A stretch of 64,000 nt of DNA. Origin: Leucobacter chromiiresistens (GTDB lineage: Bacteria > Actinomycetota > Actinomycetes > Actinomycetales > Microbacteriaceae). Below the pieces are notes generated by a model that did no database searches, had not been told where the DNA came from, and saw only the letters and a program-made list of their open reading frames with translations. The position numbers and the translations under genes were made by a program. Location: assembly GCF_001477055.1 (NCBI RefSeq), contig NZ_LDRK01000009.1, forward strand, positions 1 to 64,000, written 5' to 3'. Below, piece by piece: positions 1 to 64,000 of this stretch. How positions within the stretch are numbered: position 1 is the stretch's first letter; every line of letters begins with the position of its first letter.

Positions 1-57
1 GACCCGTCCGCGAACGGCCCCCCGATCACTGATCGGAGGGCCGTTCGCGGACGGGTC
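1..57. terminator. Very long hairpin at the 3' end of the SDR gene
   Basis: Positions 1-20 are the exact reverse complement of 38-57. Inside them CCGATCA (22-28) pairs with TGATCGG (30-36), leaving one C/A mismatch (21/37) and a central C29. The stop codon of the minus-strand SDR gene (56-58) lies in the outer stem. I read it as a bidirectional intrinsic terminator without a U-tract. It starts at the window edge and may extend further left. An operator or repeat-family member is the alternative. Confidence 0.7.
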
Positions 58-808
58 AGACGGCGGTGTAGCCGCCGTCGATCAGGTAGTAGGCGCCCGT
101 GACGAAGGAGGCGTCTTCCGAGAGCAGGAACCGCACCACCTTCGCAATCTCCTCGGGGCGGCCGAGGCGCCCGAGCGGATGCTTGGCGACCAGACCCTCC
201 TTCACCTCCGCGGGCGCTCCGGCGAGGAGCGGGGTGTCGATGTAGCCGGGGCCGACCGCGTTGATGCGCAGCCCGGCGGGGCCGTACTCCGCGGCGGCAT
301 TCTTGGTCAGGCCCACCACGGCGTGCTTCGTCGCGGTGTAGGCGGAGTTGCCGAGCGCCGCGACGGCGCCGTGAATCGAGGCCATGTTGACGATCGCGCC
401 CTCGGCGGCGCCCGATTCGAGAATGGCCGGGATCTGATAGCGCAGGCCGTAGGCGACGCCGCTCAGGTTGATGCCGACCACCGTGTTCCAGCCGTCGAGG
501 TCGAGCTCGCCGGTGGGGGCGGACGGGCCGCCGATGCCCGCGTTGTTGAACGCGTAGTTGAGCTTGCCGTACGTCTCGACGGCGAATTCGACGGCCTTGC
601 GGCTGTCGTCGGCCTGCGCGGTGTCGCCCTGGATCGCGACCGCCTCGCCGCCGGCCGACGTGATCTCATCGACGACGCGCTGCGCGGCCTCGAGCTTGAT
701 GTCGGTCACGACGACCTTGACGCCGTGCCCCGCGAGCTCTTTCGCGGTGGCCTCTCCGATGCCGGATCCGCCCCCCGTGACGATCGCAACCTTGTCTGCG
801 AATGCCAT
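56..808 (-). CDS. SDR-family NAD(P)-dependent oxidoreductase
   Basis: A 250-aa cytoplasmic short-chain dehydrogenase/reductase. The glycine-rich cofactor motif TGGGSGIG sits near residue 10, NNAG near residue 85, and the catalytic Ser and YxxxK (YTATK) near residues 140-158. The C-terminal FLLSEDASFVTGAYYLIDGGYT block is typical of the classical 250-residue family. I chose ATG 808 because GAGGAG lies 7 nt upstream and MAFADKVAIVTGG is the usual family start; an in-frame ATG 42 bases upstream has no such support. The gene is divergent from the N-formylglutamate amidohydrolase and ends in a large hairpin. A TAAGCT box (plus 893-898) could be its -10. Substrate unknown; sequence alone does not separate sugar, steroid or acyl substrates. 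Confidence 0.9.
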   Translation of the reverse strand: MAFADKVAIVTGGGSGIGEATAKELAGHGVKVVVTDIKLEAAQRVVDEITSAGGEAVAIQGDTAQADDSRKAVEFAVETYGKLNYAFNNAGIGGPSAPTGELDLDGWNTVVGINLSGVAYGLRYQIPAILESGAAEGAIVNMASIHGAVAALGNSAYTATKHAVVGLTKNAAAEYGPAGLRINAVGPGYIDTPLLAGAPAEVKEGLVAKHPLGRLGRPEEIAKVVRFLLSEDASFVTGAYYLIDGGYTAV

Positions 809-961
809 TCGTTGCTCCTCTACGTCCCGATCCACGGGCCGCCGGCGCATCGGGTGGCGCGACTGAGTTCGCCCGGATGAATCGCTGCACCCAGCTTAAA
901 CCCGTGGGCGCGATGCGGGGGTGGCCCCTCCCACCCACTGGGCAGCGCGCGCTCGCGGGGT

Positions 962-967
962 TACGCT
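962..967 (+). promoter_or_regulatory. TACGCT -10 box, probably leaderless start
   Basis: TACGCT ends 6 nt before ATG 974. Transcription would begin at or next to the start codon, and no Shine-Dalgarno sequence is present. The same geometry recurs before many genes in this window. Confidence 0.5.
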
Positions 968-973
968 GAACGC

Positions 974-2071
974 ATGGCGGCGACCGACCTCGACCTCATT
1001 CCCGCGGGAACCGTGTTCACGCCGGCGCAGATCGTGCACTACTCCGATCCCGATGCGCGCACCCTCGATGAGGCGATCGGGGAGGCCGATGTGCTGGTGA
1101 GCGCCCCGCACGCGGGTGCGGCGATCCCGGAGGAGGTCGCCGAGTTCCTCGCGCCGGAGCTCACGCGCCGGCTCCAGTACGACTTCAGCGACGTGTCGAC
1201 GGCCTCGGTGGTGCGGCGCTGGGCCGAGATCGATCCGCGCATCGTCGCCGTCGTGAACCCGCATCCGAGACTCGTGCGGGATCCGAACCGGCCGAAGCCC
1301 GCAGACCCCCGAGCCGATCTCGCGGCGGCGGTCGAGCGCGTCCGGGCGGCGGGGCCGTGGCAGCCGGTCGATCTCACGGGCGTCGACGCGATCCGCCCGG
1401 TCACCTTCTCGTTCTTCCCCATCCTGCGGATCCCCGATACGGAGGCCGGGGTGCAGCGACTGGTCGACACGTTCGCGGCGACCGCCGCGCAGGGGGTCGA
1501 CGTCTACGAGCGCACCCGCGACGAGCTCACCGACCGCTTCCTGGAGCGCGGGTTCGCGCACGGCGGATCGTTCACGCGACTGTCGTTCCACGACACCATG
1601 AACACGACGACGACGCGTGACGGGGCCGTGGCGGTGCCGCGCGACGAGCAGGATCGCCTCCCCTCGATCGTCGCACTGTCGAATCGGGGCGACCACCGCG
1701 GCGAGGCGCGCGATCCCGAGGATCCGCCGACGATGCCGCCGGAGAGGCTGCGGCGGCTCGCGGCGGCGCACCGCGCCGGTTTCGAGAGCGCGGACGCCGC
1801 TTCCGTCCTGCTCAATCAGCCGTATCTCGGCAGCCAGGAGATCCGCGCCGACGGGGCGAGGTTCCGCCGGCTGGCCGATGCCGCGACGGATGCCGGTCTG
1901 CGGCTCGGCGCCGTGCAGGCGGAGTTCCTCCGGGAGTTCCTGCTCGGAGCCGCCGCCGCTGAGGCGCTGCACGAGCCGGGAACCGGCTGGATCGTCGAGG
2001 ACGGGGCCCGCGTCGACGCCCTCGCCCATGCCTGCAAGCGCTCCTGGGATGCGTTCAGAGACGAGCGATAG
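974..2071 (+). CDS. N-formylglutamate amidohydrolase family protein
   Basis: A 365-aa protein with features of the N-formylglutamate amidohydrolase fold: VSAPHAG near residue 42, a central NPHPRLVRDPNRP segment equivalent to the family's (S)RLVxDxNR motif, and HGGSFTRLSFHDT. Family members are cytoplasmic zinc hydrolases that release formate or similar groups from N-acyl amino acids, in the last step of histidine degradation or in peptide clearance. No hut genes are adjacent, so the substrate here is open. ATG 974 follows TACGCT by 6 nt, consistent with a leaderless mRNA. It converges with the Dcu-type carrier over a 60-bp gap. Confidence 0.8.
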   Translation: MAATDLDLIPAGTVFTPAQIVHYSDPDARTLDEAIGEADVLVSAPHAGAAIPEEVAEFLAPELTRRLQYDFSDVSTASVVRRWAEIDPRIVAVVNPHPRLVRDPNRPKPADPRADLAAAVERVRAAGPWQPVDLTGVDAIRPVTFSFFPILRIPDTEAGVQRLVDTFAATAAQGVDVYERTRDELTDRFLERGFAHGGSFTRLSFHDTMNTTTTRDGAVAVPRDEQDRLPSIVALSNRGDHRGEARDPEDPPTMPPERLRRLAAAHRAGFESADAASVLLNQPYLGSQEIRADGARFRRLADAATDAGLRLGAVQAEFLREFLLGAAAAEALHEPGTGWIVEDGARVDALAHACKRSWDAFRDER

Positions 2072-2139
2072 CGGCAGGGCGAGCCGCAGCGGGCGGGCGA
2101 GTGCGCCCCGGCCCGCCGGATCGCGGCAGGGCTAGCCGC
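2071..2139. repeat. Paired 17-nt hairpins between convergent genes
   Basis: GCGGCAGGGCGAGCCGC (2071-2087) and GCGGCAGGGCTAGCCGC (2123-2139) are direct copies differing at one base. Each can fold with GCGGC/GCCGC arms. The first starts at the last base of the amidohydrolase stop codon, and the second contains the stop codon (2132-2134) of the carrier. They probably help terminate both convergent transcripts. Confidence 0.5.
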
Positions 2140-3475
2140 CCCACAGGGCTCCGAAGGCCGCTCCCGCTGCGATGGTCGTGGCCGCCAGCACGAGCGTCGG
2201 CACGAAGAAGGAGTGGTCGACGAGCTTCGTGCCCAGCTTCGTGCTGCCCGAGGTGTCGAAGTTCGCCGCCGCGATCTGCGAGCCGTTCGTGGGCAGCAGG
2301 TAGATCCCGGCGAAGGCGCCGGCCCACATGCCCGAGAGCAGCCCGAGCGGAATGCCGGCGGCGAGGCCGATCGGCACGATCGTGCGGGTCGCGGTCGATT
2401 GGCTGGTGGTGAGCACGCACACGAGGAAGATGCCGAGGGCGAACACCCATGGCGCCGCCGTCACCAGTCCGCCGACGCCGCCCGCGATGAGGTCGGTGTG
2501 GGCGCTGAGGAACGTGTCCGTGAGCCACGCGAGGCCGAACAGTGCGATCGCCGACACCATGCCGGCCTTGAACACCGTCATCGTCGGGATGTCCGCGACC
2601 TTGGGGCGCGAGATCAGCAGAATCAGGGTGCCCGCGACGAACATGACGATCTCGATGATCGGCGTCATCGCGATGGGATCGCCTGCGGCGTCGAGTGGTC
2701 GCAGGCCCTTGACGAGTCCGAAGACGACGATGGCCGCGACGCCGAGCAGGAAGACGGCGGCGGCGTTGCGGCCGGCGGTCGTCACGGTCACCGCGGCGCG
2801 CACCGCCTGAGCGTCGGCGTGGGGGTCTGCGAGGTCGCCCGCTGCGATTCTCGCCTGGATCTCGGGGTCATCGGCGATGTCCTTGCCGAGTCGATTCACC
2901 ACGATGCTCGACAGGACGATGCCCACGACGGCGGCGGGAATGGTGACCTTCAAGATGTCGATCAGCTCGAAGTTCCAGGGCGCGGTGTCGGTGAGCGTGA
3001 CCATCGCCGCCATCGCGGCGGAGACCGGGCTGCAGGCGAGCGCCACACCCGTCGCGACGACCGACAGCGACAGCGGCCGCGAGGGCCGGATCCCGTTGCG
3101 GTAGGCGAGATCCTGGATCACGGGGAGCAGCGGATAGAGGATGTTCGAGGTGCCCGCACCGACGGAGAACAGGAACGCGACGAGCGGCGCGACCAGTGTG
3201 ATCTGCCGCGGGCTCCGCTCGATCAGCTTCGCGGCGATCGAGACCATCCAGTCGATGCCCCCTGCCGCCTGCATCATGGATGATGCCAGCACCACGACGA
3301 GCACGATCAGCAGGGCGTCGACCGGCGGGCTTCCGGGAGCGAGTCTGAAGACGAAGACGAGGATCGCGACCCCCGTGCCGCCCCAGAGGCCGAGGCCGAC
3401 GCCGCTCGAACGGGTGCCCATCACGATGCAGCCGAGCACCACCAGCAGCTGAGAGACGAACAGCACGGTTTCCAT
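2132..3475 (-). CDS. Dcu-type anaerobic C4-dicarboxylate carrier
   Basis: A 447-aa membrane protein with about 10-12 hydrophobic segments, resembling the DcuA/DcuB family in length and in the opening pattern (short N-terminus, helix, then GVGLGLWGGTGVAILVF). Other supports are GAGTSNILYPLLPVI and CSPVSAAMAAMV. The family exchanges or takes up fumarate, malate, succinate and aspartate at the cytoplasmic membrane. ATG 3475 has AGGAG 5 nt upstream; an in-frame ATG 21 bases earlier is less likely. A TACGCT box (minus strand, plus coordinates 3517-3522) is a plausible -10. Nothing nearby gives the substrate, though aspartate/fumarate exchange would fit the aspartate-family synthesis downstream (inference). 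Confidence 0.85.
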   Translation of the reverse strand: METVLFVSQLLVVLGCIVMGTRSSGVGLGLWGGTGVAILVFVFRLAPGSPPVDALLIVLVVVLASSMMQAAGGIDWMVSIAAKLIERSPRQITLVAPLVAFLFSVGAGTSNILYPLLPVIQDLAYRNGIRPSRPLSLSVVATGVALACSPVSAAMAAMVTLTDTAPWNFELIDILKVTIPAAVVGIVLSSIVVNRLGKDIADDPEIQARIAAGDLADPHADAQAVRAAVTVTTAGRNAAAVFLLGVAAIVVFGLVKGLRPLDAAGDPIAMTPIIEIVMFVAGTLILLISRPKVADIPTMTVFKAGMVSAIALFGLAWLTDTFLSAHTDLIAGGVGGLVTAAPWVFALGIFLVCVLTTSQSTATRTIVPIGLAAGIPLGLLSGMWAGAFAGIYLLPTNGSQIAAANFDTSGSTKLGTKLVDHSFFVPTLVLAATTIAAGAAFGALWGG

Positions 3476-3547
3476 CGCGGCTCCTGCCCGGTGCACCCCC
3501 GCGCACCCCTAGGGTCAGCGTACTGAGCACCGGCCGGCTCCGGAAGG

Positions 3548-3634
3548 CTCGGCATCGGGTTCGGGCACCACCCCCATCTGACGCATCCGGAGGAGGCCGT
3601 CCGGCTCATCGCCGATGTCGTCGCAGCGACGTGA
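3548..3634 (+). pseudogene. C-terminal remnant of an alpha/beta-hydrolase
   Basis: An open stretch of 28 codons ending in TGA reads L-G-I-G-F-G-H-H-P-H-L-T-H-P-E-E-A-V-R-L, then IADVVAAT. This resembles the last helix and catalytic-His region of alpha/beta-hydrolases (GxGHxPHLxxPEEVxRLI). A stop codon lies shortly upstream in frame and there is no start, so it is a leftover 3' end. It occupies part of the gap 3476-3697, which holds no other gene apart from the carrier's promoter. Confidence 0.5.
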
Positions 3635-3697
3635 GGCGCCCGGCGCGGGGCGCCGCGCTCCCGCACGCCGGGCGTCGGTCGGCGCTCGCGCGCCGCG

Positions 3698-4024
3698 CTA
3701 CCGCACGCCGGGGTTCTCGCGCAGATACTTCACGGCGTCCTGCTCGCTGATCGCCGTCAACCCGCGCGAGGTGTGCGAGATCGCATTCAGCGCGACGACC
3801 CAGGCCTTGCTGATCTTCGGCTCGCGGCTCCCCGAGAAGTGGAACGCGATCGGCGAGTGCGGGGAGATCCACACCGACATCTCGTTGTCGGCGAGGCACT
3901 GCGGGTGCCAGGTCAGGAAGAAGCACTCCATCTTCATCAGTTTGCGCTCGATGACGACCTGCAGATGCGCGAGCAGTCGATCCTCGAACTCGTACGTGGT
4001 ACCGCCGTACACCAGGTGTCCCAT
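3698..4024 (-). CDS. Small Microbacteriaceae-type protein (DUF7882-like)
   Basis: A 108-aa protein with no membrane segment or signal peptide. MGHLVYGGTTYEFEDRLLAH, the central WISPHSPIAFHFSGSREPKI block and the NAISHTSRGL block resemble a small family common in Microbacteriaceae. That family is often auto-labelled ATP-dependent DNA ligase, although no ligase KxDG motif is present. ATG 4024 has a purine run (AAAGGA) about 11 nt upstream; an in-frame ATG at 4078 is inside the region preceded by the tRNA terminator and seems less likely. It lies just downstream of tRNA-Arg on the same strand. Function unknown. Confidence 0.65.
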   Translation of the reverse strand: MGHLVYGGTTYEFEDRLLAHLQVVIERKLMKMECFFLTWHPQCLADNEMSVWISPHSPIAFHFSGSREPKISKAWVVALNAISHTSRGLTAISEQDAVKYLRENPGVR

Positions 4025-4083
4025 CGGGTGTCCAGTCCTTTCGTTCCGACCACCCACCCACTCGCGAGCGTATCGCATGAACG

Positions 4084-4117
4084 AGAAAAGGCTCCCACCG
4101 CCGAAGCGGTGGAAGCC
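4084..4117 (-). terminator. Intrinsic terminator of tRNA-Arg
   Basis: On the minus strand a 12-bp stem (one U-G wobble) with a TTCG loop is followed by TTTTCTC. Stem arms are 4090-4101 and 4106-4117. This is a classical Rho-independent terminator 10 nt after the tRNA. Confidence 0.88.
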
Positions 4118-4127
4118 AGTGCTGCAG

Positions 4128-4200
4128 TGCCCCCGGAGGGAATCGAACCCCCGACCTACGGTACCGGAAACCGGCGCTCTATCCCCTGAGCTACGGAGGC
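4128..4200 (-). tRNA. tRNA-Arg (anticodon CCG)
   Basis: The minus strand folds into a full cloverleaf: acceptor GCCTCCG/CGGGGGC, D arm GCTC/GAGC with AGGGGATA in the loop, anticodon loop TTCCGGT, and T arm GGGGG-TTCGATT-CCCTC. The discriminator is A and CCA is not encoded. Anticodon CCG reads CGG arginine codons. It is transcribed away from argS, the gene for its own synthetase, and has its own terminator. Confidence 0.95.
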
Positions 4201-4219
4201 GAGCATGTGCAACCCCACC

Positions 4220-4225
4220 AGACTA
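4220..4225 (-). promoter_or_regulatory. TAGTCT -10 box for tRNA-Arg
   Basis: On the minus strand TAGTCT lies about 20 nt before the mature tRNA 5' end, giving a short 5' leader. No good -35 is visible. Confidence 0.4.
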
Positions 4226-4283
4226 GCGCAATTCTCGAGGCGCTCCGCACCCCGGCGGTGCGCGGGGCGCGTCGGCGCGCCGG

Positions 4284-4289
4284 TAGAAT
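4284..4289 (+). promoter_or_regulatory. TAGAAT -10 box for argS
   Basis: TAGAAT ends 8 nt before GTG 4298, so the transcript would begin at the start codon. No Shine-Dalgarno sequence lies upstream. It stands back to back with the tRNA-Arg promoter 58 bp away. Confidence 0.55.
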
Positions 4290-4297
4290 CGATCCTC

Positions 4298-5968
4298 GTG
4301 ACGCCACAAGAACTCTCTCAAGCTCTCGCCGCCATTCTCGCCGACCTCGTCGCGGCTCGCGGATCCGACATCGAGGTCACCGAGCAGGACACGCAGGTGG
4401 AGCGACCGAAGAATCGCGATCACGGGGACTGGGCGTCGAACGCGGCCATGAAGTTCGCGAAGCGCGTCGGGGCGAACCCGCGCGAGCTCGCCGAGGAGAT
4501 CGTCGCGCGCGCGCTGCAGATCGACGGCATCGCGCACGCCGAGGTCGCCGGGCCGGGGTTCATCAACTTGACGCTCGACGCCGCGAGCGCCGGGGAGACG
4601 GCGCGGCGCGTGGTCGAGCAGGGGGAGCGCTACGGGCGCTCCGACGTGCTCGCGGGTCAGAGCATCAACCTGGAGTTCGTCTCGGCGAACCCCACCGGGC
4701 CATTGCACATGGGGCACACCCGCTGGGCGGCGCTCGGCGATTCGACGGCTCGCGTGCTGCGCGCCGCCGGGGCGCAGGTCACGAGCGAGTACTACATCAA
4801 CGACGCCGGCTCGCAGATGAACAAGTTCGGGCGATCCGTGCTCGCCGCGGTGCTCGGGGAGGATGCTCCGGAGGACGCTTACCCGGGCGAGTACATCCAG
4901 GAGCTCGGGCGCAAGGTGCGCGAGCAGCTCCCGTACATCGTGGAGCTCGCCGCGAGCGACCGTGCGCAGGCCCTCGAGGAGGTGCAGGAGGCGGCTTACC
5001 AGACGCAGCTCGCCGAGATCAAGGATTCGCTCGAGCGCTTCAACGTCCACTTCGACGTGTACTTCTCCGAGCGCTCACTGCACGAGGCGGGGCCCGACGG
5101 ATCGCCGAGCCCGATCTCCTCGGCCATCGACCGCCTGCGCGAGCAGGGGTACGTGTTCGAGGAGGACGACGCGATCTGGGTGCGCACCACCGCCTTCGGC
5201 GACGACAAGGATCGCGTCTTCACCCGCGGCAACGGCGTCTACACCTACTTCGCCGCGGATGCGGCCTACTACCTCTCGAAGATGGATCGCGGCTTCGGCG
5301 AGAAGATCTACCTGCTGGGTGCCGACCACCACGGCTACATCGGGCGCCTGACCGCCATCGCAGGCGCTGCGGGCGACAACATCGAGACCGACATCTCGGT
5401 GCTCATCGGTCAGCTCGTGAACCTCAACGGGGCGCGCCTCTCGAAGCGCGCGGGCAACATCATCGAGCTCGACGATCTGCTCGAGTGGCTCGGATCGGAC
5501 GCCCTCCGCTACTGGCTCGCGCGGTACCCGGCCGATTCGCCGCTGTCGCTCGACGGCGAGAAGGTGCGCAGCCGCACGAACGACAACCCGGTGTTCTACG
5601 TGCAGTACGCGCACGCGCGCACGTGCGCGGTGGATCGGAACGCCGAGGCGGCGGGCATCGACCGTAGCGCCTTCGCACCCGAGCTGCTGACGCACGCGAC
5701 CGAGACGGAGCTGCTCGGCAAGCTGCAGCAGTACCCGGGTATCGTCGCCGGCGCCGCGGAGCTGCGCGAGCCGCACCGCATCGCCCGCTTCCTCGAGGAG
5801 CTCGCGGGGGCCTACCACCGGTGGTACGACAACTGTCGCGTGATTCCGCTGGGCGAGGAGCCCGTCGCAGACCTGCACCGCACCCGCCTGTGGCTGAACG
5901 ACGCCGCGGGCCAGGTGCTGCGGAACGGGCTCGATCTGCTGGGCGTCTCCGCGCCCGAGCGGCTGTGA
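4298..5968 (+). CDS. argS: Arginyl-tRNA synthetase
   Basis: A 556-aa class I synthetase that charges tRNA-Arg. The N-terminal Add-1 domain covers about residues 1-110 (KNRDHGDWASNAAMKFAK). The ATP-site motif is HMGHTRWAALGDS (HxGH equivalent), and LLGADHHGYI follows. The C-terminal anticodon-binding domain begins near residue 430 (NPVFYVQYAHARTC), and ends in DLLGVSAPERL as usual. GTG 4298 gives the standard family N-terminus; the longer reading frame from 4205 would add an unlikely Arg-rich tail across the divergent promoter. It is followed after 16 bp by a DUF2993 protein. Confidence 0.97.
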   Translation: MTPQELSQALAAILADLVAARGSDIEVTEQDTQVERPKNRDHGDWASNAAMKFAKRVGANPRELAEEIVARALQIDGIAHAEVAGPGFINLTLDAASAGETARRVVEQGERYGRSDVLAGQSINLEFVSANPTGPLHMGHTRWAALGDSTARVLRAAGAQVTSEYYINDAGSQMNKFGRSVLAAVLGEDAPEDAYPGEYIQELGRKVREQLPYIVELAASDRAQALEEVQEAAYQTQLAEIKDSLERFNVHFDVYFSERSLHEAGPDGSPSPISSAIDRLREQGYVFEEDDAIWVRTTAFGDDKDRVFTRGNGVYTYFAADAAYYLSKMDRGFGEKIYLLGADHHGYIGRLTAIAGAAGDNIETDISVLIGQLVNLNGARLSKRAGNIIELDDLLEWLGSDALRYWLARYPADSPLSLDGEKVRSRTNDNPVFYVQYAHARTCAVDRNAEAAGIDRSAFAPELLTHATETELLGKLQQYPGIVAGAAELREPHRIARFLEELAGAYHRWYDNCRVIPLGEEPVADLHRTRLWLNDAAGQVLRNGLDLLGVSAPERL

Positions 5969-5984
5969 CGGCGCGGGTCGGCTG

Positions 5985-6752
5985 ATGCGTGCGCAGCGCG
6001 ACGGATCGCGGTGGTGGACGAAGCTGATCATCGTCGTGGTGGTCGTCGGCCTGCTGGCGGGAGCCGCCGAGCTCGCGCTCCGGCTCATCATTCCGGGGGT
6101 CGTCGCAGGCGCGGTGCGCTCGCAGCTCGACCTGACCGACGATCATCCCGTCGACGTGGCGCTCGGCGGCTCTGCGCTGCTCAACGCCTTCCGCGGCGGC
6201 GTCGGCGACGTGCGGGTCGACGTGCCCGACGCGCCGCTCGTCGAGGGCGTGCAGGCGGATGCGTCGCTGCGCGCCGACCTGGTGCCGTTCACTCCGACGT
6301 CGGGCGAGATCTCCGACGGGTCCGTCGAGCTCCGCCTGGATCGGGAGCAGCTCGGTCCGGTGATCGAGACGGTGACGCAGGGCGTCGCCCAGTCCGGAGA
6401 GGTGCGCGACGGCGAGCTCGTGGTCGGCCGGGCCCTGGAGGCGTTCGGTCAGCAGGTCGACGTCTCGGCGCGTCTCGGCGTGCAGGCGGTCGACGGGGCG
6501 GTCGAGATCACCCCGTTGGGGCTGCAGGCCGCCGGCTTCGATTTCTCGGCCGAGCAGCTCGCGCAGGCCACCGGGACGCTGCTCGATCCCATTCTGCAGC
6601 CGCAGACCGTGTGCATCGCAGATCAGCTGCCGGTGGGGGTCACGCTCACCGACATCGTGCTCTCGAGCACAGGATCGGTGACCGTGCGCGCAGACCTCGC
6701 GCCCGGAATCCTCTCCGACCCCGAGCAGCAGCAGCCGGGCGTCTGCGGCTGA
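5985..6752 (+). CDS. DUF2993/LmeA-like membrane-anchored lipid-binding protein
   Basis: A 255-aa protein with a short basic N-terminus, one hydrophobic segment (about residues 12-35) and a long beta-rich extracellular part. The segment pattern (VRSQLDL, VDVALGGSALLNAFRGG, PLGLQAAGFDFSAEQL) matches the DUF2993/LmeA family, which binds phospholipids in the envelope and in mycobacteria affects lipomannan elongation. The terminal VCG leaves a Cys that, with Cys near residue 212, could form a disulfide. No clear RBS precedes ATG 5985; translation may depend on argS, which ends 16 bp upstream. Its stop is 1 nt from the stop of the convergent PucR gene. Confidence 0.7.
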   Translation: MRAQRDGSRWWTKLIIVVVVVGLLAGAAELALRLIIPGVVAGAVRSQLDLTDDHPVDVALGGSALLNAFRGGVGDVRVDVPDAPLVEGVQADASLRADLVPFTPTSGEISDGSVELRLDREQLGPVIETVTQGVAQSGEVRDGELVVGRALEAFGQQVDVSARLGVQAVDGAVEITPLGLQAAGFDFSAEQLAQATGTLLDPILQPQTVCIADQLPVGVTLTDIVLSSTGSVTVRADLAPGILSDPEQQQPGVCG

Positions 6753-6753
6753 T

Positions 6754-8187
6754 TCAGAGGCCGATCGCGCGCAGCGCCAGCCACGCGGCGGAGCGGTCGT
6801 CGGCGCGTGCGAGGTCCAGCCCGGTGAGAGCCTCGGCGCGGCGGATGCGCGAGACGAGCGTCTGGCGATGGATGCCGAGCCTCTCCGCACTCGCGCGGTG
6901 CGCCCCGTTCTCGGCGAGGAACACGTGCAGGGTGCGCGCGAGATCGTCGTGCCGCCCCCGGGTCTCCGCGAGCGGCTCGAGCAGGGCGGTCAGCCGCGAG
7001 CCCGTGGCGGTGTCGAGCGCCGAGAGCACGAGCTGCACGGAGGGCAGTTCGCCGTAGCGCGCGGTCGGCCTGCCGTCGTCGAGGGCGGCGTCGAGCGCCT
7101 GGTGGGCCTGCGCCGCGGTGCGGCCGAGCGACTGAGCGGGGGCGGGGTCGCCGACCCCGATGTGCACGCGGAGCCCGGCGACGGGCGCGAACGATGCGAC
7201 GCGCTCGATCAGGTCGGGGGCGAGTTCGTCGCGCACGAACCCGCGGATGTGTCCGTGATCCGCTGCGAAGACGTGCTCCGCGCCGAGTTCGTCGAACCAG
7301 CGTCGGAGCAAACGTTCGAGGTCGATGGTGCGGGTGCGGGAGCCCAGCTCGAAGGCGGTGAGCGTGCGCTCGTGCACGCCCCAGCGGTGCAGCAGCGCCT
7401 CCGCGCGCGGCCCGCCGTCGACGAGGATGTCGATGAGCGCTCCGCGCCCCAGGTGCTCCGTCAGAGACGGGTCGTGACTGCGCAGCAGCAGGTCGAAGAG
7501 CGCCGCGGCCAGCGATGAGAGGTCTCGGGCGTGGCTGGTGCGGCTCGATCGTGTGGCGATCACGAGCGATCCGGCGAGATCCTGCTCCGAGCCCACGCGG
7601 TGCAGCTGCAGCCCGTCGTGGCGCACGCGCACGGGTCGCCCGAGTGCGAATGCGGCTGCGTCCGAGACGTGCAGCCGGCCGGCTCCGGCGCTCGCGATGA
7701 CCTGTCCGTGCGCGTCGAGCAGCACCGCCCATCCGTCGATGCGGCGCGCGAGTTCCGCGATCACAGCGGTGACCCCGCCGCGTCGCGCGACCTGCGTCAG
7801 GACGTTCATGCCCGCGGTGACGAGTCGGTCGGCTGCGGCTCGGTCGTCGGCGATGAGCGCGCGGAGGGCGGCGTGCAGTGCGGGTCCGGCCAGGGCGGCG
7901 CCGAGGATCGCCGTCATGCCGTGCGCGGCGAGGCGTGCCCGCAGTGCGGCGTCGTCGTCGGGGGAGACGAAGACCGCTCCGAGGAGCGCGCCGCCCGGCG
8001 TCGGCTGCGCGAGGGCGTCGAGCAGCCGCTCGGGCGCTCCGGTCACGAGGGTGGCGTACTCGGGGTTGCCGATCACGACGTACTCCTCGAGTGCCGCGAC
8101 GCCGTCGACGGGGGTGCGCTCGGGGAGTCGGGCGGCGACGCAGGTGCCGCCGACGGCGCGAGCCACGGCGGAGAGATCGAGGGCCAC
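6754..8187 (-). CDS. PucR/CdaR-family transcriptional regulator
   Basis: A 477-aa regulator. The N-terminal half resembles a PucR-type sensor domain, the middle a degenerate GGDEF-like (CdaR) region, and the last 70 residues carry the HTH_30 helix-turn-helix (LHVFLAENGAHRASAERLGI followed by HRQTLVSRIRRAE). GTG 8187 was chosen because TACACT lies 6 nt upstream and VALDLSAVARAVGG is a natural start; the open frame continues further upstream only as antisense of the dehydrogenase gene. It is divergent from an alcohol dehydrogenase and amino-acid permease, which it probably controls. An inverted repeat in the intergenic region is the candidate operator. Confidence 0.85.
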   Translation of the reverse strand: MALDLSAVARAVGGTCVAARLPERTPVDGVAALEEYVVIGNPEYATLVTGAPERLLDALAQPTPGGALLGAVFVSPDDDAALRARLAAHGMTAILGAALAGPALHAALRALIADDRAAADRLVTAGMNVLTQVARRGGVTAVIAELARRIDGWAVLLDAHGQVIASAGAGRLHVSDAAAFALGRPVRVRHDGLQLHRVGSEQDLAGSLVIATRSSRTSHARDLSSLAAALFDLLLRSHDPSLTEHLGRGALIDILVDGGPRAEALLHRWGVHERTLTAFELGSRTRTIDLERLLRRWFDELGAEHVFAADHGHIRGFVRDELAPDLIERVASFAPVAGLRVHIGVGDPAPAQSLGRTAAQAHQALDAALDDGRPTARYGELPSVQLVLSALDTATGSRLTALLEPLAETRGRHDDLARTLHVFLAENGAHRASAERLGIHRQTLVSRIRRAEALTGLDLARADDRSAAWLALRAIGL

Positions 8188-8203
8188 CGTCGAAGTGTAC
8201 CAA

Positions 8204-8233
8204 GTGTCGATCCCGGGTTGCGAAGATCGACAC
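8204..8233. promoter_or_regulatory. Inverted-repeat operator between PucR gene and ADH
   Basis: GTGTCGATC (8204-8212) and GATCGACAC (8225-8233) are exact 9-bp arms with a 12-bp spacer. The repeat lies a few bases upstream of the regulator's TACACT box and 114 bp before the dehydrogenase. It is a likely binding site for the adjacent PucR regulator. Confidence 0.55.
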
Positions 8234-8346
8234 CTGGTGCAGAGACAGGGGGCGCGGCGGATCCGTAGCATCCTTACGTCGCCGGCGTGGTCGTACGGGC
8301 CCGCATGCGGCGACGCGAAGCAAGCGAACGAGCGAAGGAGTGCAGC

Positions 8347-9450
8347 ATGCAGGCTGTCGTGTTCCGAGACCCCGAGACCCGCGCGGAGGTCACCGATGTG
8401 ACCCTGGCCGCGCCCCGAGCCGGCGAGGTGCGGGTGAAGATCGCCGCGGCCGGCGTGTGCCACTCCGATCTGCACGTGAAGCGCGGGGAGTGGGACGCAC
8501 CCGCCCCCATGGTCATGGGGCACGAGGGCGCCGGCACCGTCGTCGAGCTCGGCGAGGGCGTCACCTCGCTCGCCGTCGGCGATCACGTCGTGCTCAGCTG
8601 GGTGCCGCCGTGCGGCGAGTGCCGCTACTGCCTGCAGGGCCACGAGGCCCGGTGCCAGAAGGTGGTCGAGGTCAACAACGCGCACGGCTCGCTGTTCGAC
8701 GGCACCTCCCGCCTCAGCCGCACCGACGACGGCGAACCCCTGCGCCACTACCTGAGCGTCTCATCGTTCGCCGAGGAGGTGGTGGTGCCCGTCTCCGGCG
8801 CCATCAAGGTGCGCGACGACGCCCCGCTCGACGTCATCGCGGTCGTCGGTTGCGCGGTCGCCACCGGCGTCGGCGCGGTGCTGAACACCGCCGGCGTCGA
8901 GCCGGGGGCGACCGTGGCCGTCATCGGCTGCGGCGGCGTCGGCCTGAACGTCGTCCAGGGTGCGAAGCTCGCGGGCGCCGAGCGCATCATCGCGATCGAC
9001 ATCGTCCCCGAGAAGACCGCCATGGCGCTCCAGTTCGGGGCCACCGACCGCATCGACGCGTCCGAGCGCGACGCCGTCGAGCAGCTCTTCGATCTCATCC
9101 CCGACGGAGCGGACTACGTCTTCGACGCGATCGGCCGCACCTCGACGACGGAGCAGGCGATCCGCATGCTCGGTCTCGGCGGCGCCGCAGTGATCGTGGG
9201 GCTGCCGCCGACCGGCGCGCGGGCCTCCTTCGAACCGCTCGTGCTCGCGGAGGCCGATCAGCGCATCCTCGGCTCCAACTACGGCTCGGTGCGACCCTCC
9301 ATCGACATCCCCGCCCTCGTCGACCGGTACATGGACGGCCAGCTGAAGCTCGATCCGCTCATCTCGGGCCGCCGCCCGCTCGCCGAAGCAGCCGAGGCCC
9401 TCGACGATCTCGAGACCGGGGGCGTGCTGCGCACCCTCCTCATCCCCTGA
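8347..9450 (+). CDS. Zinc-dependent class III-like alcohol dehydrogenase
   Basis: A 367-aa medium-chain dehydrogenase. Catalytic zinc ligands are C (GVCHSD, about residue 38) and H/E in GHEGAGTV; the structural zinc cysteines are in PPCGECRYCLQGHEARC. The Rossmann motif is [16 protein letters not shown]. The layout matches NDMA-dependent/class III alcohol dehydrogenases. GAAGGAG precedes ATG 8347. Together with the downstream APC permease and divergent PucR regulator it makes a small catabolic unit, perhaps for an amino alcohol or an aldehyde derived from an amino acid (inference). It is a distinct paralogue of the mscR gene at 50316. Confidence 0.88.
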   Translation: MQAVVFRDPETRAEVTDVTLAAPRAGEVRVKIAAAGVCHSDLHVKRGEWDAPAPMVMGHEGAGTVVELGEGVTSLAVGDHVVLSWVPPCGECRYCLQGHEARCQKVVEVNNAHGSLFDGTSRLSRTDDGEPLRHYLSVSSFAEEVVVPVSGAIKVRDDAPLDVIAVVGCAVATGVGAVLNTAGVEPGATVAVIGCGGVGLNVVQGAKLAGAERIIAIDIVPEKTAMALQFGATDRIDASERDAVEQLFDLIPDGADYVFDAIGRTSTTEQAIRMLGLGGAAVIVGLPPTGARASFEPLVLAEADQRILGSNYGSVRPSIDIPALVDRYMDGQLKLDPLISGRRPLAEAAEALDDLETGGVLRTLLIP

Positions 9451-9482
9451 GCGCTCCCACCGCACCGCACCGGAAAGCAGTC

Positions 9483-10907
9483 ATGACCACCACAGCACCA
9501 CGCACCGCCGACGCCGGCCTGAGAGAGGGCGTCATGTCGGGCCCCGAGCTCGCCGCGCAGGCCATCGCCAGCATCGCCCCGAGCGCCGTCATCGCCTTCA
9601 CGGCGGCCTCCATCTACCTCGGCGCCGGCAACGGCACCGTATTCGCCTTCCTCCTCGCCACCATCGTGATCCTCTGCGTGGGCTACATCGTCTCGATGTT
9701 CGCCCGACAGCACGCATCTGCGGGGTCCCTCTACACGTACGTCGCGAAGGGGCTGGGCCCGACGGGGGCATTCGCCGCCGGAGTCGCGCTGCTCATCGGC
9801 TCCTGGGGCATCGCCGCGGGCTCGCTGGGCGGTGCGATCTCGTACACCTCCGACCTGCTCCAGATCTTCGGCGTCCCGGCCACCGGAACGGTGTGGCTCG
9901 TCGTGCTGGCCGTCGTCATCGGCGGCCTGGCGACGTTCTTCACCATCCGCGGCATCCGCATCTCGGCGCGGGTCTCGCTCGTGCTCGAGCTCGTGTCGGT
10001 CGCCATCATCCTCGTGCTCCTCGTCGCCGCGCTCGTGTGGCTCGGGCCCGAGGCGTGGGATCCCGGTCAGTTCTCGTTCGACGGCGTGCCGTTCCAGGGA
10101 GTCGCCGCCGGCATGGTGCTCGGCATCCTCGGATTCGTCGGGTTCTCCTCCGCAGACGCCCTCGGGCGCGAGGCCCGCAATCCCCACACCGCGATCCCGC
10201 GCGCCATCATGTGGAGCGCCGTCGCGGTCGGCGTGCTGTACGTCTTCGCCGCCTACACGCAGATCGCGGTGCTCGGCGACGAGCTCGGCGAGGTGGCGAG
10301 CCCGCTGCAGGCCATCGACGAGCGCATCGGCATGCCCGCATGGTTCGCGCCGCTCCTCGTCTTCGGCGTCGCCGCGTCGTTCTTCGCGGTCGTGGTCGCG
10401 CCCCTGAACGTCGTCGGGCGCATCGTCTACGTCATGGGCAAGGAGGGCGTTGTGCCCGAGCGCTTCGGTCGCACGCACGCCACGCACCTCACGCCGCATC
10501 GCGTGCTCCTCGTCGCGGGCCCGGCCGCGATCGCGCTCGACGTCATCCTGATCGTCGCGGGCACGCACCCCATGGACATCGTCGTGTGGGTCGACACCTA
10601 CGCGACGTACGGGTACATGGTCGCGTACGCGCTCGTCGCCGTCGCCGGCATCGCCTACACGCGGCGTCACGGCATGCGGAGCGGCGCGATCACGATCGCC
10701 GCGGTCGTCGCCGTGCTCGCGATGGCGTACGTGTTCTTCGCGAACGTGTGGCCGGTGCCGGCGTTCCCCATCAACATCCTCCCGTACCTGTTCGCGGCCA
10801 CCATGCTGCTCGCCTTCCTCCGCTTCGGGTGGCTGCGCGCGAAGCGCCCCGAGGTGCTGCAGCGCATCGGCAACACCCACACCGACATGCTCGAGGGCGT
10901 CGGCTAG
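9483..10907 (+). CDS. APC-family amino-acid permease
   Basis: A 474-aa membrane protein with about 12 hydrophobic helices. The N-terminal unit has SGPELAAQAIASIAPS and the substrate-site helix GNGTVFAFLLA; RQHASAGSLYTYVAKGLGP is the signature of the amino acid-polyamine-organocation superfamily. The short tail after the last helix ends in HTDMLEGVG. It starts 32 bp after the dehydrogenase and is presumably cotranscribed with it. The substrate is probably an amino acid or amine, not determinable here. A 15-bp hairpin follows the stop. Confidence 0.88.
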   Translation: MTTTAPRTADAGLREGVMSGPELAAQAIASIAPSAVIAFTAASIYLGAGNGTVFAFLLATIVILCVGYIVSMFARQHASAGSLYTYVAKGLGPTGAFAAGVALLIGSWGIAAGSLGGAISYTSDLLQIFGVPATGTVWLVVLAVVIGGLATFFTIRGIRISARVSLVLELVSVAIILVLLVAALVWLGPEAWDPGQFSFDGVPFQGVAAGMVLGILGFVGFSSADALGREARNPHTAIPRAIMWSAVAVGVLYVFAAYTQIAVLGDELGEVASPLQAIDERIGMPAWFAPLLVFGVAASFFAVVVAPLNVVGRIVYVMGKEGVVPERFGRTHATHLTPHRVLLVAGPAAIALDVILIVAGTHPMDIVVWVDTYATYGYMVAYALVAVAGIAYTRRHGMRSGAITIAAVVAVLAMAYVFFANVWPVPAFPINILPYLFAATMLLAFLRFGWLRAKRPEVLQRIGNTHTDMLEGVG

Positions 10908-10925
10908 CGCCGGAACCGTCGGCCA

Positions 10926-10972
10926 TCGGGCCGGTCGCGATCCCTCCCGCGCGGAGGTCGCGGCCGGCCCGA
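10926..10972 (+). terminator. Hairpin after the APC permease
   Basis: A 15-bp stem (10926-10940 with 10958-10972, one wobble) with a short inner hairpin, no U-tract. The rest of the gap 10908-11156 contains a TAAGCT box near 11002, a possible lysA promoter, and no gene. Confidence 0.65.
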
Positions 10973-11156
10973 CCGCATTCCGGGGCGGGCCGTCTCACCC
11001 GGTAAGCTGGACGGGTTCGTTCAGAGACCGGGTCTCCGTGCGCACGGCTTCAGGGGCCAATCCGGGTCCGCTCGCCATCGGCCGCCCGTCCGCGGCCTGC
11101 GGGCGCGACGGACACCCGGCAGACCCACCCCAGGAAGACCGATCCCAGGAGCGACG

Positions 11157-12593
11157 ATGGCACAGGCGAACCCCGCCGCCGACCCGAACGCGATCGACCC
11201 CCGCGTGTTCCCGCCCTCCGCGCGACGCGGGGCCGAGTGCCGCGAGCTGAAGCTCGGCGGAATCCGAGCCACCGCCCTCACCGAGGAGCACGGCTCTCCG
11301 CTGTACGTGGTCGACGAGCAGGCGGCCCGCACCCGGGCGCGCGACGTGCGCGCCGCACTCGAGGCGGAGGCCGCGCGCATCGGCACCGGCGCCACGGTGT
11401 ACTACGCGGGAAAGGCGTTCCTGTGCGTCGAGGTGGCGCAGTGGATGGCCGACGAGGGGCTCGCGATCGATGTCGCGAGCGGGGGAGAGCTCGCGGTGGC
11501 GCTCGCCGCCGGCGTGCACCCGGCGCGCATCGGCTTCCACGGCAACAACAAGTCGGCGGGCGAGATCGCGCGCGCCGTCGAGGCCGGCGTCGGCACGATC
11601 ATCATCGACAGCGAACTCGAGACCGAGCGCATCGCCCGCGCCGCCGCCGCCGCGGGGCGCCGGCAGCGGGTGCGCCTGCGCGTCAACAGCGGCGTGCACG
11701 CCTCGACGCACGACTTCCTCGCGACCTCGCACGAGGATCAGAAGTTCGGGCAGCCGCTCGCCGAAGCGCCCCGACTCGTCGCCGCGATCCTCGCGCACGA
11801 CAGCCTCGAGTTCGTCGGGCTGCACTGCCACATCGGGTCGCAGATCTTCGCGACCGACGGCTTCCGCGAATCGGCCCGGCGCCTGCTCGGGGCGTACCCC
11901 GAGCTCGAGCGGCTGCTCGGGGGGCCGGTTCCCGAGCTCAATCTCGGCGGAGGGTTCGGCATCGCCTACACGTCGGCGCAGGCCGACGAGGCTCCCGAGA
12001 TCGCGTCGATCGCCCGGGAGCTCGCAGACATCGTGGCGGAGACCTGCGCCGAGGTCGGCATCGCGGTGCCGCAACTCGCCTTCGAGCCGGGGCGCGCGAT
12101 CATCGGGCAGGCCGGCGTCACCCTGTACACCGTGGGCACCACCAAGCCCGTCCAGCTCGCGGGCTCCGACGCCGCAGCCGACGCCGCCGATCTCGGATTC
12201 GCCGAACGGCTCTACGTCAGCGTCGACGGCGGCATGAGCGACAACGCGAGGCCGGCGCTCTACGGCGCCGACTACCAGGTGCGCATCGCGAACCGCGTGA
12301 GCGAGGCCGATCCCGCCCTCGTGCGCGTCGTGGGCAAGCACTGCGAATCCGGCGACATCGTCGTGCAGCGCGACGTGCTGCCGGGCGACGTGCGTCCCGG
12401 CGACACGCTCGCCGTCGCCGTCACCGGCGCGTACTGCTGGTCGCTCTCCAGCAACTACAACTACGTGCCGCGGCCCCCCGTCGTCGCGGTGTCGAACGGC
12501 GCGGCGCGCGTCATCGTGCGCGGCGAGACCGAAGACGAGCTGCTCGCCAAGTCCGTGATTCCGGCGCCGGTGGCCCCGGCGCATGCGGGTTGA
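11157..12593 (+). CDS. lysA: Diaminopimelate decarboxylase
   Basis: A 478-aa PLP enzyme that converts meso-diaminopimelate to L-lysine, the last step of lysine synthesis. The PLP lysine is in YYAGKAFLC (about residue 84); HCHIGSQI, GGGFGIAYT, EPGRAIIGQAG and the C-terminal GKHCESGDIV active-site block are present, followed by YCWSLSSNYN. The fold order is alanine-racemase-like barrel then beta domain. CAGGAGCGACG before ATG 11157 is a good RBS. It opens the aspartate-family cluster lysA-hom-thrB. Confidence 0.97.
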   Translation: MAQANPAADPNAIDPRVFPPSARRGAECRELKLGGIRATALTEEHGSPLYVVDEQAARTRARDVRAALEAEAARIGTGATVYYAGKAFLCVEVAQWMADEGLAIDVASGGELAVALAAGVHPARIGFHGNNKSAGEIARAVEAGVGTIIIDSELETERIARAAAAAGRRQRVRLRVNSGVHASTHDFLATSHEDQKFGQPLAEAPRLVAAILAHDSLEFVGLHCHIGSQIFATDGFRESARRLLGAYPELERLLGGPVPELNLGGGFGIAYTSAQADEAPEIASIARELADIVAETCAEVGIAVPQLAFEPGRAIIGQAGVTLYTVGTTKPVQLAGSDAAADAADLGFAERLYVSVDGGMSDNARPALYGADYQVRIANRVSEADPALVRVVGKHCESGDIVVQRDVLPGDVRPGDTLAVAVTGAYCWSLSSNYNYVPRPPVVAVSNGAARVIVRGETEDELLAKSVIPAPVAPAHAG

Positions 12594-12662
12594 GGATCGC
12601 CCGCCCATCACCCTCCGCCGCTCACGGCGTATCGAACACGACGCACCACCAAGGAGACGAAC

Positions 12663-13982
12663 ATGAATGGATACCGCGACCTCCGCATCGGACTGCTGGG
12701 CTGCGGCTCGGTCGGTGCTCAGGTGGCCCGGCTGATCCTCGCACACGGCGACGAGCTCGCGGCGCGCATCGGAGCGCGACTCACGCTCGCCGGGATCGCC
12801 GTGCGCGACGTCGACGCGCCCCGCGACGTCGAGCTGCCTCGAGAGCTCTTCACCACCGACGCCGAGCGTCTCGTGCAGGGCTCCGACATCGTCATCGAGC
12901 TCATGGGCGGCATCGAGCCCGCGCGCACCCTCATCACGCAGGCGCTGCAGGGCGGAGCCGACGTGGTCACCGCGAACAAGGCGCTCATCGCCGCCCACGG
13001 CCCGGAGCTCTCCGAGGCCGCCGAGCAGGTCGGCGCCCAGCTCTCCTACGAGGCCGCCGTCGCCGCCGCGATCCCGATCCTGCGCCCCCTCCGCGAGAGC
13101 CTGGCGGGCGACCACATCACCCGCGTGCTCGGCATCGTGAACGGGTCGACCAACTACATCCTGGATCGCATGGACCGGTTCGGCGACAGTGCCGAGGACG
13201 CGTCGCGCGTGGCGAGCGAACTCGGGTTCCTCGAAGCCGACCCCACGCTCGACGTCGAGGGGTACGACGCCGCTCAGAAGGCGACCATCCTCGCGAGCAT
13301 CGCCTTCCACACCGAAGTGCCGGTCGACGCGGTGCACCGCGAGGGCATCACGCAGATCACCGCCGAGCAGATCGATGCCGCCAAGAGCGCCGGCTACGTC
13401 ATCAAGCTGCTCGCCATCGCCGAGCGGCTGCAGGCCGCGGACGGCACGCACGGCGTCTCGGCGCGCGTGTACCCGGCCCTCATCCGCCGCGATCACCCCC
13501 TCGCGGCGGTGCACGAGGGCAAGAACGCCGTGTTCGTCGAGGCTGAGGCGGCCGGCGAGCTCATGTTCTACGGCGCGGGGGCCGGCGGCGCCGAAACCGC
13601 GTCGGCGGTGCTGGGCGATCTCGTCTCGGCGGCGCGGCGGCACGTGGTCGGCGGCCCGGGCATCCCGGGATCGCTCCACGCCGAGCTCCCGATCCTGCCC
13701 GTCGGCGAGGTGACGACGGCCTACCAGATCATGCTCGAGGTGCGCGACCAGCCCGGCGTGCTCGCGAGCATCGCCGGCATTCTCGCCGAGCGCGGCGTAT
13801 CGGCGGCCAGCGTCGAGCAGACGGTCGCCGGGGCGGCCGCGGGCGGGGAGCCGAGCGCCGCGCTCGTCATCGGCACGCACCGCGCCCGCGAGGCCGATCT
13901 CGCCGCCACCGTCGAGGCGCTGCGCGCCGCCGACGTCGTCACAGCCGTCACCAGCGTGCTGCGGCTCGAGGGCCAGGCGTGA
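12663..13982 (+). CDS. hom: Homoserine dehydrogenase
   Basis: A 439-aa enzyme reducing aspartate semialdehyde to homoserine. The NAD(P)-binding motif GLLGCGSVGAQVAR begins near residue 10; VTANKALIA, GIVNGSTNYIL and GYDAAQKATILA mark the catalytic domain, with Lys and Asp in the expected places. A C-terminal ACT domain (about residues 350-435, VRDQPGVLASIAGILAERGV) implies feedback control by threonine, as known for Gram-positive Hom proteins. AAGGAGACGAAC precedes ATG 12663. The stop overlaps the GTG of thrB by 4 nt, and thrC, usually in between, is absent. Confidence 0.96.
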   Translation: MNGYRDLRIGLLGCGSVGAQVARLILAHGDELAARIGARLTLAGIAVRDVDAPRDVELPRELFTTDAERLVQGSDIVIELMGGIEPARTLITQALQGGADVVTANKALIAAHGPELSEAAEQVGAQLSYEAAVAAAIPILRPLRESLAGDHITRVLGIVNGSTNYILDRMDRFGDSAEDASRVASELGFLEADPTLDVEGYDAAQKATILASIAFHTEVPVDAVHREGITQITAEQIDAAKSAGYVIKLLAIAERLQAADGTHGVSARVYPALIRRDHPLAAVHEGKNAVFVEAEAAGELMFYGAGAGGAETASAVLGDLVSAARRHVVGGPGIPGSLHAELPILPVGEVTTAYQIMLEVRDQPGVLASIAGILAERGVSAASVEQTVAGAAAGGEPSAALVIGTHRAREADLAATVEALRAADVVTAVTSVLRLEGQA

Positions 13983-14935
13983 GCGCCGCCGCGGGCGGCG
14001 TCGGCCGCACCGTGCAGGTGCGCGTCCCGGCGACCAGCGCGAATCTCGGGCCCGGGTTCGACACGCTCGGCATCGCCCTCGCCTACGGAGACGAGCTCTC
14101 GGTCGTCGTGCGCGACGCGCCCGGGGCGACCGTGCACGTCTCCGGGGTCGGCGCGGGGGAGGTGCCGACCGACGAGACCAATCTCGTCGTGCGCTCCGCC
14201 GCGCACGTGTTCGCGCAGCTGGGGCGGGAGATGCCGGGCATCGAGATCTCGGCGACCAACCGCATCCCGCACGGGCGCGGCATGGGATCCTCCGGCTCCG
14301 CAATCGTCGCCGGAGTAATGATCGCGGCGGGGCTCCTCGAGAGCGACCCGCAGGATCCGGTGGTGCTGACCGAGGAGCAGCTCCTCGCCTTCGCCACCGA
14401 ACTCGAAGGGCACCCCGACAACGTCGCCCCCGCGCTCTTCGGCGGGCTGACGATCGCCTGGACCACCGAGCAGGGGCCCCGCTTCAAACGCCTCATGGTG
14501 CACCGCGGGGTGGCGCCGCTGGTGCTGGTGCCGAGCTTCACCATGTCGACGGAGCTCGCCCGAAGCCTGCAGCCGAAGCAGGTGCCGCACGAGGACGCCG
14601 TGTTCAACGTCTCCCGCTCCGCGCTCCTCATCGCCGCGCTCACGCAGAGCCCCGAGCTGCTGCTCGAAGCGACCGAGGATCGCCTGCACCAGAACTACCG
14701 GGGCGCCGCGATGCCGGCGACGCGCGACCTGATCGGAGCGCTGCGATCCGCCGGCCATGCCGCCGTGGTCTCGGGCGCCGGGCCCTCCGTGCTGGTGCTC
14801 TCGAACGGCCCGCTCGACCGCATGCAGGCGGCGGACTACGTCGCCGAGCACCATCCCGACTGGCGCGTGCTCACCCTGGCCGTCGATACCAAGGGTGCTA
14901 CAGTGGAGACGGCCCCTGCGGGAGCGACGCTCTAG
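13979..14935 (+). CDS. thrB: Homoserine kinase
   Basis: A 318-aa GHMP-family kinase that phosphorylates homoserine for threonine synthesis. RVPATSANLGPGFDTLGIAL is the N-terminal motif 1, IPHGRGMGSSGSAIVAG the phosphate-binding loop (about residue 95), and VSGAGPSVLVL motif 3. GTG 13979 shares four bases with the hom stop codon, so translation is coupled. A TACAGT near its 3' end (14898-14903) could be a promoter for the rho gene downstream. Confidence 0.96.
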   Translation: MSAAAGGVGRTVQVRVPATSANLGPGFDTLGIALAYGDELSVVVRDAPGATVHVSGVGAGEVPTDETNLVVRSAAHVFAQLGREMPGIEISATNRIPHGRGMGSSGSAIVAGVMIAAGLLESDPQDPVVLTEEQLLAFATELEGHPDNVAPALFGGLTIAWTTEQGPRFKRLMVHRGVAPLVLVPSFTMSTELARSLQPKQVPHEDAVFNVSRSALLIAALTQSPELLLEATEDRLHQNYRGAAMPATRDLIGALRSAGHAAVVSGAGPSVLVLSNGPLDRMQAADYVAEHHPDWRVLTLAVDTKGATVETAPAGATL

Positions 14936-15087
14936 TCTCGCCCGTCGATGTCCGCTCATGCGGGAACGTGGGCCTTTATCGCACCGTGAACACATCGCAC
15001 GGTGATCCCGAAGCACGAACGTGCATCACCGCGGGAATGCGCGCCCTTCTGCGCGCGCAGTCCCGACGGCGTTCCGAGAGGAAGAAC
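14936..15087 (+). promoter_or_regulatory. Leader region of the rho-locus gene
   Basis: A 152-bp gap without a gene. Two small inverted repeats are visible (CACCGTGAAC...GCACGGTG around 14983-15003, and GCGCGCCC...TGCGCGCGC around 15039-15058). Rho genes are known to be autoregulated through their leaders, but nothing here proves attenuation. Confidence 0.25.
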
Positions 15088-17295
15088 GTGGAATCCAACG
15101 TCGAAGACAACACCACTCCCGCAGCCGAGGAAGCCGCCGCGCCGCCGCGTCGCCGCGCCTCGCGCCGGGTGAGCGCGGCCGCCGGTGCGGCAGCCCCGGA
15201 GTCGGCACGGGCGGCTGAGGCCCCCGCCGCCGAGGCTCCGGCCGCCGAGGCGTCCGCCGCGCCCGCTGCGGATGCCGCGCAGGCCGCCGCCCAGGCCCCG
15301 GCCGCCGATGAGGCTCCCGCGGCCGCAGCGCCGAAGAAGCGCGCGACCCGCAGCCGCAAGAAGGTCGAAGCCGCTGCCGACGAGGCGTCGGGCGACGCCG
15401 CATCGGCCCCCGCCGATGCGGGCTCGACCGAGTCCGACGAGCAGCCCGTGGCCGCGCCGAAGAAGCGCGCGACGCGCAGCCGCAAGAAGGTCGAGACGCC
15501 CGCCGAGCCGGCGAGCGACGCCGCATCCGAGGCGCCCGTGGCCGCCGAGGCCGCCTCGGCCGCAGCCCCCGCGCAGTCGAGCGACTCGACCGCTGCCGCG
15601 GCGGAGCCCGAGGCGCCCGCGAAGCGCACCCGCAGCCGCCGCGCCACGTCGGCATCGGCGGCGTCGAAGGCTGACGACGCGTCAGCTGCAGCGCCGGAAG
15701 CCGCAGCGACTGATGCCGCGCAGCCCGAAGCACCCGCGGGTGCGGCGAGCGACGCGACGCGCAGCGCCCGGAACTCCGAGCAGTCGGAGCGCGGCGAGCA
15801 GGAGCAGTCGGAGCGCTCGGAGCGCTCGGAGCAGGAGCGCGGCGAGAAGTCGGAGCGCGGCGAGAAGATGGAGCGCGGCGATCGTTCGGATCGCGCCGAG
15901 AAGTCGGAGAACGGCGACGGCGAGCGTTCGGGTCGTGGTCGCCGCGGGCGGGGCCGCAATCAGAAGAACGAGAGCGCCGACGCGAACGAGCAGGCCGAGG
16001 CGACCGAAGACGAGGGCAAGCAGCGCGGCCAGAACGGCAGCGGCGCTCAGAACGCGCAGAAGAACGGCGAGGCGAAGAACGGGGAGAACTCGAGCCGCTC
16101 CAGCCGCACCCGCCAGCGCGACCGCAAGCGCCGGGGCCAGGGCGACGACATCGAGCCCGAGATCACCGAAGACGACGTGCTGCTCCCCATCGCGGGCATC
16201 CTCGACGTGCTCGACAACTACGCCTTCGTCCGTACGAGCGGCTACCTTCCGGGCACGAGCGACGTCTACGTCTCACTCGGGCAGGTCAAGAAGTACGGCC
16301 TGCGACGCGGGGACGCGGTCGTCGGTGCGATCCGGCAGCCCCGCGACAACGACGGAGCCAGCCGCCAGAAGTACAACGCGATCGTCAAGATCGACACCGT
16401 CAACGGCCGGCCCGTCGACGAGCAGGCTGAGGAGCGCGTCGACATCGCCGACCTCACCGCGACCTACCCCGAGGAGCGGCTGCGCTTCGAGACCGACCAG
16501 AAGCACGTGCTCGGCCGCGCCGTCGACCTCGTCGCGCCGACGGGGCTCGGTCAGCGCACCGCACTGGTGGTGCCGGCCCACCTCGACGGCAGCGCCGTGC
16601 TCGGCGAGCTCGCAGAGGCCGTCAGCGCGAACCGCCCCGATGCCCACCTCATGCTGCTGCTCGCGAACGCGCAGCCCGAGGAGATCACACGACTGCAGCG
16701 CTCCGTGCGCGGCGAGGTCGTCGCTGCGAGCTTCGACCGAGCGGCCGAGGATCAGGCGATCATCGCCGAGCTCGCGATCGATCGGGCGAAGCGTCTCGTC
16801 GAGCTCGGCCACGACGTCGTCGTGCTCGTCGACTCGCTGAACCGGTTCGCCCGCGCCTACGCGCAGGCCCAGCACGCGCAGACCCGGCCCGCACTCGACG
16901 AGATCGACGAGCTCGCGCTCGCGCAGATCAAGCGACTGCTCGCGTCGGCGCGCAACGTTGAGAACGGCGGTTCGCTGACCGTCATCGCGACGGTGCAGTC
17001 GAAGACCGGCGTCGCAGCCGACAAGCTGCTGCTGCGCGAGGTGCTCGCCGTCGTCAACAGCGAGGTGCGCTTCGCGAAGACGGCGCCCGGGCTTCCCGCA
17101 GCGGTCGACTTCGAGGCGTCGCGCACCCGCAATCCGGAGTCGATGCTCGGCGCCGACGAAGTCGCGGCCCTGGCGACGCTGCGCGCGGCACTCCACGAGG
17201 ACGACGCCGACGATCGGCTGCGCGAGCGGCTCCGCTCCACGGCCACGAATGCGGCGCTCCTCGCAGAGGTGCAGCGCTCCGGCAGCCTGTCCTAG
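15088..17295 (+). CDS. rho: Rho-like protein with degenerate ATPase active site
   Basis: A 735-aa protein at the canonical rho position. Residues 1-355 are low-complexity (Ala/Pro/Arg repeats with three KKRATRSRKKVE-like blocks, then Glu/Ser/Arg and Asn/Gln-rich stretches), like actinobacterial Rho insertions, but no Rho_N helical domain is visible. Residues about 358-430 are a near-canonical cold-shock RNA-binding domain (GILDVLDNYAFVRTSGYLPG). In the ATPase domain, PPKAGKT is replaced by PAHLDGS (496-502), DER by NAQ (527-529) and the GGVD Q-loop is gone. Walker B Asp (582, LVDSLNR) and a possible Arg finger (RTRN) remain. GTG 15088 follows GAGAGGAAGAAC. True ATP-driven termination seems unlikely; an RNA-binding pseudo-ATPase, or a diverged Rho backed by another copy, are the options. 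Confidence 0.85.
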   Translation: MESNVEDNTTPAAEEAAAPPRRRASRRVSAAAGAAAPESARAAEAPAAEAPAAEASAAPAADAAQAAAQAPAADEAPAAAAPKKRATRSRKKVEAAADEASGDAASAPADAGSTESDEQPVAAPKKRATRSRKKVETPAEPASDAASEAPVAAEAASAAAPAQSSDSTAAAAEPEAPAKRTRSRRATSASAASKADDASAAAPEAAATDAAQPEAPAGAASDATRSARNSEQSERGEQEQSERSERSEQERGEKSERGEKMERGDRSDRAEKSENGDGERSGRGRRGRGRNQKNESADANEQAEATEDEGKQRGQNGSGAQNAQKNGEAKNGENSSRSSRTRQRDRKRRGQGDDIEPEITEDDVLLPIAGILDVLDNYAFVRTSGYLPGTSDVYVSLGQVKKYGLRRGDAVVGAIRQPRDNDGASRQKYNAIVKIDTVNGRPVDEQAEERVDIADLTATYPEERLRFETDQKHVLGRAVDLVAPTGLGQRTALVVPAHLDGSAVLGELAEAVSANRPDAHLMLLLANAQPEEITRLQRSVRGEVVAASFDRAAEDQAIIAELAIDRAKRLVELGHDVVVLVDSLNRFARAYAQAQHAQTRPALDEIDELALAQIKRLLASARNVENGGSLTVIATVQSKTGVAADKLLLREVLAVVNSEVRFAKTAPGLPAAVDFEASRTRNPESMLGADEVAALATLRAALHEDDADDRLRERLRSTATNAALLAEVQRSGSLS

Positions 17296-17302
17296 CACGC
17301 AC

Positions 17303-17332
17303 GAGCCCGCCCCGGTGTTCCGGGGCGGGCTC
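17303..17332 (+). terminator. 13-bp hairpin after the rho-locus gene
   Basis: GAGCCCGCCCCGG (17303-17315) and its exact complement (17320-17332) flank a TGTT loop. It begins 8 nt after the stop codon and has no U-tract. It separates the gene from prfA, which has its own promoter. Confidence 0.8.
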
Positions 17333-17353
17333 AGTCGTCGCCGGATGCGGCGG

Positions 17354-17359
17354 TAGAGT
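17354..17359 (+). promoter_or_regulatory. TAGAGT -10 box for prfA
   Basis: TAGAGT lies 35 nt before ATG 17395, after the terminator, leaving a short leader with GTAAGGAAG as RBS. Confidence 0.4.
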
Positions 17360-17394
17360 GATGGCGGTCACGCCGCGAGACGTAAGGAAGATAC

Positions 17395-18468
17395 ATGTTC
17401 GAACAGGTCGCAGGGCTGATCGCGGAGCACGCGCGGTTGCAGGAGGAGCTCGCGGATCCCGCGCTGCACGCCGACGCATCACGGGCGAAGAAGGTCAATC
17501 GGCGGTACGCCGAGCTCAGCAAGATCAAGTCTGCGCACGAGCACTGGCAGCAGATGGGCGACGACCTCGAAGCGGCGCGCGAGCTCGCGAAAGAGGATGA
17601 GGCGTTCGCCGAAGAGGTTCCCGTGCTCGAGGCCGGACTCGCCGAGGCCCAGGAGCGTGTGCGCCGACTGCTCATCCCGCGCGACCCCGACGACGCGCGC
17701 GACGTGATCCTCGAGATCAAGGGCGGCGAGGGCGGCGCCGAATCCGCGCTCTTCGGCGCCGACCTGCTGCGCATGTACCTGCACTACGCGGAGTCGAAGG
17801 GCTGGAAGACCGAGATGATCGAGGCCGACGAGAGCGATCTCGGCGGGTACAAGAACGTGCAGGTGGCCATCAAGGCGAACGCCTCCGATCCCTCGCAGGG
17901 CGCCTGGGCGCACCTCAAGTACGAGGGCGGCGTGCACCGCGTGCAGCGCGTGCCCGTCACCGAGTCGCAGGGGCGCATCCACACGTCGACCACCGGGGTG
18001 CTCGTGTACCCCGAGGTCGACGAGCCGGAGGAGGTCGGCATCAATCAGAACGACCTCAAGATCGACGTGTACCGCTCCTCGGGCCCCGGCGGGCAGTCCG
18101 TCAACACCACCGACTCCGCCGTGCGCATCACCCACCTCCCGACGGGCATCGTGGTCGCGATGCAGAACGAGAAGAGCCAGTTGCAGAACCGCGAGGCGGC
18201 CATGCGCGTGCTCCGCGCACGCCTGCTCGCTCGTCAGCAGGAGGAGGCCGCGGCCGAGGCCAGCGCGCATCGATCGAGCCAGATCCGCACGATGGATCGC
18301 TCCGAGCGCATCCGCACCTACAACTTCCCCGAGAACCGGATCGCCGACCATCGCACGGGGTACAAGGCCTACAACCTCGATCAGGTAATGAACGGCTCCC
18401 TCGACGCGGTCATCGAGTCGTGCATCCGCGCCGATGAGGAGGCGCGGCTGGCTGAGCTGGGGCAGTAG
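17395..18468 (+). CDS. prfA: Peptide chain release factor 1
   Basis: A 357-aa class I release factor recognising UAA and UAG. The catalytic GGQ is in [16 protein letters not shown] (about residues 226-240). The codon-recognition PxT-type tripeptide lies in the [13 protein letters not shown] block, and the N-terminal domain is a long coiled-coil-rich helix bundle. Length is normal. AAGGAAG precedes ATG 17395. In related genomes prmC, which methylates the GGQ glutamine, follows directly; here about 5 kb of accessory genes separate them. Confidence 0.97.
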
Positions 18469-18501
18469 GGAGCTCCGCCTTCCGCCGTCCCCCGTTGCTT
18501 C

Positions 18502-18569
18502 GGTGAGAGATTCGGCTTCGGTGAGGCGAATACCTCCCGAAGAGTCTCACCGAAGCCGAATCTCTCACC
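18502..18569. repeat. 24-bp perfect inverted repeat (dispersed element, copy 1)
   Basis: Positions 18502-18525 are the exact reverse complement of 18546-18569, with a 20-nt spacer. The arm contains GAGAGATTCGG and TTCGGTGAG. A related, less perfect copy lies at 45651-45719. It sits between prfA and a degenerate gene and could act as a terminator. The remainder of the gap 18469-18684 holds no gene. Confidence 0.75.
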
Positions 18570-18684
18570 CCAGCGCCGCCGCAGTCTCCGCTCACAGAAC
18601 CGGCATATGCGCTGAGGCGCAGCGCGATCCACAGGTGCGCGACCTGACCCACGTGAGCGGCCGTGCTGCATGCATACTGGCGGC

Positions 18685-19519
18685 ATGTCAGTCCTCGTTC
18701 TGCTCGCATCACTCGGCGGCGTCGCCCGCACGCGTGAGCTGCGGGATCGGGGCGTCAGCGACGCGCGCATCGCCCGTGACGTTCGCGATGGGCGGGTCGA
18801 GCGTCCGCGTCGCGGTTGGCTGGCGCTGCCCGACGCCGATCCCGACCTCGTCGCAGCAGCCGCGCACGGCGTCGTGCTCACCTGCATCACGCAGGCGAAG
18901 CGCCTCGGGCTGTGGACCCTCAGCGACGGCCGCACGCACGTCGCGGCTTCGGGCGCGGCACGGCCGAGCGCCCGGGGTTGCGCCGTGCACCGCCGTGCAC
19001 TGGGGGAGGCCGTTGCAGTTCCGTCCACCGGGCACGCTCGCCGATCCCGTGGTCAACGTCCTGCAGTTCGTGGCCGATTGCCAACCGTTCGAAGAGGCGC
19101 TCGTCGTCTGGAACTCGGCGCTCAACCGCGGGCTCGTCGACCGCTCGGCGCTGTCGCGGCTCCCGCTGCGAGGATCGGCGCGACGTCTGCTGACCGAGGC
19201 GAGACCGTTCGTCGACTCGGGCCTCGAGACGCTGGTGGCCTCGCGCCTGCGGTGGACGAAGATCCGGCTCCTTCCGCAGGCGCACCTCTTCGGCCATCGC
19301 GTCGATCTGCTGATCGGAGATCGACTCGTGCTCCAGATCGACGGCGCATCGCATACCGGGCGCCAACGGGACGCCGACAACGCCTTCGACGCGCTGCTCG
19401 TCGCCCGAGGCTACACCGTGATCCGCATCGGCTACCTGCAGGTCGTCGAGGACTGGCCCGGCGTGCAATCTCAGCTCATGGATTGCATCGCCCAGGGGCT
19501 CCACCTGGCGCGCCGCTGA
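18685..19519 (+). pseudogene. DUF559/AbiEi-like endonuclease-fold gene, frameshifted
   Basis: The first part reads MSVLVLLASLGGVARTRELR and on to about 18995 (winged-helix-like AbiEi_4 type N-terminus). The second part, one base out of phase, begins near AVHWGRPL and contains the PD-(D/E)XK-like DUF559 core VDLLIGDRLVLQIDGASH, ending at 19519. The break falls in a short repeat, CCGTGCACCGCCGTGCACTGG near 18983-19003; deleting one base there gives a continuous ...VHAVHWGRPL reading. It is therefore disrupted by a +1 insertion, or a sequencing error. CATACT 6 nt before ATG 18685 fits a leaderless start. The related intact family is widespread in actinobacteria with unclear function. Confidence 0.7.
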
Positions 19520-19656
19520 CCGACGGCGCTCACCGAACCCGTGCCCCGCAGGCGCACCCCGAAGGCGCACCCCGCCAGCGCCCCTGCCAGCACACCCCGC
19601 GCGCAGGCAGGGCGAGACAGACGGCGCTCGACGCCCAGTACCGGTACGCTGAGGGC
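19520..19656. other. Gap with short direct repeats
   Basis: No gene. A 13-nt direct repeat (AGGCGCACCCCGA/C at 19550-19562 and 19563-19575) follows the stop of the disrupted gene. TACGCT (19645-19650) ends 6 nt before the next ATG and is the likely promoter of the acetyltransferase. Confidence 0.4.
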
Positions 19657-20196
19657 ATGTCTGATGTCGCACAGCCGCTCGTGGGTCCGCTCGTCACCCT
19701 CCGCGCCCCCGCGCATGAGGATCTCGATCCCCTCGTCGCAATTCTCGGCGAACCCGAGGTCGCGCTCTGGTGGGTGGGTTACACCCCGCAGCGGGTGCGC
19801 GAGGAGTTCATCGACGCCCCCCAGACCGCCCGCATCATCGAGGTCGAGGGGCGCACCGCCGGCGCGATGTTCGTGCTGCGCGGCGAGGATCCCGAGTACC
19901 CCACCACGGTGATGCACCTCTTCATCGGCACCGAGTTCCGGGGCCGCCGCATCGGTGAAGAGGCGCTGGCACTCGCGATCCGCTCGGAGTTCGCCGCCGG
20001 AATCAGCCGCGTCACCCTCGATCCGAACGTCAACAACGACGGGGCGATCCGCAGCTACGAGCGGCTCGGGTTCAAGCGCATCGGCGTGCTCCGCGATTAC
20101 CAGGTGCGCCCCGGTGGCGCACTCGAGGACGCCCTGTTCCTCGATATCACCCGCTCCGACTTCCCCGACGGCCCGCCCCTGCCCTCGCGCGACTGA
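19657..20196 (+). CDS. GNAT-family N-acetyltransferase
   Basis: A 179-aa cytoplasmic acetyltransferase of the RimJ/RimL/AAC(6')-like group. The acetyl-CoA loop (Q/RxxGxG/A equivalent) is FRGRRIGEEALAL (about residues 92-104), with LDPNVNNDGAIRSYERLGFKRIGVLRDY as the conserved C-terminal half. It could act on ribosomal N-termini, small amines or aminoglycosides; the sequence does not say which. ATG 19657 lies 6 nt after TACGCT and lacks an RBS, consistent with a leaderless message. Confidence 0.8.
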   Translation: MSDVAQPLVGPLVTLRAPAHEDLDPLVAILGEPEVALWWVGYTPQRVREEFIDAPQTARIIEVEGRTAGAMFVLRGEDPEYPTTVMHLFIGTEFRGRRIGEEALALAIRSEFAAGISRVTLDPNVNNDGAIRSYERLGFKRIGVLRDYQVRPGGALEDALFLDITRSDFPDGPPLPSRD

Positions 20197-20207
20197 CCAT
20201 CGGTGAC

Positions 20208-20238
20208 CGGGCTGAGTCAGCCCGCCCGGCGGTAGCAT
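20208..20238 (+). promoter_or_regulatory. 17-bp palindrome plus TAGCAT promoter of MFS gene
   Basis: CGGGCTGAGTCAGCCCG (20208-20224) is a perfect palindrome placed where the -35 region should be, 8 nt before TAGCAT (20233-20238). ATG 20245 follows after 6 nt. It may be an operator, or a weak terminator of the acetyltransferase gene. Confidence 0.4.
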
Positions 20239-20244
20239 GGTCGT

Positions 20245-21636
20245 ATGCGCGCCGCCCGTCCGATCCTGCCCTGGGTCGTCTGGGGAATCGCAGCGCTCTC
20301 GTACGCGGTGGCGATCATCAACCGGTCGTCACTGTCGGCTCTGGGGCCCGCTGCGCAGGAGCACTTCGGCATCGACGCGACGACGCTGGCGGCGTTCCCC
20401 GTGATTCAGCTGGTCGTGTACGCGGGGCTGCAGATTCCCGTCGGCGTGCTGCTCGATCGCATCGGGGCGCGCGCGATGATCCTCATCGGCGGTGCGTTGA
20501 TGATCGCCGGGCAGGCGGCGATGGCCACGGTGCCCGAGGTGTCGCTCGCGATCGTCGCGCGTGTGCTGGTGGGGGCGGGCGACGCCTGCACCTTCATCAG
20601 CGTCATGCGGATGCTGCCCGAGTGGTTCTCGCTGCGGCAGCTGCCGACGATCAGTCAGGTGACGGGCCTGATCGGGCAGTCGGGTCAGCTCGTCTCGGTC
20701 GTGCCGCTGGCGGTGCTGGTCGGAGGCGCCGGATGGATGGGCGGGTTCCTCGGGCTCGCCGCGGTCGGGCTGCTCGTCGTGATCCTCGGCGTCGTGGTGC
20801 TGCGCGACGCACCGGGGGAGGGCACGCTGCTCGAGCGCATCACCGGCAGGCGCGGTCGGGTCACGGAGAACGCCCGCTCGTTCGCCGATTCGCGCACGGC
20901 GGCGCTCTCGGCGGTGCAGCCGCCGGCGACGGAGATGATCCCGGTGATCTCCGAGGTGCGCGTGCGCGGGCTCGGCTTCTGGAACCGGGCGCGCCGACTG
21001 CTGCGGCTGCCGGGCGTGCGGCTCGCGTACTGGGTGCACTTCGCGTCGCCGTTCGCGGCGAACGTCTTCCTGCTGCTCTGGGGCACACCGTTCCTGGTCG
21101 GGGGTCTCGGTCTCGACGAGGCGGCGGCGCGGGCTCTGCTGAGCCTCACGGTGGTCTCGTCCATGGTCGCGAGCGTGGTGCTCGGCCCGTTGAGCTCGCG
21201 CTTCATCGAGCGTCGCGTCTGGTTCAATCTGGGTATCACCGTCGCGATCGCGGTCGTGTGGACGGCGGTGATCGTGTGGCCGGCGACCCCGCCGCTCGCG
21301 CTGGTGCTCGTGCTGCTGCTGATCCTGCCCCTCGGGGGGCCCGCGTCGATGATCGCCTTCGAGGTGGCGCGTTCGCACACGCCGCGGAGCTACGCGGGCT
21401 TCGGTACGGGGCTCGTGAACACGGGCGGCTTCACGGCATCGCTGCTCGTCATCCTGCTGATCGGTCTGGTGCTCGACGTGCAGGGTGCCGGATCGCCCGA
21501 GGACTACTCGCTCCACGCGTTCCAGGTGGCGTTCGCCGTGCAGATCCCCTTCTGGGTGCTGGGCATCGTCATGATCGTCGTCGAGCAGCGCCGCACCAAG
21601 CGCTGGATGGAGGACAACGGCCGCACGCTGCGCTGA
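20245..21636 (+). CDS. Major facilitator superfamily transporter
   Basis: A 463-aa, 12-helix MFS protein. LLDRIGARAMILIGG is the motif A loop between helices 2 and 3 (about residues 72-86), and RVLVGAGDACTFISVMRMLPEWF follows. A long cytoplasmic loop of about 60 residues, partly Arg-rich, divides the two halves. Resemblance is to general solute/drug carriers without a clear subfamily. The last two codons and the stop form the first unit of a 19-nt tandem repeat. Substrate unknown. Confidence 0.85.
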   Translation: MRAARPILPWVVWGIAALSYAVAIINRSSLSALGPAAQEHFGIDATTLAAFPVIQLVVYAGLQIPVGVLLDRIGARAMILIGGALMIAGQAAMATVPEVSLAIVARVLVGAGDACTFISVMRMLPEWFSLRQLPTISQVTGLIGQSGQLVSVVPLAVLVGGAGWMGGFLGLAAVGLLVVILGVVVLRDAPGEGTLLERITGRRGRVTENARSFADSRTAALSAVQPPATEMIPVISEVRVRGLGFWNRARRLLRLPGVRLAYWVHFASPFAANVFLLLWGTPFLVGGLGLDEAAARALLSLTVVSSMVASVVLGPLSSRFIERRVWFNLGITVAIAVVWTAVIVWPATPPLALVLVLLLILPLGGPASMIAFEVARSHTPRSYAGFGTGLVNTGGFTASLLVILLIGLVLDVQGAGSPEDYSLHAFQVAFAVQIPFWVLGIVMIVVEQRRTKRWMEDNGRTLR

Positions 21637-21712
21637 GGGCCGCACGCTGCGCTGAGGGCCTCGCGCTGCGCTGAGGGCCCCGCGCTGCGCTGAGGGCCCT
21701 ACGCTGCGCTGG
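21619..21712 (+). repeat. 19-nt tandem repeat starting in the MFS stop codon
   Basis: Four 19-nt units (21628-21646, 21647-21665, 21666-21684, 21685-21703) plus a partial one begin CTGCGCTGAGGGCC. The first CTGCGCTGA is the last Leu, Arg and stop of the MFS gene, so every unit carries a copy of that stop region. The unit length is not a multiple of three. Confidence 0.85.
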
Positions 21713-21732
21713 GGCGGCCGGGCGCGATTCGG

Positions 21733-22299
21733 TCAGATCACGTAGAAGTCGGCCATGTCGGGCTGCTCGATCGGGGCGCCGCGTCGCGGCCGACCGCTGG
21801 CGGGGATCCCGGTCAGCGTGGTCCAGGGGGGTGCGGAGCGCACGACGACGGCGTTCGACCCGATCGCGCTGTCGTGCCCGATGTCGATGCTGCCGAGCAG
21901 TTTCGCGCCGGCTCCGATGACGACCCGGTCGCCGACGGTGGGGTGCCGTTTTCCGCGGTCGTGGCCCGTGCCGCCCAGGGTGACGCCGTGGTAGATGAGC
22001 ACGTCGTCGCCGATGACGGCGGTCTCGCCGATGACGACGCCCATGCCGTGGTCGATGAAGAGGCGGCGGCCGATGGTGGCGCCGGGATGGATCTCGATGC
22101 CCGAGCAGAATCGCGAGAGCTGGGCGATGGCGCGCGGCAGGAAGCGCAGCCCCCGCTTCCACATCGCGTGCGAGACGCGGTGCCACCACACGGCGTGCAA
22201 CCCCGAGTACACGAAGAACACCTCCGCGGCACTGCGCGCTGCGGGATCGTGCGCGCGTGCTGCGGAGATGTCTTCGCGGATGCGGGAGAACACGCTCAT
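21733..22299 (-). CDS. cysE: Serine O-acetyltransferase
   Basis: A 188-aa hexapeptide-repeat enzyme that makes O-acetylserine from serine and acetyl-CoA. The left-handed beta-helix begins near residue 70: [44 protein letters not shown] is the catalytic stretch, with the His/Asp pair in FIDHGMG. It is of the short EpsC/CysE type. ATG 22299 starts 37 bp after cysK, with no Shine-Dalgarno sequence in front, so it may depend on upstream translation. Confidence 0.93.
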
Positions 22300-22336
22300 G
22301 CGGTGCGGTGCGTCGGCGGCCTTCGCGGGGCCGCGG

Positions 22337-23272
22337 TCAGGAGTTGAGGTCTTCGAAGAGCACCGTCGAGAAGTAGCGCTCGCCGAAGTCGGGAACGACG
22401 ACGACGATCTTCTTCCCGGCGTTCTCCGGGCGGCGGGCGACCTGGGTGGCCGCCCACACTGCGGAGCCGCCCGAGATGCCGGCGAGAATGCCCTCGTCGG
22501 TGCCGAGTGCGCGCGCCGTGGCGATGGAGTCGGCGAGGGTGACGTCGACGACCTCGTCGTACACCTCGCGGTCGAGGATCGGGGGCACGAAGTTCGCGCC
22601 GAGGCCCTGGATCTTGTGCGGGCCCGCGGTGCCCTCGGTGAGGAGCGGGGAGTCAATGGGCTCGACCGCGACGACCCGGATGTCGGGGTTCTGCTCCTTG
22701 AGGTACCCTCCGGCGCCCGTGATCGTGCCGCCGGTGCCGATGCCCGCGACGAAGATGTCGATCTTCCCGTCGGTGTCGTTCCACACCTCGGGGCCGGTGG
22801 TGGCGCGGTGGATCGCCGGGTTCGCCGGGTTGGCGAACTGCTTGGCGAGCACGGCTCCGGGGGTGCTCGCGGCGATCTCCTCCGCCTTGGCGACCGCGCC
22901 CTTCATGCCGAGCGGGCCCTCGGTGAGCACGATCTCGGCGCCGTAGGCGCGCAGCATCTTGCGGCGCTCGATGCTCATCGTCTCGGGCATGGTGAGGATA
23001 ACGCGGTACCCGCGCGCCGCGCCGACGAAGGCGAGGGCGATGCCGGTGTTGCCGCTCGTGCCCTCGACGATGGTGCCGCCGGGCTGCAGGTCGCCCGACT
23101 GCTCCGCGGCGTCGATGATGGCGATGCCGATGCGATCCTTCACGGATCCGGCGGGGTTGTAGAACTCGAGCTTCGCGAGCACCTCGGCGCCCGCGTTCTC
23201 GGTGACGCGGTTCAGGCGGACGAGGGGCGTGTTGCCGAATGCCTGGGTGATGTTGTCGTAGGTCCGTGCCAT
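22337..23272 (-). CDS. cysK: Cysteine synthase A (O-acetylserine sulfhydrylase)
   Basis: A 311-aa PLP enzyme forming cysteine from O-acetylserine and sulfide. The PLP lysine is in [12 protein letters not shown] (about residue 44), [11 protein letters not shown] binds substrate, and [15 protein letters not shown] holds the phosphate loop. Length and motifs are standard. AGGAGGAT lies 8 nt before ATG 23272. It is first in a two-gene operon with cysE, and CysE/CysK are known to form the cysteine synthase complex. Confidence 0.97.
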
Positions 23273-23332
23273 GGTGCTGCATCCTCCTGGGATCGAATCG
23301 TCGCACGCCGGTGGGGCGTCGAGGCCTCCTCA

Positions 23333-23352
23333 ACTATATCGATCAGTTATCG
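23333..23352 (-). promoter_or_regulatory. cysK promoter region with small palindrome
   Basis: TATAGT on the minus strand (plus 23333-23338) is a good -10 about 60 nt upstream of cysK. CGAT-N5-ATCG (23340-23352) lies where a regulator could block it. No clear -35. Sulfur control is an inference. Confidence 0.35.
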
Positions 23353-23457
23353 GTCGCGTTCGCAGATGTTATGCAGGATGTCGCGGTGTGACGGCGCACC
23401 CCGCCGCCGCCGCGCTCGCCGGCGCAGGGTGGGCGTCGGGTGTGGAAGGGTAAGGGT

Positions 23458-24363
23458 ATGCACGACGAACCCGGCCGCGAGCCGACCCAGAACCCGCGGA
23501 CCGATGCGCTGCTCGGCGAGGTGCGGCAGCGGCTCGACGACGGGGGCGTCGCGGATCCCGCGACCGATGCGGAGCTGCTCCTCGCCCACGTGCTCGGAGT
23601 GACGCGCGGGCGCGTGCAGGCGCTCGCGGTGATGCGCGAACCGCTCGCGCCCGAGGCCGTCGCGGCCGTGCGCGAGCTCGCCGAGGAGCGCGCCCGGCGC
23701 ATCCCGCTGCAGCACCTCACCGGCCGCGCGCCGTTCCGGTCGATCGAGCTCGCGGTGGGCCCGGGCGTCTTCGTGCCCCGCCCGGAGACGGAGATCGTGG
23801 CCCAGTTCGCCATCGACGCGCTGCAGTCGGTGCCCGATCCCGAGCCGCTCGCCGTGGATCTGTGCACGGGAAGCGGTGCACTGGCGCTGGCGCTGGCGCA
23901 CGAGGTGCCGAGCGCGCGCGTCTGGGCTGTGGAGTTGAGCGCCGAGGCTCGTGCGTGGGCGGAGCGCAATATCGCGGAGTGGGGCGACGGCCGTGTCGCT
24001 CTGGTTGCGGGCGATGCGACTGCGCTCTCGGCGATCCCCGAGCTCGGGCCGCTCGTCGGCCGCGTGCACGTGGTCGTCTCGAATCCTCCGTATGTGCCGA
24101 GCGGCATGGTGCCGCGCGATCCCGAGGTGCGCGACCACGACCCGCAGCTCGCGCTCTACGGGGGAGTCGACGGGCTCGACGTCGTGCGCAGCATCAGCCG
24201 CTCCGCGCGCGAGCTCCTCGTTCCGGGCGGCGCCGTCGTGATCGAGCATGCGGAGTCGCAGGGCCGGGCGATCCGGGAGGTGCTGACCGCCGACGGGTGG
24301 CGCGCGGCCGCCACGCACCCCGACCTCACGGGGCGGGACCGGGTCACGACGGCGCTGCGCTGA
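23458..24363 (+). CDS. prmC: Peptide chain release factor N5-glutamine methyltransferase
   Basis: A 301-aa SAM-dependent methyltransferase acting on the GGQ glutamine of RF1 and RF2. The N-terminal helical domain covers residues 1-85, the SAM motif VDLCTGSGALALALA is near residue 137, and the catalytic NPPY is in VVSNPPYVPSGMVP. ATG 23458 gives the usual N-terminus; an ATG 18 nt earlier is weaker. GGAAGGG lies upstream. It begins the run prmC-tsaC-wecA-atp. Confidence 0.95.
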   Translation: MHDEPGREPTQNPRTDALLGEVRQRLDDGGVADPATDAELLLAHVLGVTRGRVQALAVMREPLAPEAVAAVRELAEERARRIPLQHLTGRAPFRSIELAVGPGVFVPRPETEIVAQFAIDALQSVPDPEPLAVDLCTGSGALALALAHEVPSARVWAVELSAEARAWAERNIAEWGDGRVALVAGDATALSAIPELGPLVGRVHVVVSNPPYVPSGMVPRDPEVRDHDPQLALYGGVDGLDVVRSISRSARELLVPGGAVVIEHAESQGRAIREVLTADGWRAAATHPDLTGRDRVTTALR

Positions 24364-24402
24364 CGGATGCCTGCGGTCCCGCGCTCGTCGAGCCGACGGG
24401 AG

Positions 24403-24408
24403 TAGACT
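24403..24408 (+). promoter_or_regulatory. TAGACT -10 box for tsaC
   Basis: TAGACT ends 8 nt before ATG 24417 and lies 40 nt after the prmC stop, suggesting a leaderless internal promoter of the cluster. Confidence 0.4.
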
Positions 24409-24416
24409 GGCGAGCT

Positions 24417-25082
24417 ATGGCCGAGTTCTTCGATTGCTCCGACAGTTCGCAACTGCTCGCCGGCACGCGCACCGCGCGGCAGGCGATCGGCCGGGGCGAG
24501 CTGATCGTCATGCCGACGGACACCGTGTACGGCGTCGCGGCCGACGCGTTCACCCCGGAGGCCGTGCAGCGCCTCCTCGACGCGAAGGGCCGCGGCCGTC
24601 AGTCGCCTCCGCCGGTCCTGATCCCGAACGTGGACACGCTGGCTGCGCTCGCGGCCGAGGTCGTCGCCCCCGTGCGGGCGCTCGCCGACGCGTTCTGGCC
24701 CGGCGCGCTCACGATCATCACGCAGGCGAACCCGCTCCTCAGCTGGGATCTCGGCGAGACGGGCGGCACGGTCGCGCTCCGAATCCCGCATCAGCCGCTG
24801 GCGCTCGAACTGCTGCGCGAGACGGGGCCGCTCGCGGTGTCCTCGGCGAATCTCACGGGCGAGCCCGCGGCGCGCACCGCTGCGGAGGCCCGGGGCATGC
24901 TGGGCGACTCCGTCTCGGTCTACCTCGAGGCCGGACCGGCGGCCGGAGACGGCGTCGCGTCGACCATCGTCGACGCCACCCGCCTCACGGAGGAGGGCGG
25001 CGAGCTCCGCATCCTTCGCGAGGGGGGAGTCTCGCGGGAGCTGATCGCGGAACTGCTGCCGCAGGTCGTGTTCGGGGAGTAG
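24417..25082 (+). CDS. tsaC: L-threonylcarbamoyladenylate synthase
   Basis: A 221-aa YrdC/Sua5-domain protein that makes threonylcarbamoyl-AMP for the t6A modification at position 37 of ANN-reading tRNAs. MPTDTVYGVAADAF is the N-terminal binding motif (about residues 32-45), followed by FWPGALTII, RIPHQPLALELL and SSANLTGEPA. It has only the YrdC domain, without the Sua5 C-terminal extension. It is followed after 1 nt by the wecA-like gene, so the two are cotranscribed. Confidence 0.93.
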   Translation: MAEFFDCSDSSQLLAGTRTARQAIGRGELIVMPTDTVYGVAADAFTPEAVQRLLDAKGRGRQSPPPVLIPNVDTLAALAAEVVAPVRALADAFWPGALTIITQANPLLSWDLGETGGTVALRIPHQPLALELLRETGPLAVSSANLTGEPAARTAAEARGMLGDSVSVYLEAGPAAGDGVASTIVDATRLTEEGGELRILREGGVSRELIAELLPQVVFGE

Positions 25083-25083
25083 C

Positions 25084-26292
25084 GTGCTGGCCTACGTGAC
25101 GGTGGTCGCGGTCGCGGCTCTCGTCACTGCGCTCGCCTCCTGGGGGGTGCTGCGCTTGAGTCGCCGCTTCCGTCTCGCCCCCGAGGTGCGCGCCCGCGAC
25201 GTGCACAGCGCCCCCACGCCGCGGCTCGGGGGCGTCGCGATGTTCATGGGCATTCTGGCGGCCTTCGCCGTCGCCGGCACGCAGAGCGAGTTCGCCTCCC
25301 TCTTCGAGCAGCGCGACCAGATCTGGGCGCTGCTCGGCGCCTGCGCCATCATCGCCGTGGTCGGGGTGCTCGACGACCTGCTCGATCTCGACTGGATGAT
25401 CAAGCTGGCGGCTCAGCTCGTCGCCTCGGGCCTGCTCGCCTGGAGCGGCATCCAGATCGTCTCGCTGCCCTTCGGAGACACCCTCATCATCGGATCGCCC
25501 GTCGTCAACTTCGTGCTGACGGTCTTCCTGATGACGCTGGTGATGAACGCGGTCAACTTCGTCGACGGGCTCGACGGGCTCGTCGCGGGCGTGGCGATCA
25601 TCGCCAATTCGCTGTTCTTCATCTACACGCGCCTGCTCGACGATCAGATCGGGAGGGTCGACTCGGTGGTGCTCGCGAGCCTCATCGCGATCGTCGTCGT
25701 CGCCATCTGCGCGGGGTTCCTGCCGTTCAACTGGCATCGTGCGCGCATGTTCATGGGCGATACCGGCGCGCTGCTCGTCGGGCTGATGATGGCCACGTCG
25801 ACCGTGTCGGTGACGGGGCAGTTGAACCCCGCCTCGCTCGACCAGAAACTGGTGCTCGCGAGCTACATCCCGATCATCCTCCCGATCGCGGTGCTCGCCC
25901 TGCCGCTCGCCGATTTCTCCCTGGCCGTCGCCCGGCGGCTGCGGGCCGGCAAGAGCCCGTTCACGGCGGATCGCCTCCACCTGCACCATCGCCTCCTCGA
26001 CATGGGGCATTCGCCGCTCCAGGCGGTCTGCATCTTCTACGCCGGCACGGCGGTGCTCTCGGTGGCGGTGCTGCTCGTGTTCACGACGCAGAGCTTCGTG
26101 CTGCCCGTCGTGGTGCTCGTGCTCGGGGGAGCGGCGACGTTCGCGCTCCTCGTCCTCCCCGCGCAGCGCGTGCGTGCAGCCGCGGCACGGCGGGGCTTGA
26201 TACCGTTGACGGGACGGCGCACCCGAGCCGACGCCGCCGGCGTCGATGCGCTCGCCGAGTCTGCGCCGCCGAAAGGATCCCAGAGTGAGTGA
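25084..26292 (+). CDS. Polyprenyl-phosphate N-acetylhexosamine-1-phosphate transferase
   Basis: A 402-aa, roughly 11-helix member of the MraY/WecA/TagO family, which links UDP-GlcNAc phosphate to a polyprenyl phosphate to start cell-wall glycopolymer synthesis. Seen: GVLDDLLDLDW (the DDxxD-like motif, about residue 98), NAVNFVDGLDGL, and the cytoplasmic HHRLLDMGHS loop. WecA/TagO type fits better than MraY because of that His-rich loop and the position upstream of the atp operon, which is standard in actinobacteria. GTG 25084 is coupled to tsaC. Its 3' end overlaps the next gene by 8 nt. Confidence 0.9.
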   Translation: MLAYVTVVAVAALVTALASWGVLRLSRRFRLAPEVRARDVHSAPTPRLGGVAMFMGILAAFAVAGTQSEFASLFEQRDQIWALLGACAIIAVVGVLDDLLDLDWMIKLAAQLVASGLLAWSGIQIVSLPFGDTLIIGSPVVNFVLTVFLMTLVMNAVNFVDGLDGLVAGVAIIANSLFFIYTRLLDDQIGRVDSVVLASLIAIVVVAICAGFLPFNWHRARMFMGDTGALLVGLMMATSTVSVTGQLNPASLDQKLVLASYIPIILPIAVLALPLADFSLAVARRLRAGKSPFTADRLHLHHRLLDMGHSPLQAVCIFYAGTAVLSVAVLLVFTTQSFVLPVVVLVLGGAATFALLVLPAQRVRAAAARRGLIPLTGRRTRADAAGVDALAESAPPKGSQSE

Positions 26293-26755
26293 TCTCGCGC
26301 AGCCGAACGAGACCGACCCTCGCCCGATGCCGACCTCCCAGCCCGTGCTCCTCCGCGCGCTCCGCTGGGGGCTCGTGGTCACAGCGGGGCTGATCGCGGC
26401 GTTCGCGGTCATCGGCTTCCTCGTCTCCGGGCAGCCCGGCCTCTGGGGCGGCATGATCGGCACGGCGCTCGGCGGTCTCTTCCTCATGATGACCGTCGGC
26501 AGCATCGCCTTCGCGAACCGCTTCATCGAGCGAGACTTCTACATCACGGCCTTCTTCGGCATCGTGCTCGGCAGCTGGGTCTTCAAGTTCATCGTCTTCA
26601 TCGTCGCGGTGGTGCTGCTGCGCGACGCGGAGTGGCTCGATACGCGCGTGCTGTTCTTCGGGGTGATCGCGAGCGTGTTCGCCTCGCTCGTGCTCGACGT
26701 CGTCGTCATCTCCCGCTCGCGCATCCCGATCATCTCGGAGCGCTCGCGCCCGTGA
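26285..26755 (+). CDS. AtpI-like small membrane protein
   Basis: A 156-aa protein with four predicted membrane helices (about residues 30-50, 57-80, 90-115, 122-142). It has the position and size of the AtpI-like proteins preceding atpB in actinobacteria, which are thought to help assemble the c-ring or bind magnesium. No certain sequence motif was recognised. GTG 26285 lies inside the end of the wecA-like gene, with AAAGGAT upstream. It may be transcribed with both neighbours. Confidence 0.7.
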   Translation: MSDLAQPNETDPRPMPTSQPVLLRALRWGLVVTAGLIAAFAVIGFLVSGQPGLWGGMIGTALGGLFLMMTVGSIAFANRFIERDFYITAFFGIVLGSWVFKFIVFIVAVVLLRDAEWLDTRVLFFGVIASVFASLVLDVVVISRSRIPIISERSRP

Positions 26756-26802
26756 ACCTGTGACCACGCCACTCCGAGTTTCTTCTGGGGCGGAAAGGTT
26801 GA

Positions 26803-26808
26803 TAGACT
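26803..26808 (+). promoter_or_regulatory. TAGACT -10 box for the atp operon
   Basis: TAGACT about 105 nt upstream of atpB implies a leader of about 100 nt. No clear -35 is seen. Transcription from the wecA-like gene could also read through. Confidence 0.45.
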
Positions 26809-26913
26809 CACCTGTGTTCCCTGCTGGGCTGGTTGCGCTGTGCCACCGCCGCCCCGGGGGCACGACCACCGTTCGACACCGTGCAGGCTGCAGGCCGCAC
26901 CGAAGTCAGGAGA

Positions 26914-27738
26914 ATGGCGCTGTTCGCTAACGCTATGCACCTCGTGGCCCCCGTTCTTTTCGCGGCCGAAGAGGGTGAATTCCACGCGCCGACGATGGCC
27001 GAGTTCTTCCCCGACATCGTGCTCTTCGAGGGCACGCCGTTCGCCATGAACCGGATCATGATCATCCGCGTCCTCATGATGGTGGTGCTGCTCCTCCTCT
27101 TCTGGCTCGGCACCCGCCGCATGCGCGTCATCCCGACGCGCGGGCAGTCGCTCGCCGAGATGGCGCTCGACTTCGTGCGCGTCAACATCGCGGAGGACCT
27201 GCTCGGCAAGAAGGACGGTCGGCGCTTCCTGCCGATCCTGACCGCCATCTTCTTCACCGTGCTGGCGTTCAACATCACGGGCATCATCCCGGGTCTGAAT
27301 ATCGCGGCGAGCTCGGTCATCGGCTTCCCGCTGACCCTCGCGGTCGTCTCGTACGTCACGTTCATCTACGCCGGCATCAAGAAGAGCCCGGGCAACTTCT
27401 TCAAGAACGCCCTCTTCCCGTCGGGCGTGCCGAAGGCCATCTACATCATCGTCACGCCGATCGAGTTCGTGTCGACGTTCATCATCCGCCCGGTGACCCT
27501 CACCCTGCGACTGCTCATGAACATGCTGGTGGGCCACCTCCTCCTGGTGCTCCTCTTCGCAGCGACCCAGTTCTTCCTCTTCTCGGGCGAGGGCTTCTTC
27601 AAGCTCTTCGGCGTCGGCACGTTCGCATTCGGCGCGGCGTTCACGATCTTCGAGATCCTCGTCGCCGTACTGCAGGCCTACGTCTTCGCACTTCTCACCG
27701 CCGTCTACATCCAGCTCGCGCTGGCTGAAGAGCACTAA
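26914..27738 (+). CDS. atpB: ATP synthase subunit a
   Basis: A 274-aa integral membrane subunit of Fo that forms the proton half-channels. The essential arginine is in RPVTLTLRLLMNMLVGHLLL (about residues 190-209), and the last helices (ILVAVLQAYVFALLTAVYIQLAL) close the channel. ATG 26914 has AGGAG only 2 nt upstream, an unusually short spacing; ATG 26935 (MHLVAPVLF) is an alternative start. First structural gene of the operon. Confidence 0.95.
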   Translation: MALFANAMHLVAPVLFAAEEGEFHAPTMAEFFPDIVLFEGTPFAMNRIMIIRVLMMVVLLLLFWLGTRRMRVIPTRGQSLAEMALDFVRVNIAEDLLGKKDGRRFLPILTAIFFTVLAFNITGIIPGLNIAASSVIGFPLTLAVVSYVTFIYAGIKKSPGNFFKNALFPSGVPKAIYIIVTPIEFVSTFIIRPVTLTLRLLMNMLVGHLLLVLLFAATQFFLFSGEGFFKLFGVGTFAFGAAFTIFEILVAVLQAYVFALLTAVYIQLALAEEH

Positions 27739-28017
<279 letters not shown>

Positions 28018-28056
28018 GCCGCTTTCACCTTTCCCTAGTCTCGAAAGGGAGGCTCG

Positions 28057-28608
28057 ATGAATAACGCAGTCTTCGTTGCAGCGGAGGAGGGCGCGAACCT
28101 CAATCCGCTTCTCCCCGCAACGTACGACATCGTGTGGTCTGCGGTCGTCTTCGCCATCATCCTCGTCGCGTTCTGGAAGGTCTTCCTTCCCAAGATGCAG
28201 ACGATGCTGGATGCTCGCGCAGAGGCGATCGAGGGCAACATCGCCAAGGCCGACGAGGCTCAGGCGAAGGCCGAGGCCGCGCTCCAGGAGTACACCGCTC
28301 AGCTCGCCAGCGCCCGTCAGGAAGCCGGCGAGATCCGCGAGTCCGCACGCCTCGACGCGAACAAGATCGTCGCGAAGGCCAAGGAGGATGCGGTGACCGA
28401 GCAGGCGCGCATCACCCACGCCGCGCAGGCGCAGATCGAAGCCGAGCGCCAGAGCGCGGTCGTCTCGCTCCGCAAGGATGTCGGCTCGCTCGCGATCGAC
28501 CTCGCCTCGAGCGTCGTCGGCGCATCGCTCACCGACGACCAGAAGGCATCGGCGCTCGTCGACCGCTTCCTGGCCGACCTCGAAGCATCCGAGAAGGCGG
28601 CTCAGTAA
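28057..28608 (+). CDS. atpF: ATP synthase subunit b
   Basis: A 183-aa peripheral stalk subunit. One membrane helix (about residues 20-42, YDIVWSAVVFAIILVAFWKVF) is followed by a long alpha-helical coiled coil rich in Ala/Glu/Lys and a C-terminal delta-binding part. AAAGGGAGG precedes ATG 28057. Its TAA stop overlaps the atpH ATG by one base. Confidence 0.95.
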   Translation: MNNAVFVAAEEGANLNPLLPATYDIVWSAVVFAIILVAFWKVFLPKMQTMLDARAEAIEGNIAKADEAQAKAEAALQEYTAQLASARQEAGEIRESARLDANKIVAKAKEDAVTEQARITHAAQAQIEAERQSAVVSLRKDVGSLAIDLASSVVGASLTDDQKASALVDRFLADLEASEKAAQ

Positions 28609-29384
28609 TGGGAAGCGCGTCACGCGAAGCACTGGCCCAGGCGCGCTCCGCGCTCGGGTCGGGTCTCGACACGAACGTCGGCGGCGAGCTGCTCCAGGCG
28701 GCGCGTCGGATCGCTGAGAGCCCCGCGCTCGCAGCGGCGCTCGGCGACGCCTCGGCTCCGGCTCAGGCGAAGTCGCAGCTGGTCGAGCGACTCTTCAGCG
28801 GTCTCTCCGCTGGCGCGCGCTCCGTACTCACCGCCGCCGTTCAGGCCCGGTGGTCGAATGTCGCCGAGTTCGTCTCGGGTGTCGAAGAGCTCGGGATCCG
28901 CGCCGAGGGAGCCGCCAATGCGGCACTCTCGGACGAGCTCCTCGCCGTGGTCGATGTGATCGACCGCAACCATGAACTGCAACTCAGTCTCGGCAGCAAG
29001 CTGGCGGAACCCGCCGGCAAGCTCGCCCTCGTGCAGCGCCTCTTCCAGGGGAAGACGTCGGCTTCGGCTCTGGCGGTCCTCTCGCATCTCGTCGCTAGCC
29101 CTCGCGGGCGTCGCCTCGATGCGACTCTGCGTCAGGCCGCGCGCCTCGCGGCGGATGAGGCCGGAAGCGAGCTCGCAACGGTGACCGTTGCGGCGCCGCT
29201 CACGGCGGAGCAGCAGCAGCGTCTGGCACGCGCACTCGAACGGTCGGCGGGGCGCCCCGTGCGCATCACGACCGTCGTCGATCCGGCACTGGTCGGCGGC
29301 ATCCGGGTGCAGATCGCCGATGACGTCATCGACGGCAGCGTTCGCGCGCGACTCGCCGATCTCCGACAGCAGCTCGCTGCATAG
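28608..29384 (+). CDS. atpH: ATP synthase subunit delta
   Basis: A 258-aa OSCP/delta subunit connecting F1 to the peripheral stalk. The N-terminal half is all-helical; the C-terminal motif VTVAAPLTAEQQQRLARAL followed by VDPALVGGIRVQIADDVIDG is diagnostic. It has the extended length usual in actinobacteria. It begins at TAATG, sharing one base with the end of atpF. Confidence 0.95.
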   Translation: MGSASREALAQARSALGSGLDTNVGGELLQAARRIAESPALAAALGDASAPAQAKSQLVERLFSGLSAGARSVLTAAVQARWSNVAEFVSGVEELGIRAEGAANAALSDELLAVVDVIDRNHELQLSLGSKLAEPAGKLALVQRLFQGKTSASALAVLSHLVASPRGRRLDATLRQAARLAADEAGSELATVTVAAPLTAEQQQRLARALERSAGRPVRITTVVDPALVGGIRVQIADDVIDGSVRARLADLRQQLAA

Positions 29385-29438
29385 CGACAACTTTTCACCC
29401 CCGGGGGCGGCGCTTCCGGAACAGACAGAGGAAACGAA

Positions 29439-31067
29439 ATGGCAGAACTCTCAATCAGCCCGGACGAGATCCGTAACGCGCTGAAGGACTTCGCAGCGTC
29501 GTACGAGCCGACCGAGGCTGGCAAGACCGAGGTCGGCACGGTCGTCGACGCCGCTGACGGCATCGCGCACGTCGAGGGCCTCCCGGGCGTGATGGCGAAT
29601 GAACTGATTCGCTTCGGCGACGGAACCCTCGGGCTCGCGCAGAACCTGGAGGAGAACGAGATCGGCGTCGTCGTGCTCGGCGAGTTCACCGGCATCGAAG
29701 AGGGCCAGCAGGTCACTCGCACCGGTGAGGTCCTCTCCGTGCCCGTCGGCGAGGGCTACCTCGGCCGCGTGGTCGACCCCCTCGGCAAGCCGATCGACGG
29801 CCTCGGCGAGATCACCGCGATCGAGGGCCGCCGTGCACTCGAACTGCAGGCCCCCGGCGTCATGCAGCGCAAGTCGGTGCACGAGCCGCTGCAGACCGGC
29901 ATCAAGGCGATCGATGCCATGATCCCCGTCGGCCGCGGCCAGCGTCAGCTCATCATCGGCGACCGCCAGACCGGCAAGACGGCGATCGCGATCGACACGA
30001 TCATCAATCAGAAGGCCAACTGGGAGTCGGGCGACGTCACGAAGCAGGTGCGCTGCATCTACGTCGCGATCGGCCAGAAGGGCTCGACCATCGCCTCGGT
30101 GAAGGGCGCGCTCGAAGACGCCGGCGCCATGGAGTACACGACCATCGTGGCTTCGCCGGCATCCGATCCCGCGGGCTACAAGTACCTCGCTCCGTACACC
30201 GGCTCGGCGATCGGCCAGCACTGGATGTACGCGGGCAAGCACGTGCTCGTGATCTTCGACGACCTGTCGAAGCAGGCCGAGGCCTACCGCGCCGTGTCGC
30301 TCCTGCTGCGCCGTCCGCCGGGGCGCGAGGCCTACCCGGGTGACGTCTTCTACCTGCACTCCCGTCTGCTCGAGCGGTGCGCGAAGCTCTCCGACGAGCT
30401 CGGCGCGGGTTCGATGACCGGCCTGCCGATCATCGAGACCAAGGCGAACGACGTCTCGGCGTACATCCCGACCAACGTGATCTCGATCACCGACGGCCAG
30501 ATCTTCCTGCAGTCGGACCTCTTCAACTCCAACCAGCGTCCCGCTGTGGACGTGGGCATCTCGGTGTCGCGCGTCGGCGGCGATGCGCAGGTGAAGTCGA
30601 TCAAGAAGGTCTCGGGCACGTTGAAGCTCGAGCTCGCGCAGTACCGTGCGCTCGAGGCGTTCGCGATGTTCGCCTCCGACCTCGACGCGACCAGCCGCAA
30701 GCAGCTCGCACGCGGCGCGCGCCTCACCGAGCTGCTCAAGCAGCCGCAGTACACGCCGTACCCGGTGGAGGAGCAGACGGTCTCGATCTGGGCCGGCACC
30801 AAGGGCTTCATGGACGACGTGCCGGTGGAGGACATCCTCCGCTTCGAGCGCGAGTTCCTCGACTACCTCGGCCGCAACTCCGAGGTGCTGAGCACCCTCC
30901 GCGAGACCAACGTCCTCGATGACGCGATCGTCGCCGAGCTCGAGCGCCAGATCGGCAAGTTCACGGGCGAGTTCCGCACGTCGAGCGGGCAGAGCCTGAG
31001 CGAGCAGTTCGACGCGATCGACGAAGCCGAGATTCAGCAGGAGCAGCTGGTCGTCTCCAAGAAGTAG
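29439..31067 (+). CDS. atpA: ATP synthase subunit alpha
   Basis: A 542-aa non-catalytic nucleotide-binding subunit of F1. Walker A is [11 protein letters not shown] (about residue 172), Walker B is [16 protein letters not shown], and the Arg finger lies in the conserved [13 protein letters not shown] region. The C-terminal tail ([19 protein letters not shown]) resembles actinobacterial alpha subunits. GAGGAAACGAA precedes ATG 29439. Confidence 0.98.
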
Positions 31068-31074
31068 GGACCTC

Positions 31075-31099
31075 CGGGCGGGGGCCGCGCCCCCGCCCG
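31075..31099 (+). terminator. Strong hairpin inside the atp operon
   Basis: CGGGCGGGGGC (31075-31085), loop CGC, and its exact complement (31089-31099) form an 11-bp stem 8 nt after atpA. No U-tract follows and atpG continues the operon 47 nt later, so I read it as an attenuator or an mRNA processing/stability element. Confidence 0.6.
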
Positions 31100-31145
31100 T
31101 CCCGAACCTTGATCACCAGCCAGCCCCAACCACTACAGGAGAGAC

Positions 31146-33519
<2,374 letters not shown>

Positions 33520-33522
33520 CCG

Positions 33523-33780
33523 ATGGCGCTGAACGTGAGCGTCGTCTCGGCCGAGCGGCAGGTCTGGGCGGGTGAGGCCTCCCAGGTCGTCGCGAAGACG
33601 GTCGAAGGCGAGATCGGCATCCTCAGCGGCCACGAGCCCTTGCTCGCGCTGCTCGCGAAGGGCGAGGTCCGCGTGACCACGGCCGGGGGCGAGAAGGTCG
33701 CCGTCGAGGCGGAGGACGGGTTCCTGTCCGTCGACCACGACACCATCACCATCGTCGCGGGCCGCGCCACCGTCGCGTAG
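33523..33780 (+). CDS. atpC: ATP synthase subunit epsilon (short form)
   Basis: An 85-aa beta-sandwich subunit (LNVSVVSAERQVWAGEASQV through GFLSVDHDTITIVAG). The usual C-terminal two-helix domain of about 45 residues is missing; the protein ends right after the beta domain at TVA. In enzymes where it is present this domain inhibits ATP hydrolysis, so regulation must differ (inference). Short epsilons occur in some actinobacteria. Confidence 0.93.
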   Translation: MALNVSVVSAERQVWAGEASQVVAKTVEGEIGILSGHEPLLALLAKGEVRVTTAGGEKVAVEAEDGFLSVDHDTITIVAGRATVA

Positions 33781-33793
33781 TCCACCGCAGTCG

Positions 33794-33840
33794 CGAAAGG
33801 CCGGTCGCGCTCCTCCGGGAGCGTCGATCGGCCTTTCGTC
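33794..33840 (+). terminator. Terminator of the atp operon
   Basis: A two-part stem: CGAAAGGCCGGTCG (33794-33807) with its partner 33825-33838 (one wobble) and CGCTCC/GGAGCG around a TCCG loop, with one bulged base (33824). It starts 13 nt after the atpC stop; the strand ends in CTTTCGTC. Confidence 0.88.
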
Positions 33841-33862
33841 TGACCAGCTCCGAGAGGCAGCC

Positions 33863-34663
33863 ATGCTCATCCTCCTCCCTCCCTCCGAGACGAAGCGCGC
33901 CGGCGGCTCCGGGGCGTTCGACCCCGAGCGGCTGCGCTTCTCAGCAGAGCTCGCCGAGAGCCGGGGCCGGGTGCGACGGGCGCTCGAAGCGTTGAGCGGC
34001 GACGAGGAGGCGGCGGCGAAGACCTTGAAGCTCGGCGTCAAGAACCGGGGCGAGCTGGCGCACAACCTGCGCCTCGGCGAGAGCGGTGTGCGGCCGGCCA
34101 TCGAACGGTACACGGGGGTGCTGTACGACGCGCTCGACGCGCAGACGCTGGATGCGGCCGCCCGCGAATGGGTCGACGCCCACGTCGCCGTGCAGTCGGC
34201 CCTCTTCGGAATGATCGGCGCCGGCGACGGGATACCCGCCTATCGACTTTCGGCGAGCTCCCGCCTGCCCGAGCTCGGCGCGCCCCTGAAGCGCGTCTGG
34301 AGCGCGGCGCACGCCGCGACTCCCTGGGCGGAGGGCCGCGGAATGGTGCTCGATCTGCGCTCGCAGGACTACGCCGCGCTTGCGCCGCTCCCGGCCGGCA
34401 CCGGCTGGTTCGTCCACGTCGCTCAGCGCGGCTCCGATGGCGAGGTGCGCGCACTCAATCACTTCAACAAGGCCGCGAAGGGGGACCTCGTGCGCCGGCT
34501 CGCGCAGGCGCAGGCTGCATTCGGAGACGTCGGTGCGCTCCTGGAGTGGGGTGCGGCGACGGGCCTCGAACTGCACGCCGACCCCGAGAGCCGGGTGGTC
34601 ACCCTTGTCACTGCACTCGGTGCCCCGGGAGGCGCGACGTCGCGCTCGTCAGATGCAGGGTAA
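33863..34663 (+). CDS. yaaA: YaaA-family peroxide stress protein
   Basis: A 266-aa UPF0246/DUF328 protein. MLILLPPSETKRAGGSG is the conserved N-terminus with the PSETK motif, and LDLRSQDYAAL, NHFNKAAKG and the C-terminal LVTAL block match the family. In E. coli the protein binds DNA and lowers free iron during peroxide stress; here the role is inferred. GAGAGGCAGCC precedes ATG 33863. Its stop codon TAA is part of the TAATAT promoter of the next gene. Confidence 0.9.
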   Translation: MLILLPPSETKRAGGSGAFDPERLRFSAELAESRGRVRRALEALSGDEEAAAKTLKLGVKNRGELAHNLRLGESGVRPAIERYTGVLYDALDAQTLDAAAREWVDAHVAVQSALFGMIGAGDGIPAYRLSASSRLPELGAPLKRVWSAAHAATPWAEGRGMVLDLRSQDYAALAPLPAGTGWFVHVAQRGSDGEVRALNHFNKAAKGDLVRRLAQAQAAFGDVGALLEWGAATGLELHADPESRVVTLVTALGAPGGATSRSSDAG

Positions 34664-34666
34664 TAT
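34661..34666 (+). promoter_or_regulatory. TAATAT -10 box for the PP2C gene
   Basis: TAATAT includes the yaaA stop codon. The start would fall about 20 nt before GTG 34694, leaving GAGAGGGAAGCT as RBS. Confidence 0.5.
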
Positions 34667-34693
34667 GGCTCGGGTGTCGATGAGAGGGAAGCT

Positions 34694-35761
34694 GTGACGG
34701 CTCGCGGAGAGAACGGGGTTCGGCGACGCCTGAACTACCGCGCCGGGGGCGAGCTCGAACTCGAGCTCTCGTGGTTCGCAGTGACCGACGTCGGCAGACG
34801 CCGGGAGAACAATCAGGACAGCTACGTCACGACGCCGCCGGTCTTCGCGATCGCCGACGGCATGGGCGGGCACTCCGCGGGCGAGATCGCCTCGGCCGCC
34901 GTCGTGCGGCGCCTCGCCGAGCTCGGCGGACGAGAGCTCGTGAGCGAGCAGGACATCGACGAGACGCTCAGCGACGCGGTGGACGACATCGAGCTCGACG
35001 CGGGCGACACGGAGCTCGGCGCGGGTACCACCGTTACAGGCGTCGTGCTCGGCACCGAGGCCGAGCCGACGTGGAAGGTCTTCAACATCGGCGACTCGCG
35101 GGTGTATCAATACTTCAAGGGCGCGCTCAGCCAGATCACCGTCGATCACTCGGTCGTGCAGCACCTCATCGACACCGGCGCGATCACCGAGGAGGAGGCC
35201 GAGGTGCATCCCCACGCGAACGTGATCACGCGCGCGGTCGGGTTCAACGAGGCGCCGATCCCGGACTACACGTCGCTCGCCCTCATCCCTGGCCAGCGCA
35301 TCCTCATCTGCTCCGACGGCCTCACCAAGGAGCTCACCGACGTGGGCATCCAGCACTTCCTCGCGACGGAGCCCACGGCCGAGTCCGCTGCGCGCTCGCT
35401 CGTGCGGCATGCGCTCGAGAACGCGGGTCGGGACAACGTGACCGTCGTCGTCATCGATGTGCACGCCGTGGGCGATGTCGTCGACACGGGGAGCCTCGCG
35501 GGATCCGGGATCGAGCTCGTCGAGGCCGGCGGGAGTGCGCCGCTCGAGAGCGGTGCGGCTCGGGCTGCCGCCGTCGTCGCCGCGCCGCCGCGTCACGACG
35601 GCGAGGACGTGGATCGGGGGTCGTCCGGCCTCGAGCAGCGTTCCGGCGCGGACGAGGGGTCCTTCGACGGGTTCGCGGACGATGGCTCGGCCGAGTACGA
35701 CGACCTCGAGCCCGTGATCCTCCCCGATGCGCCGACCACCCCGCGAGCCGAGCGCAGCTGA
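34694..35761 (+). CDS. PP2C-family Ser/Thr protein phosphatase
   Basis: A 355-aa metal-dependent phosphatase. Conserved motifs in order: TDVGRRRENNQDS (about residue 32), ADGMGGHSAGEIAS (metal Asp), GTTVTGVVL, FNIGDSRVYQ, DHSVVQ, ICSDGLTKEL and GRDNVTVVVI; all metal-binding aspartates are present. The last 110 residues are acidic, low-complexity and lack the membrane helix found in PstP phosphatases, so this one is cytoplasmic. No kinase gene is adjacent. Substrates unknown. Confidence 0.9.
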   Translation: MTARGENGVRRRLNYRAGGELELELSWFAVTDVGRRRENNQDSYVTTPPVFAIADGMGGHSAGEIASAAVVRRLAELGGRELVSEQDIDETLSDAVDDIELDAGDTELGAGTTVTGVVLGTEAEPTWKVFNIGDSRVYQYFKGALSQITVDHSVVQHLIDTGAITEEEAEVHPHANVITRAVGFNEAPIPDYTSLALIPGQRILICSDGLTKELTDVGIQHFLATEPTAESAARSLVRHALENAGRDNVTVVVIDVHAVGDVVDTGSLAGSGIELVEAGGSAPLESGAARAAAVVAAPPRHDGEDVDRGSSGLEQRSGADEGSFDGFADDGSAEYDDLEPVILPDAPTTPRAERS

Positions 35762-35818
35762 CCGCGGGGGCCCGGAGCGGCCGACACGCGGCGACCGCGC
35801 CCGGGAGGCGCCCCGCCG

Positions 35819-37189
35819 TTAGGCGCTCGCGGCCGCGAACGACTCCTCGAGCACCTGCAGCACGTCGGCGATCAGCTCGTCCGTCATCTTCAGCGACGGG
35901 AGGAAGCGGATCGCCTGGTTGTGCACTCCGCTGCTCAGCAACAGCACGCCGCGCTGCGCAGCAGCGTCGATCACTCGGGCCACGAGGTCGGCGTCCGGCT
36001 CGAGCGTGCCGGGCTTCGTCACCTCGATGGCGAGCATGGCGCCGCGCCCCCGCACCTCCGCGATCGCGGGAACGCGCTCCTGCAGGGCGCGCAGGCCCCC
36101 GCCGAACGCGGCCTCGATGCGTCGCGCCTCGCCGAGCAGGTCGAGGGCGTCGATCTGCTCGAACACTGCGACGGCCGCGGCGCAGGAGACGGGATTGCCG
36201 CCGAAGGTGCCGCCGAGGCCGCCCGGCTGCGACTCGTCCATGATCTCCGCCCTGCCGGTGATACCGGCGAGGGGGAGGCCCCCGGCGATGCCCTTGGCGG
36301 AGAGCACGATGTCGGGCTCGACGCCGAACTGCTCGATGGAGAAGACGGTGCCGGTGCGCGCCATGCCGGCCTGCACCTCGTCGGCGATGAATACGACGCC
36401 GTTCGCGCGGCACCACTCGGCCAGCGCGGGGAGGAAGCCGTCGGCGGGCACGATGAACCCGCCCTCGCCCTGGATGGGCTCCACGACGAGGCACGCGAGA
36501 TCCTGCGCGCCGGCCTGCTTCTCGAGGAAGGCGATGGTGCGCGCCGCCGCCTCCGCGCCGGAGAGCCCGTCGTGGAGGGGGTACGAGTTCGGCGCCTTGT
36601 AGATGTCGCCGACGCGCGGGCCGTAGCCGAGCGCGTACGGCGCGGCCTTGTGGTTCATGCTGCTCGTGAGCAGCGTGCGCCCGTGGTAGGCGTGCTCGAG
36701 CACGGCGACGCCCGGCCGGCCCGTGAACTTGCGCGCGATCTTGACGCCGTTCTCGACGGCTTCGGCGCCCGAGTTCATGAGCAGGGTCTTGTAGGGCGCT
36801 GCATCGGTCGACCCCGGCACGTGCGCGGCGAGGTGCTCGGCGACCCGCACGTAGGGCTCGTACGGGGTCATCGTGAACAGCGTGTGGGTCACCTGCTGCA
36901 GCTGGGCCGTTGCGGCTTCGACCACCCGCGCATCGGTGTGGCCGACGGTGGTGACGCCGATCCCGCCGCAGACGTCGATGATCTGGTTGCCGTCGACGTC
37001 GACGAGGATCGAGTCGTGCGCGCGCTCGATGTACACCGGAAGCACGCTGTGGACTCCGGGCGGCACGACCGCGCGGCGGCGCTCGTGGATCTCCTGCGAT
37101 CGGGGCCCCGGGATCTCGGTGCGCACCAGGCGCTCCTGGGGAATGGAGGATTCGGTGCGGACGGCTGCGGTGCTGGTCGCTGAACTCAT
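35819..37189 (-). CDS. gabT: 4-aminobutyrate aminotransferase-like class III transaminase
   Basis: A 456-aa PLP enzyme transferring the amino group of 4-aminobutyrate (or another omega-amino acid) to 2-oxoglutarate. The cofactor site has MNSGAEAVENGVKIAR and HGRTLL; FIADEVQAGMARTG gives the Asp that binds the pyridine N, and LSAKGIAGG the PLP lysine. No gabD lies nearby. ATG 37189 is 7 nt after TAGGAT on the minus strand, hence probably leaderless, and back to back with the osmC gene 49 bp away. Confidence 0.9.
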   Translation of the reverse strand: MSSATSTAAVRTESSIPQERLVRTEIPGPRSQEIHERRRAVVPPGVHSVLPVYIERAHDSILVDVDGNQIIDVCGGIGVTTVGHTDARVVEAATAQLQQVTHTLFTMTPYEPYVRVAEHLAAHVPGSTDAAPYKTLLMNSGAEAVENGVKIARKFTGRPGVAVLEHAYHGRTLLTSSMNHKAAPYALGYGPRVGDIYKAPNSYPLHDGLSGAEAAARTIAFLEKQAGAQDLACLVVEPIQGEGGFIVPADGFLPALAEWCRANGVVFIADEVQAGMARTGTVFSIEQFGVEPDIVLSAKGIAGGLPLAGITGRAEIMDESQPGGLGGTFGGNPVSCAAAVAVFEQIDALDLLGEARRIEAAFGGGLRALQERVPAIAEVRGRGAMLAIEVTKPGTLEPDADLVARVIDAAAQRGVLLLSSGVHNQAIRFLPSLKMTDELIADVLQVLEESFAAASA

Positions 37190-37196
37190 GCTGCCG

Positions 37197-37232
37197 ATCC
37201 TACTCTCGCGCCACTGCGGGCCGGTTTAGAGT
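37197..37232. promoter_or_regulatory. Divergent leaderless promoters gabT/osmC
   Basis: TAGGAT on the minus strand (plus 37197-37202) is 7 nt before the gabT ATG, and TAGAGT (37227-37232) is 6 nt before the osmC ATG. The two -10 boxes are only 24 bp apart, so their -35 regions overlap each other's transcribed parts. Confidence 0.5.
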
Positions 37233-37238
37233 GGGGGC

Positions 37239-37715
37239 ATGAAGGATCTCCACGAGTACCGCATCGGCATCGAGTGGACGGGCAACCGGGGGAGCGGCAC
37301 GAGCGGGTACCGCGCGTACGGGCGCGAGCTGCTGATTCACGCCGACGGCAAGCCGGCGCTCCCGGGTTCGGCCGATCCGACGTTCCACGGCGATCGGGAC
37401 CGGTGGAACCCCGAGGAGCTGCTCGTCACGGCGCTCGCGCAGTGCCACATGCTGTCGTACCTGCACATGGCGGTGCGCGCCGGCGTCGTCGTGACGGAGT
37501 ACACCGACGCCGCAACCGGCGTCATGCGGCAGCAGGGGGTCGGCGGCGCGTTCGAGGAGGTCGTGCTGCGCCCGCGCGTGGTCGTCGCCGACGCCGGCAT
37601 GGTGGAGGCGGCGCGCGCCGCGCATGCGGAGGCCTCGGCGGCGTGCTTCATCGCGAACTCGGTGAACTTCCCGGTGCGCCACGAACCCGAGATCGTCGTC
37701 GCCGCGGCCTCGTGA
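37239..37715 (+). CDS. OsmC/Ohr-family protein
   Basis: A 158-aa peroxiredoxin-like protein of the OsmC family, which reduces organic hydroperoxides with two cysteines. Peroxidatic Cys is in TALAQCHMLSYLHMA (about residue 69), and the second in EASAACFIANSVNFPV (about residue 137). RDRWNPEELLVTAL is the family signature. The reductant in such a host is likely lipoyl or mycothiol based (inference). The start lies 6 nt after TAGAGT. Confidence 0.88.
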   Translation: MKDLHEYRIGIEWTGNRGSGTSGYRAYGRELLIHADGKPALPGSADPTFHGDRDRWNPEELLVTALAQCHMLSYLHMAVRAGVVVTEYTDAATGVMRQQGVGGAFEEVVLRPRVVVADAGMVEAARAAHAEASAACFIANSVNFPVRHEPEIVVAAAS

Positions 37716-37757
37716 CCCTACGGACGCGGAGCGCCCGGCCCGGCCCCCGGTTCCCAA

Positions 37758-37763
37758 TACAAT
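37758..37763 (+). promoter_or_regulatory. TACAAT -10 box for metG
   Basis: TACAAT ends 7 nt before ATG 37771. The ATG within its last bases (37762) is therefore unlikely to be the start. GGAGGT is 1 nt from ATG 37771, too close to act as an ordinary RBS. Confidence 0.5.
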
Positions 37764-37770
37764 GGAGGTC

Positions 37771-39357
37771 ATGGCCAACCCCTCCTCGTTCTTCCTGACG
37801 ACGCCCATCTTCTACGTCAACGACGCCCCGCACATCGGGCACGCCTACACCGAGGTGGCGGCCGACGTGCTCGCCCGCTGGCACCGTCAGGCCGGGGACG
37901 ACACCTGGTTCCTCACCGGCACCGATGAGCACGGCCAGAAGATCCTGCGCACGGCGACGGCGAACGGCGTCGCCCCGAAGGAGTGGGCGGATCGGCTCGT
38001 CGAGTCGGCGTGGAAGCCGCTGCTCGACCTGATCGACATCTCCAACGACGACTTCATCCGCACGACGGATGAGCGGCACGAGTCGGGCGTCGCGAAGTTC
38101 CTGCAGAAGCTGCACGACGACGGTCACGTCTACGCGGGCGAGTTCGAGGCGCTCTACTGCGTCGGGTGCGAGGAGTTCAAGCCGAAGAGCGAGATCGTGG
38201 ACGGTGCGGGGGAGTTCGCCGGCCAGAAGGTCTGCGCGATCCATTCGAAGCCCCTGGAGCTGCTGCAGGAGAAGAACTACTTCTTCAAGATGAGCGCGTT
38301 CCAGGATCGACTGCTCGCCCTCTTCGAGGAGCGGCCCGATTTCGTGCAGCCGGCCAGTGCGCGCAACGAGGTCGTCGCCTTCGTGCAGCAGGGCCTCGAA
38401 GACCTCTCGATCTCCCGCACCTCGTTCGACTGGGGCATTCCGATCCCGTGGGACTCGTCGCACGTCACGTACGTGTGGTTCGACGCGCTGCTCAACTACG
38501 TGACCGCGATCGGCTACGGGCAGGACGACGAGGAGTTCGCGCGCCGCTGGCCCGCCAACCATCTCGTCGGCAAGGACATCCTGCGCTTCCACGCCGTGAT
38601 CTGGCCGGCGATGCTGATGGCCGCGGGCCTCGAGGTGCCGAAGCACGTCTTCGCGCACGGCTGGCTGCTCGTCGGGGGCGAGAAGATGTCGAAGTCGAAG
38701 CTCACCGGCATCGCGCCGAACGAGATCACGGACACCTTCGGCTCGGACGCGTTCCGGTACTACTTCATGCGCGCGATCTCGTTCGGCCACGACGGGTCGT
38801 TCAGTTGGGAGGATCTCGCGGCGCGCTACCAGGCCGAGCTCGCGAACGGCTTCGGCAATCTCGCGAGCCGCGTGCTCGCGATGAACGCGAAGTACTTCGG
38901 ATCGCAGGTGCCCGAGGCGGGCGAGGAGTCGGCCGCCGACGCGGCGATCCGCGAGCTGGCGTCCTCTGCGGCGGAGCGGGCCGACGCGCACATCGAGGCG
39001 TTCGCGATCCACGAGGCGATCGCCGCGATCTGGGAGCTCGTCGACGCCCTGAACGGCTACATCACTGAGCAGGAGCCGTGGGCGCTCGCGAAGGATCCCG
39101 AGCAGCGGCCGCGCCTGGGCACGGTGCTCTACACCGCGACCGAGGGGCTGCGCGTGCTCGCCGAGCTGCTCGCCCCCGTCGTGCCCGTCGCCACGGGCAA
39201 GCTCTGGGCGGCGCTCGGCGCGGAGGCGACGCTCGGCGCGCTCGACGAGCAGCCGATCCGCGACGCGGCCGTGTGGGGCAAGCTCGCGCCGGGCACCGAG
39301 CAGCAGCCGCTCGCCGTGCTCTTCCCCCGGATCGAGACCGACGAGACGAGCAAGTGA
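37771..39357 (+). CDS. metG: Methionyl-tRNA synthetase
   Basis: A 528-aa class I synthetase for methionine. HIGH is in APHIGHAYTEV (about residue 22), the KMSKS loop is GGEKMSKSKLTG (about residue 310), and a zinc-knuckle-like insert has YCVGCEE ... VCAIH. It ends in the anticodon-binding helix bundle and lacks the C-terminal tRNA-binding domain. GTG of tatD overlaps its stop by 4 nt, so metG-tatD-rsmA are one operon. Confidence 0.96.
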   Translation: MANPSSFFLTTPIFYVNDAPHIGHAYTEVAADVLARWHRQAGDDTWFLTGTDEHGQKILRTATANGVAPKEWADRLVESAWKPLLDLIDISNDDFIRTTDERHESGVAKFLQKLHDDGHVYAGEFEALYCVGCEEFKPKSEIVDGAGEFAGQKVCAIHSKPLELLQEKNYFFKMSAFQDRLLALFEERPDFVQPASARNEVVAFVQQGLEDLSISRTSFDWGIPIPWDSSHVTYVWFDALLNYVTAIGYGQDDEEFARRWPANHLVGKDILRFHAVIWPAMLMAAGLEVPKHVFAHGWLLVGGEKMSKSKLTGIAPNEITDTFGSDAFRYYFMRAISFGHDGSFSWEDLAARYQAELANGFGNLASRVLAMNAKYFGSQVPEAGEESAADAAIRELASSAAERADAHIEAFAIHEAIAAIWELVDALNGYITEQEPWALAKDPEQRPRLGTVLYTATEGLRVLAELLAPVVPVATGKLWAALGAEATLGALDEQPIRDAAVWGKLAPGTEQQPLAVLFPRIETDETSK

Positions 39358-40274
39358 GCGGGGCCGCGGCGGAGGTGCCCGCCGGAGGGCTGCGCAAGCG
39401 CGCCGGGTCCTCGGGGCGCGATCTGTCGCGCCCCGAGGCGCCCGAGCCCCTTCCGCTTCCCGTCTACGACAATCACACGCATCTCGAGTTCGAGGACGGG
39501 GTGGATCAGCTCGACCCGCTCGACTCGCTCGCACGCGCCGAGGCCGTCGGGGTGCGCGGCGTCGTGCAGGTCGGCACCGACCTCGAGACGAGCCGGTGGA
39601 GCGCGCAGCTGGCGGCGAGCGACCCGCGAGTGCTCGCCGCGGTGGCGCTGCACCCGAACGAAGCGCCGCTCGTGGCGGAGCGCGGGATGCTGCACGAGCA
39701 GCTGTCGGAGATCGCGCGGCTCGCGGCGCAGCCGCGCGTCCGCGCCATCGGGGAGACCGGGCTCGACTTCTTCCGCACCGGCGAGGAGGGTCGCGGCGCC
39801 CAGATCGAATCGTTCGAAGCGCACATCGAGATCGCCAAGGCTCACGGCATCGCGCTGCAGATCCACGACCGCGACGCGCACGACGAGGTGGTCTCGACGC
39901 TGCTGCGCGTCGGGGCGCCCGAGCGCACCGTGTTCCACTGCTTCTCGGGCGATGTCAGACTCGCGAAGATCTGCAACGAGCGCGGCTGGTACCTGTCGGT
40001 GGCGGGGCCGTCGACGTTCAAGAACGCTCCGAAGCTGCGCGAGGCGATCTCGATCGCGAAGCCCGAGCTGCTGCTCGTGGAGACCGACGCTCCGTTCCTC
40101 ACCCCCGAGCCCTTCCGGGGCCGCCCGAACGCGCCCTACCTGATGCCGCACACGGTGCGGCGCCTCGCCGACACCCTGGGGCGCCCGCTCGACGAGGTGT
40201 GCGCGCTGCTCGCGTCGAACACCGAGCGCGTCTACGGGGCATGGGAGTCCGAGCCGGAAGCGGTCGGCGCGTGA
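39354..40274 (+). CDS. tatD: TatD-family metal-dependent DNase/hydrolase
   Basis: A 306-aa amidohydrolase-fold protein. Metal ligands: DNHTHLEF (HxH, about residue 46), GETGLDFF (Glu), LQIHDRDAH (His), VFHCFSGD (His) and VETDAPFLTP (Asp). Family members are 3'-5' DNases linked to DNA repair. GTG 39354 overlaps the metG stop and the first 35 residues are a nonconserved extension. Overlaps rsmA by 4 nt. Confidence 0.93.
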   Translation: MSGAAAEVPAGGLRKRAGSSGRDLSRPEAPEPLPLPVYDNHTHLEFEDGVDQLDPLDSLARAEAVGVRGVVQVGTDLETSRWSAQLAASDPRVLAAVALHPNEAPLVAERGMLHEQLSEIARLAAQPRVRAIGETGLDFFRTGEEGRGAQIESFEAHIEIAKAHGIALQIHDRDAHDEVVSTLLRVGAPERTVFHCFSGDVRLAKICNERGWYLSVAGPSTFKNAPKLREAISIAKPELLLVETDAPFLTPEPFRGRPNAPYLMPHTVRRLADTLGRPLDEVCALLASNTERVYGAWESEPEAVGA

Positions 40275-41179
40275 GCGACGCGGCCCGCGAGACGAGCGCG
40301 CTGCTCGGGCCCGCGCAGGTGCGCGAGCTCGCGGAGCGGCTCGGCGTCTCGCCGACGAAGAAGCTCGGGCAGAACTTCGTCATCGATCCGAACACCGTGC
40401 GCAAGATCGTGCGCCTCGCCGATGTGCGCCGCGGAGAGTGCGTCGTCGAGGTCGGGCCGGGGCTCGGGTCGCTGACCCTCGGCCTGACCGAAGCCGGGGC
40501 CGAGGTCACCGCGGTCGAGATCGACCACCGCCTCGCCGCCGAACTGCCCGCCACGGTCGCCGCCCTGCAGCCCGCCGTCTTCGCCGATGCGGATCGCCCG
40601 CGCCTCCGCGTGGTGCGCAGCGACGCGCTCGAGGTGACCGCCGCCGACTTCGCGGGAGGCGCGCCGACGCTGCTCGTCGCGAACCTTCCCTACAACGTCT
40701 CGGTGCCGATCCTCATGCACCTGCTCGAGCTGCTCCGCGAGCTGCGGGGAGGCCTCGTGATGGTGCAGGCGGAGGTGGGCCACCGCATCGCCGCGCAGCC
40801 GGGCTCGAAGGAGTACGGCTCACCGAGCGCGAAGGCGGCCTGGTACGGCCGGTGGAGCATCGCGGGCGCCGTCAGCCGCAGGATCTTCTGGCCCGTGCCC
40901 GGCGTCGACTCGGTGCTGGTGCGCTACGAGCGACGGGAGTCGCCGCTCGGCACCGAGGCGGAGCGACGCCTGACCTTCGACATCGTGGGCGCGGCGTTCG
41001 CCCAGCGGCGGAAGATGCTGCGGCAGGCGCTGCAGCCGGTGCTCGGAGCGTTCGATCGCACGGTCGGCATCATCGCCGATGCCGGGGTGAACCCCGAGGC
41101 GCGGGCGGAGCAGCTGGCGATCGACGAGTTCCTCGCGATCGCGCGCGCTGCCGCTCGGCTCACGGATCCCGCGGCGTAA
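40271..41179 (+). CDS. rsmA: 16S rRNA dimethyladenosine transferase
   Basis: A 302-aa SAM-dependent enzyme (KsgA) that dimethylates A1518 and A1519 of 16S rRNA. KKLGQNFVID is the N-terminal motif (about residue 34), VEVGPGLGSLTLGL binds SAM, and NLPYNVSVPI is the catalytic motif IV. Starts at GTG sharing 4 nt with the tatD stop. Its last 20 bp overlap the 3' end of the convergent marR gene. The usual next gene, ispE, is displaced by the inserted efflux unit. Confidence 0.96.
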   Translation: MSDAARETSALLGPAQVRELAERLGVSPTKKLGQNFVIDPNTVRKIVRLADVRRGECVVEVGPGLGSLTLGLTEAGAEVTAVEIDHRLAAELPATVAALQPAVFADADRPRLRVVRSDALEVTAADFAGGAPTLLVANLPYNVSVPILMHLLELLRELRGGLVMVQAEVGHRIAAQPGSKEYGSPSAKAAWYGRWSIAGAVSRRIFWPVPGVDSVLVRYERRESPLGTEAERRLTFDIVGAAFAQRRKMLRQALQPVLGAFDRTVGIIADAGVNPEARAEQLAIDEFLAIARAAARLTDPAA

Positions 41180-41744
41180 GCCCCCGAGAGAGGGCGTGGA
41201 GCAGCTCGGTGAACCGCACGATGTCGCCGACCGTCCACCGGTCCATCGCGTCGCGCAGCTCGTGCTCCTTCTCGCCGCGCGTCACCGCGAGGCGGTGAGC
41301 GCCGAACTCGCTCAGGGAGATGCGCATCGAGCGGCCGTCGCACGGGTCGGGGGCCCGGTCGATGAGTCCCCGCTCGTCGAGCTCGCGAATGGTGCGGCTC
41401 ATCTGGCCCTTATCGGTGAGCAGGATCTCGGTGAGCTCGGAGAGGGTCGCGCTGCCGATCCGCGAGATCGTGGTGAGCACCTTGTAGGCGCCGGGGAGCA
41501 TGCCCGTGCTCACCTGCGACGCATTGGCCATCGCCGAGCGGCGGAACTGGGTGAAGATGTGCTCGAACTCCCGCTCGAGCGCTGCGAAGGCCCGGGAGCG
41601 GGGGTCGCCGCCAGGCGACCCCTCCGAGCCCGCCGATGCATCCGGGCCGGCCGATCCCGCCGATCCCGCCTCCTCCGCGGGGAGTCCGGCGGGATCGACG
41701 GGCGAGGCGGGATCGGCCGGATCGCGATCGGTCTGAGCAGACAA
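41160..41744 (-). CDS. MarR-family regulator of the exporter
   Basis: A 194-aa protein. The first 50 residues are Ala/Pro/Asp/Gly-rich and disordered; the MarR winged helix covers about residues 60-190 (SATLSELTEILLTDKGQMSR recognition region, then LDERGLIDRAPDPCDGRSMRI wing). The start is TTG 41744: AGGAGGT lies 7 nt upstream and no ATG or GTG is available. The exporter's TAG stop is inside this RBS, so translation is coupled. It probably binds the three GTTGAC-N4-GTCAAC sites upstream of the exporter. Confidence 0.85.
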   Translation of the reverse strand: MSAQTDRDPADPASPVDPAGLPAEEAGSAGSAGPDASAGSEGSPGGDPRSRAFAALEREFEHIFTQFRRSAMANASQVSTGMLPGAYKVLTTISRIGSATLSELTEILLTDKGQMSRTIRELDERGLIDRAPDPCDGRSMRISLSEFGAHRLAVTRGEKEHELRDAMDRWTVGDIVRFTELLHALSRGLTPRDP

Positions 41745-41749
41745 CGTCG

Positions 41750-43444
41750 CTACCTCCTCGACGACCGATTCGGCTCGTCCTCGTCGATCACGGGGATGCC
41801 GCCCGTCGCGGTCAGCACACCCATGCCCGCGGAGGTCGACACAGTCGCGAGGTCGGCCTCCGCGGCCTGCGCGCGCTCGGTGTTCGTCATCTGGGTGAGC
41901 GGCGCATTCGGGAGGAACACGATCGCGATGAGGCTGATCACGGCGAACGGCACGGCGATGAGGAACGAGTGCGAGATGCCCTGCGCGTACACGTCCTCGA
42001 TGATCACGCGAACCGCCTCGGGCAGTTTCGAGACCTCGGGGAGCGCGCCCGACTGGAGCTGCTCCGCGACCGCGAGGCCCTCCTTGCCGAGCGACCGCAG
42101 GGCGGCGGTCATCTTCGCCGTGATGGACTCCGATCCCATGAGGTCGGCGACCTTCGTAGCGAGGGCCGCACCCATCACGGAGACGCCGATGGTGCCGCCC
42201 AGGCTGCGGAAGAACGTGACGCCCGAGCTGGAGACGCCGATCTGCGAGGGCTCCGTGGTGTTCTGCACGACGAGCACGAGGTTCTGCATCGTCATGCCGA
42301 CGCCCGCGCCGAGCAGGAACATGTAGAGGGAGACGAGCGCGAAGTTGGTGTCGTAGTGGATGGTCGAGAGCAACGTCGACCCCGCGATGAGCAGCACGCC
42401 GCCGACGATCAGGTACGGCTTCCACTTGCCGTACTTCGTGATGAGGCCGCCCACCCCGATGGATGCGAGCAGCAGCCCGGCGATCATCGGGATCGTCATG
42501 ATGCCGGCCTGGGTCGGGGTGGCTCCGCGCGAGAGCTGCATGTACTGGCTGAGGAACACCGAGGAGCCGAACATCGCGATGCCGGTCGCGATCGATGCGA
42601 CGACTGCGAGCGTGAAGGTGCGGCTGCGGAACAGCGTCAGCGGGATGAGCGGCTCCTTCGACCGCAGCTCGACGATGATGAAGAGCACCGTGGCGACGAT
42701 CGCGCCGCCGACCATGAGCACGGTGGTGAGGCTCCACCAGTCGTAGTCCTTGCCGGCGTTGGTGATCCAGATGAGCAGCAGCGAGACGGCTGCGGAGAGC
42801 AGCACGATGCCGAAGTAGTCGATGCTCGTCTGCTTCTTGGGGCGCTTCGGCAGGTGGAGCGTCTTCTGCACGATGAACAGTGCGGCGACGGCGAAGGGCA
42901 GGGCGACGAAGAAGTTCCAGCGCCAGTTGATGGAGTCGGTGATGACACCGCCGAGCAGGGGCCCGCCGACCGTCGAGAGTGCCATGACGGCGCCGAAGAG
43001 ACCCATGTAGCGGCCGCGCTCGCGCGGGCTGATGATGTCGGCCATGATGACCTGGCTGAGGGCCGCGAGCCCGCCGGCGCCGACGCCCTGGACGGCGCGG
43101 AACGCGATCATGGTTCCGGGATCCTGCGAGAACCCGGCCGCTGCGGTTGCGAGCACGAACACGCCGATCGCGAGCTGGAAGAGCAGTTTGCGGTTGAAGA
43201 GATCGGAGAGCTTGCCCCAGATCGGGGTGGAGATCGCGGTGGTGAGGAGCGTGGCCGTGACGACCCACGTGTATGCGGCCTGGTCGCCTTCGAGATCGTG
43301 GATGATGACGGGCAGCGAGCTCGAGACGACGGTCGAGGCGAGCATCGAGACGAACATGCCGAGGAGCAGGCCGGAGAGCGCCTCGAGCACCTGGCGATGG
43401 GTCATCTTCGGTGGCTGCGGAGGAGCGGATGCGGGAAGGGACAT
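41750..43444 (-). CDS. DHA2-type MFS multidrug exporter (EmrB/QacA-like)
   Basis: A 564-aa, 14-helix drug:H+ antiporter family protein. Motif A is WGKLSDLFNRKLLFQLAI; motif C is in GGPLLGGVITD; FRAVQGVGAGGLAAL and the IDYFGIVLL helix are typical of EmrB/QacA. A long external loop (about residues 430-490) separates helices 13 and 14. ATG 43444 has AACAGGTGTTC upstream. First gene of an exporter-marR operon with a strong, triply operated promoter. It lies between rsmA and ispE, normally adjacent. Confidence 0.92.
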   Translation of the reverse strand: MSLPASAPPQPPKMTHRQVLEALSGLLLGMFVSMLASTVVSSSLPVIIHDLEGDQAAYTWVVTATLLTTAISTPIWGKLSDLFNRKLLFQLAIGVFVLATAAAGFSQDPGTMIAFRAVQGVGAGGLAALSQVIMADIISPRERGRYMGLFGAVMALSTVGGPLLGGVITDSINWRWNFFVALPFAVAALFIVQKTLHLPKRPKKQTSIDYFGIVLLSAAVSLLLIWITNAGKDYDWWSLTTVLMVGGAIVATVLFIIVELRSKEPLIPLTLFRSRTFTLAVVASIATGIAMFGSSVFLSQYMQLSRGATPTQAGIMTIPMIAGLLLASIGVGGLITKYGKWKPYLIVGGVLLIAGSTLLSTIHYDTNFALVSLYMFLLGAGVGMTMQNLVLVVQNTTEPSQIGVSSSGVTFFRSLGGTIGVSVMGAALATKVADLMGSESITAKMTAALRSLGKEGLAVAEQLQSGALPEVSKLPEAVRVIIEDVYAQGISHSFLIAVPFAVISLIAIVFLPNAPLTQMTNTERAQAAEADLATVSTSAGMGVLTATGGIPVIDEDEPNRSSRR

Positions 43445-43516
43445 GAACACCTGTTTCTGTGTGCTGACGGTTGGCATCGCGCGCGTCGCGGGGCGCGGGA
43501 TGCGGAAGTGGCGTCG

Positions 43517-43576
43517 GTTGATCCAAGTCAACTGTTGACAAGGGTCAACTATAGCACTTGGTTGACGGGTGTCAAC
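43517..43576 (-). promoter_or_regulatory. Three MarR-type operators over a near-consensus promoter
   Basis: GTTGATCCAAGTCAAC (43517-43532), GTTGACAAGGGTCAAC (43534-43549) and GTTGACGGGTGTCAAC (43561-43576) share the form GTTGAC-N4-GTCAAC. On the minus strand TTGACA (plus 43570-43575) and TATAGT (43548-43553) are 16 bp apart. Site 3 covers the -35, site 2 the -10 and start. Binding by the MarR protein encoded downstream is inferred. Confidence 0.85.
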
Positions 43577-43624
43577 TAACGAACGCCTGTTGCAGTTCCG
43601 TCGGATCGGGGGGAGCGCTTGCGC

Positions 43625-43630
43625 TAGCGT
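43625..43630 (+). promoter_or_regulatory. TAGCGT -10 box for ispE
   Basis: TAGCGT ends 6 nt before ATG 43637, suggesting a leaderless ispE transcript independent of rsmA. It lies 49 bp from the exporter operators. Confidence 0.4.
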
Positions 43631-43636
43631 AGGACC

Positions 43637-44563
43637 ATGGGTAGGAGCCGAGGGGGCCCGGTCACGGTGCGCGCACCCGGGAAGATCAATGTGTTTTTCC
43701 GCGTCGGAGCGCTGCAGTCCGACGGGTATCACGACGTCGCATCGCTCTACCAGGCCGTCTCGCTGTTCGAAGAGGTCACCGCCGTCCACGCCGACGACTT
43801 CTCGATCCGGTTCGTCGGCCCCGTCGACGCCTCCGAGCTGCCGCTCGACGACTCCAACCTCGCCATCGCCGCGGCGAAGCTGCTGGCCGAGCGCACCGGC
43901 TTCAGCGGGGGAGTCTCCCTGACCGTGCTCAAGCGCGTGCCCATCGCGGGCGGCATGGGCGGCGGATCGGCCGACGCCGCGGCGACGCTCGTCGCCTGCG
44001 ACGAGCTGTGGGGCACCGGGCTCGGCCGAGCGGGCCTGCTGCCGCTCGCCGCCGAACTGGGCGCCGACGTGCCGTTCGCGCTCGAAGGCGGCACCGCGGT
44101 CGGCACCGGGCGCGGGGACGAGCTCAGCCCCGCGCTCGCGCAGGGCGACTTCCACTGGGTGCTCGCGCTCTCCGAATCCGGTCTCAGCACCCCGGTCGTC
44201 TACCGCACGCTCGACGAGCACCGGGACCGCCACGCGAGCGCGCTCGGCCCGCAGCCCGACCTCGTGAAAGTGGAGACCGCCGTGCTGCAGGCGGTGCGCG
44301 TGGGCGACGCGGATTCGCTCGCCGACGCCATGCACAACGACCTGCAGGTGGCCGCCTTGAAACTCGCGCCCGAGCTGACCGAGATCCTCGAGCTCGGGGA
44401 GTCGCGCGGAGCGCTCGCGGGCATCGTGTCGGGTTCCGGGCCCACCATCGCGTTCCTCGTCGGCACCCCGCAGGAGGCCGCGGAGGTGCGCACGGTGCTC
44501 GGTCGGCGCGGCTTCCGCGCGCTGACCGTGTCGGGGCCCGTTCCGGGCGCGCGCGTCATCTGA
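43637..44563 (+). CDS. ispE: 4-diphosphocytidyl-2-C-methyl-D-erythritol kinase
   Basis: A 308-aa GHMP kinase of the MEP isoprenoid pathway. [14 protein letters not shown] is motif 1 (Lys10-type), [17 protein letters not shown] the ATP loop (about residue 100), and [13 protein letters not shown] motif 3; the substrate-site Asp is in GGGSAD. Starts 6 nt after TAGCGT. The frnE-like gene follows by 72 bp. Confidence 0.96.
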
Positions 44564-44635
44564 GCGCCGATGCCCGCCGCCGCGCGTTTCGGACGCGGCG
44601 GGAATACGGGAGGACCGCCCGGCGCTGCACTGTGC

Positions 44636-45337
44636 GTGAGTGAAACGACGCCCGCGGACACCACGATCCGCGTCGACATCTGGTCGGACATCGCCTGCCC
44701 CTGGTGCTACCTCGGCAAGCACCGCTTCGAGGCCGGCGTGCGCGCCTTCCGCGAGCGGCACCCCGATGTCGCGGTCGAGACGCAGAGCCACAGCTTCGAG
44801 CTCGCCCCCGACACGCCGCTCGACTTCTCGGGGAGCGAGGTCGACTTCCTCGTGCGCCACAAGGGCATGCCGGCGGAGCAGGTCGAGCAGATGCTCGGGC
44901 AGATGACCGCACTCGGCGCCGCCGAGGGCATCGAGTTCCGTTTCGACGAGGTGCGGCACGCGAACACGCAGCGCGCCCACCGCCTGCTGCATCTCGCGCG
45001 CGAGCGCGGCGCGCAGGCGGACGTGCAGGAGCGACTGTTCCGCGCCTACTTCGCGGAGGGCGAGGATCTGTCGAGCGCCGACGCGCTCGCACGGCTCGGC
45101 GCCGAGGCGGGCCTCGACCCGGCGGAGGCGCGGGCCGCGCTCGACGACGACGCCTACGGCGAGGCGGTGCGGCGCGACATCGTGCGTGCCCGGCAGCTCG
45201 GCATCAGCGGCGTTCCCTTCTTCCTGCTCGACGAGCAGTACGGCGTCTCGGGCGCGCAGTCGGCCGACGCCTTCGAGAACGTGCTCGAGCAGGTGCTCGG
45301 GTTCCGCCGGGCAAACGCGCCGGCGAGCGCCGTCTAG
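44636..45337 (+). CDS. FrnE-like DsbA-family oxidoreductase
   Basis: A 233-aa thioredoxin-fold protein with the DsbA helical insert. The redox motif CPWC is in IWSDIACPWCYLGKHRF (about residues 20-23), and the cis-Pro loop is GISGVPFFLLDEQYGVSGAQ. This matches FrnE-type cytoplasmic disulfide isomerases; no signal peptide is present. GTG 44636 gives the family N-terminus; ATG 44570 would add 22 residues with no homology. Its TAG stop is inside the promoter of the small Cys-rich gene. Confidence 0.88.
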   Translation: MSETTPADTTIRVDIWSDIACPWCYLGKHRFEAGVRAFRERHPDVAVETQSHSFELAPDTPLDFSGSEVDFLVRHKGMPAEQVEQMLGQMTALGAAEGIEFRFDEVRHANTQRAHRLLHLARERGAQADVQERLFRAYFAEGEDLSSADALARLGAEAGLDPAEARAALDDDAYGEAVRRDIVRARQLGISGVPFFLLDEQYGVSGAQSADAFENVLEQVLGFRRANAPASAV

Positions 45338-45338
45338 A
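45333..45338 (+). promoter_or_regulatory. TAGACT -10 box of the small Cys-rich gene
   Basis: TAGACT overlaps the frnE-like stop codon and lies 26 nt upstream of ATG 45365, which has GAAGGAG as RBS. Confidence 0.45.
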
Positions 45339-45364
45339 CTCGACCCACGACGAAGGAGTACTCC

Positions 45365-45574
45365 ATGACCGATCAGCAACGCACCGAGAGCCCGGCGAGC
45401 ACCGAGCGCGCCGTCGGCGCCGACGCCGCGGCCGCCCCGGCGGTCACCGAGTCGGCCGCGCCCTACACGGGCCTCGACGGCGCCGCCTCCTTCGCCGACG
45501 CCGAGTCGCGGGAGATCATGAATCTGCTCGGCGACGGCGGATCCTGCTGCGGCGGTTCCTGCTGCGCAGCGTGA
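45365..45574 (+). CDS. Small protein with C-terminal CCGGSCC motif
   Basis: A 69-aa protein. The first 45 residues are Ala/Glu/Thr-rich and acidic; the last part reads SREIMNLLGDGGSCCGGSCCAA in essence, with four Cys as two adjacent pairs five residues apart and no other Cys. GAAGGAG sits 7 nt before the ATG and it has its own promoter and hairpin. It could be a metal-binding peptide, a redox substrate of the adjacent FrnE-like protein, or a modified-peptide precursor. I do not recognise it; function unknown. Confidence 0.75.
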   Translation: MTDQQRTESPASTERAVGADAAAAPAVTESAAPYTGLDGAASFADAESREIMNLLGDGGSCCGGSCCAA

Positions 45575-45615
45575 CGCGGCCCCCGCTCGTGCGATGAGCG
45601 CGGGCGCCTGAAGCA

Positions 45616-45634
45616 CCGGCGCCGGAAGCGCCGG
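45616..45634 (+). terminator. Hairpin after the small Cys-rich gene
   Basis: CCGGCGC (45616-45622), loop CGGAA, GCGCCGG (45628-45634). It lies about 40 nt after the stop and lacks a U-tract. Confidence 0.55.
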
Positions 45635-45650
45635 CGATCCGTGCACGCTT

Positions 45651-45719
45651 CGGCGAGACATTCGGCCTCGGTGAGACCGGACCGGGCCAGCACGTCTCAC
45701 GCACGCCGAATCTCCGACG
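45651..45719. repeat. Imperfect inverted repeat (dispersed element, copy 2)
   Basis: Arms 45651-45677 and 45694-45719 share ATTCGGC/GCCGAAT and GTGAGAC/GTCTCAC around a 16-nt spacer. The left arm follows the same pattern as copy 1 at 18502 (CGG(T/C)GAGA(G/C)ATTCGGC(T/C)TCGGTGAG). Like copy 1 it lies intergenically after a gene. Confidence 0.6.
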
Positions 45720-45751
45720 CTCCGCGCCGGGCCGAGTACGCTTGAGGGGAT

Positions 45752-47599
45752 ATGGCGCATCTACTGGGAGCCGAGGCCCTGCACCTCGAAGTACCGACCA
45801 AGACCGTGTTCGACTCGGTGACGCTCGGCGTCGGCGAGGGCGACCGGATCGGCATCGTCGGCCGCAACGGAGACGGCAAGTCGAGCCTGCTGATGATGCT
45901 CGCGGGGCGACGCGAACCCGACTCCGGCAAGGTAACCCTGCGCGGCGGCACGACGATCGGGGTGCTCGACCAGGCCGATGCCTTCGAGCCCGGTGCGACG
46001 GTCGGGCGCACCGTCGTCGGCGATCGCGAGGAGTACGAGTGGGCGGGCGACCCGCAGGCGCGCGACGTCATCGCGGGCCTGATCTCCGACCTCGACTGGG
46101 ACGCGCCGCTCGACGCCCTCTCCGGCGGGCAGCGCCGCCGCGTCGCGCTCGCCCGGCTGCTCGTGCAGCAGTTCGACATCCTCTTCCTCGACGAGCCGAC
46201 GAACCACCTCGACGTCGAGGGCATCGCCTGGCTCGCCGACCACCTGAAGCGGCGCTGGCCCCGCGGGCAGGGCGCGCTGCTCGTCGTCACCCACGACCGG
46301 TGGTTCCTCGACGAGGTGTGCACCACGACGTGGGAGGTGCACGACCGCATCGTCGAACCGTTCGAGGGCGGGTACGCCGCCTACATTCTGCAGCGCGTCG
46401 AGCGCGATCGTCAGGCGGCGACCATCGAGCAGAAGCGGCAGAACCTCGCCCGCAAGGAGCTCGCCTGGCTGCGGCGCGGCGCGCCGGCGCGCACGTCGAA
46501 GCCGAAGTTCCGCATCGACGCGGCGAACGAGCTGATCGCCGATGTGCCCGAGATCCGGGATCGCGTGTCGCTGCAGTCGATGGCCGTGGCGCGCCTCGGC
46601 AAAGAGGTGGTGAACCTCGTCGAAGCGGGTGTGGCGTACGACGGCCGGGTGATCCTCGACGGAGTCGACTGGCTGCTCGCGCCGGGCGAGCGCACCGGCA
46701 TCCTCGGCGTGAACGGGGCGGGCAAGTCGACGCTCCTGGGCCTCATCTCGGGCGCCGTCGAGCCGACTTCGGGTCGGGTGAAGCGCGGCAAGACGGTGCA
46801 GGTCGCCACCCTCACGCAGCGCCTCGACGAGCTCGAGGAGCACCTGCAGGATCCCGTGCGCACGGTGATCGCCGGCCTGCGCACGAGCTTCACGGTCGGC
46901 AGCGGATCGAAGGCGCAGGAGCTCACGCCCGGTCAGCTGCTCGAGCGCATGGGGTTCACGAGCGCGCAGCTGTCGACGCCCGTGAAGGATCTCTCCGGCG
47001 GCCAGAAGCGCCGGCTGCAGCTGCTGCTGATCCTGCTCGACCAGCCGAACGTGCTGATCCTCGACGAGCCGACCAACGACCTCGACACCGACATGCTGGC
47101 GGCGATGGAGGATCTGCTCGACTCGTGGCCGGGCACGCTCATCGTCGTGTCGCACGACCGGTACTTCCTCGAGCGGGTCACCGATCAGCAGTACGCGATC
47201 CTCGGCCGGCGGCTGCGGCACCTGCCCGGCGGGGTGGACCAGTACCTCGAGCTGCGCGCCGCGGAGGAATCGGCCGCCGCCGCGGCGCCGACCCCGGCAG
47301 CCGCTCCGGGCGGCGCGGGGCCGGCGGGCGGCGCGTCCGCCGGGTCGGCGACCGGGCCCGCATCCGCTCCCGCGCTCAGCGGCGCCGAGCGGCGCGCGGC
47401 CGAGAAGGAGCTCGCCGCCGTCGAGCGCAAGATGGAGCGCCTGCAGCGCGATGCCGAGCAGGCGCGCACCGCCCTCGCGTCGATGGATCAGAGCGACTAC
47501 ACCGCCCTGAACGCGGAGATGACCAAGATCACCGCGCTCGAGGACGAGGTCGCGGCGCTCGAGGAGCGCTGGCTGGAGCTCTCCGCCGAGTTGGAGTAG
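45752..47599 (+). CDS. ABC-F family ATPase
   Basis: A 615-aa soluble protein with two ABC domains and no membrane part. Domain 1: GRNGDGKSSLL, LSGGQRRRVALARL, LFLDEPTNHLD. The linker carries Lys/Arg-rich helices (about residues 225-260). Domain 2: GVNGAGKSTLL, LSGGQKRRLQLLL, LILDEPTNDLD. A proline/alanine-rich spacer and C-terminal coiled coil (about 540-615) resemble Uup. Such proteins act on the ribosome as translation factors or resistance factors; this one is most like the housekeeping Uup group. TACGCT lies 9 nt before ATG 45752. Confidence 0.92.
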   Translation: MAHLLGAEALHLEVPTKTVFDSVTLGVGEGDRIGIVGRNGDGKSSLLMMLAGRREPDSGKVTLRGGTTIGVLDQADAFEPGATVGRTVVGDREEYEWAGDPQARDVIAGLISDLDWDAPLDALSGGQRRRVALARLLVQQFDILFLDEPTNHLDVEGIAWLADHLKRRWPRGQGALLVVTHDRWFLDEVCTTTWEVHDRIVEPFEGGYAAYILQRVERDRQAATIEQKRQNLARKELAWLRRGAPARTSKPKFRIDAANELIADVPEIRDRVSLQSMAVARLGKEVVNLVEAGVAYDGRVILDGVDWLLAPGERTGILGVNGAGKSTLLGLISGAVEPTSGRVKRGKTVQVATLTQRLDELEEHLQDPVRTVIAGLRTSFTVGSGSKAQELTPGQLLERMGFTSAQLSTPVKDLSGGQKRRLQLLLILLDQPNVLILDEPTNDLDTDMLAAMEDLLDSWPGTLIVVSHDRYFLERVTDQQYAILGRRLRHLPGGVDQYLELRAAEESAAAAAPTPAAAPGGAGPAGGASAGSATGPASAPALSGAERRAAEKELAAVERKMERLQRDAEQARTALASMDQSDYTALNAEMTKITALEDEVAALEERWLELSAELE

Positions 47600-47630
47600 C
47601 ACCGGGCGCCGCGTGCCGCACAATGGAGTG

Positions 47631-48728
47631 ATGCACGATCCGCGCTGGCTCCAGCTCATCGAACGCGTGCGCGCGGATACGCCGCGGCTCCTCGACGACT
47701 TCCTCGCCGAACTGCGCACGCACGACGGCTACGTGGGCGACGCGGTGGCCGCCGAGGACATCGAGCGCACGGCGCGCAGCGCCTTCGCCCTCTTCGCGGC
47801 GCGGCTCGCGGGAGACGCCGGCGCGGAGGAGCCGTCGGCGTTCGCGGAGGCCCTGGGCCGGCGCCGGGCGCGCCAGGGGGTGCGCGTCGAGCGCTTCATG
47901 GAGGCCGTGCGCATCAACTTCCGGGTGCTGTGGCGCGGTCTCGAGCGCGCCGCCCGCCCCGACTTGACCGACGCGCTGCTCGCGCACGGCGAGCAGGTGC
48001 TCGACGTCGTGGAGCGCTACGCGACCGAGGTGCAGCGGGCCTTTCTCGCGGAGTCGGAATCGATGGCGCAGCAGCATCGCACGGCGAAGGAGCGCGCCCG
48101 CGCGCGGCTCTTCTCCGGGCAGGCCGAGGGCGAGGAGCTCGCCGCGATCGCCCAGACGCTGCGGCTCGCCCCCGCAGTCGAGTACGAGATGCTCGCCACC
48201 GCCCACGACGTGGAGCGCCTGGTGCGCGAGGTGGTCAGCGCGGGCGGCCAGTACTTCGACGACGGCGACACGACCGTGCTGCTGCGGCCGCGGCACGGCC
48301 CCGTCGACTGGGTCGACGCCGACGATCGGCTCGCAGGCGGATACGTCTCGCGCGTGCCCGGCCTCGCCCTCGTGGGGCGGGCGGCGGCGATCGCGGTCGA
48401 TCTCGCGGAGCGCGCCGCCGCCGGCTCGGTCTGCCGCCTGCGCGACGGCTTCGCATCGATCGCGCGCGAGACGATGCTCGAGCGCGTCGACGGTTTCGCG
48501 CACGAGCTCGTCGGTGCGTTCGAGGCGGCGCCCGCGGGCGAGCGGGAGCGTCTCGCCGTCACGGTGCGCACCTTCATCAGAACGGGATCGATGCAGCGCA
48601 CCGCGGAGGAACTCTACTTCCACCGCAACACCGTGCTCAAACGGCTGCGGGCGTTCGAAGATCTGAGCGGGCTCGACGTGACCGTGCCGCGAGACGCGGC
48701 GATCGCGATGGTGATGCTCGACCTGTGA
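47631..48728 (+). CDS. PucR-family regulator with RsbR-like N-terminal domain
   Basis: A 365-aa regulator. Residues 1-155 are helical and resemble the N-terminal sensor domain seen in many PucR proteins (RFMEAVRINFRVLWRGLER); residues 165-290 form the variable middle; HTH_30 lies at the C-terminus (SMQRTAEELYFHRNTVLKRL). CACAAT is 6 nt before ATG 47631; GGAG is too close to work as an RBS. It is followed by an M20 hydrolase in the same direction, a possible target. Confidence 0.82.
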   Translation: MHDPRWLQLIERVRADTPRLLDDFLAELRTHDGYVGDAVAAEDIERTARSAFALFAARLAGDAGAEEPSAFAEALGRRRARQGVRVERFMEAVRINFRVLWRGLERAARPDLTDALLAHGEQVLDVVERYATEVQRAFLAESESMAQQHRTAKERARARLFSGQAEGEELAAIAQTLRLAPAVEYEMLATAHDVERLVREVVSAGGQYFDDGDTTVLLRPRHGPVDWVDADDRLAGGYVSRVPGLALVGRAAAIAVDLAERAAAGSVCRLRDGFASIARETMLERVDGFAHELVGAFEAAPAGERERLAVTVRTFIRTGSMQRTAEELYFHRNTVLKRLRAFEDLSGLDVTVPRDAAIAMVMLDL

Positions 48729-48929
48729 CCGGCGGGCGGCGCAGCGGGCGGCGGCCCGGCGGCCGACCGGGAGGCGGGCCGGTGTCCGTTTGCACACGGA
48801 GCGGGGGCAAGCGGGGGCGATCCGACACGGATCGCGGCGCGCTGCCGCCCTAGCCTCGAAGGCATGCGGGGCCACCCGCGCCCGGCAGCCTCGTCGCCGT
48901 CGGATGAGCACACGGAATCGGAGGCACCC
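48729..48929 (+). promoter_or_regulatory. Gap with promoter of the M20 gene
   Basis: TAGCCT (48851-48856) is followed after 7 nt by an ATG (48864) in frame with the M20 gene. The first half of the gap holds only G/C-rich sequence with a CGGGCGGC-type repeat. No gene. Confidence 0.4.
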
Positions 48930-50213
48930 ATGATCTCGGACACGCAGGCGCAGCGCATTCTCGACGCGGTCGACGCGGCATTCGACGAGCAGCTCCGCGC
49001 GACGGCGGACCTCGTCGCCGCTCCCTCACTGCGCGCGGACGAGGAGACCGCGCAAGATCTCGTCGAGGCGCGCATGGCGGCGCTCGGCCTCGAGATCGAC
49101 CGGTGGACGATCGGCTCGCCCGAGCTCGAGGCGCACCCGGGCTACGGCCCCTCCACGGTCGACTACTCGCGGATGACCAACGTGGTCGGCACCTACACAC
49201 CGGAGCGCGTGGAGGGCCGGTCGCTCATCCTGAACGGGCACATCGACGTCGTGCCGGAGGGGCCCGAGGCGCAGTGGTCGCGCTCCCCGTGGGACGCCGA
49301 GGTACGGGACGGCTGGATGTACGGCCGCGGCGCGGGCGACATGAAGGCGGGGCTCATCGCGAATCTGTTCGCCTTCGATGCGCTGCGCCGGGCGGGCCTC
49401 GCGCCGACGGCACGCGTGCACCTGCAGTCGGTGGTCGAGGAGGAGTGCACGGGCAACGGGTCGCTCGCGGCGCTGCTGCGCGGCTACGAGGCCGAGGCCG
49501 TCATCATCTCGGAGCCCGAGGAGGACGCGCTCGTGCGCGCGAACGTCGGGGTGCTGTGGTGCACGATCCGCGTGAGCGGGGAGCCGACGCACCCGCGGGA
49601 GATGGCGAACGGCTTCAATGCGATCGACGCGGCCTACGAGGTGATCGGCGCGCTGCGGGGCCTGGAGCGGGAGTGGAACGCGGAGCGGGATCGCCACCGC
49701 TTCTTCGAGGATCTGGATCACCCCATCAACTTCAACATCGGCGGGATCTCGGGCGGCGACTGGCCGTCGAGCGTCCCCGCGTGGTGCGAGCTGCGCCTCC
49801 GCGTGGCGCTGTACCCCGGCATGACCGCCGCCGAGGCGCACGCGGCCGTCGAGGACTGCGTGCGAGCGGCGGCCTCGGGCTCGGCGGAGCGCCGCCCGTT
49901 CGACGTGCGGGTCACCCCCGACGGGTTCTACGCGGAGGGCTACGTGCTCGAACCGGGCAGCGACGCCGAGGCGGTGCTCGAGCGCGCGCACCGCGCTGCG
50001 TTCGGGCGCGACCTCACCAGCTTCACCACGCCCGGCTACCTCGACGGCCGCGTGTTCGTGAACTACGGCAACACGCCCACGCTCGTCTACGGCCCGGTCT
50101 CCGAGAACATCCACGGATTCGACGAACGCGTGAGCGTCGAGTCGGTGCGGCGATGCACCCAATCGATGGCGCTCTTCATCGCCGAGTGGTGCGGGGTGGC
50201 CGAGATCGACTGA
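48930..50213 (+). CDS. M20-family (ArgE/DapE-like) metallohydrolase
   Basis: A 427-aa di-zinc deacylase/peptidase. Zinc ligands: LNGHIDVVPEG (His), YGRGAGDMKAG (bridging Asp), SVVEEECTGNG (catalytic Glu and zinc Glu), ISEPEED (Asp/Glu) and NIHGFDERV (His). The insertion domain for dimerisation is present at about residues 200-320. ATG 48930 with GGAGGCACCC fits the family start; the ATG at 48864, 7 nt after TAGCCT, would add 22 disordered residues. Substrate probably an N-acylated amino acid or dipeptide. Confidence 0.87.
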   Translation: MISDTQAQRILDAVDAAFDEQLRATADLVAAPSLRADEETAQDLVEARMAALGLEIDRWTIGSPELEAHPGYGPSTVDYSRMTNVVGTYTPERVEGRSLILNGHIDVVPEGPEAQWSRSPWDAEVRDGWMYGRGAGDMKAGLIANLFAFDALRRAGLAPTARVHLQSVVEEECTGNGSLAALLRGYEAEAVIISEPEEDALVRANVGVLWCTIRVSGEPTHPREMANGFNAIDAAYEVIGALRGLEREWNAERDRHRFFEDLDHPINFNIGGISGGDWPSSVPAWCELRLRVALYPGMTAAEAHAAVEDCVRAAASGSAERRPFDVRVTPDGFYAEGYVLEPGSDAEAVLERAHRAAFGRDLTSFTTPGYLDGRVFVNYGNTPTLVYGPVSENIHGFDERVSVESVRRCTQSMALFIAEWCGVAEID

Positions 50214-50242
50214 ACTGCGGGGCGCGTGTCGGCGGCACTCGG

Positions 50243-50248
50243 TAGCCT
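50243..50248 (+). promoter_or_regulatory. TAGCCT -10 box for mscR
   Basis: TAGCCT gives a leader of about 60 nt before ATG 50316, which has GAAAGGAACCCAC as RBS. Confidence 0.35.
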
Positions 50249-50315
50249 GGGGTGAGCGCATGCGCGAGCCGCGAGCAGGCGCGCGCGCCCCCGAGACCCC
50301 GCGAAAGGAACCCAC

Positions 50316-51401
50316 ATGCCCTACCGAGTGCAAGGCGTCGTCGTTCGAGAGCAGAACGCCCCGGTCTCCATCGAGACGGTGATCGTACCCGACCCGGGCC
50401 CGGGGGAGGCGGTCGTCGACATCCTGACGAGCGGCGTGTGCCACACCGATCTGCACTACAAGCTCGGCGGCATCAGCGACGAGTTCCCCTTCCTGCTGGG
50501 TCACGAGGCGACGGGCCGCGTGGCGGCGGTCGGCGAGGGCGTCACCGAGGTCGCCGTGGGCGACCGCGTCATCCTGAACTGGCGCGCCGTCTGCGGGCAG
50601 TGCCGCGCCTGCGCCAAGGGCCAGCCGCAGTACTGCTTCAACACGCACAACGCGCAGCAGAAGATGACGCTGGAGGACGGCACGGAGCTCTCGCCGGCGC
50701 TCGGCATCGGCGCGTTCATCGAGAAGACGCTCGTCGCCGCCGGTCAGTGCACGAAGATCGACGAGGAATCGGACGCCGCGGCCGTCGGTCTGCTCGGCTG
50801 CGGCGTGATGGCGGGCATCGGAGCCGCGATCAACACGGGAGGCGTGCAGCGCGGCGAGTCGGTCGCGGTGATCGGCTGCGGCGGTGTCGGCACCGCCGCC
50901 ATCGCGGGCGCGCAGCTGGCGGGGGCGACCACGATCATCGCGGTCGACATCGACGACGCGAAGCTCGAGCAGGCGAAGCGCTTCGGGGCCACGCACACGG
51001 TGAACTCGCGCTCAGAGGATCCGGTCGAGGCGATTCGCGCGCTCACCGACGGCTTCGGGGCCGACGTGGTGATCGACGCGGTCGGCCGTCCCGAGACCTA
51101 CACGCAGGCCTTCTACGCGCGCGACCTCGCGGGCCGCGTCGTGCTCGTCGGCGTCCCGACCCCCGAGATGCAGCTCCAGCTGCCCCTGCTCGACGTGTTC
51201 GGGCGGGGCGGATCGCTGCAGTCGTCGTGGTACGGAGACTGCCTGCCGAGCCGCGACTTCTCGATGCTCATCGACCAGTACCGGCTCGGCCGGCTCGACC
51301 TCGAGGGCTTCGTCACGGAGCGCATCGGGCTGGGCGACGTGGAGGCCGCGTTCGACCGCATGCACGACGGCACCGTGCTCCGCTCGGTGGTGGTGCTCTG
51401 A
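50316..51401 (+). CDS. mscR: S-(hydroxymethyl)mycothiol dehydrogenase
   Basis: A 361-aa class III alcohol dehydrogenase homologue that oxidises the formaldehyde-mycothiol adduct and may also reduce S-nitrosomycothiol. [10 protein letters not shown] and GHEATGRV carry catalytic-zinc ligands, [15 protein letters not shown] the structural zinc, and [16 protein letters not shown] the NAD fold. [11 protein letters not shown] and [13 protein letters not shown] are specific to this mycothiol-dependent group. It is coupled to a metallo-beta-lactamase-fold hydrolase, the usual partner. Confidence 0.93.
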
Positions 51402-52027
51402 TGGCCGCGCGCATCGAGCGCCTCGTCACGAGCGGCACGTTCTCGCTCGACGGCGGCACGTGGGAGGTCGACAACAACGTGTGGATCGTCGGCGACGACG
51501 ACGAGGTGATCGTCATCGATCCGGCGCACAGCGCCGCCGCGGTGGCGGAGGCCGTCGGCCGTCGGCGCACCGTCGCGATCCTGCTCACCCACGGGCACGA
51601 CGATCACATTCGAGCCGCTCGGGAGACCGCCGAGCAGCTGGGAGCTCCGCTGCACCTGCACCCGGCGGACGCGATGCTCTGGGAGACCGTGCACGAGGCC
51701 GCTCCCGACGCGGAGATCGCGGAGGGCGACGCGTTCTCCGTCGCCGGCGTCGAGCTGACGGCGCTGCACACGCCGGGGCACTCGCCCGGATCGATCTCGT
51801 TCTCGGCGCCCGGCCTCGGCGCGGTATTCACCGGCGACACCCTCTTCCAGGGCGGCCCCGGCGCCACCGGCCGCTCGTTCAGCGACTTCCCGCTCATCAT
51901 CGAGTCCATCCGGGGCAAGCTGCTGACGCTGCCCGCGGAGACGGTCGTGTACACGGGCCACGGCGACACGACGACCATCGGCGACGAGGCGCCGCACCTC
52001 GAGGAGTGGATCGCTCGGGGGCACTAG
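51401..52027 (+). CDS. MBL-fold hydrolase, mscR partner
   Basis: A 208-aa metallo-beta-lactamase-fold protein. The metal motif is LLTHGHDDHIRAA (HxHxDH, about residues 63-70), followed by LHTPGHSPGS, FTGDTLFQGGPGATGRSFSDF and YTGHGDTTTIGDE. Probably hydrolyses S-formylmycothiol or a related thioester (inference from constant pairing with mscR in actinobacteria). Its ATG shares one base with the mscR stop. Confidence 0.88.
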   Translation: MAARIERLVTSGTFSLDGGTWEVDNNVWIVGDDDEVIVIDPAHSAAAVAEAVGRRRTVAILLTHGHDDHIRAARETAEQLGAPLHLHPADAMLWETVHEAAPDAEIAEGDAFSVAGVELTALHTPGHSPGSISFSAPGLGAVFTGDTLFQGGPGATGRSFSDFPLIIESIRGKLLTLPAETVVYTGHGDTTTIGDEAPHLEEWIARGH

Positions 52028-52084
52028 CGCGCGCCGCGTGACGGGGTGTGACGAGCCCCGTCGCGCGCGCCGCCCCGAGTGTGG

Positions 52085-52090
52085 TGGACT
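52085..52090 (+). promoter_or_regulatory. TGGACT -10 box for the VOC gene
   Basis: TGGACT ends 6 nt before ATG 52097, the leaderless geometry; no RBS is visible. Confidence 0.35.
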
Positions 52091-52096
52091 CTCGGC

Positions 52097-52744
52097 ATGA
52101 GCATTCCCCGCCTCCTCGACCACATCGTCATCGCCGGACCCGACCTGCCCGAACTCGTGGACTGGTTCGCCCGGCGCACCGGCGTCACCGCGGTTCCGGG
52201 CGGCGCGCACCCGACCGGAACCGCGAACGCGCTCGTCGCCCTCACCGTGGGCGGCGCCCGGGGGCCGCAGTACATCGAGCTGATCGGTCCGGATCCGGAT
52301 CGCGACGACGCGGCGCTCCCCACCACGTTCGGCATCGACGCGCTCGACGGCCCCAGCGTGCAGGCGTACGCGGTGCATCCCGCCGACATCGACGCCGCCG
52401 TCGCGCGAGCCCGCGCGCATGGATTCGATCCCGGCGACGTCTGGGAGCTGTCGCGACGCACCCCGGCGGGAGACCTCCTCGAGTGGCGGCTGACGGGGGC
52501 CTCCGCGGATCGCCTCGACGTCCCGTTCCTGATCGACTGGGGCGCGACGCCGCAGCCGGGCACCGGCGACCTGCCGGCCATCGAGCTCGTCTCGTTCGTG
52601 CGCGAGGAGACCGACCCAGCGGCGCTGCAGCACGCGCTCGACGCACTCGGCCTCGGCGACGGGGCGGCCGGCCTCGTCGCGGGGGCGCGAGCCCGCTATC
52701 GCCTGGCACTGCGACGCGCCGACGGCGACATCGTCGAGTTCTGA
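52097..52744 (+). CDS. Glyoxalase-like (VOC superfamily) protein
   Basis: A 215-aa protein with the Glyoxalase_3 pattern: LDHIVIAGPDLPELVDWFARRTGV at the N-terminus, YIELIGPDPDRDD, and AVHPADIDAAVARARAHGFD. Members are metal-dependent lyases, dioxygenases or isomerases; exact reaction unknown. The start is MSIPRLL at 52097. The stop is 11 nt before the GTG of the M20 amidohydrolase, so the two form an operon. Confidence 0.75.
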   Translation: MSIPRLLDHIVIAGPDLPELVDWFARRTGVTAVPGGAHPTGTANALVALTVGGARGPQYIELIGPDPDRDDAALPTTFGIDALDGPSVQAYAVHPADIDAAVARARAHGFDPGDVWELSRRTPAGDLLEWRLTGASADRLDVPFLIDWGATPQPGTGDLPAIELVSFVREETDPAALQHALDALGLGDGAAGLVAGARARYRLALRRADGDIVEF

Positions 52745-52755
52745 GGGGCGGAGCG

Positions 52756-54066
52756 GTGACCGACTTCCACGACGTCTACCTCGACTACCAGCGACGAGCG
52801 CGGACCCCGCCGGAACCTCCGGCCGACGGGCCCTCGCGCTTCGACGGTGCGGGGGAGGAGGCCCGCGCGCGGCTCTCGCGGTCGGTGCACGCCCTGCAGC
52901 CCGAACTCGAGGCGCTGGCGACCCGGCTCTTCGCGGCGCCCGAGCTCGGGTTCGCCGAGCACCGCTCGGTGCGAGCCGTCGCCGACGTGCTGCTCGCGCA
53001 CGGCATCGACACCGAGGTGGGCGTCCACGGCCTCGATACGGCGCTCCGGGCCAGTATCGGCACGGGAGCGGGGCCGCACTTCGCGATCCTCGCCGAGTAC
53101 GATGCGCTACCCGGCATCGGCCACGCGTGCGGCCACAACCTCATCGCGGCCATCGCCGTCGGCGCGTTCCTCGGCGCAGCGCCGATCGTGCGCGAACTCG
53201 GCGGCACCCTCACGCTGCTCGGCACGCCCGCGGAGGAGAACGGGGGCGGCAAGGAGCTTCTGCTGCGCGCCGGCGCATTCGACGAGGTGCACGCGGCCGC
53301 GATGGTGCACCCGGCGGCGGGATCGCGCGTCTCCCCGATCTGGGGGGAGCGCACCACCGGGGTGCGCCGGGTGGCCGTGACCTACCGGGGGCGCGCGGCG
53401 CACGCCGCCGGCGAGCCCTGGCTCGGCGTCAACGCGCTCGACGCGGTCGTCACCGCATACCAGTCGGTGGCGCAGCTGCGCCAGCACATCCTCCCGATCG
53501 ACCGGGTGCACGGGATCATCACGGACGGCGGCGCCGCGCCCAACATCGTGCCCGAGCGGGCGGCGGCGCTCTTCTACGTGCGATCCGGCGAGATCGATAC
53601 CCTCCGGGTGCTCACCGAGCGCGTCGTCGATGCGCTGGAGGGCGCTGCGCGAGCGACCGGCACGACCGCCGAGATCGAGGTGGACCCGGTGCCGCCGTAC
53701 CTGCCGCTCGAGCCGAACGTCGCACTCATGCGCCGCTGGGCGGACGCGCTCGGCGACCGCGGGCGGGTGACGCCGCCGCCGCCGGCCGTGCCCGCGCAGG
53801 CCGGACCCTCCACCGACATGGGGAACGTGACGCAGTTCATCCCCGCGATCCACCCGTCGATCGGCCTGGGCGGGCCCGACGACGTGCACCCGCACCACGC
53901 CGCCTTCGCCGAGTGGACGGTGCAGCCGGCGGCGTTCGCGGCGATGGGCGATGCGGCGGCCGCCCTCGGCGCGGTGGCCGTCGACTATCTCGCCGACGCC
54001 GAGCTGCGCGCCGCGGTCGACGCCGAGTTCGCGGCCCGCGGAGGGCGGTACCGCTGGGAGGGGTGA
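52756..54066 (+). CDS. M20-family amidohydrolase (AbgB/aminoacylase-like)
   Basis: A 436-aa hydrolase of the M20D type, which cleaves amide bonds such as p-aminobenzoyl-glutamate or N-acyl amino acids. ILAEYDALPGIGHACGHN is the metal loop (Asp, His-Cys-Gly-His), GTPAEENGGGKELLL gives the catalytic Glu, and the C-terminal HP(H)H appears in DDVHPHHAAFAEWT. GTG 52756 is preceded by GGCGGAGCG. Ends 8 bp from the convergent tetR gene. Confidence 0.85.
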   Translation: MTDFHDVYLDYQRRARTPPEPPADGPSRFDGAGEEARARLSRSVHALQPELEALATRLFAAPELGFAEHRSVRAVADVLLAHGIDTEVGVHGLDTALRASIGTGAGPHFAILAEYDALPGIGHACGHNLIAAIAVGAFLGAAPIVRELGGTLTLLGTPAEENGGGKELLLRAGAFDEVHAAAMVHPAAGSRVSPIWGERTTGVRRVAVTYRGRAAHAAGEPWLGVNALDAVVTAYQSVAQLRQHILPIDRVHGIITDGGAAPNIVPERAAALFYVRSGEIDTLRVLTERVVDALEGAARATGTTAEIEVDPVPPYLPLEPNVALMRRWADALGDRGRVTPPPPAVPAQAGPSTDMGNVTQFIPAIHPSIGLGGPDDVHPHHAAFAEWTVQPAAFAAMGDAAAALGAVAVDYLADAELRAAVDAEFAARGGRYRWEG

Positions 54067-54074
54067 GGCCCGGC

Positions 54075-54752
54075 TCAGGGGCGCAGGCGCTGCGCGACCT
54101 CGTCGAGCACGCGATCGGGGGATGCGGCGGCATCGTAGACCGCGACGAGCACCCGGGTCTCCTCCTGCGGGCCGTCGCCGCCGTCGAGCCAGCGCCGGTA
54201 CAGGCCCGTCAGGTCGCGCAGATCGCGGGTCAGCGCCGATGCCGCGTCGTCGATGCGCCCCCGCAGCCACGCCCGCAGCGACGCATTGTGTGCGGCGACG
54301 AGCGATGCGCCGAGGGTGGATGCCGCCCAGGCCGGCGTTCCCGGCTGCTGCACCTCCCGGATGTAGCGCGTGAACACCCGCTCGTAGCGGTGCGTGATCA
54401 CGAGTTCGCGGTCGCGGAGCGCGGGGGTGACGCGCATGAGCTCGAAGCGCAGGCGGGCCGCCTCCGGATCCCTGAGGAGCAGGCGCAGCACATCGGTGGT
54501 CGCGGTCACGAGCGCCTCGGTCGGGGCGAGGGAAGTCTCGTCGAGCGCGGCCTCCAGGCGGGCGAGCGCGAGGTCGTGGTCCGCGAAGACGACGTCGTCC
54601 TTGCTGCCGAACCGGCGGAAGAACGTGCTGCGGCTCATGCCCACCGCCGCTGCGAGCGCCTCGGCGGTAGTCGCCTCGTAACCGCGCTCGGCGAGATGGC
54701 GGATCGCCGCGGTGGAGCTCTCGGGCGGGGGTGCGGAGGCGCGCGCTGACAT
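54075..54752 (-). CDS. TetR-family transcriptional regulator
   Basis: A 225-aa repressor. The N-terminal HTH spans residues 15-58 (AAIRHLAERGYEATTAEALAAAVGMSRSTFFRRFGSKDDV in essence), and the C-terminal ligand domain is alpha-helical with length typical of the family. ATG 54752 follows TAGTTT by 6 nt on the minus strand. It is divergent from the acyl-CoA dehydrogenase whose promoter carries a perfect palindrome, so it probably senses an acyl-CoA or related acid. Confidence 0.88.
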   Translation of the reverse strand: MSARASAPPPESSTAAIRHLAERGYEATTAEALAAAVGMSRSTFFRRFGSKDDVVFADHDLALARLEAALDETSLAPTEALVTATTDVLRLLLRDPEAARLRFELMRVTPALRDRELVITHRYERVFTRYIREVQQPGTPAWAASTLGASLVAAHNASLRAWLRGRIDDAASALTRDLRDLTGLYRRWLDGGDGPQEETRVLVAVYDAAASPDRVLDEVAQRLRP

Positions 54753-54850
54753 GCCCCGAAACTAGCACAGCGCGGCCCATGTGGGACGCGGTTCCACCGC
54801 TTTCGGCGAGTCAGCGAGTCGCAGAGGTGGACCAGAGTGTCGCAGACTGC

Positions 54851-54879
54851 TTGACGTGACACCGCGTGTCAGGCATGCT
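54851..54879 (+). promoter_or_regulatory. Promoter with TetR operator in the spacer
   Basis: TTGACG (54851-54856) and CATGCT (54874-54879) are 17 bp apart. The palindrome TGACAC-CGC-GTGTCA (54857-54871) begins at the first spacer base, so a bound dimer would fully block polymerase. Confidence 0.7.
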
Positions 54880-54922
54880 CGGTGCAGGTGCGGCGGCGCG
54901 AGCCCGCCGCGGGAAGGAACCG

Positions 54923-56143
54923 ATGTCGAGGTCCACGATCGTCAGCCAGGGAACCGCCGAACCCGAATACTCGCTCTGGGAGCCGCTGGACCCCGATGTG
55001 TCGGGAGTCTTCCGCGGCGTCTCCGGCGAGGATCTCGCCTACCGCGACCGCGCTCGGGCATTCGTGCAGGAGGAGGTGCGCCCCGTCATCGCGGGGATCT
55101 GGGATCGCGCCGAGTACCCGCTCGATCTCGCGCGCCGTCTCGGCGAACTCGATCTGCTGCGCGACGGCATCGATGTGCCGGGGTTCCCCGAGCAGAGCCT
55201 GCTGGCGGCGAGCCTCACGATGATGGAGCTGGCGCGCGGCGACGGATCGATCGCCACGATCGTCGGCGTGCAGGGCGGTCTCGCGCTGCGCTCGATCGCC
55301 CTCTGCGGCTCCCCGGCGCAGCACGAGCGATGGTTCGAACCGCTGGCGCGCGGTACCGAGCTCGGCGCGTTCGCACTCACGGAGCCGACGCACGGATCCG
55401 ACTCCGTGAGCCTCGAGACGAGCGCCGTGCGCGACGGGGACGAGTACGTGATCCGCGGACACAAGAAATGGATCGGATCGGGCAGCGTCGGCGAGATCTC
55501 CGTGGTCTGGGCGCGCGGCGAAGACGGCCAGGTGCAGGGATTCCTCGTGCCGCAGAGCTCGGACGGCTATCGGGCGACCACGATCGAGGGCAAGGTCTCG
55601 CTCCGGGCCATCTGGCAGGCGCACATCGAGCTCGACGGCGTGCGCGTTCCCGAGAGTGCGCGCATGCCGAAGGCCAACAGCTTCGCCGACACGGCCCGAG
55701 TGCTCCAGGCGACCCGGCTCGGGGTCGCCTGGTCGGCGCTCGGGCACGCGGTCGCGGTGTACGAGTCCGCCGTACACTACGCGCGCCAGCGGGTGCAGTT
55801 CGGGCGACCGCTCGCGGCCTCGCAGATCGTGCAGGCGCGTCTGGCCGAGATGCTGAGCGCGCTCACCTCGCTGCAGACACTGCTCATGCAGCTCACGCGA
55901 GCCGAGGAGCGCGGAGAGCTCTCGGGTCCGGGCGCATCCCTCGGCAAGTACACCGCGACGCGCACGGCACGGGATCTCGCCCGCAACGCGCGCGATCTGC
56001 TCGGCGGCAACGGCATCCTGCTCGAGAATCGCGTCGCTCGGCACTTCGCCGACATCGAGGCCCTGCACACCTACGAGGGCACGGAGACCGTGCAGGCGCT
56101 CATCATCGGTCGCGACATCACCGGGCTCTCGGCGTTCGCCTGA
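54923..56143 (+). CDS. Acyl-CoA dehydrogenase
   Basis: A 406-aa FAD flavoprotein of acyl-CoA oxidation. FALTEPTHGSD binds FAD/substrate (about residue 148), RGHKKWIGSGSVGEISVVWAR follows, and the catalytic Glu is in LHTYEGTETVQALI (about residue 384); HFADIEALHTYEGTE resembles glutaryl-CoA dehydrogenases. The start MSRSTIVSQG is chosen because GGGAAGGAACCG precedes ATG 54923. Repressed, presumably, by the divergent TetR protein. Substrate chain length is unknown. Confidence 0.9.
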   Translation: MSRSTIVSQGTAEPEYSLWEPLDPDVSGVFRGVSGEDLAYRDRARAFVQEEVRPVIAGIWDRAEYPLDLARRLGELDLLRDGIDVPGFPEQSLLAASLTMMELARGDGSIATIVGVQGGLALRSIALCGSPAQHERWFEPLARGTELGAFALTEPTHGSDSVSLETSAVRDGDEYVIRGHKKWIGSGSVGEISVVWARGEDGQVQGFLVPQSSDGYRATTIEGKVSLRAIWQAHIELDGVRVPESARMPKANSFADTARVLQATRLGVAWSALGHAVAVYESAVHYARQRVQFGRPLAASQIVQARLAEMLSALTSLQTLLMQLTRAEERGELSGPGASLGKYTATRTARDLARNARDLLGGNGILLENRVARHFADIEALHTYEGTETVQALIIGRDITGLSAFA

Positions 56144-56156
56144 CTGTGACCGTGCG

Positions 56157-56212
56157 CGAGAGCGCGATTCAGCACATCGCTACTGGGGCGGACGGCACGA
56201 ATCGCGCTCTCG
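56157..56212. repeat. 14-bp inverted repeat with 28-nt spacer
   Basis: CGAGAGCGCGATTC (56157-56170) and GAATCGCGCTCTCG (56199-56212) are exact complements. They start 14 nt after the acyl-CoA dehydrogenase stop and run into the tandem repeat. A terminator or a third, divergent member of the dispersed inverted-repeat group is possible. Confidence 0.55.
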
Positions 56213-56295
56213 GCGTGCGCCCGACCTCGGGCGTGCGCCCGCTCTCGGCGTGCGCCCGTTCTCGGCGTGCGCTCGCTCTCGGCGTGCGCCCGACC
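56210..56295. repeat. Five 17/18-nt tandem repeats
   Basis: Units TCGGCGTGCGCCCGNNN at 56210-56226, 56227-56244 (18 nt), 56245-56261, 56262-56278 and 56279-56295 lie between the convergent acyl-CoA dehydrogenase and PucR genes. No CRISPR-like spacers. Confidence 0.8.
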
Positions 56296-56309
56296 GCGGT
56301 GCTCGGGGC

Positions 56310-57896
56310 TCAGGGGCCCGAGGACTCGGCCTCCGGCCCGAGAGCGCCCGAGTCGAGTGCGAGCCAGAGAAGCGCGCGGTCGGTGGGGGCGTCGACTCGC
56401 ACGTCGAGATCCCGCTCGGCGGCGTCGAGGCGGCTGCGCAGCGTCTGCCGGTGGACGCCGAGCCCGGCCGCGGCGCGCTCGATGGCCCCGTTGACCGCGA
56501 GATAGGCGTGCAGCGCATTCCGTGTGCGCTCCGCGCGGGCGGGACCGAGCAGGTCGAGACGCCGCCGCCATTCGGCGAACACCGGCGCGGGCTCCGCCGT
56601 GCCGATCGCCGTTCCATAGGTCTCGCGCCGCGTCAGCTCGTCGTACGTGAGGGTCCTGGCCGCGCGCTCGCGCGTGCCCCGGTGCGCGCGCGCCGCTTCG
56701 GTGCGCAGCCTGGGGAGGTCGCCCGCAGGCGCCGTGCGGCTGATGCCCGCGCGCCAGTTCGCGAGGTTGCCGGTCTCGTTCGCGAGGAATCGCTCGACGA
56801 CGGGCTGCACCTCCCCGTGATCGGCGCCCGCGAGCACGACGACGAACTCGGAGCCGAACGTGCAGAGCAGCGGTACCACGGTGAGCTCGGCGCCGCTCCA
56901 GGCGTTCGCGAGGTGGGCCTTGAGCAGCAGACCGGCGGCGGGATCCTTCGCGCTGCGCACCTCCGGGTCGGGCGAGGGGGCGAGATGCACGACCGTGCAT
57001 CGGGTGCTCGACCCGAGCAGGAGATCGAACAGCCGCGTCGGGTCGTCGAGGCGGCCTGCGAGAGCGTCGGCGAGCACCCGCTCGCGGAACGAGACCGCCG
57101 TGAGCTCGCCCGCGTCGGCGTCGCGCTCGCCGTCGATGAAGAGCGCGATCGACCCGATCATCCCCTGCTCCAGCGGCGTGCAGCGCCGCATCCGCGTCAC
57201 CGCGATCGGCGCCCCGGCGGTGCTCGCGATGTGCACGAACCGGGAGCCGAGGGAGACGCTCGACGATCGCCGACCCGATGCGGCGTGTCGGGAGAGCTCG
57301 CCCGCGATCGCGTCGAGCTCGCCCTCGCCGAGGGCCGATCCGACGGCGACCGGCTCGCCGCCGCGGCCGTGCCGCACGACGGACGCGTCGAGTTCCTCGG
57401 CGAGCGTCTCGAGGGCCTCGGCGTCGAGCGCTTCGCCGGTCGACGCCGCGAGACGCTGCTGCATGTCGAGGAGGCGCTGCACCTGGCTCAGCTGCGACTC
57501 GGCGATGCGGGCGGAGACGTGCTCGGCGATGGCGATGTACGGGATGTCGAGCGGTACGCGCAGCAGCGGCACCTCGTGCGCCGCGGCCGCGACGAGCCAG
57601 GCGTCGGGGATCTCCTGCACGGTGAGGCCCACCCCGAATCCGACACCGGCGACGCCGTGGTCGCGCAGCCGGCGGAAGAGCTCGTCGAGCGACTCCGGGG
57701 TGCGCTCGACGAGGCCCGTCGTCAGCAGCAGCACACCGCGGGTGAGCCAGGGGCTCGGGTCGGTGACCTCCGCAACGTGCACCCAGGTGACGGCTCGGCT
57801 CAGCCATTCGTGGCCGACGACGCAGGTGAGGTCGAGCTCGCGCGCGGAGACGAGGTCGGCGAGCGTCGGGTGGGGCGCCGGGCGGCGTGCGGGCAT
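56310..57896 (-). CDS. PucR-family regulator (PucR N-domain plus HTH_30)
   Basis: A 528-aa regulator. The N-terminal PucR domain (about residues 10-125: VTWVHVAEVTDPSPWLTRG, GVAGVGFGVGL) is followed by a CdaR-like middle and the C-terminal HTH_30 (YLAVNGAIERAAAGLGVHRQ, then LRSRLDAAERDL). AGGAGGA 3-4 nt before ATG 57896 fixes the start. It is divergent from the ureohydrolase and MHS transporter genes, its probable targets. PucR was first described in purine catabolism; the effector here is unknown. Confidence 0.88.
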   Translation of the reverse strand: MPARRPAPHPTLADLVSARELDLTCVVGHEWLSRAVTWVHVAEVTDPSPWLTRGVLLLTTGLVERTPESLDELFRRLRDHGVAGVGFGVGLTVQEIPDAWLVAAAAHEVPLLRVPLDIPYIAIAEHVSARIAESQLSQVQRLLDMQQRLAASTGEALDAEALETLAEELDASVVRHGRGGEPVAVGSALGEGELDAIAGELSRHAASGRRSSSVSLGSRFVHIASTAGAPIAVTRMRRCTPLEQGMIGSIALFIDGERDADAGELTAVSFRERVLADALAGRLDDPTRLFDLLLGSSTRCTVVHLAPSPDPEVRSAKDPAAGLLLKAHLANAWSGAELTVVPLLCTFGSEFVVVLAGADHGEVQPVVERFLANETGNLANWRAGISRTAPAGDLPRLRTEAARAHRGTRERAARTLTYDELTRRETYGTAIGTAEPAPVFAEWRRRLDLLGPARAERTRNALHAYLAVNGAIERAAAGLGVHRQTLRSRLDAAERDLDVRVDAPTDRALLWLALDSGALGPEAESSGP

Positions 57897-57944
57897 GGGT
57901 CCTCCTGAGCCGGAGCCCCGGCACCCTCGAATCACTGCAATGGT

Positions 57945-58006
57945 GAGTGTATCAGCGGAGATTCGCGCTGAGCGCGATTGCGGCCGTTTCGCACGGCCAC
58001 GATGCT
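57945..58006. promoter_or_regulatory. Divergent promoters with two palindromes (PucR/ureohydrolase)
   Basis: On the minus strand TACACT (plus 57945-57950) fits the regulator. TCGCGCTGAGCGCGA (57963-57977) is a perfect 15-bp palindrome with central G. Plus-strand TTGCGG (57978-57983) and GATGCT (58001-58006) are 17 bp apart, and the spacer contains the inverted repeat GGCCGT-N5-ACGGCC (57982-57998). Confidence 0.5.
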
Positions 58007-58041
58007 GGAACCTCACCGATTCGCGACAACCGGGAGGGATC

Positions 58042-58929
58042 ATGGCGGACGCAGCACGCTCATTCGAGATCATCGGAGCACCGTTCGACGGCGCCGCGAC
58101 GCTCGGCTACCCGGGCTCCCGGTACGCGCCCGATCGCATCCGGCAGCAGCTCGGCTGGATCACGCAGCGCGTCGAGGCGGGAGCGGTGTTCTCGCTCGAG
58201 ACCGGCGCGCTCCACGATGCGCCGCAGATCATCGACGGCGGCGACGCGCACGTCGTGGGGCACGATCTCCACGCCACCCTCGCGCACACGAGTGCGCGCG
58301 TCACTGAGAGCGTGCGATCGGGCAACGTGCCGATCCTCCTCGGCGGCGACGACTGCTTCCTCTTCGCGGGCTCGAAGGGGCTCCACGACGCCACCGAGGG
58401 GACGGTCGGGGTGATCCACTTCGACGCGCACCTCGACGTGATGGATCGCAACGAGCAGCAGGGCACCCACAGCCAGTCGAGCGGCATGCGCCGATCACTG
58501 GAGCTCGAGCGGGCGCGCACCGAGCACAGCATTCAGGTGGGGCTGCGCCACTTCAACTTCCCGTCGTCGCACGATTACCTGGAGCGGTCGGGTCTGGCGC
58601 GCATCACGGCGACGGAGTTCGACGCGATCGGCACCGCCGCGGCCGTGGAGCGCATCCTCGCGCGCACCGACGGCGCCGATCACGTCCACCTCAGCTTCGA
58701 CATCGACGCGATCGACCCGGCGCACGCTCCCGGGGCGGGGGCGCTCGAACCGGGAGGGCTCACGTCGCGGCAGGCGATCGACACGATCATGGCGCTCGCG
58801 CCCCACTGCGACTCCTTCGCCGTGACCGAGGTCAACCCGATGACGGACCACCAGGACATGACGGCGACGCTCGCCGCATATCTCTGCTACTACTTCGCGG
58901 TCTTCGGGCGACGTCGCGCCGAGGGCTGA
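58042..58929 (+). CDS. Ureohydrolase (agmatinase/arginase family) with altered metal motif
   Basis: A 295-aa manganese hydrolase of guanidino compounds. HFDAHLDVMD (DAHxD, about residue 133) and SFDIDAIDPAHAPG (DxDxxDP) are intact, as is the final EVNP. The first ligand motif, normally GGDHS, reads LGGDDCFLF (about residue 101), so the metal-A His is Asp. The remaining length and fold pattern are normal. GGGAGGGATC precedes ATG 58042. With the MHS transporter and PucR regulator it suggests uptake and hydrolysis of a guanidino compound such as agmatine, guanidinobutyrate or a related acid (inference). Confidence 0.85.
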   Translation: MADAARSFEIIGAPFDGAATLGYPGSRYAPDRIRQQLGWITQRVEAGAVFSLETGALHDAPQIIDGGDAHVVGHDLHATLAHTSARVTESVRSGNVPILLGGDDCFLFAGSKGLHDATEGTVGVIHFDAHLDVMDRNEQQGTHSQSSGMRRSLELERARTEHSIQVGLRHFNFPSSHDYLERSGLARITATEFDAIGTAAAVERILARTDGADHVHLSFDIDAIDPAHAPGAGALEPGGLTSRQAIDTIMALAPHCDSFAVTEVNPMTDHQDMTATLAAYLCYYFAVFGRRRAEG

Positions 58930-58989
58930 ACACCCCGGGCGGTCGACGACGCGCGCCCGGTACCGCAAGACGAACACAGGAGTGAGACG

Positions 58990-60426
58990 ATGACGGAAGA
59001 TCAGCAGTCGGGGGCCGCCGCGCTCGACACCGGCGTGGTGAACATCGTGCGCAAGCGCGAGCTGGGCCGGGCGGTGCGCGGCACGTTCGTGGGCAATGTC
59101 ATGGAGTGGTACGACGTGGGCGTCTTCGGCTACCTCGTCGTCACGCTCGGCCCGGTGTTCCTGCCGGAGGCGAACCCCGCCACCCAGGTCATCTTCATGC
59201 TGGGCACGTTCGCGAGCACCTATCTCTTCAGGCCGCTCGGCGGGCTCTTCTTCGGTTGGCTCGGCGACAAGATCGGGCGCAAGCGGGTGCTGTTCCTCAC
59301 TCTCACGACGGTCGCGCTCGCGACCTTCCTCATCGGTCTCCTGCCCGGGTACGCGACCATCGGCATCGCCGCAGCGGTGCTGCTCATCCTCCTGAAGATC
59401 GTGCAGGGGTTCTCCGCGGGCGGCGAGTTCACGAGCGCGGTGACCTTCATCAGCGAGTCGGCTCCCGACCGCAAGCGCGGCTTCTACGCCGCCTTCCTCG
59501 ATGCGGGCAGCTATCTCGGGTTCGTGCTGGGAGCGGCCATCGTCACGGCGCTGCAGATCGGGTTCGGTCAGCAGGCGATGGTCGACGGCCTGTGGCGCAC
59601 CCCCTTCCTCATCGCCGGTCCGCTCGGGTTCATCGCGATCTACCTCCGCATGCGCGTCGAGGAGTCGCCGCACTTCGCAGCCCTTCTCGCCGAGGAGGCG
59701 TCGCAGGGGCGCACCGGCGGGCGCGCGCGCCCCGCGCTGCGAGTGAACCCGCTCCGCGTGTTCGTCGCGAACTGGAAGCCCATGCTGCTCGTGGTGCTGC
59801 TCGTCGCCGCGGCGAACTCCGCGGGTTACGCCTTCACGTCGTACATGCCGACGTACCTCTCGACGGTGCTCGAGCACGACGCCGTGCAGGGCAACCTCTT
59901 CTCGCTGCCGCTGATGCTGCTCATGGCGGTCTGCATGCCGCTGGTCGGCATGCTCTCCGACCGCGTGGGGCGCAAGCCGATGCTGTTGGCGGCCTCCATC
60001 TGGGTGATCGTGCTCAGCGTGCCCGCGTTCCGCCTCATCGGGGGCGCGCAGCCGTTCGGCATCGTGTGCGGTCTCGCGCTGATCGGGCTGCCGGTCGCCC
60101 TCTACATGGGCACGCTGGCCTCGACGTACCCCGCGCTCTTCACGACGCGCTCCCGCAACACGAGTCTCGGCGTCTCGTACAACGTCTCGATCGCGCTCTT
60201 CGGCGGCACCGCGCCGCTCGTCATCGATTCGCTGATCCGCCTGACGGGCGATCCGCTGGCCGCGGCGTACTACCTGATCGGCATGTCGGTCGTGGGCCTC
60301 GTCGCCGTGTGCTTCGTGCCCGAGAGCGCGGGCAAGCCGCTCGCGGGATCGGAGCCGAACGTCGAGACGGAGCTCGAGGCGCATCGCATCCACACCGCGA
60401 GCATCGCGATCACCGACGCGCGGTGA
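58990..60426 (+). CDS. MHS-type MFS transporter (ProP-like)
   Basis: A 478-aa, 12-helix metabolite:H+ symporter family member. GNVMEWYDVGVFGYLVVTLGP is the MHS hallmark first helix, LFFGWLGDKIGRKRVLFLT is motif A, and IVQGFSAGGEFTSAV the motif after it. Related proteins move proline/betaine, dicarboxylates or shikimate. GAGTGAGACG before ATG 58990. It follows the ureohydrolase by 60 bp in the same direction. Its stop codon is the first of three copies in a 28-nt tandem repeat. Confidence 0.92.
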   Translation: MTEDQQSGAAALDTGVVNIVRKRELGRAVRGTFVGNVMEWYDVGVFGYLVVTLGPVFLPEANPATQVIFMLGTFASTYLFRPLGGLFFGWLGDKIGRKRVLFLTLTTVALATFLIGLLPGYATIGIAAAVLLILLKIVQGFSAGGEFTSAVTFISESAPDRKRGFYAAFLDAGSYLGFVLGAAIVTALQIGFGQQAMVDGLWRTPFLIAGPLGFIAIYLRMRVEESPHFAALLAEEASQGRTGGRARPALRVNPLRVFVANWKPMLLVVLLVAAANSAGYAFTSYMPTYLSTVLEHDAVQGNLFSLPLMLLMAVCMPLVGMLSDRVGRKPMLLAASIWVIVLSVPAFRLIGGAQPFGIVCGLALIGLPVALYMGTLASTYPALFTTRSRNTSLGVSYNVSIALFGGTAPLVIDSLIRLTGDPLAAAYYLIGMSVVGLVAVCFVPESAGKPLAGSEPNVETELEAHRIHTASIAITDAR

Positions 60427-60488
60427 CGGGCGGGGGACCACCGACGCGCGGTGACGGGCGGGGGACCACCGACGCGCGGTGACGGGCG
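60411..60488 (+). repeat. 28-nt tandem repeat covering the MHS stop codon
   Basis: Units 60411-60438, 60439-60466 and a 22-nt third part (60467-60488), each starting CACCGACGCGCGGTGACGGG, carry the last codons and TGA of the MHS gene. Two full copies and one partial. The array is in the gap before the convergent marR gene. Confidence 0.88.
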
Positions 60489-60506
60489 CCGCGCGCGGGT
60501 CGGCGG

Positions 60507-60989
60507 TCAGACGGCGGCTTCGATGCCCGGCAGCAGCTTGCCGAGGATCGCTCCGAGCTGCTCGCGCTCCGCGGCGTCGAGCGGCTCCAGCACGAGCTCG
60601 CGGATCTGGGCGACGTGGGCCGGCGCGGCCGCCCGCAGCGCCGCGAGGCCCTCGGGGGTGAGGTGCGCGGATCGGGCGCGGCGGTCGTCGCCGCACGCCG
60701 AGCGCTCGACCCAGCCGCGTTCGCCGAGCGCATCGAGCGCGTGGCTGAGACGCGATCGGCTCAACCCCGCGACGCGGGCGATCTCCGACATCGGCGGTCG
60801 CGCCTCCCCGGGGCGCGCGAGCATCACGAGGATCGCGTAGTGCGCGTGGTTGATGCCGGTGCGGTCGCGGAGGGTGCGGTCGAGCGCCTGGGGGAGGAGC
60901 TGCGCGAGTCTGATGACGGGGAGCCAGGTGCGCATCTCGTCGTCGCCCAACCGGCGCTCCGTGCCGGTCGGAGTCGGCTCATGGTTCAC
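60507..60989 (-). CDS. MarR-family transcriptional regulator
   Basis: A 160-aa winged-helix protein. [20 protein letters not shown] leads into [30 protein letters not shown] (recognition helix about residues 65-85) and the [15 protein letters not shown] wing. GTG 60989 shares 4 nt with the ribA-like stop; an in-frame ATG at 60935 is the alternative. In operon with a GTP cyclohydrolase II-type gene, which is unusual. Target unknown. Confidence 0.85.
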
Positions 60990-61690
60990 GCGGCCGAGAG
61001 GTCGAGGGTGTGCGCGGTGCGGTCGCGCTTCGCCTCGAGGTAGGTGCGGTTCGATCCGGTGAGGTGCACCCCCGTGGCCACTCGCTCGGCGACCGCGATG
61101 CCGAGGGCGCCGAGCTGGAGGGCCTTGTCGGGGTTGTTGCTCAGCAGGCGCACCCGGGCGACGTCGAGCGCTGCGAGCATCTGCGCGGCGGCGGTGTAGT
61201 CGCGCTCGTCCTCCCCGCGGCCCAGGGCGACGTTGGCCGCGTACGTGTCGAGACCGGTGTCTTGCAGCGCGTATGCGTCGAGCTTCGCGTAGAGTCCGAT
61301 CCCGCGGCCCTCCTGCCGCAGGTAGAGCAGGAAGCCGCCCTCGGCGGAGATGCGCTCGACGGCCTCCCGCAGCTGCGGCCCGCAGTCGCAGCGCTCGGAG
61401 CCGAAGACGTCTCCGGTGAGGCACTCGCTGTGGAGTCGCACGAGGGGAGCGGGCGGTGCGCTCGCGGGTGCGCTCGCCGCAGCGGTCGGGGTGGCGACCG
61501 CGATGCTGCGCGGCCAATCGCCGAGCCCGAGCAGCAGGTGCTCCTCGCCGTCGGCCAGGCCGTCGAAGGTGAACACGTCGGCCTCCGCCGTGTACCCGTC
61601 GGGGAAGCGGAGGGGCACGCGCACCCGGGTGCGCACCGTCGCGGCGGTGGGAGCGCTCGTCGAGCCGCCGGTATGTGAATTTTCAACCAT
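60986..61690 (-). CDS. ribA: GTP cyclohydrolase II-type protein
   Basis: A 234-aa enzyme domain that opens GTP in the first step of riboflavin synthesis. [21 protein letters not shown] (zinc cysteines and catalytic loop, about residues 86-106), [14 protein letters not shown] and [12 protein letters not shown] are all present. It stands alone, without the RibB (DHBP synthase) fusion normal in actinobacterial ribBA, and no other rib gene is near. A secondary copy for flavin or another GTP-derived metabolite is possible. No RBS is visible before ATG 61690. Coupled to marR. Confidence 0.87.
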
Positions 61691-61710
61691 GCGGGGTGCA
61701 ACGCGGCTGG

Positions 61711-61731
61711 GCCCCCGCTATTCCCGGGGGC
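61711..61731 (-). terminator. Hairpin between cycA and ribA
   Basis: GCCCCCG (61711-61717), loop CTATTCC, CGGGGGC (61725-61731). Downstream of cycA and upstream of ribA on the minus strand. Short stem, no U-tract. Confidence 0.55.
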
Positions 61732-61767
61732 TGCCGCGCGCGGGACACGGGCGGCAGCCTCCGACGC

Positions 61768-63246
61768 TCACTCGCGGTCGAGCGGGTGCGGCACGGTGGG
61801 AACGACCCCGGTGAGGGGGCGCCCCTCGCGGATCAGCCGGCGCTTGCGGACCTGCCACAGCACGGTGAGGATCGCGAACCAGACGGGTGCGGCGAGGATC
61901 GACGGCCGCGTGTCGTCGCCGTAGAGGAGCGTCGCCGCGATGAACGCGAAGAAGGCGAGCACCAGCCACGGGGCGACCCGCGACAGCGGCATCGTGAACC
62001 CCGACGCCGCGTGGCGATCCGGGTGCCGTCTGCGGTAGACGATGTAGCTCACGACGATCGACCCCCAGGTGAACAGGATGAGGGTCGCGCACATCGAGGA
62101 GACGAAGGTGAATGCGGCGATGACGCCGTCGCCGGCGAACAGCAGCGGGATCGCCGCGAAGAGGAAGACGCAGGTGAAGAAGACGGAGCGCTTCGGAACG
62201 CCGTTGGCGTCGGTCAACGCGAACTTCGCGGGCGCGTGGCCGTCTTTCGCGAGCCCGAAGAGCATGCGCGTGCCCGAGTACAGACCCGAGTTCGCGCTCG
62301 ACGCGGCGGAGGTGAGCACCACGAGCTGGATCACGACCGCGGCGAGCCCGAAGCCGGCGGTCGCGAGCGTCGCCACGAAGGGGCTCTCATCGGGGGAGAT
62401 CTCGTTCCAGGGGGTGACGGCCATGATCACCGCGAGGGCGCCGATGTAGAAGATCAGGATGCGCACGACGATCGAGTTGATGGCCTTCGGCAGGTTCTTC
62501 CGCGGATTCTCCGTCTCGGCGGCGGCCGTGCCGACGAGTTCGACGCCGATGAACGAGAAGATGCCCATCTGGAACCCGAGCACGAAGCCGCTGAGACCCA
62601 TCGGGAACACGCCGCCGTGCTCCCAGAGGTTCGCGATCGACGCCGTCGTGCCGTCGGGCGACTGGAACTGCGTCGCCATGAGGATCACACCGACGGCGAT
62701 GAGGCCGAGGATCGCGACGATTTTAATGATCGCGAACCAGAACTCGGTCTCGCCGAAGAACTTCACGGGCTGCAGGTTCAGCAGGGTGAGCACGACCGCC
62801 GTGACGAGCGCGGGCACCCAGGCCGGGATGTTCGGGTTGAACCACTGCACGTACGCGGTGATGGCGACGATGTCGGCGACGCACGCGATCACCCACGAGA
62901 ACCAGTAGTTCCACGAGACGAAGAACCCGGCCCACGGCCCCAGCATGTCCTTCGCGATGTCGCCGAAGGTCTTGTAGTGCAGGTTCGAGAGCAGCAGCTC
63001 GCCGAGCGCTCGCATGACGAAGAAGACGAAGAATCCGATCACGAGGTACACCAGGATGATCGAGGGCCCCGAGACGCTGATGAGCTTGCCCGAACCGAGG
63101 AACAGGCCCGTGCCGATCGACCCGCCGATGGCAATGAGCTGCAGATGGCGGTTCTTCAGACCGCGCTGCATGCCGCCGTCGGGCTCGGCTGCGGTGGCGC
63201 TGTGCTCTGCCGGGTGCTGCGGGGCCCCGGTTCCGGTTCTGGTCAT
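61768..63246 (-). CDS. cycA: CycA-like D-serine/D-alanine/glycine permease
   Basis: A 492-aa APC-superfamily (AAT family) permease with 12 helices. HLQLIAIGGSIGTGLFLGSG is the helix-1 substrate loop (about residue 35), and MRALGELLL, NYWFSWVIACVADI and FSFIGVELVGTAAAETENP follow as in CycA. It moves small neutral amino acids with protons. AGGAGTGTC precedes ATG 63246. Its downstream genes on the same strand are ribA and marR, after a hairpin. Confidence 0.9.
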   Translation of the reverse strand: MTRTGTGAPQHPAEHSATAAEPDGGMQRGLKNRHLQLIAIGGSIGTGLFLGSGKLISVSGPSIILVYLVIGFFVFFVMRALGELLLSNLHYKTFGDIAKDMLGPWAGFFVSWNYWFSWVIACVADIVAITAYVQWFNPNIPAWVPALVTAVVLTLLNLQPVKFFGETEFWFAIIKIVAILGLIAVGVILMATQFQSPDGTTASIANLWEHGGVFPMGLSGFVLGFQMGIFSFIGVELVGTAAAETENPRKNLPKAINSIVVRILIFYIGALAVIMAVTPWNEISPDESPFVATLATAGFGLAAVVIQLVVLTSAASSANSGLYSGTRMLFGLAKDGHAPAKFALTDANGVPKRSVFFTCVFLFAAIPLLFAGDGVIAAFTFVSSMCATLILFTWGSIVVSYIVYRRRHPDRHAASGFTMPLSRVAPWLVLAFFAFIAATLLYGDDTRPSILAAPVWFAILTVLWQVRKRRLIREGRPLTGVVPTVPHPLDRE

Positions 63247-63313
63247 GACACTCCTGTGTGTGCTGCGCGTCGCACGAGTCGACGCGGGTATGGGTGGGGG
63301 TGGGCGGTCGCCG

Positions 63314-64000
63314 TCACGCCACGACGCGGAAGGCGTCGAGGGCCGGATCGGCGGCGCCGCGCACGTACCCGGCCGGGCTGGCCGCGGTGGCGCGCAGGAA
63401 GGAGACGACCTCAGCCGAGAGTACCTCTCCCGGGAGCACGTTGGGCACGCCCGGGGGGTACGCCGCCAGGGCGTCGGCGGAGACGCGGCCCACGGCGTCC
63501 GCCGCGGAGACGACTTCGACGCCGCTGAAGAAGGCTTCGCCGAGGCCCATCGCGCGTTCGCACTGGGCGGGGAGGGCGATGGGGCGCTCGGGCTCGGTGT
63601 CGGCCTCGGGCAGCGCCTGCAGGGCCTCGAGGAACCGGTCGACGTCGATCGCCGACGTCGCCCCGACGAGGGCGAGCAGCGCGGCGGGCGTGGAGAGCTC
63701 GCAGTAGACCCGGTGGTCGCGCAGCAGCAGGTGCTGGGCGTCGCCGCCCGTGATGCCGGCGCCCCGCGTGTCGATCGCGATCTTGAGCGGATCGTTCGCG
63801 ATCGCGTCGGCGCGGGCGAGCACGTCGGGCGTGGCGTCGCGGTACCGGCGGTCGGCCCGGATCGCGCCGCGGATCGCCTGCGCCGCGTCGATCGCCCGCC
63901 CGACGAGGTCGGGGCGGGTGGCGATGTGCATGCGGGCCTCGTCGAGGGAGGCGAGCAGGAGGGCGCTGCTCGACGTCGACTGGAACGAGCGCACGACGCG
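63314..64000 (-). CDS. Orn/Lys/Arg decarboxylase, C-terminal part (truncated by window)
   Basis: The last 228 codons of a PLP amino-acid decarboxylase; the 5' part, with the PLP lysine, lies beyond the right edge. VRSFQSTSSSALLLASLDEA is the region just after the PLP site, and the C-terminal domain has AYPPGVPNVLPGEVLS, matching the PYPPGIP/PGE motif of the family. Such enzymes make cadaverine, putrescine or agmatine. Agmatine production would fit the ureohydrolase at 58042 (inference). The start cannot be seen. Confidence 0.88.
   Translation of the reverse strand, partial: RVVRSFQSTSSSALLLASLDEARMHIATRPDLVGRAIDAAQAIRGAIRADRRYRDATPDVLARADAIANDPLKIAIDTRGAGITGGDAQHLLLRDHRVYCELSTPAALLALVGATSAIDVDRFLEALQALPEADTEPERPIALPAQCERAMGLGEAFFSGVEVVSAADAVGRVSADALAAYPPGVPNVLPGEVLSAEVVSFLRATAASPAGYVRGAADPALDAFRVVA

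Follow-up and report, generated by a model that had tools for sequence, protein, structure and literature searches.

The rho gene of Leucobacter chromiiresistens codes for a protein that looks like Rho without its motor. We think, with a probability of roughly two in three, that it belongs to a recurrent, retained, motor-less RNA-binding form of Rho ("pseudo-Rho"), a reading built on the comparison of sequences. PMC8828861 portrays Rho as a ring motor powered by ATP, with strong conservation of the catalytic residues, and cites a survey of about 1300 Rho sequences. In the open-licence literature we found no earlier report of a natural motor-dead Rho. The gene lies in what we call the window, which is the whole stretch of 64,000 nucleotides that was analysed (contig NZ_LDRK01000009.1, positions 1 to 64,000). 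The features of the window that are needed for the argument, with their strand, are the following:

13979..14935, plus strand: upstream neighbour, presumably thrB, used as a synteny marker (open reading frame and synteny)
15088..17295, plus strand: putative pseudo-Rho gene, 735 aa, stop codon at 17293-17295, the sole Rho match of the genome
15088..16161, plus strand: N-terminal extension of disordered-type composition (rich in Ala, Glu, Arg and Lys, with few hydrophobic residues), ending in RSSRTRQRDRKRRGQGDDIEPE (16096-16161)
16195..16416, plus strand: Rho_RNA_bind region, the primary RNA site, intact (PF07497, 1.5e-24, 86 bits, cut-off 27)
16573..16593, plus strand: Walker A, PAHLDGS in place of PPKAGKT; Lys184 replaced by Gly (codon at 16588)
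16666..16674, plus strand: DER position, reading NAQ; catalytic Glu211 replaced by Ala (codon at 16669), Arg212 of the Arg valve replaced by Gln
16825..16842, plus strand: Walker B, LVDSLN; Asp265 kept
16897..16908, plus strand: Q-loop position, DEID in place of GGVD
17002..17022, plus strand: R-loop position, KTGVAAD in place of ETGSKMD; Lys326 replaced by Ala (codon at 17014)
17041..17058, plus strand: FKGTGN position, reading VLAVVN (LAVVN for KGTGN, 17044-17058); Lys336 replaced by Leu (codon at 17044)
17113..17139, plus strand: Arg finger position, EASRTRNPE; Arg366 kept (codon at 17128)
17395..18468, plus strand: downstream neighbour, which we take to be prfA (release factor 1), used as a synteny and tree marker (open reading frame and synteny)

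The likely start of the gene is the GTG at 15088, which is preceded by AGAGGAAG. The window rho lies in a thrB-rho-prfA locus, and the intact Rho relatives of the Microbacteriaceae sit at the same locus. Both markers were found at 181 of 236 rho loci, a collection in which short loci, several loci of one and the same genome, and a small number of ATP synthase-like matches are counted, and prfA was located close 3' of rho and on the same strand at all 219 loci in which it was detected. The protein can be aligned with Rho from residue 358 of 734 almost to the C-terminus, both by the TIGR00767 rho equivalog model and by the M. tuberculosis Rho of PDB entry 7oqh (E 3e-101). The original prediction took the RNA-binding domain to be well preserved, which is borne out by its Rho_RNA_bind score. 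The Pfam ATP-synt_ab match is weaker (45.5 bits, cut-off 29.5), and the 332.5 bits obtained with TIGR00767 stay under the curated cut-off of 509.45, compared to 619 and 637.6 bits for the intact Rho of Klugiella (L084) and Mycetocola (L083), respectively. With the models of type III secretion and flagellar ATPases (SctN/FliI), the best score is 38 bits, far under the cut-off of 604.75.

In E. coli numbering, the substitutions of the window protein are K184G, E211A, R212Q, K326A, and K336L. These residue numbers match the spacings in an intact reference (366-336=30, 336-326=10, 265-211=54, and 211-184=27). They also agree with the M. tuberculosis/E. coli residue pairs quoted in PMC8828861. The alignment to M. 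tuberculosis Rho (7oqh) is gapless from before Walker A through KGTGN, as had been noted for the ATPase domain, and the translation indeed contains PAHLDGS instead of PPKAGKT and, 31 residues past the first Pro, NAQ instead of DER. Also said to remain were the Asp of Walker B and a candidate Arg finger, and both are present, as Asp265 and Arg366. The statement that the GGVD Q-loop and the KGTGN R-loop are gone holds for the loss of both motifs, but not for the name of the second one: KGTGN corresponds to E. coli residues 336-340, and the true R-loop, TGSK (323-326), reads TGVA here, with Lys326 being lost as well. The range initially given, 16528-17100, covers neither the RNA-binding domain nor the Arg finger. 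At the level of aligned residues, this demonstrates the loss of those that would serve ATP binding, ATP hydrolysis, and RNA translocation, with the RNA-binding domain and the N-terminal extension being kept.

The extension has retained a charged composition of disordered type, and its end, RTRQR[DE]RKRRG, is common to the Leucobacter and G105 examples compared. A Rho_N domain was not detected in the window Rho or in three other Leucobacter proteins; it was also undetected in the intact Rho of Klugiella (L084), and both Mycetocola (L083) and Labedella (L082) have it. For M. tuberculosis Rho, the N-terminal region is reported in PMC4167861 to bind RNA on its own. A Rho fold is predicted for the window protein: the AlphaFold model calculated from base 16141 has a mean pLDDT of 80 and a pTM of 0.71, with the RNA-binding part at low confidence, and the best PDB match of Foldseek is M. 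tuberculosis Rho 7oqh (E 4e-32, query TM 0.68, rmsd 6.4), with E. coli-type Rho next. The likeness to M. tuberculosis Rho comprises the RNA-binding domain, the long N-terminal extension of low hydrophobicity, and this predicted fold, whereas the window protein is without Lys184, Glu211, Arg212, Lys326, the Q-loop, and KGTGN; M. tuberculosis Rho has its catalytic residues kept, with Thr for Lys326, according to PMC8828861. The NCBIfam model NF041509, paralog_Rho2 (Rho short form), also aligns over nearly the full length with 321 bits, but the score is under the cut-off of 628 and, unlike that paralog, the window protein is the sole Rho match, has the long form, and adjoins prfA. Pseudoenzymes with dead P-loops are a general class, and pseudo-Rho would resemble them in having a catalytic fold under selection after the loss of the catalytic residues.

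The original prediction described the loss in a single gene, and it is in fact genus-wide in Leucobacter. The alignment of orthologues, which had been proposed as a check, indicates that the substitutions are common to the genus, with all 52 Leucobacter Rho degenerate to some degree. Neither GGVD nor KGTGN occurs in any of them. Lys184 is lost in 38 (replaced by Gly in 25, Ala in 11, and Ser in 2) and Glu211 in the same 38 (Ala in 37, Thr in 1), and the other losses affect Arg212 in 29 proteins, Asp265 in 3, Lys326 in 49, Lys336 in 52, and Arg366 in 25. DEID is the commonest string at the Q-loop position (15 proteins), and the first Gly is kept in 14 (GSLD, GQLD, GLVD, and others). All five catalytic residues are kept in nine proteins, yet the Q-loop is altered and KGTGN gone in these too. 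Judging by the residues present, loss of the ATPase is not universal: Lys184 and Glu211, both or one of them, are kept in 14 of the 52 Leucobacter proteins and in 22 of the 37 degenerate rows from elsewhere in the Microbacteriaceae. Regarding the other end of the gene, ten of the 52 Leucobacter open reading frames (L023, L024, L025, L028, L029, L032, L033, L035, L036, and L196) are truncated C-terminally, stopping 2 to 20 residues past the Arg-finger column, and in L029 the prfA start is within a few codons of the rho stop.

The whole family was scanned with a DNA pattern for FKGTGNxE over 398 Microbacteriaceae genomes of 85 genera. The pattern was present in 324 genomes. It was absent from every sampled genome in 12 of the genera and also from G242, whose genus-mates carry it. 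Absence of the pattern may also be due to a gap in the assembly; of the 74 pattern-negative genomes, Rho was read in 47, of which 10 belong to Leucobacter and 37 to other genera, and KGTGN was found in none of the 47, in which all 12 genera and genome G242 are represented (genera g36 and g48 by one genome each). Wide erosion of Rho is observed in genera g27, g36, g39, and g88. Genus g37 has K184T/R in three of four sequences, g34 has E211A in three of three, g51 has Arg212 changed in three of three, and g48 combines K184R with R366K, while R366L/M is found in all 11 sequences of g41 and g94 with GGVD, Lys184, and Glu211 kept. The five catalytic residues are kept in L214 (g37), in both g72 rows, and in G242. 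The Rho of the latter genome (L058, genus g89) has lost the Q-loop and KGTGN, its congeners L212 and L213 being intact, which suggests a recent loss.

In the rest of the order, the pattern was present in 351 of 360 genomes. The nine genomes without it comprise four with degenerate Rho, one with an intact Rho in which Val replaces the Phe ahead of KGTGN, and another four that lack a full-length match. In family f14, degenerate Rho with KGTGN lost was read in four of four sequences (L243-L246, from genomes G688, G589, G524, and G668); three genomes of genus g131 have K184A, E211G, and R366A, and one genome of genus g166 has K184R. Over the class, a shorter pattern was found in 369 of 394 genomes, and the 25 without it are the window's genome, 20 from family f39, and four with fragments or weak matches. 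The 20 degenerate f39 sequences (L251-L270; genera g205, g215, and g254), selected for the absence of the pattern, each give one strong Rho match over 354-375 of 375 residues, and their losses are KGTGN in 20, Lys184 in 14, Glu211 in 7, Arg366 in 3, and Arg212 and Asp265 in none. The f39 genome G1147 has an internal TGA inside the matched Rho stretch. As far as these motifs tell, the loss is graded, recurrent, and spans three families, the Microbacteriaceae and two others.

The degenerate state arose repeatedly within the Microbacteriaceae, as demonstrated by sequence trees of PrfA. A quick tree of 131 rows, in which 49 of the 127 inner branches are weak, has at least seven state changes for KGTGN, 12 for the Walker A Lys, and 11 for the Asp210-Glu211 pair; a careful tree of 64 rows again gives seven changes for KGTGN. 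A single origin of the loss in the family was tried by forcing the 37 KGTGN-less rows to one clade and was rejected (AU p 1.4e-7). The order of the losses can be followed in 152 distinct Rho cores that were picked for their similarity, irrespective of the motifs: KGTGN, Lys184, and Glu211 are all present in 99, 15 are without KGTGN and keep both residues, and 38 are without all three. Loss of Lys184 or Glu211 with KGTGN intact was observed in none of these 152 cores. The 131-row table, which includes rows picked for KGTGN absence, agrees on the order, and in G119 KGTGN is kept and the Q-loop changed. Since no core has lost the ATPase residues with KGTGN intact, we infer that RNA translocation was abandoned ahead of ATP hydrolysis, with the translocation parts (Q-loop and KGTGN) changing first and the ATPase centre afterwards.

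The comparison of dN/dS over the ATPase domain, suggested together with the original prediction, was done by Nei-Gojobori counting, with pairs that are few and overlapping and with high dS in some of them: the medians for the RNA-binding and ATPase domains are 0.015 and 0.062 in Leucobacter (22 pairs), 0.043 and 0.058 in intact Rho (19 pairs), and 0.036 and 0.105 in other degenerate lineages (13 pairs). Purifying selection on the ATPase domain thus persists in Leucobacter (0.062 versus 0.058), and the medians are identical to two digits for the 18 of the 22 pairs that are formed by Lys184-lost proteins. Some relaxation is likely in the other degenerate lineages, because their ATPase-domain value is nearly double the intact one. 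Shared by the 38 dead Leucobacter proteins are replacements that are fixed relative to intact Rho, such as E211A, H239Q, and E333R, and numerous invariant positions persist in them, many in 213-266 and 305-317. Their entropy is above that of intact Rho in every segment of the ATPase domain, and the RNA-binding domain is less variable, the intact set of this comparison being phylogenetically broader than the dead Leucobacter set.

Other explanations of the motif losses have been weighed against pseudo-Rho. Sequencing or assembly error, already argued against in the original prediction, can be dismissed: we found no point in its favour, the separate two-contig genome G016 has identical motifs at 98% identity, and named Leucobacter records likewise carry degenerate Rho in a genus-wide pattern. 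It seems to us extremely improbable that the work of Rho falls to a further, intact Rho encoded elsewhere or to another helicase. A gene could be absent from the assembly of the window's genome, which is 93.7% complete in 194 contigs and gives one Rho match in a protein search. Its PF00006 search gives three matches. Apart from pseudo-Rho, these are two with higher scores, at 29.9-30.6 kb and 32.5-33.1 kb, which sit at the expected position of ATP synthase genes and presumably represent them. The search for a second intact rho that had been recommended yielded none in this genome or in the 51 other Leucobacter genomes with a match. Exactly one Rho match was obtained in 52 of 54 Leucobacter genomes, including each of the 14 single-contig genomes and all 45 with a completeness of 90% or more and a contamination of no more than 5%; G002 and G266 (72 and 76% complete) gave no match, also when queried with an intact Rho. 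An intact second copy would have been detected, since the window query retrieves Rho in 22 of 23 genomes of other families (E 1e-71 to 1e-109), ten of which were read and are all intact. A second Rho copy is practically excluded by these searches. It is also improbable, to a lesser degree, that we are looking at a decaying relic, with Rho dispensable, its C-terminal half drifting to loss, and its N-terminal half kept for a minor reason. The gradation from near-intact to heavily eroded states and the ten truncated Leucobacter reading frames would suit a relic, as would the ATPase/RNA-binding dN ratio (median 8 in Leucobacter pairs versus 1.3 in intact Rho), which is inflated by zero RNA-binding dN values floored at 0.001. 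The ATPase-domain dN/dS of Leucobacter, the same as in intact Rho, speaks against it, and so do the fixed replacements and invariant positions across the 38 dead proteins and the Rho match in 45 of 45 near-complete genomes. The dead domain of Leucobacter does not appear to be simply decaying, because purifying selection persists there (median dN/dS of 0.06). Plain pseudogene decay was rejected on dN/dS, at least in this genus.

A more serious alternative, possible but still rather unlikely in our opinion, is that pseudo-Rho is a motor-independent termination factor, which terminates or pauses transcription allosterically via RNA polymerase, NusG, and the nascent RNA without ATP-driven translocation. 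Purifying selection and retention of the canonical locus would agree with such a factor. NusG was compared in 12 Leucobacter and 8 other degenerate lineages with the nearest intact relative, G105, as reference, the window's NusG and G074 (split match) being excluded. The KOW domain is unchanged in all 12 Leucobacter proteins and is not diverged in six of the eight others, including the eroded G073 (L342). It is visibly diverged in G125 and G146 (L328 and L349), both with strongly eroded Rho. The unchanged KOW domain may fit a factor that is still active in transcription at least as well as a motor-less scaffold, and the pattern would be compatible with Rho having kept a role at the transcription complex. 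S10 is bound by the KOW domain as well, for which reason the conservation of this domain says little in favour of termination; besides, the most eroded lineages are without much of the C-terminal domain, with KOW diverged in two of them (G125 and G146) and not in a third (G073). Hairpins followed by T runs were counted with a home-made gene caller in 20 stretches of 20 kb from five pseudo-Rho genomes and 20 from five intact-Rho genomes. With at least four T, they were found at 13 of 88 tandem ends versus 8 of 81, the reversed-strand controls giving 5 and 6, and at 10 of 96 convergent ends versus 14 of 90, for which the controls gave 6 and 14. When at least five T were required, the figures were 5 of 88 versus 3 of 81 and 3 of 96 versus 2 of 90, respectively. 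In these five versus five genomes, with small counts, there is no sign of intrinsic terminators compensating for Rho, and the lack of a visible rise would also suit a termination factor. The nearest debate in the literature concerns a motor-free mode of action of M. tuberculosis Rho: a motor-uncoupled mechanism was once proposed, which is reported and disputed in PMC4499133, a paper that favours the motor. It might even be, although we consider it doubtful, that RNA capture and docking on RNA polymerase are sufficient for the main task of Rho in these actinobacteria, as the repeated loss of the motor could suggest.

We return to the retained, motor-less RNA-binding Rho as the preferred reading. 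The initial idea that the rho locus codes for an RNA-binding pseudo-ATPase agrees with the motif losses, the intact Rho_RNA_bind domain, the sole copy, and the purifying selection that these sequences point to. Pseudo-Rho would bind GC- or C-rich nascent RNA through the N-terminal extension and the OB-fold, as suggested by their conservation. It would still fold, and its Rho-like C-terminal domain might let it assemble and dock on the transcription machinery. It would be unable to hydrolyse ATP or to pull RNA; the first inability is predicted because the P-loop Lys and the catalytic Glu are lost, and their roles in ATP hydrolysis are treated as established in PMC8828861. Such a protein could be a scaffold, a chaperone, or a roadblock that works by binding RNA, and species with the dead form would be without motor-driven Rho termination.

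An annotated rho gene is, then, no proof of Rho-dependent termination. Proteins with the catalytic residues kept and the Q-loop and KGTGN changed, together with fully dead ones, may be regarded as natural separation-of-function proteins. We think that Leucobacter and the independent sister lineages offer a natural experiment on which functions of Rho require translocation, and the repeated loss of motor parts suggests that there may be a useful motor-free job for Rho.
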